The notes under the pieces were generated by a model, which was not told where the DNA came from, did no database searches, and was given only the letters and a program-made list of their open reading frames with translations. A stretch of DNA of 39,709 bases from Chitinophagaceae bacterium (GTDB lineage Bacteria > Bacteroidota > Bacteroidia > Chitinophagales > REEL01). Positions 1-39,709 of the stretch are shown piece after piece (positions within the stretch are counted from its first letter, which is position 1; every line of letters starts with the position of its first letter). The stretch covers positions 1-39,709 of the forward strand of contig REEL01000167.1 of NCBI GenBank assembly GCA_007695095.1. The letters run 5' to 3'. A program made the translations under genes and the position numbers.

Positions 1-2
1 AT

Positions 3-149
3 TTTGAATTATCTGATGAACTCTTAATTAGAAATGGAAGCTTTATTATCAATAATAATCACAGAATTGATGCAAGAAGTGTTTTGTTAGAATCCACAGC
101 TAATGAGTTGCGCTTAGAAAACAATAGTCAATTATATATCGATAATTAA
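3..149 (+). CDS. C-terminal end of an unrecognised protein (5' end outside window)
   Basis: An open frame runs from the window edge to TAA at 147-149 and encodes 48 residues. The visible part is rich in Asn, Leu, Ile and Ser and ends in LENNSQLYIDN. Short alternating hydrophobic/polar stretches and Asn turns fit the last coils of a beta-helix-type surface protein, but this is only a compositional impression. There is no T9SS sorting domain in the visible part. The gene lies upstream of, and on the same strand as, the tail-fibre-like cluster, separated by about 300 bp. Because the start is missing I cannot name a family. The frame could be fortuitous, although it is the only open one at this edge. 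Confidence 0.5.
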   Translation, partial: FELSDELLIRNGSFIINNNHRIDARSVLLESTANELRLENNSQLYIDN

Positions 150-450
150 ATTGAAAAATTGCATATCTAAAATGTAATATGTATTAGATTTTCTAAGGCA
201 GATTCTTATAGAATGAATTACACGATAAATAATTTTATGAGAATAAACCAAATAATTAAAATATCAATTTAACACTTATTGATTTAATTTGGCTGTCATA
301 AAAGCTTACTCTTTATAAATATATAGTTACGCCTAATATTTATGTGTGTTTTCAAAAAATATACTTGATTTAAATGGATTAAGGTCTTAATTTTAGGGTA
401 ATACAATTTTAACATTGTAGTTATATATTAAGAAACTTTAATCCAATTTT
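150..450. other. AT-rich intergenic stretch before the tail-fibre-like cluster
   Basis: About 300 bp without a supportable gene. I found no strong terminator after the partial gene at the left edge. The only recognisable element is a weak promoter-like pair at 365-395, listed separately. Confidence 0.5.
365..395 (+). promoter_or_regulatory. Possible promoter of first tail-fibre-like gene
   Basis: TTG at 365-367 is followed 20 bases later by TAATTTTA (388-395), a partial match to the Bacteroidota -33/-7 pattern TTG-N19/20-TAnnTTTG. The same 20-bp spacing occurs upstream of the other two paralogues. The match is weaker here and lies about 55 bp before the start codon, so the assignment is tentative. 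Confidence 0.3.
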
Positions 451-2973
451 ATGAAAAAAATCTACTTTTTGTCAATTTTTTGTTTATTTGCATTTACCGG
501 TACTATAGCACAAAACGTGGGTGTCGGCACAGATACACCCGGGGCCAGACTAGAAATACAGGGAGAAACAAATACAGCAGCAACTAATGCTTTAGATGTA
601 AATACAGCCGATGGCACCTTAATACTTCGGGTACGTAATGATCAAAGAGTAGGAATAGGAACAACAACTTTAACTGAAAGCTTAAATGTTGGCGGAAATA
701 TTCGGTTTGTAGGAGCTAATAGAAGCATAGGAACATATTCAAATGATGACTTTCATCTTACTTCAAGTAGTCAAATCCGAATGACGGTTAAAAATACCGG
801 TAGAATAGGAATAGGTACAGATAATCCAACTACTTTATTAGATGTTTATGCAGATGATGCTTCACAATCATTTATTCAGGCCAGGAGTAATGTTGGTCGC
901 TTACGTTTTCATGTTGGACCATTTAGAAACTATATACAATCTTCTGAAGCCGGTTCTGCAGATTTCCGAGATTTATATTTTGGCTCTGTCGGAGGAGCAA
1001 ACAATCACATGGTGATTAAAGGGGGGAGTGGAAATGTTGGTATTGGACTTACCAATCCTCAAAGTACATTAGATATAAACGGTGAAATTCGAATCAGAGG
1101 GGGGAATCCCGCAGCAGGCAGAGTTTTAACATCTGATGCCAATGGAAATGCAGTATGGGAAGATATAGGTGCTTTAATAGATGAGGTTGACCCAAGCTGG
1201 GATGGAGATGCAGATATAACCGGAGTTATTGGTAGAGACGGAAGAGTTGGAGTAGGAACAACAAGTCCATCGGCAACTGCTCAGTTTCATTCTGTTCTTA
1301 CAACAGCAGGTTCAAATCAACAGAGAGCCGGATATTTCAGAATAAATTGGGATGGTTCATCAGCACAGGCTACTGCCTTACATGGAAATGCTGTTAAATC
1401 ATCTTCAGAAACTTCCGGGAGAAGTACGGGTGTTTACGGACAAGCAGGAAATGCGACAAATAGATGGAATACGGGTGTTTCAGCTGTTTTACAAGGCAGT
1501 AATGATGGTGCAGCAGTATTAGCCGGTACCACACAAGGATTTTTGGATCATGGATTTTCCGGATCTTTTCAACATCAATATGTATCACCGGCCGGTCAAT
1601 GGGGTATCGTATCTTACAGTGATGTTTATTTTCATGAAGACCACTATGTAATGGGCGATGTTGGTATAGGAACGGCTGAACCGATTGCTTCTTTACACGT
1701 AAAAAGCAATGTATGGAGAGACCATATCGTTATTGACAGAACACAGAATGCTAGTATCGACAGGGTTTTTGGAATCACTCAAACAACTACTCAAGGTGGT
1801 AGAGCCCAGTTTTATTTTGCAGACCCTGACAACGGTACTCCTCACAATTATGCTTTACAAGTACAGGAAGAAACCTCCGGAAGTGGTGCCAGAGTAGGAA
1901 TTGGTAAAGGTGCATTTGACACTTTTTCTGAGGCTTTGGATGTAAATGGCAATATTACCTTATCAAGTGGTGCTAATGGTACTGTTTTTGCCAGAAACTT
2001 AAGGACACATGACGGTTCAAGTTTGTATATAGAAGACGCTAGTGGAAATAGAGGACTTCGATTAAACTCAACAGGAGTTTCTATTTATGAAAGATTAGCT
2101 GTAGGAACAGCAGACCCTACGAATGCACCTAATAACGGATTGTATGTTAACGGAAACACAGGACTTGGAAATACAAATCCACAGGGAAAACTTCACATAA
2201 GCTTGAATAATTCTGCTAATGAACCTGTTATTGTCGATAAAGCAAATGGAACCGGAAATGGTCCTATAATGGAGTGGTATGGGTTTGGAGAAACCCACAG
2301 ACTTCAATTGACCTATACAGACAGTCCTTTTAGATACGAATTTAATACAGACCAAAGTTCAAGAAATATTGCTTTCGCTCCAAACATGAATTTATCTTTA
2401 TTCTTAGCCGCCGGGAATCAAAATGTAGGTATTAAAACAGAAAACCCTACTGCTGATTTAGATATTGATGGTGAAATCAGAATAAGAGGTGGAAACCCTC
2501 AAGCAGGCAGAGTACTTACTTCAGATGCTAATGGTCTAGCTACATGGGAAGTTGCGCCAAGTGGAGGAGGCAGTGGCGGTGATATATGGACATTAAGACT
2601 CGATAACAATATAGGCTCTACTACTGTACCTATAACTGTTACAACTTGGACTAGCGTCCCTCTTGGATACTCACCTACAAACACCGACAGGTATATGATT
2701 GAGTTTAGTAATAACACAAGTAACGGATTAGAAAAAGGTATTTCTATTGTAGGACATGGAAATTTTACTACAACGAATGGTATGAGTGTTGTTTCTTACC
2801 AGGCTTATGATGGCCAGTCAGGCGGTGTATTAAATGTTGCTACCTATGCTATGCAATGGAGAATAAGTGGTTCAAATATTGAATTTAGATTCCCCACTAA
2901 AATTACTCAAGATGGTACATCAAGTGCTACACCTCTTTACGTTAAAAGAATTTGGTCTGCTCCAAAAGAATAA
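451..2973 (+). CDS. Tail-fibre-like secreted protein A (VGIGT repeats)
   Basis: An 840-residue protein with a signal peptide (MKKIYFLSIFCLFAFTGTIA, then Q). It consists of many short modules of the form VGIGT-x2-P-x3-LDV/LHV-x-G, beginning with NVGVGTDTPGARLEIQGE. Such modules are known from phage tail fibres and from large Bacteroidota exported proteins, where they are thought to form trimeric beta shafts. From about residue 710, after a Gly/Ser-rich linker (GGGSGG), the C-terminus is unrelated to its two paralogues and looks like a compact beta domain, possibly a tip or ligand-binding head. There is no T9SS sorting domain and no S74 chaperone. It is the first of three tandem paralogues and shares near-identical DNA tracts with both others. 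The role is inferred: surface or extracellular fibre, target unknown. ATG at 451 fits the signal peptide. Confidence 0.85.
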   Translation: MKKIYFLSIFCLFAFTGTIAQNVGVGTDTPGARLEIQGETNTAATNALDVNTADGTLILRVRNDQRVGIGTTTLTESLNVGGNIRFVGANRSIGTYSNDDFHLTSSSQIRMTVKNTGRIGIGTDNPTTLLDVYADDASQSFIQARSNVGRLRFHVGPFRNYIQSSEAGSADFRDLYFGSVGGANNHMVIKGGSGNVGIGLTNPQSTLDINGEIRIRGGNPAAGRVLTSDANGNAVWEDIGALIDEVDPSWDGDADITGVIGRDGRVGVGTTSPSATAQFHSVLTTAGSNQQRAGYFRINWDGSSAQATALHGNAVKSSSETSGRSTGVYGQAGNATNRWNTGVSAVLQGSNDGAAVLAGTTQGFLDHGFSGSFQHQYVSPAGQWGIVSYSDVYFHEDHYVMGDVGIGTAEPIASLHVKSNVWRDHIVIDRTQNASIDRVFGITQTTTQGGRAQFYFADPDNGTPHNYALQVQEETSGSGARVGIGKGAFDTFSEALDVNGNITLSSGANGTVFARNLRTHDGSSLYIEDASGNRGLRLNSTGVSIYERLAVGTADPTNAPNNGLYVNGNTGLGNTNPQGKLHISLNNSANEPVIVDKANGTGNGPIMEWYGFGETHRLQLTYTDSPFRYEFNTDQSSRNIAFAPNMNLSLFLAAGNQNVGIKTENPTADLDIDGEIRIRGGNPQAGRVLTSDANGLATWEVAPSGGGSGGDIWTLRLDNNIGSTTVPITVTTWTSVPLGYSPTNTDRYMIEFSNNTSNGLEKGISIVGHGNFTTTNGMSVVSYQAYDGQSGGVLNVATYAMQWRISGSNIEFRFPTKITQDGTSSATPLYVKRIWSAPKE
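1155..1553 (+). repeat. 399-bp tract identical to 4213-4611
   Basis: Base-by-base comparison shows no difference over 399 bp between this tract in the first tail-fibre-like gene and 4213-4611 in the second. The flanking homologous DNA carries frequent, mostly silent, differences. This is the signature of recent gene conversion or unequal exchange. Confidence 0.9.
2260..2468 (+). repeat. 209-bp tract nearly identical to 8289-8497
   Basis: Only two differences (at 2294 and 2322) separate this tract from 8289-8497 in the third tail-fibre-like gene, while the DNA on either side is more diverged. It is a second exchange tract, this time between the first and third paralogues. Confidence 0.85.
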
Positions 2974-3002
2974 AATATATTTCACTTCTACAGTTTAAAT
3001 TT

Positions 3003-3030
3003 AAAGCCCGTACTATACGGGCTTTTTTTT
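3003..3030 (+). terminator. Rho-independent terminator after tail-fibre-like gene A
   Basis: A 10-bp perfect stem, AAAGCCCGTA (3003-3012) with TACGGGCTTT (3016-3025), a 3-base loop and a run of eight T (3023-3030), about 30 bp after the stop codon. The GCCCGT core is reused in the terminator of the next paralogue. Confidence 0.9.
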
Positions 3031-3221
3031 AAAATCAAACTGAATTCATTTTAAATAGCTCAATCTGAATCTGAGTACAACTTTAAAAAAAAACTGTTAA
3101 ATTGAACTTTATATATATTTTTAAAATAAACAATAGTGTTGCAAAAAGAATGCTTAGACATTTATATAACAGTGCTATTATTAATTGCAATAAATGCTAT
3201 ATATAAAAATAATAAAAAAAG

Positions 3222-3252
3222 TTGCTTAAGTATGTTTGTGGTGTTAAATTAG
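3222..3252 (+). promoter_or_regulatory. Promoter of tail-fibre-like gene B
   Basis: TTG (3222-3224), 20 bases, then TAAATTAG (3245-3252), one base away from the Bacteroidota -7 element TAnnTTTG. The equivalent pair with the same spacing occurs before the third paralogue (6724-6754). The 72 bp from here to the start codon align without gaps between the two genes, 56 of 72 bases being identical. Confidence 0.6.
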
Positions 3253-3292
3253 ACGTAAATTTTAAAATTTTATCAAATAAAATTACTTGTTT

Positions 3293-6200
3293 ATGAAGAA
3301 GATTTTTACACTTACAATATTATTGGTTACTTCATCCTACTATTTGTTTTCACAAAACGTGGGAGTTGGTACGGATACACCGGGGGCCAGATTAGAAATT
3401 CAGGGTGAGACAAATACGGCAGCAACTAATGCTTTAGATGTTAATAATGCAAACGGTACAGTCATACTTCGGGTACGTAATGATCAAAGAGTTGGTATAG
3501 GAACAACAACTTTAAGTGAAAGATTAAATATTGGCGGTAATATTCGACTGGTAGGAGCTAACAGAAGTATTGGAACATTTTCTAATGATGATTTTCATTT
3601 TCGTTCTAACAGTCAAATAAGAATGACGGTAAAAAATACCGGTAGAATCGGAATTGGCACAGATGCCCCAACCACCTTATTAGATGTTTATGCAGATGAT
3701 GCCTCACAATCATTTATTCAGGCCAGAAGCAATGATGGTCGCTTGCGTTTTCATGTTGGACCATTTAGAAACTATATACAATCTTCTGAAGCCGGTTCTG
3801 CAGATTTTAGAGATTTATATTTTGGTTCTGTTGGAGGAACAAACAATCATATGGTGATTAAAGGGGGTAGCGGAAATGTTGGTATTGGACTTACTTCACC
3901 TGAATCTAAATTACATGTTAAAAGTGGTGCTTTTAGAGATCATTTAATTATTGACAGGACTGATGACTCGGGTATTGATAAAGTTTTTGGTATAACTCCC
4001 AGTAATACAGGAGGAAATTCTGCAAGACTATATTTTTCAAATGTAAATGGTTCTTCAGCTAATGATATTTTAATTTTAAATGACAATGGAAATGTTGGTA
4101 TTGGAGTAACCAATCCTCAAAGCACATTAGATATCGACGGTGAGATTAGAATAAGAGGTGGCAATCCGGCAGCAGGCAGAGTTTTAACATCTGATGCCAA
4201 TGGGAATGCAGAATGGGAAGATATAGGTGCTTTAATAGATGAGGTTGACCCAAGCTGGGATGGAGATGCAGATATAACCGGAGTTATTGGTAGAGACGGA
4301 AGAGTTGGAGTAGGAACAACAAGTCCATCGGCAACTGCTCAGTTTCATTCTGTTCTTACAACAGCAGGTTCAAATCAACAGAGAGCCGGATATTTCAGAA
4401 TAAATTGGGATGGTTCATCAGCACAGGCTACTGCCTTACATGGAAATGCTGTTAAATCATCTTCAGAAACTTCCGGGAGAAGTACGGGTGTTTACGGACA
4501 AGCAGGAAATGCGACAAATAGATGGAATACGGGTGTTTCAGCTGTTTTACAAGGCAGTAATGATGGTGCAGCAGTATTAGCCGGTACCACACAAGGATTT
4601 TTGGATCATGGCTTTTCCGGTTCATTTCAACACCAGTATGTATCACCTGCCGGTCAATGGGGGATCGTATCTTATAGTGATGTTTTTTTTCATGAAGACC
4701 AATATGTAATGGGTGATGTTGGTATAGGAACATCTGATCCGGTTTCATCTTTACATGTAAAAAGTAATTCATGGAGAGACCATCTCGTCATTGACAGAAC
4801 AGATGCAATATCAATTGATAGAATCTTCGGAATTACTCAAACGACCAATAACAGTAGAGCTCAGTTTTATTTTGCTGAACCTGGCAACAGTGCTCCTTAC
4901 AATTATGCCTTTCAAATACAGGAAGATACCTACGGAAGTGGAGCCAGAGTCGGCATTGGTTTGGGTAACATTGAGCCTTCTGAAGCTTTAGTCGTTAATG
5001 GTAATATTGCCTTATCCGGTGATGCAAGCGGTACTGTATTTGCCCGTAACCTAAGAACACATGATGGCGCTAGTTTGTATATGGAAGACGCTAATGGAAA
5101 CAGAGGTTTTCGTTTAAACTCTACCGGAGTTTCTATTTATGAAAGATTAGCTGTAGGGACAGCAGATCCTACAAATGCTCCAAATAATGGTTTATATGTC
5201 AATGGAAACACCGGACTTGGAAATACAAATCCTCAGGGAAAGCTTCATATTAGCTTAAGTAATGTGGCAAATCAGCCTGTAATAATTGATAAAGCAAATG
5301 GAACGGGAAACGGCCCATTAATGGAGTGGTATGGATTTGGAGAAACTCACCGTTTGCAGCTAACCTATAATGGAGATTATGTGTTTAATACTGATGAATC
5401 TATAAGAAATATTCGATTTGCACCAAATAACGTACAAACATTAATGATTAATGGGAATGGTCGAGTTGGTGTTGGCACGATGGCTCCATCCACTGAATTA
5501 GATATTGATGGCCAAATAAGAATAAGAGGTGGGAATCCACAAGCAGGTAGAGTACTTACTTCGGATGCTAATGGTTTAGCTACTTGGGAAGATCCTGCTG
5601 TTGGTGGTAGCTCAAATTGGACTGAGGATGGAGATAATCATTTAAATAATAATAATTCGGGGTCAGTAGCCATAAATACAACAAATCTTTCAGGTGTACA
5701 ATCAAATTTAGTTGTTAGGCAAACTCAAAATCCATTGAATGGAAGTAATGTTATATTAGACAACTTAGCATTAGATCTCAGACAAAATGCTACGAGCAAT
5801 ACTCAGGCAAGTGGAATGAAATTTACTGTAGGTAATGGTAACGCTTATACTGGAACAGCCGCGATTATAGCAGAAAGAACAGGAGGTTGGTCTCAGGGGA
5901 GATTACATTTTGCTGTAAATAATGCAGGGGCATCCGGAAAAGTTGATATTCCAATTTATATGACAATAGATGGTCCTTCCGGAGGAAGAGTTGGTATCGG
6001 AACATTAAACCCTCAGTACCTTCTTCATGTAGATGGTTCGGCCGGAAAACCGGGAGGAGGAAGTTGGACTGCCACTTCAGATGCAAGATTAAAAGAGAAT
6101 GTTTCAAGTTTTAGCAATGGCTTGCATGATGTTCTGAATATTAATCCGGTATTTTATAATTATAATGAGAAAAGTGGTTACGATAGTCAGGTACAATATG

Positions 6201-6478
6201 TTGGAGTTATTGCCCAGGAACTTAAAGAAGTTGCACCCTTTATGGTTGGAGAAACAGAAATAAACGGAGAAACTTTTTATGATGTTAACAATTCTGCCAT
6301 GACCTATATGTTGATTAATGCAGTTAAAGAATTAAATGAAAAAATTGCAGAACTACAAACCGAAAATGAGCGTCTTAAAACTGAAAATAATAATGTTTTA
6401 GAGCTTAATGAAAGATTAACAAAATTAGAAAACCTGATACTTGAAAACTCTCAAAAAGAAGTATCTGCCTCTAACTAA
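3293..6478 (+). CDS. Tail-fibre-like secreted protein B with Peptidase_S74 chaperone domain
   Basis: A 1061-residue protein starting at the ATG at 3293; an in-frame TTG six bases upstream is possible but less likely. It has a signal peptide (MKKIFTLTILLVTSSYYLFS, then Q) and a shaft of VGIGT..P..LDV modules shared with its neighbours, with an extra module around residues 205-280. The C-terminus carries the S74 intramolecular chaperone/autoprotease: TSDARLKENV with the catalytic Ser929 and Lys934 in SDxRxK spacing, then GVIAQELKEV, and finally a coiled coil of repeated ELQTENERLKTEN type. In phage endosialidases and related fibres this domain trimerises the fibre and then cleaves itself off at the Ser. 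By inference protein B matures as a trimer lacking its last 130 or so residues. No T9SS sorting domain is present. Confidence 0.9.
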   Translation: MKKIFTLTILLVTSSYYLFSQNVGVGTDTPGARLEIQGETNTAATNALDVNNANGTVILRVRNDQRVGIGTTTLSERLNIGGNIRLVGANRSIGTFSNDDFHFRSNSQIRMTVKNTGRIGIGTDAPTTLLDVYADDASQSFIQARSNDGRLRFHVGPFRNYIQSSEAGSADFRDLYFGSVGGTNNHMVIKGGSGNVGIGLTSPESKLHVKSGAFRDHLIIDRTDDSGIDKVFGITPSNTGGNSARLYFSNVNGSSANDILILNDNGNVGIGVTNPQSTLDIDGEIRIRGGNPAAGRVLTSDANGNAEWEDIGALIDEVDPSWDGDADITGVIGRDGRVGVGTTSPSATAQFHSVLTTAGSNQQRAGYFRINWDGSSAQATALHGNAVKSSSETSGRSTGVYGQAGNATNRWNTGVSAVLQGSNDGAAVLAGTTQGFLDHGFSGSFQHQYVSPAGQWGIVSYSDVFFHEDQYVMGDVGIGTSDPVSSLHVKSNSWRDHLVIDRTDAISIDRIFGITQTTNNSRAQFYFAEPGNSAPYNYAFQIQEDTYGSGARVGIGLGNIEPSEALVVNGNIALSGDASGTVFARNLRTHDGASLYMEDANGNRGFRLNSTGVSIYERLAVGTADPTNAPNNGLYVNGNTGLGNTNPQGKLHISLSNVANQPVIIDKANGTGNGPLMEWYGFGETHRLQLTYNGDYVFNTDESIRNIRFAPNNVQTLMINGNGRVGVGTMAPSTELDIDGQIRIRGGNPQAGRVLTSDANGLATWEDPAVGGSSNWTEDGDNHLNNNNSGSVAINTTNLSGVQSNLVVRQTQNPLNGSNVILDNLALDLRQNATSNTQASGMKFTVGNGNAYTGTAAIIAERTGGWSQGRLHFAVNNAGASGKVDIPIYMTIDGPSGGRVGIGTLNPQYLLHVDGSAGKPGGGSWTATSDARLKENVSSFSNGLHDVLNINPVFYNYNEKSGYDSQVQYVGVIAQELKEVAPFMVGETEINGETFYDVNNSAMTYMLINAVKELNEKIAELQTENERLKTENNNVLELNERLTKLENLILENSQKEVSASN
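4213..4611 (+). repeat. 399-bp tract identical to 1155-1553
   Basis: Partner copy of the identical tract in the first tail-fibre-like gene. It encodes the module that begins WEDIGALIDEVDPSWDGDAD and runs to the FLDHG segment. Single-base differences resume at both edges. Confidence 0.9.
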
Positions 6479-6500
6479 AAAATGAGTTAATTTAAATTTT

Positions 6501-6527
6501 AAAGCCCGTTTTTAAACGGGCTTTTTT
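6501..6527 (+). terminator. Rho-independent terminator after tail-fibre-like gene B
   Basis: Stem AAAGCCCGTTT (6501-6511) with AAACGGGCTTT (6514-6524) followed by a T run to 6527. The minimal loop implies that the innermost A-T pairs open. It lies just over 20 bp after the stop codon. Confidence 0.88.
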
Positions 6528-6723
6528 ATGTGTTAAATAGTTACATTAACAGCTCTTTTTTTATTTCTTAAATTTGATGTAACGAACGACCATTGCTACT
6601 AAATATGATTTTAATTATATTTTTAAACTAAACCATGTAAAAATAATATAAATATTTATACATTTAATAATTAATAGTATTATTAATTATTAAAATTAAT
6701 ATATATAAAATTTTAAAAAAAAG

Positions 6724-6754
6724 TTGCTTAGGTATGATTAGGGTGCTATTTTAG
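6724..6754 (+). promoter_or_regulatory. Promoter of tail-fibre-like gene C
   Basis: TTG (6724-6726), 20 bases, then TATTTTAG (6747-6754): the same spacing and the same TAnnTTAG form as before gene B. The leader up to the start codon, including a TCAAATAAAATTACTTGTTT block, is also conserved, which implies that promoter and leader were duplicated with the gene or are held under common control. Confidence 0.6.
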
Positions 6755-6794
6755 TATAATGCTTTTAAATTTTTTCAAATAAAATTACTTGTTT

Positions 6795-9431
6795 ATGATT
6801 AAGTATTTTACACTTACATTTTTATTATTAATATCAACCGTTTATTTATTTTCACAAAATGTTGGAGTAGGTACAGATACGCCGGGAGCTCGCTTAGAAA
6901 TTAAGGGAGAAACTAGCACTTCTGCAACCTCAGCTTTAGACGTTACAAATGAAAGTGAAGATTTAATATTACGTGTTAGAAATGACGGCAATGTTGGTAT
7001 TGGAACAGCTAATCCCCAATTTACCTTAGATGTTGCCGGAAGCGGTAGATTTACCGGACAAGTCAGCATACCTTTGTTACCGGTAAATCCGGAACACGCT
7101 GCTTCAAAACAATATGTTGATAATCAGATTGCCGGGCAGGACCTTTGGCAGGAAGATGGCAATGACAATATTTATTATGATGTTGGGAATGTTGCAATAG
7201 GTACTGATGATCCATTATACAAGTTTTACATTGTTTCACAAGAAGATGTTGCAGGTACGAATGGGGAATCAGTAAATATGGAAAACGGCCCCTTTGTAGT
7301 CAGGTCTCATTTTGGTTCTGGCTCCGGCCAAATGACCGGTATAGGATTTACTGTAAGTAGTGTAGATGCAAATGTAGGTGGTGCTATTGCCCTTGAAAGA
7401 ATGGGTTTGCAATCACAATCTAAGATGCATTTTGCAGTGAAATCTGAAAATAATATTACGGCAGATATTCCTATTCGCATGACTTTGGACTATAATGGCA
7501 GATTAGGTATAGGAAACAGAAGTCCGGAATATACATTAGATGTAAGCGGAACCGGCCGGTTCACAGATCAACTTATTATACCTCTTGTCCCAACTGCACC
7601 GGAACATGCAGCTTCAAAAGAATATGTAGATAACCAATTAACTTCAAATACCTTATGGCAAGAGAATGGCAATAACATTTATTATGATGACGGAGATGTG
7701 GGTATTGGTACTGCAGACCCTATATCAGCCTTACATGTAAGAAGTAATAGCTGGAGAGACCATATAGTTATTGACAGAACCGAAAGTGCATTTATTGACA
7801 GAGTCTTCGGAATCACTCAAACGACAAGTGCTAATCGTGCACAATTTTATTTTGCAAATCCAGACGGGAGTTCACCAAATTATGCATTACAAGTACAGGA
7901 AGAAACCTTAGGAAGCGGTGCCAGAGTCGGTATTGGTTTAGGCAGTGTAGTTCCTTCGGAAGCTTTAGATGTTAACGGTAACATTGCCTTATCCGGAGAT
8001 GCAAGCGGTACTGTATTTGCCCGTAACCTAAGAACTCATGATGGCTCAAGTTTGTATATAGAAGATGCTAGTGGAAACAGAGGTCTACGATTAAACTCTA
8101 CCGGAGTTTCTATTTATGAAAGATTAGCTGTAGGAACATCAGATCCTACAAATGCTCAAAACAACGGGCTATATGTTAGCGGAAACACCGGTCTTGGGAA
8201 CATAAACCCTCAGGGTAAACTGCATATAAGTTTAGATAATTCTGCTAATGAACCTGTTATTATTGACAAAGCGAATGGAACCGGAAACGGTCCTATAATG
8301 GAGTGGTATGGGTTTGGAGAAAGCCACAGACTTCAATTGACCTATACAGATAGTCCTTTTAGATACGAATTTAATACAGACCAAAGTTCAAGAAATATTG
8401 CTTTCGCTCCAAACATGAATTTATCTTTATTCTTAGCCGCCGGGAATCAAAATGTAGGTATTAAAACAGAAAACCCTACTGCTGATTTAGATATTGACGG
8501 TGAAATCAGAATAAGGGGAGGAAACCCACAAGTTGGCAGAGTATTAACCTCTGATGCAGATGGTAATGCTACATGGCAAGATCCAAGTGGTGGTGGCGGT
8601 AGTTCAAACTGGACAGAGGATGGGAATGATAATATTTCATATGGTGCAGGAAGTGTAGTAGTTTCACCAGATAATCCTGATATTCAAGCTAATTTTGTGT
8701 CTGCCAATGATGACGATGTTATGCTGCCAAATAATCGGGTAAGCCTAACAGCAACTTATCATGCAGACTTTAGAAGAACAGATTGGTCAAATGGAGAAGG
8801 TAACGGTATAAAGTTTACGCAAGGCGAAAACAATACCTACACAGGAACAGCCGCTATAGTAGCTGAAAGAACAGGATCATGGTCACAGGGTAAATTACAT
8901 TTTGCCGTAAATGATGCCGGTTCTTCAGGAAAGACTGATATTCCAATTCTAATGACACTTGACGGTCCGGGAAATGAAATGGAAGTATTTGGAGATATAA
9001 AAGCAGAGGGTAGGGTTACCGGTACTATGGATCACTTTTCAAGTCATTACCTTTTTAGCACTAACACAGATAACAGATGGCTAGGTTTTAGAAGTACCGG
9101 TACATCGGTAGCTGCTGAACCTAATCATATATATACTAAAATAGCCCCTTTTAATGGCAGACTTAAAAAAATCATTATAAATGCTGAAGATAATACTACC
9201 GGAAGCCCGGCACCAGGGAATACCACCTTTGGGCTACATGTCAATAAAAATCAAACAGCCGTGCAAGAACAAACAGTAAATGTAAATAGCTTTTTAACTA
9301 GCTATGATATGAATTTTACTGCCGGAGCAAGTTTTAACCAGGGGGATCAGATACACATTAGATTTTCCGGATCTGATGAAGCACCCCGAAGAATGATTAT
9401 TACCTGTATTTGGGAATATGATGTAGATTAA
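6795..9431 (+). CDS. Tail-fibre-like secreted protein C (VGIGT repeats)
   Basis: An 878-residue protein starting at the ATG at 6795; an in-frame TTG lies six bases upstream. The signal peptide is MIKYFTLTFLLLISTVYLFS, then Q, followed by NVGVGTDTPGARLEIKGE and VGIGT-type modules. Unlike its neighbours it carries two FTGQVSIPLLP...EHAASKQYVDNQ modules (first near residues 90-120), a type also common in tail-fibre-like proteins. The C-terminal 120 or so residues, after MDHFSSHYLF, form a unique domain with the segment IAPFNGRLKKIIINAE. This resembles tip domains of phage-like fibres, but I cannot name a family. It has no S74 and no T9SS domain. It shares a near-identical tract with the first paralogue. 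Function: probably an extracellular fibre with its own binding tip (inference). Confidence 0.85.
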   Translation: MIKYFTLTFLLLISTVYLFSQNVGVGTDTPGARLEIKGETSTSATSALDVTNESEDLILRVRNDGNVGIGTANPQFTLDVAGSGRFTGQVSIPLLPVNPEHAASKQYVDNQIAGQDLWQEDGNDNIYYDVGNVAIGTDDPLYKFYIVSQEDVAGTNGESVNMENGPFVVRSHFGSGSGQMTGIGFTVSSVDANVGGAIALERMGLQSQSKMHFAVKSENNITADIPIRMTLDYNGRLGIGNRSPEYTLDVSGTGRFTDQLIIPLVPTAPEHAASKEYVDNQLTSNTLWQENGNNIYYDDGDVGIGTADPISALHVRSNSWRDHIVIDRTESAFIDRVFGITQTTSANRAQFYFANPDGSSPNYALQVQEETLGSGARVGIGLGSVVPSEALDVNGNIALSGDASGTVFARNLRTHDGSSLYIEDASGNRGLRLNSTGVSIYERLAVGTSDPTNAQNNGLYVSGNTGLGNINPQGKLHISLDNSANEPVIIDKANGTGNGPIMEWYGFGESHRLQLTYTDSPFRYEFNTDQSSRNIAFAPNMNLSLFLAAGNQNVGIKTENPTADLDIDGEIRIRGGNPQVGRVLTSDADGNATWQDPSGGGGSSNWTEDGNDNISYGAGSVVVSPDNPDIQANFVSANDDDVMLPNNRVSLTATYHADFRRTDWSNGEGNGIKFTQGENNTYTGTAAIVAERTGSWSQGKLHFAVNDAGSSGKTDIPILMTLDGPGNEMEVFGDIKAEGRVTGTMDHFSSHYLFSTNTDNRWLGFRSTGTSVAAEPNHIYTKIAPFNGRLKKIIINAEDNTTGSPAPGNTTFGLHVNKNQTAVQEQTVNVNSFLTSYDMNFTAGASFNQGDQIHIRFSGSDEAPRRMIITCIWEYDVD
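8289..8497 (+). repeat. 209-bp tract nearly identical to 2260-2468
   Basis: Partner copy of the exchange tract shared with the first tail-fibre-like gene (207 of 209 bases identical). It encodes the segment from NGPIMEWYGF to NPTADLDI. Confidence 0.85.
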
Positions 9432-9458
9432 TTATCTCTCAATAAACCATAAATGAAA

Positions 9459-9495
9459 GAGCGGGATTTTAAATTTTTAAAATCTCGCTCCTTTT
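9459..9495. terminator. Terminator shared by convergent genes
   Basis: Inverted repeat GAGCGGGATTTT (9459-9470) with AAAATCTCGCTC (9479-9490), containing one G-U pair, followed by CTTTT on the plus strand. It sits between the end of the third tail-fibre-like gene and the end of the minus-strand FG-GAP gene, so it may serve both. The T-run is better for the plus direction. Confidence 0.7.
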
Positions 9496-9511
9496 ACTTT
9501 TAAAGAAATTA

Positions 9512-11734
9512 CTAGTGGACTATTAATTTTTGAACTTGATTTGTTATAGCATTACGTACTTTAATTAGATACATGCCCGGAGATAAGTCTGAAACATCAA
9601 CTCTGTATACTCTACTATTTACATTTTCAATTTTGCGTAAAAGTTGTCCCTGAATATTAAAAACCTCAATATCAGTGCGATTTGAAATATCTAAATTACT
9701 AAACTCAATATTGATAAAAGTAGATGCCGGGTTCGGATAGATATTTACGATATTTTCTAAATCAACTGTTTGAATTGATTCTTCTACTGAAACTTCCTGA
9801 GTTAGACGGTATAATTGAAGTCCACCGCGCATATTACCTAAAACCATATGCAATTGACCTTCAGGTGAAAACTTAGTAAGAGCAGGAGCTGACCTTTGAC
9901 CCACATTTGTTTGTGAAAAATCTTCAGCTGTAAGATCAAACTTACCCTCTAAAATGCTGTCCGGATTAAAAGCATATAATAATAACCCTCTTGCCTCAGA
10001 ACCTGTTAATACATATTTCTGATTATCTAATTCAATAATCGCAGGACTGGTATATCCATCAATAAACATTGGTTTTCTGGCATCTATTCCACCAAAAAAC
10101 GGATTATCGGGTGTTATATCAAAATCAAAATTAGTCTGTGTGCCTTTATTAAGCATTAACTTAATAGTACCTTGTCTTTCACCTACTAATAAATCATATA
10201 GTCCGTTTCCGTTAATATCATAAAAGTAGGGTGTACTAAACGTCCAGGGATATCTTATCCATTCTTCTTCCTCCAAAACATACACGGCAGGTTCATTTAC
10301 TGCTGATACATTTACAAATAAATGTAAACTCCCGTCCTCATCACCTACAACCAATTCCTTTTTGCCATTATTATTCAGGTCAGCAAAAGCAGGGGAGAGG
10401 TAGACCTTGTTTAACTGACTCAGACTCCCAAAATCTCTGGTAATAAGAGTAAATTCAGGTTCTTCCGGAGTACCGGTGTTTTCATAATAAGTCAATGCTG
10501 CTGTTTTCTCAAAAGGCCCGGTATAATACCCGTTATTCCCAATAATTAAATCTTTTAAACCATTTCCGGATATATCAACAAAGACGGGACGTGACATTTG
10601 TCCGGCATCTATCATATCTCCAACCAGAAAAGACGAAGATTCTTTTTGAAAAATCATTGAGTCTTCATCACCGACATTTAAATACAACCACGCACAATCT
10701 AAAGTTTCAGTAGCGGAGTACATATCCGTTGGAGCTACAATTAAGTCTTTCTTACCATTATTATTGATATCTACCAGAAAATTAGCCGGCATAGTTGGCA
10801 TGTGTATAGGTATGTCATAATTAGGAAAAAGACTATCCTGCTGCACCATTTTAGCTAAATCCGGAGTTCCGCCATTTAACAAAAAAACGATATTACTGTA
10901 TTCAACATCACCCACCAGTAGGTCCTGAACACCATTATTATTAATATCAAGAGCTGTAAGAGTTGACCCGGCATGTCTTCTGTCAGGATAATATTCATCT
11001 ACAGGTGGAAGAAAAAAGCCTACACAGGAATCTACCAAACTAACCCCTTTTGAAGATGCACTTTCATAGAAATCTCCCCAACAATTATCGGCTTGTTCAA
11101 ATATTAAGTTTCCATCACAATTGCCATGCGTATCCATAGAATTGTTTTTAAAATAAAGCACAAACCCACCAAGCATATGAAATGCCAATATGTCTTTAAC
11201 TCCATCTCCATTCACGTCTACAATTGCAGGATAGTCAACTGTAGAAACAAAAATATTTAGGGGGCCTGAAAAACCCTGATACCTCAAATAATCTACATAC
11301 TCAAAATCTAACTTTCCATCTGTATATTTACCTCTGTAATATTCAATTCGATTATTTCCGGAGAAAAACAAGTCCGGAACACCATCACAATTAAAGTCTG
11401 TTAAAATCATCCAATGCTGGACATTTGGGAAATACTCAGCGTATTCCGGAGCATAAGTGTAAGAAATCTCTCCCTCCTGCCCGGAATTTAAAAAGGTTAA
11501 AATCCGATTTCCTGACTTATCAAAAACCACCAAATCATCTATACCATTATTATTTAAATCTGCAGCATTAAATTGCGGATAATTCAATCCCCCCAACCAG
11601 GCTTTATCAATAGTTTGATTGTTTTGATGTACAGGTATATTATGTATTTGCTCAAATACGGGCTGTGCAGTTAAAGCAAATGTATTAAGCAATACAATAA
11701 GGAAAGCTAAAATGTTTTTTTTCATTTTTTTCAT
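9512..11734 (-). CDS. FG-GAP/VCBS-like repeat protein with T9SS sorting domain
   Basis: A 740-residue exported protein. It has a signal peptide (MKKMKKNILAFLIVLLNTFA; a second ATG three codons in is equally usable), then at least seven repeats built around D-x-N-x-N-G-x-x-D-L-h-V-G/F (for example DLNNNGIDDLVVFD, DINNNGVQDLLVGD and DINGNGLYDLLVGE). These are Ca-binding-type loops of a beta-propeller similar to integrin FG-GAP/VCBS blades. The last 75 or so residues form a T9SS type A sorting domain (IYPNPASTFINIEF ... LSPGMYLIKV), which in this phylum directs export across the outer membrane and surface attachment or release. It lies 27 bp downstream of a paralogue on the same strand, so they are probably co-transcribed. 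The ligand is unknown. Aspartate-rich loops suggest that calcium is needed for folding. Confidence 0.88.
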   Translation of the reverse strand: MKKMKKNILAFLIVLLNTFALTAQPVFEQIHNIPVHQNNQTIDKAWLGGLNYPQFNAADLNNNGIDDLVVFDKSGNRILTFLNSGQEGEISYTYAPEYAEYFPNVQHWMILTDFNCDGVPDLFFSGNNRIEYYRGKYTDGKLDFEYVDYLRYQGFSGPLNIFVSTVDYPAIVDVNGDGVKDILAFHMLGGFVLYFKNNSMDTHGNCDGNLIFEQADNCWGDFYESASSKGVSLVDSCVGFFLPPVDEYYPDRRHAGSTLTALDINNNGVQDLLVGDVEYSNIVFLLNGGTPDLAKMVQQDSLFPNYDIPIHMPTMPANFLVDINNNGKKDLIVAPTDMYSATETLDCAWLYLNVGDEDSMIFQKESSSFLVGDMIDAGQMSRPVFVDISGNGLKDLIIGNNGYYTGPFEKTAALTYYENTGTPEEPEFTLITRDFGSLSQLNKVYLSPAFADLNNNGKKELVVGDEDGSLHLFVNVSAVNEPAVYVLEEEEWIRYPWTFSTPYFYDINGNGLYDLLVGERQGTIKLMLNKGTQTNFDFDITPDNPFFGGIDARKPMFIDGYTSPAIIELDNQKYVLTGSEARGLLLYAFNPDSILEGKFDLTAEDFSQTNVGQRSAPALTKFSPEGQLHMVLGNMRGGLQLYRLTQEVSVEESIQTVDLENIVNIYPNPASTFINIEFSNLDISNRTDIEVFNIQGQLLRKIENVNSRVYRVDVSDLSPGMYLIKVRNAITNQVQKLIVH

Positions 11735-11761
11735 TTAAAACCTGAATTAAATCCTCTCCAA

Positions 11762-14008
11762 TTAATCTACTTTTAAAAAGCGGGCACTACCTGATTTTTT
11801 ACCATTTTGCATTTGAATCACATAAATTCCGGGGTTCAAATGTTTGACCGGTATCACAAATGCTTCTTGCAAATAGCCTTCATAATTAAGTATTTTTCGA
11901 CCTTGCATATCAAAAATCTGTATTACAGACTCTATATTTTTTTGGAGACCTTCAGTTTGTAAAACAATAGATTCGGCTGCCGGGTTCGGAAAAACTTTTA
12001 TGGATACTGTCTGGTCAACAATAGAAGGAATAAAGTTCTCCGGATCGATAAATAGGCTGTCTGATGACTGATAAAAAGTTAATCCACCTCTGTAATTGCC
12101 GGATATCATAAAATATCTGTTTTCTTCCGGTTCATAAACAGTAGGAGCAGAGCGGCTTCCTAAATTAATATTCGAGAAATTTTCTGTTATTACCGGGAAA
12201 GAACCGCTTAACAAACTGTCTCTATCCAATTGATATACTTTAATCTTTCCATGATTCGTCCCTAATAAAATGTATTCATTATCAGTAGAATCCAGTCCTG
12301 ACACCCAGGGTATTGAATGACCGGTAAATACACCCGGCTCTCTGGCATCCATTTGACCTAAAAAACTATTTGTGGCATTAACATCAAAAAAGAAATTTTG
12401 AGCAGTGCCAATATTTTCATAATAACGAACATTTCCGTTTCTTTCACCAACTAACAAATCTAATTTACCATTAGCATTCACATCATATAGAAAAGGAGCG
12501 GCAAAAGACCCACCTATGTTTAATAAATTAGAGAGACTTAAAACAAAATTGGCAGGATCTCCGGCCTGAGCAGTATTTTCAAAAAAATGAAGATTCCCAA
12601 AGCGATCCCCAACTATCATATCTTCAACTCCATTCCCGGTTAAATCACCAAATGCCGGATGTAACTGATTGGTAGATAAAATAGATACATTTCCGAAGTC
12701 TTCATCCGCTAACTCATATGCAGGATTATTATTAGTACCCGTATTTACATACAAAGTTAGTGCTGAACGAACATCACCTACATCTACAAATTTTCCGTAG
12801 TTAGCTATAACTAAATCTTTAATACCGTTTCCATTATGATCAAAAAATATAGGAATTGAGCCTTCCCCCACATCAATCATTTCACCTACTAAAAATGAAG
12901 TCGTCCTTAATTCAAATACAGCAGTATCTCCTTCACCTACATTTTCATACATCCACGAACAATTGATGTTTTCAGAGATTTGTAAAGAGTTTGGAGCTAC
13001 TAGTAAATCTTTTTTCCCATTATTATTTACATCTGCTGCAAAAGCCGCTGCAAAATAAGGTATATTTACAGGTACATTGTAAGATGGAAAGTTTATATCC
13101 TGACTTATAATTTTTGCTGAATCAGGTGTTCCGGCATTTACTAAGCGATTAAGCTTTGTTGAAACTATATCTCCTAATATTAAATCTTTTAAGCCATTTC
13201 CATACAAATCAAAGGGGAGAAGAGTAGAACCCGGATGTCTGAAAGACTTAGCCGCCTGAGGAGTTGGAATTAGTGTTCCACAGGTGTCTAACAATAAAAC
13301 TTCTTCCTGAAATTCACTTTCAAAAATATTTCCCCAGCAGTCATCTACTTTTTTGAAAATTAAAGTATCGCCACACATACCTAATTCAGACGAAAGGTTT
13401 TCATAATAATGAATATAGCCTCCAAAAACGTCAAATGCCAATACATCTATATCTCCGTCATTATTGATATCTGCAAAGCCCGGAATGTCTATTTGAGTTA
13501 CAAAAATATTGGCTATGCCACTACTACCAGTAGTTTGATATTTTAAATCGTCCCAAACCTCAAAAGTTAAAAAATCATCTTCATAAAAACCGCGATACAC
13601 TCTGATGCTTGCTAACTGTGAGGATATAATATCAGGTATCCCATTGCATGCCATATCTTTCATCAACATCCAGTGTCTTAGTTGACTTGGAAATCTTTCA
13701 GCATATTCCGGAGCATAAGTGTAAGAAATGCTATCCGGTATACCATTATTTATGAATGTAAGAACTTTGAATCCTGTACGATCAAAAATAACCAGATCAT
13801 TTATGCCATTATTGTTTAAATCTGCTTCTGAAAATTGTGGATTATTCAAGCCACCAATCCAGGGTGTTTCAAGTATATGGCCGTTATTTGAAACAGGAAC
13901 GTCATAAATACTTTCAAAAAAAGGTATGCTTTGAGCTCTTAAATCACTAATTGGTGAAAACAGTAACATCATTAATAAAAATGAAAGGTACACTTTGAAA
14001 TCATTCAT
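11762..14008 (-). CDS. FG-GAP/VCBS-like repeat protein with T9SS sorting domain (paralogue)
   Basis: A 748-residue paralogue of the downstream gene, with matching order throughout: signal peptide (MNDFKVYLSFLLMMLLFSPI, with a likely cut after RAQ), a conserved first repeat (DLNNNGINDLVIFDRTG), then Asp-loop repeats such as DINNDGDIDVLAFD, DVNNNGKKDLLVAP and DVNANGKLDLLVGE. It ends in a T9SS type A sorting domain (VFPNPAAESIVLQ ... LNPGIYVIQM). It is the first gene of a probable two-gene unit, with about 146 bp separating it from the divergent antiporter gene; I see no convincing promoter in that interval. As with its neighbour, the fold is predicted to be a large beta-propeller on the cell surface or secreted. 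Function unknown. Confidence 0.87.
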   Translation of the reverse strand: MNDFKVYLSFLLMMLLFSPISDLRAQSIPFFESIYDVPVSNNGHILETPWIGGLNNPQFSEADLNNNGINDLVIFDRTGFKVLTFINNGIPDSISYTYAPEYAERFPSQLRHWMLMKDMACNGIPDIISSQLASIRVYRGFYEDDFLTFEVWDDLKYQTTGSSGIANIFVTQIDIPGFADINNDGDIDVLAFDVFGGYIHYYENLSSELGMCGDTLIFKKVDDCWGNIFESEFQEEVLLLDTCGTLIPTPQAAKSFRHPGSTLLPFDLYGNGLKDLILGDIVSTKLNRLVNAGTPDSAKIISQDINFPSYNVPVNIPYFAAAFAADVNNNGKKDLLVAPNSLQISENINCSWMYENVGEGDTAVFELRTTSFLVGEMIDVGEGSIPIFFDHNGNGIKDLVIANYGKFVDVGDVRSALTLYVNTGTNNNPAYELADEDFGNVSILSTNQLHPAFGDLTGNGVEDMIVGDRFGNLHFFENTAQAGDPANFVLSLSNLLNIGGSFAAPFLYDVNANGKLDLLVGERNGNVRYYENIGTAQNFFFDVNATNSFLGQMDAREPGVFTGHSIPWVSGLDSTDNEYILLGTNHGKIKVYQLDRDSLLSGSFPVITENFSNINLGSRSAPTVYEPEENRYFMISGNYRGGLTFYQSSDSLFIDPENFIPSIVDQTVSIKVFPNPAAESIVLQTEGLQKNIESVIQIFDMQGRKILNYEGYLQEAFVIPVKHLNPGIYVIQMQNGKKSGSARFLKVD

Positions 14009-14154
14009 TTATCTTGAGTTTTAAATCAGTTAAGAGGCATTTTTTATGCAAAGCATTCACATTTATGATTACTTAATTCTGCTATTTTAATAAAATGCTT
14101 TAATATAGCATGAAATTTTACTTCGGTTCACTATGTCAAAGTTAAATAATATTA

Positions 14155-16044
14155 ATGAAGTTCTTTCCACTTTTATTTTTCATTTTGTTCATACATTTTC
14201 CAACTGCTTTTGCAGATGTTGAAAGCAATTTTTTCATAGAAAAAAGTGAAGAAGATACTCTTGTTTATTATAAAATATCAAGCTACGATACTGAAGCCTT
14301 ACAAACAAATCTCCCTGATATCAAAACAAAGGAAATAGAAAACGATATTTACATTACTTTTTCCTTACCTGTAGAGGGTATTTATTATCTGAAAACAGGA
14401 TTTAGTATGAATGAGTTCAAATTACTGATAATAAAAGGCGATGAGTCAGATTTGGTTATAAATAGTTTTCCGGCCTGGTTAAGTTTATTGCCTCCCCTTA
14501 TAGCGATTTTTTTAGCTTTAGTATTTAAAGAAGTCATTATATCTCTTTTCATTGGAGTGTTTTCAGGAGTGCTATTGATGAATGGTGGGGGAGGTTTAAG
14601 AGGTTTTTTACAATCTTTTTTTGATGTAGTAAATATCTATCTCGTAGGGGCTTTATCTAATCCGAATCATGCTGCTGTAATCATTTTTTCACTTTTTATC
14701 GGGGGGATGGTTACTTTAATCCAACTAAACGGAGGTACAAAGGCTTTAGTGAATGCTTTGCTGCCTTATGCAAAAAATAAAAAAAGAAGTCTGCTCTTAA
14801 CCTGGTTGATGGGAATCATCATATTTTTTGATGATTATGCCAATACTCTGATAGTAGGCAACACCATGAAATCAGTTACTGATAAGTTTAAAATTTCCCG
14901 GGAAAAACTGGCATATATTGTTGATAGTACAGCCGCTCCGGTTGCTTCAATAGCTTTAATAACTACCTGGATAGGAGTGGAGTTGGGCTATATAGCCGAT
15001 GCATTACAAACTTTTGCACCTGATTTAAACCCATACTCTCTATTTTTAGCTTCTCTAAAGTATTCATTTTATCCATTTCTGACCTTGATTTTTATATTAA
15101 TACTAATTCTTTCAGGTAAAGATTTTGGCCCAATGCTAAAGGCAGAATTCGTTGCTTCAAAATCTAAACCTGATGAAGTGAAAAGTGCAAATACCGAAAA
15201 AGAGTTTAGCAGTCATCCTATGATGGCGATACTACCGGTAGTTGTTTTACTGGCTGTAGCTATGGTTAGCATGTTCTTAAGTGGCTACAGCCCGGCAATT
15301 TGGAATCAAACGGATATTTCATTTTTTCAAAAACTATCCTTAACAATCGGAGAATCAGACCCATATAAAGCACTTTTACAGGCATCTTTGAGCGGTTTGA
15401 TTTTAGCATTTATTTTATGTTTTTTACTTAGAAAAAAAATTCAAGGAGGGATAAGTGCAATTACCGAAAGTATGCTAAACGGATTTAAAAGTATGTTACA
15501 TGCAGTTGTTATTTTACTTTTAGCCTGGAGCCTTTCGGCAGTCACTTCAGATTTAAACACGGCAGTTTTTCTTTCTTCATTTATAGGAGAAACGGTAAAT
15601 CCTAGATGGTTACCGCTTATCGTTTTCATCACTTCAGCTTTAATAGCATTTTCAACGGGTTCAAGCTGGAGTACAATGGCAATAATTTTCCCATTGGCTT
15701 TGCCGGTAAGCTGGCTTGCTATTGGTGGTGAGGCAGGAGGTGAAAATTATGATGTTTTAATTGCAGTTATTTCAGTTGTATTAGCCGGAGCAATCTGGGG
15801 AGACCATTGCTCTCCCATTTCAGATACAACTGTTTTAAGCTCTTTAGCCACAGATTGTAATCATATCGCTCACGTTCAAACCCAATTGCCATATTCCATG
15901 CTGGTCGGAATCGTTTCAGCTGTTTGTCTGGGCCCTCTATTTGTGTTTCATACACCTCTTTGGATTATTTTTCCACTGGCAGTTGCAACTCTATGGCTCT
16001 TTGTGCGTTTCTATGGTAAATATCCGTATGAATTACCTGAATAA
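14155..16044 (+). CDS. NhaC-family Na+/H+ antiporter
   Basis: A 629-residue inner-membrane protein of the Na_H_antiporter (NhaC-like) family. It has an N-terminal signal-like segment (MKFFPLLFFILFIHFPTAFA), about 80 residues probably facing the periplasm, then many hydrophobic helices from about residue 105 (WLSLLPPLIAIFLALVF). Characteristic family segments are FFDDYANTLIVGNTMKSVTD, with paired acidic residues in the membrane, STAAPVASIALITTW, and near the end IWGDHCSPISDTTVLSS. The family exchanges cytoplasmic Na+ for protons; ion selectivity cannot be read from sequence. The last 17 bases overlap the following methionine sulfoxide reductase gene, so the two are probably translationally coupled. 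The N-terminal periplasmic extension occurs in other Bacteroidota members as far as I recall. Confidence 0.88.
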   Translation: MKFFPLLFFILFIHFPTAFADVESNFFIEKSEEDTLVYYKISSYDTEALQTNLPDIKTKEIENDIYITFSLPVEGIYYLKTGFSMNEFKLLIIKGDESDLVINSFPAWLSLLPPLIAIFLALVFKEVIISLFIGVFSGVLLMNGGGGLRGFLQSFFDVVNIYLVGALSNPNHAAVIIFSLFIGGMVTLIQLNGGTKALVNALLPYAKNKKRSLLLTWLMGIIIFFDDYANTLIVGNTMKSVTDKFKISREKLAYIVDSTAAPVASIALITTWIGVELGYIADALQTFAPDLNPYSLFLASLKYSFYPFLTLIFILILILSGKDFGPMLKAEFVASKSKPDEVKSANTEKEFSSHPMMAILPVVVLLAVAMVSMFLSGYSPAIWNQTDISFFQKLSLTIGESDPYKALLQASLSGLILAFILCFLLRKKIQGGISAITESMLNGFKSMLHAVVILLLAWSLSAVTSDLNTAVFLSSFIGETVNPRWLPLIVFITSALIAFSTGSSWSTMAIIFPLALPVSWLAIGGEAGGENYDVLIAVISVVLAGAIWGDHCSPISDTTVLSSLATDCNHIAHVQTQLPYSMLVGIVSAVCLGPLFVFHTPLWIIFPLAVATLWLFVRFYGKYPYELPE

Positions 16045-16702
16045 ACTTTTTTTATGCTCTGTTTTGTTTTTAATGACAGGATTCCTTATATCTTGTCATT
16101 CTCAAAAATCGGATTTTGTAACGAATAATTTTAATTTAATTGAAATGGAAGGAATGAATGAGAATTTCGAAGAAGCTACATTTGGCGCGGGCTGTTTTTG
16201 GTGTGTAGAAGCGATTTTTAATGATTTAAAAGGGGTTAAGAAAGTGATGAGTGGCTACTCTAACGGAAAAACGGATAATCCCACTTATGAAGAAGTTTGC
16301 AGTGGCGTCACCGGCCATGCAGAAGTGGTAAGAATTGTTTTTGACCCTCAGCAGATTGATTTTGAAACACTGCTTAAAGTATTCTGGCATGTGCATGATC
16401 CGACAACACTAAATCGTCAGGGGAATGATATTGGCACTCAATACAGATCGGGTGTTTATTATCATTCTGAAAAGCAAAAAGAAATTGCTCAAAAATCAAA
16501 GGATGAAACGAATGCTTCCGGACTGTGGCCTAAGCCTATAGTTACAGAAATAACGGAAATTAAAAGTTTTTTCCCGGCAGAAGATTATCATCAGAACTTT
16601 TTTGCAAATAATCCCGGACAACCTTACTGTGCAGCTGTTGTAGCGCCTAAAGTTAATAAATTCAGACAAAATTTTAAGCACTTACTTAAATCTGAAATGT
16701 AA
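16028..16702 (+). CDS. msrA: Peptide methionine sulfoxide reductase MsrA, lipoprotein form
   Basis: A 224-residue MsrA that reduces the S-epimer of methionine sulfoxide in proteins. The catalytic motif GAGCFWCVEA places the nucleophile at Cys56. GYSNGKTDNPTYEEVCSG, GHAEVV and the DIGTQYRSGVYY segment are all typical of the family. I chose the ATG at 16028, which overlaps the antiporter stop by 17 bases, because it gives a lipoprotein signal peptide (MNYLNKLFLCSVLFLMTGFL, then ISC with lipid Cys23). The open frame continues upstream to 15941 but there overlaps the antiporter coding region further. A lipidated MsrA would act in the periplasm or on an outer leaflet rather than in the cytoplasm. 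No MsrB domain is fused or adjacent. Confidence 0.92.
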   Translation: MNYLNKLFLCSVLFLMTGFLISCHSQKSDFVTNNFNLIEMEGMNENFEEATFGAGCFWCVEAIFNDLKGVKKVMSGYSNGKTDNPTYEEVCSGVTGHAEVVRIVFDPQQIDFETLLKVFWHVHDPTTLNRQGNDIGTQYRSGVYYHSEKQKEIAQKSKDETNASGLWPKPIVTEITEIKSFFPAEDYHQNFFANNPGQPYCAAVVAPKVNKFRQNFKHLLKSEM

Positions 16703-16835
16703 ACTACCTCATATTTAGCAATAATTTTGGAGAAAGTCTAATATTACTTGAATAAGTATATATGCATCTATTACTTAAAATAGACAGCTTTTAGAGATTT
16801 TATTTCAAAAAGCACATAATCTTCTTGTATTGAGA

Positions 16836-16865
16836 TTGTAAGGGAGCAAATATTTGTTATTTTTG
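16836..16865 (+). promoter_or_regulatory. gyrA promoter (Bacteroidota -33/-7)
   Basis: TTG at 16836-16838, exactly 19 bases, then TATTTTTG at 16858-16865: a full match to TTG-N19-TAnnTTTG of the Bacteroidota primary sigma factor. The expected start of transcription leaves a leader of about 20 bases before the gyrA ATG at 16891. This is the best promoter in the window. Confidence 0.85.
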
Positions 16866-16890
16866 TGCATTAATTTATAAAAATTCAAAG

Positions 16891-19395
16891 ATGGACGAAA
16901 ATTCTAAGCAGAGAGTAATTCCTATTAATATTGAGGAAGAAATGAAATCGGCCTATATAGACTATTCTATGTCTGTTATAGTATCAAGAGCTATTCCTGA
17001 TGTAAGAGATGGTTTGAAGCCGGTGCATCGCAGAGTTTTATATGGAATGTTTGATTTGGGGGTTACATCCGGCAAGTCTTACAAAAAGTCAGCTAGAATT
17101 GTTGGAGAGGTTTTAGGTAAATATCATCCACACGGTGATAGTTCAGTTTACGATGCTATGGTACGTATGGCTCAGCCATGGTCTCTTCGTTATCCACTTG
17201 TAGACGGACAGGGTAACTTTGGGTCTATAGATGGTGACAATCCGGCTGCTATGCGTTATACGGAAGCACGTTTGGCAAAAATATCTGAAGAACTTTTAGC
17301 AGATATTGATAAAGATACAGTTGACTTTACAGATAATTTTGATGATACCCTAAAAGAACCTAGTGTTTTACCATCTAAAATACCTAATCTTTTAATAAAT
17401 GGAGCAAGTGGTATAGCTGTTGGTATGGCAACAAATATCTTGCCTCACAATTTATCTGAAGTAATCGATGGAATAAATGCTTATATAGATGATAATGATA
17501 TAGATATAGAAGGTCTTATTGAGCATGTTAAAGCACCGGATTTTCCAACCGGCGGTATAATATACGGATATGACGGAGTAAAAGAAGGTCTTATGACCGG
17601 AAGGGGAAGAGTAGTCGTAAGAGGAAAAGCTGAAATTGAAGAAAATGGAAACCGCTCCAGAATAATCGTTACTGAAATACCATATCAGGTAAATAAGTCC
17701 CTTTTGTTAATGCGGGCCGCTGATTTAGTAAATGAAAAGAAAATTGAAGGAATTACAGGGATTAGAGATGAGTCAGATAGAAATGGAATGCGCATTATTT
17801 TTGAATTGCGAAAAGATGCTGTTCCAAATGTTGTTTTAAATCAATTGTATAACTTCACACCTCTTCAAACTTCTTACGGAGTTAACAATATTGCTTTGGT
17901 AAATGGAAGACCAAAACAGTTAAATCTAAAAGACTTAATCAGGCATTTTGTTGATTTCAGACATGAGGTAGTCGTTCGAAGAACAAAATATGATTTAAGA
18001 GAAGCTGAAAAGAAAGCTCATATCTTAGAAGGTTTATTAATTGCCCTTGACCACTTAGATGAAGTAATAGCTTTAATCAGAAGTGCCAGAACTCCTGAAG
18101 ATGCCAGAAACGGATTGATGTCAAGTTTTGAGTTATCAGAAGAGCAGGCAAGAGCCATACTTGATTTGAGATTACAGAAACTTACCGGCCTGGAAAGAGA
18201 TAAAATCAAATCAGATTATGAAGAACTACTTAAGAAAATCGCTTATTATAAAGAAATTTTAGAAAGCGAAAGTCTTCGTATGCAAATCATTAAAGATGAG
18301 TTGAATAAGGTAAAAGAAGACTATGGTGATGAGCGTAAAACTACCATAGAATTTGCTGCAGGTGACATGAATATTGAAGATTTAATACCTGATGAAGAAG
18401 TTATTATTACTATCTCTCACCTTGGTTATATCAAAAGAACTTTAGCTACTGAATACAGAGCTCAAAGTAGAGGTGGCAGAGGGTCAAAAGGTGGGAAAAC
18501 TCGTGACGAGGACTTTATTGAATATTTATTTGTGGCTACAACCCACAATACTATTATGTTCTTTACAGAATTAGGTCGTTGCTACTGGTTAAAGGTATAT
18601 GAAATCCCGGAAGGTACAAAAGTAAGTTTGGGAAGAGCTATTCAAAATGTTATCAACTTCCCGAAAGAGGATAGTATTAGAGCATTGATAAAAGTACCTA
18701 ATTTGAATGATAAAGAATATTTAGATGAACACTTTATCATGTTTTGTACTGAAAATGGGGTAATTAAAAAGACTCCATTGGAAGCCTTTTCCCGTCCACG
18801 TTCTAATGGAATTAACGCAATAACCATCCGTGAAAATGACAGATTGCTGGAAGCGAAACTTACAGATGGTAAGAGTGAAGTAATATTGGCCAGTAAAGAG
18901 GGGAGAGCTATCCGTTTTAATGAAACGAAAGTTCGTTCAATGGGCCGTACTGCAGCAGGTGTAAGAGGTATGGTTTTAGGGTCTGATGACAATAAAGTAG
19001 TTGGTATGGTTTGCTTAAATCCGGAAAAATCAACAGATACCGTTTTAGTTGTTTCTGAAAAAGGTTATGGTAAACGCTCTAATTTAGATGAATACAGAAT
19101 CACAAACCGAGGTGGTAAGGGTGTTAAAACAATAAATGTCACAGATAAAACAGGTAAACTGGTGACGATTAAAAATGTTTCAGATGAAGATGATTTGATG
19201 ATTATTAATCGTTCCGGTATTTTGATAAGAATGGGATTAGAAAACATAAGAGTAATGGGTAGAGCTACACAAGGTGTAAGACTTATCCGTTTGGGTGAAA
19301 ATGATGAAATAGCAGCTACAGCTAAAATTGGCAAGTTTATTGTGGAAGAAATTGAAGATGATAATGAATCTCAGGAAGATGAAACTCAGGATTAA
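16891..19395 (+). CDS. gyrA: DNA gyrase subunit A
   Basis: An 834-residue type IIA topoisomerase A subunit; with GyrB it introduces negative supercoils using ATP. The breakage-reunion domain begins with [20 protein letters not shown]. The catalytic Tyr is Tyr123 in [10 protein letters not shown]. The quinolone-resistance region HGDSSVYD carries Ser84 and Asp88, equivalent to E. coli Ser83 and Asp87, so it is of the drug-sensitive type at both sites. The C-terminal pinwheel contains the GyrA box QSRGGRG (525-531), which favours gyrase over topoisomerase IV subunit ParC; its second residue is Ser where E. coli has Arg. The tail is acidic ([16 protein letters not shown]). A textbook promoter precedes it, and a TPR gene follows after 24 bp. 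Confidence 0.96.
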
Positions 19396-19419
19396 TTTTT
19401 AAACTCAAGAATAGAAAAG

Positions 19420-20634
19420 ATGAAAAAACTACTAATTGTTTTAGTACTAACGCTTATGGTACTTCCGCTTACAGCTCAAAATTCAAAAGTTGTCAGTGCA
19501 TTTAATTATTTAAACTACTTTAACCGGGATAACGACAGGGGAGCTCTTGAAAAAGGAATGGAAGCTATAGATGATGCCATTCTTCATGAGCGAACTAAAG
19601 ATCAGGGAAGAACCTGGTACTATAGAGGTTTGATTTATCATACAATGTATGAAGACCCTGAATATCAGGAAAAATACCCGCATTCATTAGATGAAGCAGC
19701 TCGTTCTTATGAAAAAGCACTTACTGTAGATGACAGAAGATTCAGAAACAGGGATGAAGCTATTCAAAATCTGAACACGATTTCTATGTTATATTTTCAA
19801 AGGGGTGTGGAAAGTTTTACACAAAACAACCCCTCACAAGCATATCAGGATTTCAAAAAGAATATAGAATTATTTAATTTCTTTAATGAAAACGATATTC
19901 CTTCGGCTATAGATATTGAAGCGACTACATTAAATGCAGCTTTAGCTGCCAGTCAGATTAACAAAACTTCAGAGGCTAAAGAATTATTTCGTAATCTAAT
20001 TGATTTGGAATATGATAATCCTGCTATTTTTCAATCTTTAGCCCGAATGCAATTAGATGAGGGTGATGAAGAAGCTTCTTTAGCTACTTTAAGAAGTGGT
20101 ATTGAAAAGTATCCGGATAATATCGGTTTGATAATCGATGAATTGAATATATATTTAGCTAATGAAAGGCATGAGGAGGCTATAGCTAAACTTCAGGAAG
20201 CCATTAATGTAGATAAAGAAAATGCTCAATTATATTATGCTTTAGGAACTGCTTATGATAATATTGAGGACAAAGAAAATGCTGAAGCTACTTATAAAAA
20301 AGCTTTAGAACTTGATCCTACTTATTTTGATGTTTATAACAATCTGGGAGCATTGTATTACAATCAGGCTATTGTTATAAATCAAAGAATTAATGAGGAA
20401 GGCAGACAGTTGAGTGACCGTAAGTATAAAGAATTAGTTGATCAAAGAGATAAACTATATGAAAAAGCTTTACCGTATTTTAAAGATGGTGCTGCTTTAG
20501 ATATAAATTTAGAAGATCCTGCAATGCGATCTTCATATATAGGTCTGTTGAATGCTAAAAGAGAAATTTATGCTCGTTTAGGAAATTACGATAAAGTATC
20601 AGAAATCAGAGCTCAAATACAAAGCTTACAATAA
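19420..20634 (+). CDS. Exported TPR-repeat protein
   Basis: A 404-residue protein with a signal peptide (MKKLLIVLVLTLMVLPLTA, then Q) and several tetratricopeptide repeats. The clearest are AQLYYALGTAYDNIEDKENA and TYKKALELDPTYFDVYNNLG near residues 270-310. TPR arrays are helical scaffolds for protein-protein contacts; no catalytic motif is visible. It follows gyrA by 24 bp with no terminator between and is closed by a strong terminator, so it is probably transcribed with gyrA. The same gene order is, as far as I recall, common in this phylum, but I cannot check it. Location is predicted to be the periplasm. The partner is unknown. Confidence 0.88.
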   Translation: MKKLLIVLVLTLMVLPLTAQNSKVVSAFNYLNYFNRDNDRGALEKGMEAIDDAILHERTKDQGRTWYYRGLIYHTMYEDPEYQEKYPHSLDEAARSYEKALTVDDRRFRNRDEAIQNLNTISMLYFQRGVESFTQNNPSQAYQDFKKNIELFNFFNENDIPSAIDIEATTLNAALAASQINKTSEAKELFRNLIDLEYDNPAIFQSLARMQLDEGDEEASLATLRSGIEKYPDNIGLIIDELNIYLANERHEEAIAKLQEAINVDKENAQLYYALGTAYDNIEDKENAEATYKKALELDPTYFDVYNNLGALYYNQAIVINQRINEEGRQLSDRKYKELVDQRDKLYEKALPYFKDGAALDINLEDPAMRSSYIGLLNAKREIYARLGNYDKVSEIRAQIQSLQ

Positions 20635-20669
20635 GATTGATAAAGTATAATGATAAGCTATTCATTAAT

Positions 20670-20708
20670 AAAAGCCACTTTGAAAATTCAGAGTGGCTTT
20701 TATGTTTT
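20670..20708 (+). terminator. Rho-independent terminator of the gyrA-TPR unit
   Basis: AAAAGCCACT (20670-20679) pairs with AGTGGCTTTT (20692-20701). The stem continues inward through a U-G pair and TGA/TCA to a 4-base AAAT loop. The hairpin is followed by ATGTTTT. Confidence 0.88.
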
Positions 20709-20902
20709 AGGGGGTATTAATGAATCTTAATCTTCTTTTCAAAAATCCTATTTAACATAATATAAATTATGTAACAAAAGGACTCTGCTTATTCGAATAA
20801 TTCAAATTCGTTATAATGCTGTTTTTTTTATAACTTTAAGTTTTATAAAAACTATTACTGCTGTAATTTGTTTAATTGCAGCTATTCACTAAAATCAAAT
20901 AA

Positions 20903-22123
20903 ATGAAAAAAAGTTTTTTAACTACTTTAATACTGACAATTTGTTTTCAGTTAATTGCTGACGAATGGATTGAAAAAAATTCTTATCCCGGAGTTCCCAG
21001 ACATCACCCGGTAACTTGGGGAATTGGTGATTACGGATATCTTTTAACAGGTGGCAATGCACAGAACGTTCCTCTGAATGATTTTTATAAGTATGATGCG
21101 GCCAATGACTCCTGGGAACAATTGCAAGATTTCCCGGGTACAGCCAGATCTTTTTCAATTGGTGCTGTATACAACGGCATTGGATACATTGGATTTGGTG
21201 CAACTTCAACTGAATATCTCGATGATTTATGGAGTTATGATCCGGTTACAGAACAATGGACACAATTGGCCAATTGCCCTTGCTTAGGTAGGCAACATCC
21301 GGCTTTTGTAGCACATAATGGAAAAATATTTGCCGGATTGGGAAATCATAATCAAAATCTAAATGACTGGTGGGTATATGACATAGAATTAGATTCATGG
21401 AGACAATTGGATGATTTACCGGGTCCTCCTAGACATCACCCTTATCATTTTGCAGTTGGGGATTATGTGTATGCAGGATTAGGACATGGTAACGGACCCG
21501 GAATTGTTATTTATGACGATTGGTATAAATTTGATCCGGAAAATGAAACCTGGACAACATTAAATGACCACCCGGGAGAAGAAAGAGTTGCAGGTTCACA
21601 GTTTTCTCACGGAAACTACGGTTATGTTCTTAGCGGAGACGGTAATGACCACAGCTACATGGAAACCGGTGAGTTCTGGCAATACGATCCGGAAACTGAT
21701 ACCTGGACAGAATTAGAGCCACACCCAAACCAAAGTCGTTGGGCACCAAATGCATTCGTAGTTCACGACACAGTTTATTTTACTTCAGGAGTTAGTAAAG
21801 CTACTTCGGTAATCCATAATGACGTTTGGGCTTATACTTTACCGGAAATCGAAGAAGAACAACCCGTGAACGTTACAGAACTAGCTAATAATTTATCTGT
21901 TAGAATTTATCCGAATCCGGCACAAGAGTTTTTAACAATAGAAATTTCTAATGCAGACCTGGATGATTTACAAATAAACGTCTACGACATTAAAGGACAA
22001 CTGGTTAAAGAAACTGCTTTTAAAAATAACTTGAACATCTCCTATTTAAATAAGGGTACATATATACTCAGAATTACATCTGAAGACGGAGTTAAAAGTG
22101 AACAAAAGTTTACTAAACAGTAA
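20903..22123 (+). CDS. Kelch-repeat protein with T9SS sorting domain
   Basis: A 406-residue exported protein: signal peptide (MKKSFLTTLILTICFQLIA), then about six kelch blades, recognisable by the repeated pattern of a Gly pair, an aromatic and a downstream Y/W-x-Y-D/F-D-P...W (LNDFYKYDAANDSWEQL, LDDLWSYDPVTEQWTQL, YDDWYKFDPENETWTTL, GEFWQYDPETDTWTEL). These should close into one beta-propeller covering residues 25-315. The end is a T9SS type A sorting domain (IYPNPAQEFLTIEI ... LNKGTYILRI). His-rich turns (RHHP) recur at the blade edges. The substrate or partner is unknown. A Reeler-like T9SS protein follows after 35 bp and may share the transcript. I found no convincing promoter in the 190 bp after the upstream terminator. 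Confidence 0.88.
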   Translation: MKKSFLTTLILTICFQLIADEWIEKNSYPGVPRHHPVTWGIGDYGYLLTGGNAQNVPLNDFYKYDAANDSWEQLQDFPGTARSFSIGAVYNGIGYIGFGATSTEYLDDLWSYDPVTEQWTQLANCPCLGRQHPAFVAHNGKIFAGLGNHNQNLNDWWVYDIELDSWRQLDDLPGPPRHHPYHFAVGDYVYAGLGHGNGPGIVIYDDWYKFDPENETWTTLNDHPGEERVAGSQFSHGNYGYVLSGDGNDHSYMETGEFWQYDPETDTWTELEPHPNQSRWAPNAFVVHDTVYFTSGVSKATSVIHNDVWAYTLPEIEEEQPVNVTELANNLSVRIYPNPAQEFLTIEISNADLDDLQINVYDIKGQLVKETAFKNNLNISYLNKGTYILRITSEDGVKSEQKFTKQ

Positions 22124-22158
22124 TTTTTGTAAAATTTACAAAAAAAAAGCATGACAAT

Positions 22159-23001
22159 ATGATTAAATATATTTTTGTATTGTTGTGCTTTTTTTTTATT
22201 ACTCTGCATTTTATGCAAAATGTACAATCATACTCTATAGGAGCTCCTTCCGGATTTTCCGGTGCCCCGGGAAATTTCAATAATACCTGTGCCGGTGCCG
22301 GTTGTCATTTTGGAACAACCACAGAGGTTTATAACAACATTATAGCAAATATTGATACATCAGGCTATTTACCGGGAGAATCTTATACAATAAATACTTT
22401 TATCAGTCATCCGGATAGAAATGTTTTTGGTTTTCAAATGACAGCTCAAACTTTGGATGGCCAGTATTTAGGCACATTTTTAAGTAATTCACATGAAACT
22501 CAAACAACAAGCAATGATCGCTATATAACGCATACTAATTTGGGTATAGAAGTTAATGATACTATTAAGGAATGGGACTTTCAGTGGATTGCTCCCTCAG
22601 GCGAACCGGAAGAAAATGTCACTTTTTTTGCTGCTTACAATGCTGCTGATGGTGACGGGACACCCAACGGAGATATAATTTACACCTCAAGTGTTACCTA
22701 TAATTATAAAGTTGTAAGTAATGCCCCTTCCCTATCAAAAAACTTATCAAAAGGGACTGTTTTTCCAAATCCTGCTGAAGATATTTTTCATATTACTTTT
22801 GATACAACTTGTGATATCGCTGAATTTTCATTTTATACTGTTGAAGGAAGAAAATTGCTGACATTGAGAAAAAATGTTTTAGATAATCACAAAACTACTT
22901 TTTCAGTCGGAGAAATCGGGCTAACTACAGGCAGATATATCATCAAAATCGTTGGATGCAACAAGTCGATTTCAATGCCTTTGATAATCTTAAGTGAATA
23001 A
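22159..23001 (+). CDS. Reeler/choice-of-anchor V-like protein with T9SS sorting domain
   Basis: A 280-residue exported protein. The signal peptide is MIKYIFVLLCFFFITLHFMQ and the mature part begins YSIGAPSGFSGAPG followed by CAGAGCHFG. The central part (GYLPGESYTINTFISHPDRN ... GFQMTAQTLDGQYLG ... WIAPSGEPEENVTFFAAYNA) matches what I know of Reelin-N/choice-of-anchor V proteins of Bacteroidota. The last 75 residues are a T9SS type A sorting domain (VFPNPAEDIFHITF ... TTGRYIIKIV). The C-x4-C-H near the N-terminus resembles a heme c site with an enlarged loop; whether heme binds is unknown. The 3' end overlaps by 12 bases the end of a small minus-strand gene. Confidence 0.82.
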   Translation: MIKYIFVLLCFFFITLHFMQNVQSYSIGAPSGFSGAPGNFNNTCAGAGCHFGTTTEVYNNIIANIDTSGYLPGESYTINTFISHPDRNVFGFQMTAQTLDGQYLGTFLSNSHETQTTSNDRYITHTNLGIEVNDTIKEWDFQWIAPSGEPEENVTFFAAYNAADGDGTPNGDIIYTSSVTYNYKVVSNAPSLSKNLSKGTVFPNPAEDIFHITFDTTCDIAEFSFYTVEGRKLLTLRKNVLDNHKTTFSVGEIGLTTGRYIIKIVGCNKSISMPLIILSE

Positions 23002-23166
23002 ACCCCAAAATATCATACCTAAGAACAATATAAGTAGTAAAATAGCTATCACTGTTCTATAAGCTCCGGAACCTGCATTATCCGGAAATTCATACTCACA
23101 TACCGGACAAATTTCTAGTTTGCTATCAACTTGCATTGCACAAGAAGGGCATTCTTTTTTTCTCAT
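22990..23166 (-). CDS. 58-residue zinc-ribbon membrane protein
   Basis: A small gene read from ATG at 23166 to TAA at 22990. The protein starts MRKKECPSCAMQVDSKLEIC and has Cys6-x2-Cys9 and Cys20-x2-Cys23, a zinc-ribbon knuckle pair (CPSC, CPVC), then a short linker and one hydrophobic helix (about residues 38-57) near the C-terminus. It begins 13 bp after the diheme cytochrome gene on the same strand and so fits as the last gene of that operon. The paired CPxC knuckles and the single membrane helix make chance unlikely. Its last codons overlap the end of the convergent Reeler-like gene by 12 bases. Function unknown; zinc ribbon plus anchor proteins of this size are common but mostly uncharacterised. 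Confidence 0.8.
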   Translation of the reverse strand: MRKKECPSCAMQVDSKLEICPVCEYEFPDNAGSGAYRTVIAILLLILFLGMIFWGLFT

Positions 23167-23179
23167 AATAATTCTACTA

Positions 23180-24274
23180 TTAAGGACAAAGATTACTTAA
23201 CTCGATATCTTCTATCCATTCTTTAATCAACTGTACACCTTCAGTATGTACCATACGTCTGCCAATCTCGGGCATCATAATACCCGCTTGAGTGGATTCC
23301 ATTCGGTATAAAAGTATAGAATTTTCCGGATTTCCGGGAGAAATGCTGTAAGTTCTGTTCCCGGATCCTCTTCCTGCAGCTATTGGTGCTTTACAAATCC
23401 CTAAACGGGAAGGATTCATCTCAAAAAAGTCTAAACTCAAACCGGAATTATGTGCTGAGCCTTGGGGATTATGACAATGTCCGCAATTAATATCCAGATA
23501 AACTCTTGCTCTTTCATTCAGGCTGCCACTATATTCATCATTCCATTTTGCAATCACCGGAATCAAATTTTTATCGGGCAAATCAGCCAAAACATCTTTT
23601 TCATTCCAATATGTCAATTGATTAAAATCACCGCTTTCATACATAAAATCTTTGTTTAAATTCCTTGCTGTCGGACCTATAGGAATCATTTTGGTCTTTT
23701 TTTCGTGACAGTTTTTACATTGATTTCTATTGGGAATCAGATAATCTAAATTGATTTTTTCTCCATACTCATTAATCCAGCTAACTTCTTTTCTTCCCCC
23801 AATCCATGAAAGCTCAGCATCGGTCATTCTATCATTCCAAACATAGGGATAAGCTTCCCAGCCGTCGGGATGGTTTACTAATAAACGGGTTTCTAAGATT
23901 TGTCTGTTAACAGATGTTTCCCTGAAGTCTTTGGGGTAATAAAATGTTTTTATCAAAACGGTTCCTACAGGAAAGTCAAATACTGCTTCCTCTTTATAGA
24001 CTATTTTTTCACCTTCCGGTACATATACAAACCGTAACTTTTCAGAGTAATCAGAAAAAAGCTGATTTTTTAAACCATAGGGTATTACTCTGTTATTAGG
24101 AATATGATCTGCAGGTTTTCCATTAAAGAAGTTGTAGTCAGAGAGCTTTGGTAACGGCAAATCAGCTAAATCAAAACGGACTTCATCTCCCCTGCTGATA
24201 TAATTACATTTAGACAAACTGAATGAGATAAAAAGCAGAAAAACAAGTATTTTAAAATACTTTTTGAAATGCAT
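23180..24274 (-). CDS. SO_2930-family diheme c-type cytochrome
   Basis: A 364-residue exported protein. It has an N-terminal hydrophobic segment (YFKILVFLLFISFSL) and two heme c attachment sites, CKNCH (186-190) and CGHCH (264-268), with a Met-rich GIMMPEIGR segment near the end that could supply a distal ligand. The arrangement and flanking text (PYGLKNQLFSDYSEKLRFVY, FPVGTVLIKTFYYP) match the family TIGR03806. From memory that family regularly occurs as a neighbour of the beta-helix family TIGR03805, which is exactly the gene 4 bp upstream here. The role is unknown; electron transfer outside the cytoplasm is likely. The Cys at 23 is not in a clean lipobox (LSKC), so a cleaved signal or an anchor is possible. 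Confidence 0.88.
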   Translation of the reverse strand: MHFKKYFKILVFLLFISFSLSKCNYISRGDEVRFDLADLPLPKLSDYNFFNGKPADHIPNNRVIPYGLKNQLFSDYSEKLRFVYVPEGEKIVYKEEAVFDFPVGTVLIKTFYYPKDFRETSVNRQILETRLLVNHPDGWEAYPYVWNDRMTDAELSWIGGRKEVSWINEYGEKINLDYLIPNRNQCKNCHEKKTKMIPIGPTARNLNKDFMYESGDFNQLTYWNEKDVLADLPDKNLIPVIAKWNDEYSGSLNERARVYLDINCGHCHNPQGSAHNSGLSLDFFEMNPSRLGICKAPIAAGRGSGNRTYSISPGNPENSILLYRMESTQAGIMMPEIGRRMVHTEGVQLIKEWIEDIELSNLCP

Positions 24275-24278
24275 ACTG

Positions 24279-25508
24279 CTATAAATTTCTCATTTTATAA
24301 TTTGGCAATGGATTCAAATCGCAGTCAAATAAATCAGAGTCATATTCAACTGTATTTGAGCCATCTTCTTCAATATTCCATTTGGCTGACGTCATATTGG
24401 TATTGTTATTTAAACAAATTCGGCGCTCCTCAATTAAAACCCCATCATCATCAAAATTAGCCGGATTGTCAAATGCATCTATAAAAACATCAGGAAAACG
24501 ATTATCTCCAAAAAGATGAGTCATAAATGCACCTATCGGATTTTCTATGTCAGGATCCATCCCTCCCCTGCCAAATTGGTTATTAAAAAGATTAATACTG
24601 CTGTTATAGGGGTTAAAGTTTTCGTCATCGTAAGGTCTGTCAAGCATCTTATAACTCACTATAGCAGCATTAACTGTATTGTTGTTTTCAATGATGTTGT
24701 CAAAAGCATCTATATTTCTATAGGCCATAATCAACAAGCCCGATCCGGAAGGAATCATAGAAGCCAAATTCCCTTCATGAGCAAAGTTATAGTGATTATT
24801 ACCAATTATTTGATTGTTGTATACTCTTACATCAGATCCGTTGATTTGTGGTAATTCAGGCAAATTTATTATCATCAATCCACTTGTATTATTTTCAACT
24901 AAGTTTTCATAAACTTCAACAAAAAAACTGTTTTCAACTTCAATTCCACATACGTTTTCCCAGGCATGATTATTTCTGATAATCACATTTTTTGATTGGC
25001 CTACATAAATACCTGCATCAGATGCACCTCTTGCCCGGCAATTTTCAATTACGACATTATTGGAACTTACCGGATATAGTCCATAGGCCCCATGTGATGT
25101 ATCCGGTTGACCTTCCCAGATAACTTCTAAATTTCTAAAAGTAATTCCGTCGGAGTCTCGTGCTTTAATAGCATCCCCTTTTGTATTATAAACTGACAGA
25201 TCTTCAATAGTTATATTTTTCCCACTGATTAGAATGCCTTCCGCACCTTCCGTTTGATTATCAAAGCGCAAAATTGTTTTTCCAATACCTCTGCCTCTTA
25301 GAGTTATATCTTCCTTATCCATAATTGACAAGGTTCGGGTAAAGTGATAAACTCCCTCTTCAATTTCAATGATATCACCCTTTTGAGCTAAAATCAGTTT
25401 TTCCAGCAATTCGTCCTCAAAGGGAGTTTGTTCAGCACAGGAAACCAATACTATAATTGGCAAAAAGAATATCAGTTTAGTCAGATGTAATCGTTTAATT
25501 AAAGACAT
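24279..25508 (-). CDS. Parallel beta-helix lipoprotein (TIGR03805-like)
   Basis: A 409-residue lipoprotein: signal peptide ending LVSC with lipid Cys24, then a right-handed parallel beta-helix made of repeats such as ITLRGRGIGKTILRFDN, ITIEDLSVYNTKGDAIKARD, VVIENCRARGASDAGIYVG and VIIRNNHAWENVCGIEVEN. This is the fold of pectate-lyase-like and NosD-like proteins. The family recurs as a two-gene pair with the diheme cytochrome (TIGR03806), whose gene begins 4 bp downstream. No pectate-lyase catalytic set is evident to me. It could bind a glycan or scaffold the cytochrome; this is inference. The upstream penicillin-acylase gene ends 65 bp before the start, so the whole set may be one operon. 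Confidence 0.86.
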   Translation of the reverse strand: MSLIKRLHLTKLIFFLPIIVLVSCAEQTPFEDELLEKLILAQKGDIIEIEEGVYHFTRTLSIMDKEDITLRGRGIGKTILRFDNQTEGAEGILISGKNITIEDLSVYNTKGDAIKARDSDGITFRNLEVIWEGQPDTSHGAYGLYPVSSNNVVIENCRARGASDAGIYVGQSKNVIIRNNHAWENVCGIEVENSFFVEVYENLVENNTSGLMIINLPELPQINGSDVRVYNNQIIGNNHYNFAHEGNLASMIPSGSGLLIMAYRNIDAFDNIIENNNTVNAAIVSYKMLDRPYDDENFNPYNSSINLFNNQFGRGGMDPDIENPIGAFMTHLFGDNRFPDVFIDAFDNPANFDDDGVLIEERRICLNNNTNMTSAKWNIEEDGSNTVEYDSDLFDCDLNPLPNYKMRNL

Positions 25509-25573
25509 GGTTCAGAGTTTCGTTTAAAAAGTGTTGGTTAAAAAAGAACTTAAATTTAAGAAAAAATTAAAAT

Positions 25574-27643
25574 CTACATAGGATTGTAAATTTTAACGGC
25601 CTTTTCCATTATTTCCTCCGGGTTGAGGGTCATGGTTTTTGTTTGTTTATTTATGTACAATTCCATTTGATCTGTATAATGTGGGCTTTCCGGTCTGGAA
25701 GAACTTCCAAATGGATGTAAGGTTTCTACTTCAGGGTATTCATTTTCCTTAGAAAATCTGACAAACATGGTATATGCATCACCTATCATAATATCAAATT
25801 CTCCCCTTTCATTTTTTACTCCATAGCGGGCAGTTAATACATCCGGGAAGCCTGAAACCGGTAAACTTTTTTCACCTCTTACGTGTCTTTGCAGAACTCC
25901 CAGAGGAACTTCTGTATTGTCAAAATGAGTAATTAAGTGATTTTGAGCATAGTATAAGGCTTCAACATAAAGTTCTTCATCAATGCTTATACCGGATAAA
26001 AAAGCAGCATCATCTAAATCTAATTTGTCAAAAATGTATTGAAATGTCAGCAGCATTAAGCTGGCTCCTGTGCTTTCTAAATCTGCTACTCCATTCCAGC
26101 TTTGTATTTGCTTAATAGTTCCGGAAACTCGTGGAAATCTTGATGGAGGTAAATCAAAAATAGGTAATAAACTCTCCAAAAAAACAGAATTTTCAGGAAA
26201 GCTTTCATCCCATTTAATTGCCTTAAACTCCTCAAAATTTATTTTTTCGTATTTCGCAATGATTTCTTTAAACCTATAAGCTCTATTGTTATCATTAATT
26301 CGAAAACCCATATCAGGACTGAAATTTTCAGCCTGTAGATTTTCTTCAGCACAGCTTGCAGAAAAAGGAGAATTATTCACATTAAACAAAAATCCGCAAA
26401 CCGGATTTAATAATTGCGGTAATTCATCTACAGTATATACTTCATTCCAAAAACTTGCGGAAGTATTACCGGGCAGAACTTTTGTATAATCAAAACCCTC
26501 ATTCCTTTTTGGTATCAGTCCGGTATTCAAATAAAATATATTATCATCTCGATCCGCATACACTATATTGAATCTTGGCAGTGCATTCATGGACAAAGCA
26601 TCGTAAAATTCATTAAAATCATTAGCTAGATTCATTCTGTACCATTGCTCTATTGCTCGAATATCATTGTATAGTGCATATCGAATGGCAAAATACCCCT
26701 GATTTGTTTTAAAAACCGGACCATGTATACTTTCGTAAGTAACTCTTCGAACCGGTATGCTAATTTTACCTATAAGCGCTACCCTCAACCAAATTGGATG
26801 CTTAACCAATTCCAACCATTTATCGTCAAACCTATATTTATACTTTTTTGAAGGATGCATTTCCAGCTGATACACATCAACCAAATTGAGTCCATTCCAG
26901 GTATGAGCCCAACCTAAATTTTTATTGGTGCCGGAATAAACATTAACTCCTCCGGGAAATGTTCCTCCTAGAATATTTAGACCTTCTTCAGAGTTTAAGT
27001 AAACTTCATACCAGGAAAAGCTGCCCTCCATAGGGGTGTGAGGGTTTACAGCTAAATATGTACTACCATCCTCAGACATATTGCTATTTACAGCATAGGT
27101 ATTTGAGCCTATATTTTGTGGAAGATCTACTAAATTTTCCTCAATTACATCTTGAATATAATTATGCACACCCGTAACTATAGTTAATGTAAACATTGAA
27201 CTTACAAGAGCATCCTGTGGACCTATCGGAAATAATTTTCGGTGTACTACCTGATTAGGGTTAGCTGCGGCATAAGCGTTTAAACCCGCTGCATATGCTT
27301 TAAGATAATCTTTAAACTCTGCAGACAAGTCCGTTTCAAACTTCTTTTCAACAGTTTCCCTAATTCTACAGGCATGCAGAAGAAAATCTCTTACGGCCCC
27401 TTCCCTGCCCTTTATTCTTCCCATAAAGCCCTTAGCAGTAAGGTATACTTCCTGTATGGTATAAAAGTCATCTTCAGCATGAGCCCATGCCAATCCAAAA
27501 GCGGCTTCTGCATTAGTTTTGGTAAAGATATGAGGCACTCCCCACTGATCTCTTACAATGGTAATGTTTTCGGGATTTATTTCAGCGTGAAGAGTGATTG
27601 TTCCGGAAAATAAAATTGCTAATAAAGTTGAAAAATGTTTCAT
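25574..27643 (-). CDS. Penicillin-acylase-family Ntn hydrolase
   Basis: A 689-residue exported amidase of the penicillin acylase family, which also includes acyl-homoserine-lactone acylases. Signal peptide MKHFSTLLAILFSGTITLHA. The N-terminal chain carries IVRDQWGVPHIFTKTNAEAAFG and a spacer region; the autocatalytic cleavage point is QNIGS-NTYAVN, so Ser180 becomes the N-terminal nucleophile of the beta chain. Further family segments are YLAVNPHTPMEGSFSWYEVY and GTFPGGVNVYSGTNKNLGWA. By family knowledge the enzyme cleaves an amide bond in an acylated small molecule in the periplasm; the substrate cannot be deduced. It begins 8 bp after the stop of the serine hydrolase gene, a tight coupling that suggests related substrates. 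Confidence 0.92.
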   Translation of the reverse strand: MKHFSTLLAILFSGTITLHAEINPENITIVRDQWGVPHIFTKTNAEAAFGLAWAHAEDDFYTIQEVYLTAKGFMGRIKGREGAVRDFLLHACRIRETVEKKFETDLSAEFKDYLKAYAAGLNAYAAANPNQVVHRKLFPIGPQDALVSSMFTLTIVTGVHNYIQDVIEENLVDLPQNIGSNTYAVNSNMSEDGSTYLAVNPHTPMEGSFSWYEVYLNSEEGLNILGGTFPGGVNVYSGTNKNLGWAHTWNGLNLVDVYQLEMHPSKKYKYRFDDKWLELVKHPIWLRVALIGKISIPVRRVTYESIHGPVFKTNQGYFAIRYALYNDIRAIEQWYRMNLANDFNEFYDALSMNALPRFNIVYADRDDNIFYLNTGLIPKRNEGFDYTKVLPGNTSASFWNEVYTVDELPQLLNPVCGFLFNVNNSPFSASCAEENLQAENFSPDMGFRINDNNRAYRFKEIIAKYEKINFEEFKAIKWDESFPENSVFLESLLPIFDLPPSRFPRVSGTIKQIQSWNGVADLESTGASLMLLTFQYIFDKLDLDDAAFLSGISIDEELYVEALYYAQNHLITHFDNTEVPLGVLQRHVRGEKSLPVSGFPDVLTARYGVKNERGEFDIMIGDAYTMFVRFSKENEYPEVETLHPFGSSSRPESPHYTDQMELYINKQTKTMTLNPEEIMEKAVKIYNPM

Positions 27644-27651
27644 AGTAAATG

Positions 27652-29079
27652 TTAATCGACCTCTACTATAAATTCTACATCCTTTGAGAAATATTCAATT
27701 GAACGGTTTCTGTCCAGAAATAAACCATTTACTTCACCTTCTATATAATCTATAAATAATTGAATGTTTTCTTTACGATTTCTGTAATTTAACATACTTT
27801 CTTTTTCAAGTGGAATCGTAACAAAACCATCGGTAATTAACAATCTGTTATTCACTATTTTAATTTCAAAGTTTATACCTGAGTGGTTTTTATAATTTCC
27901 GGCCAAAAAGTTTTTATCTATAAAAAAAGGCTCTTCGTCATTTTTTTCATTTACAATCAAAAAAGCTAATTTTGAAATAGAATTACCCCATTTGATTCCG
28001 GAACGTTTATTTCCCTGTCTGACAATAATCAAATCATGCTCCGGATTTATGTATAAAACCTGTCCTGCATATCCACCCGCAAATAAATCCCTCTTTTCAA
28101 AAAGTGGCCTGTCAATATAGGTATCCAACCACCATGATTTATTATAATTATAATATTGTCCAAAAACAGTGTCTCTCAAAAAAGAGTTTTCTACCCATTT
28201 TTCAGGAATTATCTGAGTTCCCTCCCAGTTTCCTTTATTAATATATAAACGACCAATTTTAGCTAAATCTCTTGCTCTGGCAACTAATCCGCCATATGCC
28301 AATGGGGTGCCATCAGGGCTGTCAAGCATCATAGCTGCTGTATATTCCATTCCTAGCGGTTTCCAAATCTTTTCTTCTATATACTTAGCTAATGGCCTTC
28401 CGGTAGCTTGCTCCAAAACCATCCCCAAAATTAAAGTCGAAACAGATTTATATTCAAAAACTTCGCCGGGATTATGCTTAAGCTTAATCTTATCAACATA
28501 TGCCTTTTGATTGTTATGATAATACATTCCTAAAAGTAAATGCATAGTGGTATAGTCTGAAAAATTTAATCCGTCGGTCATGTTTAACAAGTGCATTACT
28601 GTAATGGCATCCCGGCCATCTTCTTTATATGCCGGAATAAAATCAGATACTTTTTGGTTAATATCTGTAATATACCCTTCTTCAATAGCAATACCGACTA
28701 AAGCAGAAACCAATGATTTAGTAATTGAAAAAACTTGAGCTGCAGTAGACTGCCTGTAATTATGAAAATAGTTTTCATAAAGAATGCTGTCATTTTTTAT
28801 TATTAAAAAACTAACCGTACCTGTACGTCTTAAAAATGTTTCAAAATCTTGTCTTTTGCTTACGTGCTTACCGGTTACCCAGTCTGACGGACTTGGAAGA
28901 AGCAAGGCTTGATCACTCTGTGGAAAAATAAAAGCCGTATCCGGTTTGTCTATTATATCTAAATCAAAAACTAAATAATCCGTTATACCGGGAATGTTAT
29001 GTTTAGCTATCCTGTAAACATTATTACAGGAAGCTAAACTTAACAAAACCATGAAGGATATAACTAATTTAATTTTCAT
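27652..29079 (-). CDS. Serine hydrolase of the beta-lactamase (class C/AmpC-like) family
   Basis: A 475-residue lipoprotein (signal ending LASC, lipid Cys18). The serine beta-lactamase/penicillin-binding fold is shown by SITK (Ser118, Lys121) in VFSITKSLVSALVGIAIEEG, the second motif Y210-K-S in GEVFEYKSVSTLILGMVLEQ (Lys replacing the usual Ser of YSN) and AGGYAGQVLYINPEHDLIIV downstream. An extra domain of about 100 residues follows the catalytic part. Most such proteins are esterases or peptidases, not drug-inactivating enzymes, and nothing here supports a resistance call. It is the first gene of the minus-strand set; an inverted repeat lies 49 bp upstream of its start. Confidence 0.88.
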   Translation of the reverse strand: MKIKLVISFMVLLSLASCNNVYRIAKHNIPGITDYLVFDLDIIDKPDTAFIFPQSDQALLLPSPSDWVTGKHVSKRQDFETFLRRTGTVSFLIIKNDSILYENYFHNYRQSTAAQVFSITKSLVSALVGIAIEEGYITDINQKVSDFIPAYKEDGRDAITVMHLLNMTDGLNFSDYTTMHLLLGMYYHNNQKAYVDKIKLKHNPGEVFEYKSVSTLILGMVLEQATGRPLAKYIEEKIWKPLGMEYTAAMMLDSPDGTPLAYGGLVARARDLAKIGRLYINKGNWEGTQIIPEKWVENSFLRDTVFGQYYNYNKSWWLDTYIDRPLFEKRDLFAGGYAGQVLYINPEHDLIIVRQGNKRSGIKWGNSISKLAFLIVNEKNDEEPFFIDKNFLAGNYKNHSGINFEIKIVNNRLLITDGFVTIPLEKESMLNYRNRKENIQLFIDYIEGEVNGLFLDRNRSIEYFSKDVEFIVEVD

Positions 29080-29498
29080 TTTGAAGCCTTAAAGAAACTT
29101 AAGCATTTTTTATCTATACTATATATACGCTAAATTACAAAAAATGTTTTAGCGAATTTTCGTTTTTTGCAAATTTTTTCTAATTTTTTTTCAGCTAAAA
29201 ACTTTTCTGAGACTAAAAATGGAGTTTTAACAATATTTTTCAGTTCGAGAAACAAGAAATTTATTGCTAATATTTTTAGCACTGGTTCTATACTAACCTA
29301 TTTATCTGACACTTAGCGTAAATTAGTTGAAGTGCTAATACAAGTGTCTTAAGTGAGCAATTTATTGTGGAATAAAAAATGGCTATTTGAAAATGTAAGT
29401 AAATAAAAAATTAATTTTCCACTAATCAAGCAAAAAATTAACAGAAGTAGCCGTTTAAATCTGCTCATTTACTTATTTACAAGTTAAAAAAAGGACAT
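29080..29498. other. 419-bp AT-rich intergenic stretch
   Basis: This stretch lies between the oxidase subunit III gene and the serine hydrolase gene, both on the minus strand. It holds T-rich runs, a 7-bp inverted repeat at 29128-29154 and several short complementary pieces around 29355-29475 (GAGCA/TGCTC, GTGGAA/TTCCAC, GGCTA/TAGCC, TAAGTAAAT/ATTTACTTA) that do not nest into one fold. No supportable gene, tRNA or clear terminator. A 39-codon hydrophobic frame here is rejected below. Confidence 0.5.
29128..29154. repeat. Inverted repeat upstream of serine hydrolase gene
   Basis: CGCTAAA (29128-29134) and TTTAGCG (29148-29154), separated by 13 bases, 49-75 bp upstream of the minus-strand start at 29079. 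It contains TAATTTAG on the minus strand, which resembles a -7 element, although I see no TTG at the right distance. It could be an operator; weak evidence. Confidence 0.3.
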
Positions 29499-30095
29499 TT
29501 AAACGATAGTGGCTAAAATGAAAATTATGTACAAATAAATCCAAAGCAAGCCAACAAAGTGCCAGTAAAATGCCATTAACTTAAACGACATCTTTTTAAC
29601 AGGATCTGTTAAAAAGACCAATGCTTTAACATCATTTTTAACACAAGCATTGGATTGAGCCAGCGCTCCAAGCAAAAAAACGAGTCCTATCAAAACGTGA
29701 AATACATGTAAACCGGATATCAGATAAAAGTAGGAACCGGATTGACTGCCTCTTAAACCCAAACCGGCTTCGGTTAAAATAGAAAGACCACTATATTGTA
29801 AAAAAATAAAACAAACTCCTAAACCAAAAGTAATTCCAACAGCATTTCTTAATCTAAGTATATCTTCATTATTGAGCTTTTTTTCTGCATACCAAAGGCT
29901 AATGCTGCTAAATATTATTATAAGTGTATTAATATGTATAACTACAGGCAGTTTCAAATCCGGATATTGAAATTGAAAATTTGCATATAAAAAGGATACC
30001 GATAAGCTAAGAAACATAAAGGTGAGACCGGCTATCAGACCATAAACAAATATCTTGTATGGGTGAAATCTCAATTTTTGTACATAAACTGTCAT
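29499..30095 (-). CDS. Cytochrome c oxidase subunit III family protein
   Basis: A 198-residue membrane protein with about five helices, matching the short form of heme-copper oxidase subunit III. Family signatures: GLRGSQSGSYFYLISGLHVF, HVLIGLVFLLGAL and near the end KLMAFYWHFVGLLWIYLYII. Subunit III supports proton uptake and stability of the catalytic subunit and carries no metal centre. Neither subunit I nor II is in the window, so this is a detached copy or one that serves an oxidase encoded elsewhere. A universal stress protein gene lies 53 bp upstream on the same strand. The start at the ATG at 30095 gives MTVYVQKLRFHPYKIF, a short cytoplasmic N-terminus. Confidence 0.88.
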   Translation of the reverse strand: MTVYVQKLRFHPYKIFVYGLIAGLTFMFLSLSVSFLYANFQFQYPDLKLPVVIHINTLIIIFSSISLWYAEKKLNNEDILRLRNAVGITFGLGVCFIFLQYSGLSILTEAGLGLRGSQSGSYFYLISGLHVFHVLIGLVFLLGALAQSNACVKNDVKALVFLTDPVKKMSFKLMAFYWHFVGLLWIYLYIIFILATIV

Positions 30096-30148
30096 TTAAA
30101 TACTTTACAATACAACAACAAATAATGAGAATAGGTTTTAAAAAAAAG

Positions 30149-30991
30149 CTATTCTTTGAATGCAAGTAATGGCACTTTAGTATGAAAAGCCATTTTTCGG
30201 GTAAAACTCCTGTTAAAAAGCTTTTCAAACATATTTCTTTTTCGGTTTAAGGTAGCTAACCAGTCAACTTTATCAGTTTGTATATATTCTTCAATACCAT
30301 CAAATAAATTGGAATAAACTCTAAAATCAAAATTTATCTTTTCGTAATTCAATTGTGTTTGTATAGTAGCTTTCAAACTTTTAATTTTCTCTTTATTGAC
30401 GATTTCATAGCTTTCTACGATATGCAGAATAGTGATTCCTGCATCAAAATTAGCTGCAATTTTCACTAATTGTTGAAGAGCAATTGAATCCGTTTCATGA
30501 AAATCTGATGCATAAACTATCTTTTCAATATGCTTATAAACAGCATTTTCAGGTATTGCTAGTACAGGAATGTCTGATTTAGCAATAACTTTTGATGTAT
30601 TACTTCCAATAACAATTTCCCTAAAGCCGCTGGCACCGGTTGTGCCCATTGTAATTATATCGGCTTTTAAATGCTGAGCTGCATAAACTACCTCATCAAC
30701 AGCAAAACCCTGTTTGACTAATAAGTCGAATTCTAATTCCTTTTTATCCGCATTTTCCGGTTTCAAAAGAGCATTGTCGATTAAATTTTTAAGATTCTTC
30801 TCAGCCTGTTCTTTTAACTCTTTGCTCATTTGATTGATTAATTCACCGGGCATATTGGCATCTACTATTGGAATTCTGTAAACGTGCAATAATGTAATCT
30901 TTGCATTCATTTTTTTAGCAAACTCAAGTGTATATTGAAAAGCATTTAAGGCTGCATCAGAAAAATCAGTTGGAAATAGGATATTTTTCAT
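30149..30991 (-). CDS. Universal stress protein, tandem Usp domains
   Basis: A 280-residue cytoplasmic protein made of two UspA folds. Domain 1 (residues 1-147) starts KNILFPTDFSDAALNAF and has the ATP-binding signature G-x2-G-x9-G-S in GTTGASGFREIVIGSNTS followed by DIPVLAIP. Domain 2 (about 150-280) keeps the fold (IEKIVYASDFHETDSIALQQ, KVPLLAF) but lacks the Gly-rich ATP motif, its place being taken by NRKRNMFEKLFNRSFTRK. This asymmetric arrangement is frequent in the phylum. The exact role is unknown; family members respond to starvation, low oxygen or redox stress, consistent with an oxidase subunit as the next gene. Confidence 0.9.
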   Translation of the reverse strand: MKNILFPTDFSDAALNAFQYTLEFAKKMNAKITLLHVYRIPIVDANMPGELINQMSKELKEQAEKNLKNLIDNALLKPENADKKELEFDLLVKQGFAVDEVVYAAQHLKADIITMGTTGASGFREIVIGSNTSKVIAKSDIPVLAIPENAVYKHIEKIVYASDFHETDSIALQQLVKIAANFDAGITILHIVESYEIVNKEKIKSLKATIQTQLNYEKINFDFRVYSNLFDGIEEYIQTDKVDWLATLNRKRNMFEKLFNRSFTRKMAFHTKVPLLAFKE

Positions 30992-31260
30992 TTGTTTGAT
31001 TTTTAATTTATTCTATTTATTCGGGTTTAAAAAAGACAAATCAGAGAATTTATAAATTACTTTCATCTCAGTCATAAAGATAAATCATTGCAGTATTCTT
31101 TTCGAAAAAACAAATTTAATTTTTAAAAATTTAGTTTTCGGAAACTGAATTTTTTCCTTTTTTAAAAATGAATTCTTTTTAACTTAGCATATGATTAAAT
31201 AATGCATGAGATTTTGCGTATTTAACGGGAGTTTATTTTTTAATAAAAAATTAATTAATT

Positions 31261-31815
31261 ATGAAGCAATCAGCTTCAACGGGAGATTTATTAATAGCAG
31301 AACCTTTTATGCAGGATGCAAATTTCAAGAGAAAGGTCATTTTGCTGAGTGAAGTGCATGAAAACGGAGCTGTTGGCTTTATTCTTAATAAACCAATCCC
31401 CCTACCCTTCAATGATTTAGTGGAAGGTTTTGATGAGTTTAATCCAACGGTATATTTAGGTGGTCCGGTTCAGCATGATACCTTACATTATATACATTCA
31501 AAAGGGGATTTAATTGCAGAGAGCAAAGAAATTACTACCGGTCTATTTTGGGGTGGAAACTTCGAACAGATAAAAACGCTTATCAACCAACAATTGATAA
31601 GTCAAAAAGATATAAAATTTTTTCTTGGTTATTCCGGTTGGGATAGCGGCCAACTCAATGAGGAAGTTGAAGATAATGCCTGGGTAATTACCAATGCCAA
31701 AAGTGAATTTGTAATGGAACAGGATACTGAAAACTTATGGCGCGATTGCCTCATAGATCTTGGTGGTGAATTTGCTAATATGGCTAATTATCCGGAAAAC
31801 CCACAATTAAATTAA
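31261..31815 (+). CDS. YqgE/AlgH family protein
   Basis: A 184-residue protein of the UPF0301 (YqgE/AlgH) family. Recognised by GDLLIAEPFMQDANFKRKVI, the NGAVGFILNKP segment, VYLGGPVQHDTLHYIH and FLGYSGWDSGQLNEEVEDNA. The family forms a compact alpha/beta fold of unknown biochemical function. In Pseudomonas AlgH was linked to alginate regulation, which need not apply here. Its stop codon is directly followed by the ATG of the SDR-type gene, so the two are surely co-transcribed. The frame starts at the first ATG, at 31261, preceded by an A/T-rich leader without a clear Shine-Dalgarno. Confidence 0.92.
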   Translation: MKQSASTGDLLIAEPFMQDANFKRKVILLSEVHENGAVGFILNKPIPLPFNDLVEGFDEFNPTVYLGGPVQHDTLHYIHSKGDLIAESKEITTGLFWGGNFEQIKTLINQQLISQKDIKFFLGYSGWDSGQLNEEVEDNAWVITNAKSEFVMEQDTENLWRDCLIDLGGEFANMANYPENPQLN

Positions 31816-32643
31816 ATGAGCAAAAAACCGGAAATTACAATTATCGGCCTTGGGTGGCTGGGTACGCAAATTGCTCAAAATTTAATTGCTCGAAATTACA
31901 CAGTCAAAGGCAGTTGCACTTCTGATGAAAAAGCAAACTATCTCAATAATCATGGTATAAATGCTTCTGTATTAGATTTTAAAAATGATATTTTATCAAG
32001 TCTGCAAGATTTGCTTGTCACAGATGTATTAATCTTTACTATACCCCCACAAAATAAGAAAAATGGAGCCCCGCAACTTTCAACTATTTTAAATACAATT
32101 TTACAGCACGCATCTTTTTCTAAAAAAATTAAATGGATTGTATTTATGTCCTCAACTTCAGTATATGGAAACATGCAAACTGAAGTGGATGAGAATACAG
32201 AATGTAAACCTGAAACCGAGAATGCAAAAGAAATTTATAAAGCAGAAAAGCTTTTGCTCAATATTGAAACCCCTGCAAGTATTCTCAGATTAGCCGGTCT
32301 CTGCGGACCGGAAAGAATGCCCGGTAGATTTATGGCAGGAAAAACAGACCTCGCAGATCCTGAAAAAGCAATAAATCTTATTCACAGCTTCGATATAATT
32401 GAAATTCTAAATCAGCTATTGACAAAAGAAATATATCAAAATACTGTTTTTAATATTTGTGCTGATGAACACCCGAAAAGAAAAGATTTTTATGAATTTG
32501 CAGCTCGTCATCAGGGATTTAAAGCTCCTGAATTTAAACCGGACACTTTTGATTTCGGAAAAAAAGTATTAAATTCAAAAATTAAAAACACATTAGATTA
32601 TACATTTCACTACCCATCACCTTATGATTTTTTTAAAACATAA
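31816..32643 (+). CDS. NAD(P)-binding SDR/epimerase-like protein (YeeZ-like)
   Basis: A 275-residue cytoplasmic enzyme of the extended short-chain dehydrogenase type. The Rossmann motif GLGWLG is at the N-terminus (ITIIGLGWLGTQIAQ). VFMSSTSVYGN corresponds to the beta strand and Ser/Thr of the active site, and the Y-x3-K pair is in EIYKAEKLL. The overall layout is that of YeeZ-like NAD-dependent epimerase/dehydratase relatives, whose substrates are unknown. No gap separates it from the YqgE gene, and the DUF4442 gene follows after 2 bp, making a three-gene unit. Confidence 0.85.
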   Translation: MSKKPEITIIGLGWLGTQIAQNLIARNYTVKGSCTSDEKANYLNNHGINASVLDFKNDILSSLQDLLVTDVLIFTIPPQNKKNGAPQLSTILNTILQHASFSKKIKWIVFMSSTSVYGNMQTEVDENTECKPETENAKEIYKAEKLLLNIETPASILRLAGLCGPERMPGRFMAGKTDLADPEKAINLIHSFDIIEILNQLLTKEIYQNTVFNICADEHPKRKDFYEFAARHQGFKAPEFKPDTFDFGKKVLNSKIKNTLDYTFHYPSPYDFFKT

Positions 32644-32645
32644 AT

Positions 32646-33191
32646 ATGCAAACTAAGTTAGAAAATCATCGACTTGAAAGTATTTCAGCTGAGTATGACT
32701 TACTGGAAACTGAAAGAGAAAAACTCCGTAAACGGTTAAAAAATAACTTTTTATTGAAGTTTTTCTTTTTAGCAAAGCTTCCATTGGCTTTATTAACCGG
32801 TTTGCGTGTAAAAACTTTAAACAAGGAAACCGGCGAAGTTACCATACCTTATAAGTATTTAAATAAAAATCCTTTTAAATCTACTTATTTTGCTGCTTTA
32901 GCCATGGCAGCAGAAATGAGCACAGGAATTATGGTGCTTATTGCATTACATAAATGCAAACCCTCTGTTTCAATGCTGGTAGTTGATCTGAGGTGCAAAT
33001 TTGTTAAAAAGGCCACTACTAAAGTCACCTTTACCTGTAACGAAGGCAATAATATCAAAGAAGCTGTTCTCAAAACCTTAGATAGCGGTGAATCTGTTGA
33101 GCTTATTCAACAAACTACAGGAAGAGACTTAGATGGCAATGTGGTGGCAGAATTTGAAATAACCTGGTCTTTCAGAGCCAGGAAAAAGTAA
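32646..33191 (+). CDS. DUF4442 hotdog-fold protein
   Basis: A 181-residue protein matching DUF4442, a thioesterase-like hotdog family. Supporting segments: VTIPYKYLNKNPFKSTYFAA and LAMAAEMSTGIMVLIAL, the central helix packing against the sheet, then VSMLVVDLRCKFVKKATTKV and VVAEFEITWSFRARKK as the last strand. Hotdog proteins usually hydrolyse acyl-CoA or acyl-ACP thioesters, but activity is not established for DUF4442. Start ATG two bases after the SDR gene stop; expressed with it. No membrane segment is obvious, although the N-terminal FFFLAKLPLALLTG stretch is hydrophobic. Confidence 0.82.
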   Translation: MQTKLENHRLESISAEYDLLETEREKLRKRLKNNFLLKFFFLAKLPLALLTGLRVKTLNKETGEVTIPYKYLNKNPFKSTYFAALAMAAEMSTGIMVLIALHKCKPSVSMLVVDLRCKFVKKATTKVTFTCNEGNNIKEAVLKTLDSGESVELIQQTTGRDLDGNVVAEFEITWSFRARKK

Positions 33192-33248
33192 GTTGCGTTA
33201 TAGTGCTTCACAATTATTCATTATTTTTTAAAAATTAAAGCAATTCAT

Positions 33249-33767
33249 ATGTCCAAAATGTTGCATTTTCTCTTTTTTTTTGTAATATTATGTATGACTT
33301 GTTTCTCCGAAATAAATACAAATAAAAAATTAACGACAGCACATCACATTGATGTAGTCGAAATTTTCGATAGTGTATCGGGTCTTAATTTTTATTTTCC
33401 GGATACTCCTTTATATCAGCGTTCCAAAACAGGGGATTTAAACTCTTACTCATTTACCTATTCAGAGCCCGGCATTAGCTACATAATAGTTATAGAGAAA
33501 ACAAAAACACCGGATAAAGTAGAAGAGTCTCTGAGGCGTTCGTTTAACGATGTTTTAGATAACAGGTCTGTTGTTTTAGAAAAAAATTATGAAGTGCTGC
33601 CTCTACCACATTTAAAGGGCTTAATTCATGGCAGGTATGAGTTATTTGTCCATTTTCAGTCCTTTTATTACAAGGATTTTTTAATCCTCCAAATGATCAC
33701 AAATTTAGGCAGTAAAAAAGAAAAAGAGACTGTGGAATCCTTTTTTTCAACTATTAACAATTTGTAA
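33249..33767 (+). CDS. Hypothetical exported protein
   Basis: A 172-residue protein I do not recognise. The N-terminus MLHFLFFFVILCMTCFSE (after MSK) is a probable signal peptide; the ATG at 33258 is an alternative start. The rest is a small alpha/beta domain: LNFYFPDTPLYQ, YSFTYSEPGISYIIVIEKT, a helix (VEESLRRSFNDVLDN) and LILQMITNLGSKKEKETVES, ending FFSTINNL. The order resembles small PsbP/LpqN-like domains, but this is only a shape impression. It lies 57 bp after the DUF4442 gene and about 80 bp before the YciO-like gene. Confidence 0.75.
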   Translation: MSKMLHFLFFFVILCMTCFSEINTNKKLTTAHHIDVVEIFDSVSGLNFYFPDTPLYQRSKTGDLNSYSFTYSEPGISYIIVIEKTKTPDKVEESLRRSFNDVLDNRSVVLEKNYEVLPLPHLKGLIHGRYELFVHFQSFYYKDFLILQMITNLGSKKEKETVESFFSTINNL

Positions 33768-33850
33768 AATAATTTCCATGAAAGTTTATACCTTTTTAAA
33801 AATAAATTCGTAAGTATTGTAAATATTTTATCACCTAAAATCATTAATTT

Positions 33851-34465
33851 ATGTTACTCAATATCAATCAGGACAACCCGGATAAAAGAAAAGTTGACCA
33901 AATTACTAAATGCCTTGAAAATGGCGGAATCATAGTGTACCCAACTGATACTTTATACACCATTGGTTGCAGCATTTTTAACAGCAAAGCCATGGAAAGA
34001 ATACGACAAATTAAAGGACTTGAAAATGGTGAAGCACATTTTTCTTTAGTTTGCCATGATTTAAGTCAGATTTCTGAATTTACCGCTCCTTTTAGCAAGC
34101 CTATTTATAAAATGATGAAAAGGCTTATACCCGGTCCTTATACTTTCATTTTAAAAGCAAACAAAAATGTACCAAAGCTTTTTAAGTTTAAAAAAGACAC
34201 CGTAGGCATCAGAGTGCCTGATAATAATATTCCAAGATCAATAGTTGAGAGCTTAGGACATCCTATCACCTCTACTTCTATTCATCATGACGATAAGGTA
34301 TTAGAATATATGACCGATCCGGAAATGATTTATGAAAAATATCACAAATTAGTTGATATAGTTGTGGACGGTGGATTTGGCGACAATGAACCATCTACAG
34401 TATTGGATATGACCTCCGAGGACGTCGAAGTTATACGTGAAGGAAAGGGAATGTTAGAGGTTTAA
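33851..34465 (+). CDS. YciO-like YrdC/Sua5-domain protein
   Basis: A 204-residue YrdC-fold protein. GGIIVYPTDTLYTIGCSIFN, PGPYTFILKANKNVP and VGIRVPDNNIPRSIVESLG follow the E. coli YciO sequence closely, and the size is right for that subfamily. YrdC/TsaC relatives make threonylcarbamoyl-AMP for tRNA t6A. However, the residues known as KxR and SxN in TsaC are replaced here (KGL and the STSIH region), as in YciO, so the TsaC reaction is uncertain. The start at ATG 33851 gives MLLNINQDNPDKRKVDQI. A strong terminator follows 30 bp after the stop. Confidence 0.88.
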   Translation: MLLNINQDNPDKRKVDQITKCLENGGIIVYPTDTLYTIGCSIFNSKAMERIRQIKGLENGEAHFSLVCHDLSQISEFTAPFSKPIYKMMKRLIPGPYTFILKANKNVPKLFKFKKDTVGIRVPDNNIPRSIVESLGHPITSTSIHHDDKVLEYMTDPEMIYEKYHKLVDIVVDGGFGDNEPSTVLDMTSEDVEVIREGKGMLEV

Positions 34466-34494
34466 ATTACATTTCTTTCATTTTTTGGTTCAAT

Positions 34495-34529
34495 AAAAAG
34501 CTTGTAGAAACTTACTCTACAAGCTTTTT
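34495..34529 (+). terminator. Rho-independent terminator after YciO-like gene
   Basis: A 14-bp perfect stem: AAAAAGCTTGTAGA (34495-34508), 7-base loop, TCTACAAGCTTTTT (34516-34529). Its A-rich 5' arm means it could also work on the opposite strand. Confidence 0.92.
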
Positions 34530-34635
34530 ACGTTTTAGTTATGGTCAATGCAATTTCAAAAAGACATGAGAGATGAACGTTTTATAATTTTAATTACTTA
34601 TAAAGTTAATAAGTGCATAATTAATAACCCATTCT

Positions 34636-35223
34636 ATGAAAACTAATACAAACAAAGCTGAATTGCTTAAAAACCTGTCTGAAGGATTTAATTCTATTAA
34701 AAATTTTACTGAAAAGGAACTCACTAAACTCAATGAGAATCAGATTAATTGGAAAGAAACCCCTAAAAAGTGGTCAATTGGTGAATGTATTTTCCACCTG
34801 TTAGTTTCCGGTGGTGACTATTTGATTGAAATTGAAAATAAACGAAACAAAGGAGTATTTAAAAGCGAAAAGGATGAAAGTAAAGCTATCACATCAGGTT
34901 TGAGAGGCAAACTGTTACTTTACTTTGTGAAACCGGAAACCAGAAATATAAAAATTCCGGCTCCACCAAAAATGAAACCGGTTAAAAACAAAGTCTATAC
35001 TCCGGATATAGTTTTAGAGTTTATTCAGCTTTTAGATAATTTCTTAAAAGAGATTGAATATTGTAAACAAATTGATATAAATACCAAAGCAATAGTTTCT
35101 CCGGTCTCATCTATTATTCGTCTAAATCTGGCAGATACCCTTCTGATTAACGAAGCACATTTTCAAAGACACTTGTTACAGATGCAATCGGTTATTTACA
35201 ATAGTAACTTTCCTAAAACATAG
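34636..35223 (+). CDS. DinB-family protein
   Basis: A 195-residue four-helix-bundle protein of the DinB superfamily. Metal-ligand candidates are the His in WSIGECIFHLLVSGGDYLIE and the two in INEAHFQRHLLQM, the classic arrangement of three His residues for Zn or Ni. The N-terminal helix (TEKELTKLNENQINWKETPK) also fits. Relatives include bacillithiol and mycothiol transferases and many uncharacterised proteins; DNA-damage induction is known only for the founding member. It sits between a terminator and a regulator gene. The first operator copy begins 3 bp after its stop codon. Confidence 0.85.
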   Translation: MKTNTNKAELLKNLSEGFNSIKNFTEKELTKLNENQINWKETPKKWSIGECIFHLLVSGGDYLIEIENKRNKGVFKSEKDESKAITSGLRGKLLLYFVKPETRNIKIPAPPKMKPVKNKVYTPDIVLEFIQLLDNFLKEIEYCKQIDINTKAIVSPVSSIIRLNLADTLLINEAHFQRHLLQMQSVIYNSNFPKT

Positions 35224-35226
35224 TAA

Positions 35227-35242
35227 GTTTACAAAAGTAAAC
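35227..35242. promoter_or_regulatory. Operator-like palindrome, copy 1
   Basis: GTTTAC-AAAA-GTAAAC, a perfect inverted repeat with 4-base centre. The 13-mer AGTTTACAAAAGT recurs at 35299 and, with one change, at 35460. Position upstream of an XRE regulator gene suggests its own binding sites. Confidence 0.55.
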
Positions 35243-35299
35243 AGAAAACTACACTAAAATCAAGATAATTTACATAAATAACCTTACATTTTTAAAGGA

Positions 35300-35315
35300 G
35301 TTTACAAAAGTGTAT
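35300..35315. promoter_or_regulatory. Operator-like site, copy 2
   Basis: GTTTACAAAAGTGTAT: the left half is identical to copy 1, the right half degenerate. It lies 12 bp upstream of a -7-like TAGTTTTG, so a bound repressor would block polymerase there. Confidence 0.5.
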
Positions 35316-35327
35316 AGTTTTATTTTA

Positions 35328-35335
35328 TAGTTTTG
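35328..35335 (+). promoter_or_regulatory. Possible -7 element of the XRE regulator promoter
   Basis: TAGTTTTG matches the Bacteroidota -7 pattern TAnnTTTG exactly, but there is no TTG 19-20 bases upstream, where copy 2 of the operator-like repeat lies instead. It would give a leader of about 130 bases. Confidence 0.35.
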
Positions 35336-35454
35336 TTTATCAATAAGTTAGGTAAGTATATTTAGTATATAGCTTTAATAATAAACAATCTTTTATTTAT
35401 TTTTACTGATAATTTTCTCATTATTATTATGTAGATTTACATGCCGGTTTAACC

Positions 35455-35476
35455 TTGTAAATTTACAAAAGTGATT
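35455..35476. promoter_or_regulatory. Operator-like site, copy 3, overlapping the start codon
   Basis: A perfect 14-bp palindrome TTGTAAATTTACAA (35455-35468), overlapped by a third copy of the TTTACAAAAGTG sequence, whose GTG is the proposed start codon of the regulator. Confidence 0.5.
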
Positions 35477-35866
35477 GAAAGAATAAAGAAAATAATGGCT
35501 GCACATGGATTAAGTCCATCCGTATTTGCAGACAAAATTGGTATACAGCGATCCTCTGTTTCGCATATTTTATCGGGAAGAAATAAGCCCGGATTAGATA
35601 TGATTATTAAAATAATTGCTGCTTTTCCGGATGTAGATGCTGAATGGTTATTACTGGGACATAAAAAGCCTGAAAAAGAATTGTCACCTTCCTCTACCCC
35701 ACCGGATGAACCCAAAGAAGAAAAAACAGCTGAAAATATTCCTGAAGAAGCTGAAGTTCCAAAACCGGCTAAACCGCATATTGAAGCGAATACTTCAAAA
35801 AAAATTGTGAAGACGATTCTTTTTTATAGTGATGGTACTTTTGAATCTTTTTTTCCGGGAAATTAA
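35471..35866 (+). CDS. XRE-family HTH transcriptional regulator
   Basis: A 131-residue DNA-binding protein. Residues 1-65 form a Cro/C1-type helix-turn-helix: MIERIKKIMAAHGLSPSVFA, with recognition helix region RSSVSHILSGRNKPGLDMII, and FPDVDAEWLLLG. The rest is a flexible Pro/Glu/Lys-rich linker (about 66-105) and a short C-terminal strand motif ending TILFYSDGTFESFFPGN. I use GTG at 35471 as start because it restores the usual first helix; the next ATG (35495) would remove it. Three operator-like repeats in the 247 bp upstream, one overlapping this start, point to autoregulation. The stop lies one base from the stop of the convergent PPK2 gene. Confidence 0.86.
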   Translation: MIERIKKIMAAHGLSPSVFADKIGIQRSSVSHILSGRNKPGLDMIIKIIAAFPDVDAEWLLLGHKKPEKELSPSSTPPDEPKEEKTAENIPEEAEVPKPAKPHIEANTSKKIVKTILFYSDGTFESFFPGN

Positions 35867-35867
35867 A

Positions 35868-36752
35868 TTACAACTCCTTTTTTCTTAACTTTTCCCTATA
35901 GAATTCTATATTGGCTTTGATGGCAGGATCTAGTTCAGGCTCTTTGATGTCAGTGTATTTAGACATTTCTTCGAGTAGTATTTTAGCCACTATATATCGT
36001 GCTGTTTGCTTATCATCAGCCGGGATAACATACCAGGGAGCATGCGGAAAAGAAGTGCGATTAATCGCATCTTCATAATATCCCATGAATTTATCCCATT
36101 TAGACCGGTCTTCAAGATCACTAGGCGTAAATTTCCAATTATGCTTTTCAACTTCCAGTCGTCGCAATAAGCGCTGCCGCTGTTCTTCCTTACCCATATG
36201 CAGGTAAAACTTAAAAATAATAACTCCATTTTCACTAATGTGCCGCTCAAAATTGATAATCTGTTCAAAGCGTTTTTCCCAAAAATCGGGCTTAACATCT
36301 GTTATTTTATCAATCCCCGGGAGGTTTTCATTGAGCAGATATTCCGGCCTGACTCTGGTTATTAATACATTTTCATAATGCGATCGATTGAAAATAGCGT
36401 ACTTCCCCCTTTCAGGCAAAGCCAAATAATGACGCCATAAGTAGTCGTGTTGCAACTCTTTATTACTTGGAGACTTAAAACTATGCACCACTCCACCGCG
36501 TGGATTAAAAGCTTTAAAAACTTCCCGTATCAGACTGTCCTTTCCGGCTGTGTCCATCCCTTGCAGACAAACCAAAACACCATATTTGTCATGCGCGTAC
36601 ATGACATCCTGTAATTTACTCAACTCCTTTCCGACTTCTTGTAAAGCATTTTCTTTTTCTGTAGAACCGGCATTAATATCTAAGTCAGTAGGAATATCAG
36701 CAAGCCTTACAGCTTTGGTAACTTTAAAATCTTCGGGTTTGAGGCTTTTCAT
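35868..36752 (-). CDS. ppk2: Polyphosphate kinase 2 (PPK2) family enzyme
   Basis: A 294-residue PPK2-family enzyme, which moves phosphate between polyphosphate and nucleoside phosphates. Walker A is GMDTAGKD (65-72), the Walker B-like segment is AIFNRSHYENVLITRV (119-134), and the lid region follows with LRRLEVEKHNWKF, rich in Arg/Lys. WKFTPSDLEDRSKWDKFMGY and PWYVIPADDKQTARY are also family-typical. Length and the FNRSHYE variant suit the single-domain polyphosphate:nucleotide phosphotransferase group (TIGR03709-like). The preferred nucleotide (AMP or ADP) cannot be decided. It starts 47 bp after hsdR on the same strand, which is probably coincidental. Confidence 0.93.
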   Translation of the reverse strand: MKSLKPEDFKVTKAVRLADIPTDLDINAGSTEKENALQEVGKELSKLQDVMYAHDKYGVLVCLQGMDTAGKDSLIREVFKAFNPRGGVVHSFKSPSNKELQHDYLWRHYLALPERGKYAIFNRSHYENVLITRVRPEYLLNENLPGIDKITDVKPDFWEKRFEQIINFERHISENGVIIFKFYLHMGKEEQRQRLLRRLEVEKHNWKFTPSDLEDRSKWDKFMGYYEDAINRTSFPHAPWYVIPADDKQTARYIVAKILLEEMSKYTDIKEPELDPAIKANIEFYREKLRKKEL

Positions 36753-36799
36753 AAATTCATTTATTACTAAGGGATTAAGGACTTTTAGCTCATTTGTCT

Positions 36800-39127
36800 T
36801 TACGCTACTTTCTGCTTATAAAGATGTTCCTGAAATTCTATAAACAGTTTACTGATGTTTGCTACGTCTCCTAAAATTTCTTTAGCGTCTTCCAATGACT
36901 GATATTTATTTGTCAATAATATCGGAAGTTTTTCCTGATCGAGTTCATCTACGCCGGTTTCAACGTATTTGCTCAAAACAAATGAGATAAATTCTTTTTG
37001 TTTGTCATTTATTAGAGCATATATTGTTGCTTCGGCTGCTTTAGCTCTTGCTTCTCTTGTCATGGCTATATAGTCGCCATTGAATACATATTCCAAAACA
37101 TCATAGAGATCACTTTTCTCCATATCCACTAACTTCTGCAAAGTTATCAAGTCTTCTCTTGGAAATCCTGCTGCATCTAAATTTTCTAACAATGTTCTTC
37201 TTGTTAGCGGATTACTCCATATTTTTCGTAACTCGTCTTCGTCCTTGAAAAGTTTGGGTAACTCTCCAAACAGGTTATTCAAAAACTCTTCTGCTGAAAT
37301 AGGTTTTCCGTCTGCACTCCAAAATGAAGTAGAAATCATGTGTTTAATTTCTCTTTCTTTTCCATCTCGAAGTTTTACTTTAATTCTTTTCTTTTTGAGT
37401 CTTGGTTCGTCAGGATTTGAAACAACAGGTATGTTATCCGGGTCTAAAATGGGATATGACTTAGGTTTACTTGGTTCCGGCTCTAAGGGTTCACCATCCC
37501 ATTCCGGATCGCTAAAATGCTTGTAGGCATCTACAAAATCGTAAATAGTAAAAAACTCTTTACCATCAAATAAACGGGTACCACGACCTACAATTTGTTT
37601 GAATTCAATCATGGAGTTAACCGGACGTAGCAAAACGATATTTCGAATATTTCGTGCATCCACACCTGTAGAAAGTTTTTGCGAAGTGGTCAGAATAGTT
37701 GGAATTGTTTTTTCATTATCCTGAAATTCTCTCAAAAGTCTTTCTCCTTCTTCTCCGTCATTTGCAGTTACTCGAACACAATAGAAAGGGTCTTTGCTTT
37801 TGGTGTACTGGTTAACCAAATCTCTCAATAAAGCAGCATGTGATTGATTTGCACCGAAAATAATTGCTTTTTCATATTGATCAGTTTCATCTAAAAAAAC
37901 ATTTATGCGTTTGGCTTCTCTTTCTACAATTTCAATGCTTCGGTTAAAGTCTTTTTCTTGGTAGAGTTTACCCTCTTCAATTTCGCCTTCAATTATGATA
38001 TCATCTGATGTGTAGCGGTAATCATCTAAAGTGGTTTTAATGCGCTTCACTTTGAAAGGTGTTAAAAAGCCGTCATTTATACCTTCTTTCAGCGAATAAA
38101 TATAAACGGGCTCACCAAAGTATTTGTAAGTATCTACGTTGTCATTCCTTTTGGGCGTAGCAGTTAATCCCAACTGAACTGCCGGACTGAAATATTCTAA
38201 TATACCCCTCCAATTGCTTTCGTCATTAGCTCCACCTCGGTGGCATTCATCAATGATAATAAAATCAAAATAATCTTTAGGATATTCACCAAAATTAGGT
38301 TGCGGACTTCCACTTTCATCAGTACCTGACATAAAGGTTTGAAAAATGGTAAAGAAAATACTTCCGTTCGTAGGGACTCTTCCTTTTTTCTTTATTTCGC
38401 TGGGTTTTATTCGCACTAAAGCATCATCAGGGAAAGCAGAAAATGAGTTGAATGCCTGATTTGCTAAAATATTTCTATCTGCTAAAAATAAAATGCGTGG
38501 TCTTCTACTACCATCTCGCTGAAGGCTCCATCGAGTTTGAAATAATTTCCAAGCAATTTGAAAAGCAATGGCTGTTTTTCCGGTACCTGTGGCTAAGGTA
38601 AGCAAGATTCTGTCTGTTCCATTGGCGATAGCTTCTAATGCTCTTTGCACAGCTATTTCCTGATAATAACGAAGCTGCCACGTTCCACTTTTATCTTCAA
38701 AGGGGACATTGGCAAATTTTTCCCGCCATTGGTTTTCTACGGCAAATGTTTTTTCCCAAAGCTGTTCAGGACTCAGAAAATCGGAAACCAATTCTTCTTG
38801 CCCCAATTTCATGCAGATTTGGTAAATATCTTTCCCGTTTGTACTGTAGGTTGTTTCTAATTGCAGCTTTTCAGCGTATTGTTTGGCTTGTGTGACACCC
38901 TCACTAACTTCTAATTCGTCACTCTTAGCTTCTATTACAGCAAGTTTAATACCTTTATACACTAGTATATAATCAGCAATTAGCTTTTTACCACGACCGC
39001 CACCCGATTGAATTTTACCCTCAGTAACACGGTATTCACGAAGCACTTTAGAGCCTTCTACCACGCCCCATCCACAAGCCTTTAGCTTGGGGTCAATCAG
39101 TTCTGCTCTTGTTTCTGCTTCATTCAT
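36800..39127 (-). CDS. hsdR: Type I restriction enzyme, HsdR subunit (EcoEI-like)
   Basis: A 775-residue motor/nuclease subunit of a type I restriction-modification system. The N-terminal nuclease domain has a PD-(D/E)xK core, Asp52 (IADYILV) and Glu66-x-Lys68 (VIEAK). The helicase domain has Walker A ATGTGKT (179-185), DECH (293-296), LTATP (321-325) and the motif VI segment IVGRGTRLF. A C-terminal EcoEI_R_C-type region follows. The complex HsdR2M2S cleaves DNA lacking its methylation after translocation. The start ATG lies 2 bp from the end of the inverted repeat that bounds the GxxExxY gene. HsdM is not in the window; hsdS is cut by the right edge. No frameshift is visible, so the gene looks intact. 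Confidence 0.95.
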   Translation of the reverse strand: MNEAETRAELIDPKLKACGWGVVEGSKVLREYRVTEGKIQSGGGRGKKLIADYILVYKGIKLAVIEAKSDELEVSEGVTQAKQYAEKLQLETTYSTNGKDIYQICMKLGQEELVSDFLSPEQLWEKTFAVENQWREKFANVPFEDKSGTWQLRYYQEIAVQRALEAIANGTDRILLTLATGTGKTAIAFQIAWKLFQTRWSLQRDGSRRPRILFLADRNILANQAFNSFSAFPDDALVRIKPSEIKKKGRVPTNGSIFFTIFQTFMSGTDESGSPQPNFGEYPKDYFDFIIIDECHRGGANDESNWRGILEYFSPAVQLGLTATPKRNDNVDTYKYFGEPVYIYSLKEGINDGFLTPFKVKRIKTTLDDYRYTSDDIIIEGEIEEGKLYQEKDFNRSIEIVEREAKRINVFLDETDQYEKAIIFGANQSHAALLRDLVNQYTKSKDPFYCVRVTANDGEEGERLLREFQDNEKTIPTILTTSQKLSTGVDARNIRNIVLLRPVNSMIEFKQIVGRGTRLFDGKEFFTIYDFVDAYKHFSDPEWDGEPLEPEPSKPKSYPILDPDNIPVVSNPDEPRLKKKRIKVKLRDGKEREIKHMISTSFWSADGKPISAEEFLNNLFGELPKLFKDEDELRKIWSNPLTRRTLLENLDAAGFPREDLITLQKLVDMEKSDLYDVLEYVFNGDYIAMTREARAKAAEATIYALINDKQKEFISFVLSKYVETGVDELDQEKLPILLTNKYQSLEDAKEILGDVANISKLFIEFQEHLYKQKVA

Positions 39128-39129
39128 AT

Positions 39130-39173
39130 TGTCAGAATTAGGATTTTTTGGACTTAATGATTGCAGGATTATT
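39130..39173 (+). repeat. Inverted-repeat arm next to hsdR
   Basis: TGTCAGAATTAGGATTT (39130-39146), 18 less conserved bases, then AGGATTATT (39165-39173). It pairs in the same order and spacing with the arm at 39647-39690. It includes the last codons and stop of the GxxExxY gene. Confidence 0.8.
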
Positions 39174-39566
39174 TCTGATGTACTCTTTATTTTCAGGATG
39201 ATTTACATTGTATACCCTTTTAAACTCCAAACTTTTAGCACCAAAATTTATTAATAAGCCAATAGGTAAATTGTATGCCTGGCAATAATTCATTGCTTGT
39301 GCCAAGTGCACTTCTTCCAGTTTAATTAATGCTTTAAGTTCCACCATGATATTTTCGCCCACAAAAAAATCTACTCTCCGTTTGCCAATATCTATACCTT
39401 CATAGAAAATAGTCATTTCCATTTCACGCTTAAAGCCCAACCCCTGCTTTTCCATCTCAATGGCTAATGCTCGCTGGTAAATTACTTCCTGAAATCCATT
39501 GCCCAAAGTGCTATGTACTTTCATAGCACAGCCAATTATTTTATGTGTAATTTCTTCGTGCTTCAT
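39138..39566 (-). CDS. GxxExxY protein
   Basis: A 142-residue protein of the GxxExxY family (TIGR04256). The name motif is G24-F-Q-E27-V-I-Y30, preceded by KIIGCAMKVHSTLGNG. RRVDFFVGENIMVELKAL shows Asp66 and Glu76-x-Lys78, the spacing of a PD-(D/E)xK nuclease-like fold, and AQAMNYCQAYNLPIGLLINF follows. The biochemical role is unknown, and copies are, from memory, highly repeated in some genomes. The ATG overlaps the stop of the upstream hsdS frame (ATGA), and hsdR begins 10 bp after its stop, so it is embedded in the restriction operon. Its C-terminal tail (about NNPAIIKSKKS) is encoded by the inverted-repeat arm itself. Confidence 0.88.
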   Translation of the reverse strand: MKHEEITHKIIGCAMKVHSTLGNGFQEVIYQRALAIEMEKQGLGFKREMEMTIFYEGIDIGKRRVDFFVGENIMVELKALIKLEEVHLAQAMNYCQAYNLPIGLLINFGAKSLEFKRVYNVNHPENKEYIRNNPAIIKSKKS

Positions 39567-39709
39567 ACCTTCTCCTTTTTGTCTGTATTAAGATTTTTAG
39601 GATTTTGTGATTTTTGGATTTTATCTATATTGTTATTATCCCCTTCAATAATCCTATCATCCTTTAATCTTTCAAATCCTAATTCTGACATTTTCAATTC
39701 CCCCGCAAA
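39563..39709 (-). CDS. hsdS: C-terminal end of a probable HsdS specificity subunit
   Basis: A frame open at the right window edge encodes 48 residues and ends with TGA in an ATGA overlap with the GxxExxY start. It opens with FAGELK, the kind of ending (AF-x-GEL) seen at the C-terminus of many HsdS proteins, and the place upstream of hsdR suits HsdS. After FAGELK the sequence (MSELGFERLKDDRIIEGDNN and on) is encoded by the inverted-repeat arm and following DNA and has no family resemblance, so it looks like an added tail. With so little sequence the assignment is moderate. An independent small frame starting at the internal ATG is a possible alternative. Confidence 0.55.
   Translation of the reverse strand, partial: FAGELKMSELGFERLKDDRIIEGDNNNIDKIQKSQNPKNLNTDKKEKV
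39647..39690 (-). repeat. Inverted-repeat arm at the hsdS end
   Basis: Reverse-complement counterpart of 39130-39173: AAATCCTAATTCTGACA (39674-39690) is a perfect 17-bp match and AATAATCCT (39647-39655) a further 9 bp at the same spacing. In total 34 of 44 positions match. Confidence 0.8.

Follow-up and report, generated by a model that had tools for sequence, protein, structure and literature searches.

Three tandem fibre genes with shared shafts and unlike ends in a Chitinophagaceae bacterium: a probable Bacteroidota variant of the mosaic adhesive fibre design

In the predator Bdellovibrio bacteriovorus, mosaic adhesive trimer (MAT) fibres have been described as the repertoire for prey recognition (Caulton et al., 2024; PMC10769870). 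They are displayed on the surface and consist of a conserved base, a trimeric beta shaft, and either S74 or non-S74 ends; in all 21 MATs a beta-rich N-terminal domain of ~130 aa directly follows the signal peptide (PMC10769870). MAT tips include TNF-like and lectin types, TNF-like tips being found in Bd2439 and in Bd2734, for whose tip the best match named is 2WQ4, and glycan binding is known for one member of the family (PMC10769870). Tip swapping is mentioned in the same paper, and further tips may serve other bacteria (PMC10769870).

A tandem of three genes in a Chitinophagaceae bacterium is a Bacteroidota variant of this already described design. The window analysed here has 39,709 nucleotides and comprises contig C167 in full; the source genome measures 3.49 Mb in 186 contigs. 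Genes A (451–2973; 840 aa), B (3293–6478; 1061 aa), and C (6795–9431; 878 aa) all lie on the + strand, where the first-pass annotation had located them. A consists of a signal peptide (aa 1–20), a shaft, and a non-S74 end; B of a signal peptide, a shaft with one extra module, an S74 chaperone, and a coiled coil; and C of a signal peptide, different proximal modules, a shared distal shaft, and a non-S74 end. It is fairly likely that the three genes encode long beta-helical fibres of the cell surface, probably homotrimers, which function in the manner of the Bdellovibrio MATs, with ends that vary and shafts that are exchanged. Trimerization, a surface position, adhesion, cleavage, and simultaneous expression are probable properties of the three fibres.

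B and C probably begin with the ATGs at 3293 and 6795, two codons downstream of the TTG at which the mechanically called ORFs begin. The signal peptides, judged by eye, are ~20 residues long in all three proteins and end in A/S before Q, followed by NVGVGTDTPGARLEI, so that the common signal peptides and common first module claimed earlier are borne out. Bacteroidota substrates of signal peptidase I are expected to be cleaved before Gln (the Q-rule; PMC5837995), and Sec export with cleavage before Gln would be the first step for A, B, and C. Each gene is followed on the + strand by a terminator-like hairpin (3003–3025 after A, 6501–6524 after B, and 9459–9490 after C). In the alignment the leader of C (6717–6794, + strand) is clearly similar to that of B (~3215–3292) and may hold a promoter of its own, while the leader of A is less similar to these two than they are to each other. 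With their own leaders and hairpins, A, B, and C are apparently separate transcription units; they could be co-expressed from these putative promoters.

The shafts are built of modules that would be linked via VGxGTxxPxxxL capping loops, of which there are four copies in A, eight in B, and five in C, against a mean of 0.02–0.04 in shuffled proteins. The first-pass annotation had most shaft modules shared among the three proteins. This holds for A and B, whose shafts are collinear over nearly their full length, B having one additional module at ~aa 202–275 that confirms the insertion or loss of modules. For C it holds in the distal part only: C agrees with A and B over its ~70 N-terminal residues and again over its distal half, while its proximal half is a module set of its own with two HAASK(Q/E)YVDNQ hinges. 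The three proteins diverge past the GRVLTSDANGxATW module, B and C having one further module in common before their ends. Beyond the last shared modules no convincing alignment and no common family was found among the C-termini, in agreement with the earlier claim that each protein ends differently.

The shaft repeat conforms to the consensus given for MAT capping loops, V-G-(x)-G/N-x-x-x-P-x-x-x-L, the printed form being read here with one position more than its text shows. In a phmmer search of PDB sequences B matches Bd2133 (8OND, E 2e-7) and Bd3182 (8OJN/8ONB/8ONC, E 4.9e-7). Further likenesses to the MATs are the signal peptide, the long beta shaft with VGxGxxxPxxxL loops, the occurrence of S74 and non-S74 ends together, conserved shafts with diversified ends, and several members per genome. 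In contrast to the MATs, A, B, and C begin directly with a capping-loop module instead of the ~130-aa N-terminal domain, belong to a Bacteroidota host with no evidence of predation, and show large recent exchange tracts between paralogues. The NCBIfam profile for the defining domain, NF053851 (Bdello_MAT_N), matches none of the three proteins at E<=1; they are therefore MAT-like by anatomy and, by this definition, not members of the MAT family. Across the source genome this profile matches at contigs C96, C41, and C29 only, always under the cut-off. The match on C96 is an S74 fibre (C96_580; L032:2794–4536) whose score of 53.7 bits falls short of the cut-off, which is 60; its N-terminal domain resembles a Bdellovibrio fibre protein (L081, E 3e-7) and in a local comparison is unrelated to A, B, and C.

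The exchange of modules between copies, proposed in the first-pass annotation, is real and is most visible in two exact tracts. A run of 399 nt in A (1155–1553, + strand) is identical to B 4213–4611 (+ strand), third codon positions included, while the remaining aligned DNA of the two genes is 85.6% identical; under uniform divergence such a run has a log10 P of about -25. A second run of 146 nt in A (2323–2468, + strand) is identical to C 8352–8497 (+ strand), with 81.9% identity outside the tract and a log10 P of about -10.5 under the same assumption. Both tracts are most simply read as the result of recent gene conversion among the paralogues, which would diversify in this way, shaft modules being swapped by conversion while different ends are kept. 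The GC content gives no hint that the ends were recently acquired.

In a metagenome-derived contig a 399-nt repeat has misassembly as another possible source, and the tandem arrangement and the exact tracts could in part be an assembly artefact in which strain alleles or repeats were mis-joined. The window makes up one entire contig in a draft of 186 pieces, its left edge lies just 450 nt before A, and the 399-nt exact repeat exceeds the length of short reads. We judge an artefact improbable in view of the leader, hairpin, and different end that each gene has of its own, the divergence of C over half its shaft, and the quality of the assembly (completeness 98.56, contamination 0.72). Tandem fibre arrays are also seen in further genomes, some of them on megabase-size contigs.

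The end of B is a Peptidase_S74 domain (PF13884; E 1.2e-12, 48.4 bits against a curated cut-off of 22), which is absent from A and C. The intramolecular chaperone itself spans 6077–6247 on the + strand (E 9.8e-14), with the SDxxxK dyad S929/K934 at 6077–6094, and a heptad-like helix accompanies it; the first-pass description of an S74 chaperone with a coiled coil is thus correct. The same chaperone region occurs in a homologous form in the eukaryotic myelin regulatory factor, MYRF (7DC3; E 3.5e-6 to B, phmmer), which differs in being a membrane-bound transcription factor without a fibre shaft. Characterized S74 homologues cleave themselves at the serine of SDxxxK, and the S74 domain of Bd3182 cuts itself off (PMC10769870). 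By analogy B should be cleaved at S929, so that the chaperone would fold B and then be removed, and mature B should end in a shaft-type beta-helix. The S74 domain had also been counted as the third tip of the set, a claim that does not stand: it is an intramolecular chaperone, predicted from its homologues to be self-cleaving (PMC10769870), and not a binding tip.

The ends of A and C would be independently folding beta domains, probably glycan- or surface-binding, and it is this C-terminal part that would vary within the set. The end of A (2575–2970, + strand; ~132 aa) is an orphan domain; no significant relative turned up among phages and viral contigs, in Pfam, or in the genomes searched from the phylum (395) and from the order (398), and the whole gene A is without relatives in named genomes. 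Four weak matches at the phylum level are chance, being unrelated proteins or alignments that read through stop codons. A structure model of this end from the single sequence is beta-rich at low confidence (mean pLDDT 48.5), at which the lack of a match in the fold search is meaningless. The end of C (9027–9428, + strand; ~134 aa) has one distant relative, which makes up the C-terminal ~95 residues of a fibre of 465 aa in G008, a genome from another family of the same order (E 1.4e-4). This fibre starts with VGIGNSNPEEKLDV and has a collagen-like shaft; the presence of the same kind of end on an unrelated shaft directly supports the exchange of ends. The model of the end of C is likewise of low confidence (pLDDT 56.2), and the top hits of this model in Foldseek are trimers of the TNF-like group, the lectins 2WQ4 and PLTL among them, which provides a lead to a possible TNF-like fold. 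Neither end has a counterpart in the phage and viral collections or a convincing match by sequence in the PDB, and the weak Pfam names Tsi3, NPV_P10, DUF5627, and K319L PKD were rejected as below the cut-off or chance.

A different function for these ends would follow if A, B, and C had a structural role, as fibres in a matrix, a sheath, or a cell coat, in which the ends just cap or trimerize the shaft and recognize nothing. Some S74-type or collagen-like fibres could be purely structural, no ligand is known for the three proteins, the end of A has no relatives, and the models of the two ends are of poor quality. This account is nonetheless unlikely, because the ends differ while exchange keeps the shafts nearly identical, and conservation is what one would expect of a simple cap. 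The recurrence of the end of C on an unrelated shaft also argues against a cap, as does its weak TNF-like lead, which points to a group containing lectins, among them 2WQ4, the closest match of the Bd2734 tip.

Interchangeable binding ends had been proposed to follow the logic of phage tail-fibre switching. The part of this proposal that describes a fibre locus with different ends is upheld, and the same logic is already documented in the Bdellovibrio MATs; for switching itself the locus gives no indication. The three genes have one orientation with hairpins between them, long high-identity inverted repeats are absent from window positions 1–9800, there is no recombinase or invertase among the annotated window genes, and each end is present in a single copy in the source genome. 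An invertible switch was rejected on these grounds.

The likeness to phage long tail fibres with S74 domains, such as the L-shaped fibre of T5 and the K1F endosialidase, consists of the S74 chaperone, the beta-helix, and modular tips, but A, B, and C are Sec-exported, are not accompanied by virion genes, and have no invertible tip cassettes. The locus as the remnant of a prophage or of an extracellular contractile injection system, with retained tail fibres, would account for matches to PHROG families of tail fibres (B to phrog_9942 at E 1.1e-33) and for S74 domains, which are known in phages. That origin is highly improbable given the Sec signal peptides on all three proteins, the chromosomal housekeeping genes gyrA and msrA near the array, several similar loci in the source genome, and the absence of either end from any phage or viral contig searched. 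No phage structural genes are found among the annotated neighbours in the window, which extends 450 nt to the left of A, and the locus appears to be cellular, as had been thought. Elsewhere in the window, penicillin-amidase-family and beta-lactamase-family genes adjoin each other at 25574–29079.

S74 domains were found in 107 of the 395 sampled Bacteroidota genomes, frequently as tandem arrays, a distribution that also speaks against a phage remnant. Because of this frequency, and because fibre shafts of the A/B/C type occur across many phyla, an S74-type fibre protein is of a common kind. Bacteroidota S74 proteins named 'tail fibre domain-containing' (PF13884) combine the shaft motif with an S74 end as B does and often stand in tandem; compared with these arrays, the one in the window has a single S74 member and two members with unrelated non-S74 ends. 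It is this S74/non-S74 mixture, with visible exchange, that is special to the window array.

Besides A, B, and C, the source genome encodes six or more fibre-like proteins whose ends are of other kinds. Contig C86 (L030:5115–11022) carries two S74 fibre genes, one of them with collagen repeats, with a gene between them for a protein of 901 aa that lacks a sorting domain; the genes are on one strand and closely spaced. C96_718 has a weak dermatopontin-like end, C96_580 combines the MAT-N-like domain with S74, and C137_1193 combines a weak F5/8 type C match with a YadA head and S74. C88_530 (L034:1–1591), which is cut by the contig end, consists mostly of 'STAWG.(N/D)N' beta-roll repeats with YadA-head and ice-binding-like matches.

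The absence of a T9SS sorting domain from A, B, and C, noted in the first-pass annotation, is confirmed by profile searches, in which the C-terminal domain (CTD) profiles TIGR04183 and PF18962 have no match in the three proteins. SprA and T9SS substrates are encoded by the source genome and identify it as Bacteroidota, and C96_580 has a gene for a protein with a T9SS-type CTD (L032:4587–5123) 50 nt downstream. Such neighbours were counted in 48 S74 regions, eight of them picked as tandem arrays and 40 by hit position, and in control regions of the same contigs at a distance of 60 kb. A T9SS-type CTD was found in 22 of 97 ORFs directly adjoining S74 genes versus 6 of 360 control ORFs (Fisher p 2.5e-11), a comparison that for the eight array regions is no independent test, since they include those where the pattern was first noticed, and in which several of the 48 regions overlap or share a genome (L130 and L181 are the same locus). 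The domain is present in 2 of 161 ORFs at least three positions from an S74 gene, and in 2 of 63 ORFs adjoining the largest ORF of control regions. All 22 neighbours are on the fibre strand, spread over 19 regions, and the ten checked against the curated TIGR04183 cut-off all pass; one partner (L177) has a start that resembles a fibre. Besides the example in the source genome, small neighbours of this type are found in L128, L129, L132, L134, L135, L143, L151, L163, L166, L169, L170, L172, L176, L179, and others. They have a few recurrent head types, e.g., 'sGG...LsfsiGE' and 'v.e.GsxieV.tGadicAd'. Under the terms tried, the literature gave nothing on T9SS partners of S74 fibres.

As a lead from this association, the T9SS-sorted neighbours may export or anchor S74 fibres. 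More tentatively, and with considerable doubt, MAT-like or S74 fibres of Bacteroidota might be exported or held at the surface via a small adjacent T9SS-sorted partner that bears the address in place of the fibre, the partner of the base-less A, B, and C being encoded elsewhere or beyond the contig edge. The window array has no such partner in view, with the contig edge upstream and two convergent FG-GAP proteins downstream. The latter are adjacent FG-GAP repeat proteins (9512–14008) that carry T9SS sorting domains. Upstream of the array, the contig edge cuts a 48-aa ORF tail at 1–149 (...LRLENNSQLYIDN*), which has no resemblance to a T9SS sorting domain.

A tandem set in a Bacteroidota genome that combines a MAT-type shaft and swapped ends with no MAT base suggests that fibres with exchangeable tips are a design of more general use on bacterial surfaces. 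The locus exposes ongoing exchange of shafts between paralogues, and with it the question of export becomes testable, namely by which route proteins that lack a T9SS signal reach the surface in a phylum whose S74 fibre genes are repeatedly found next to genes for small T9SS-sorted proteins.
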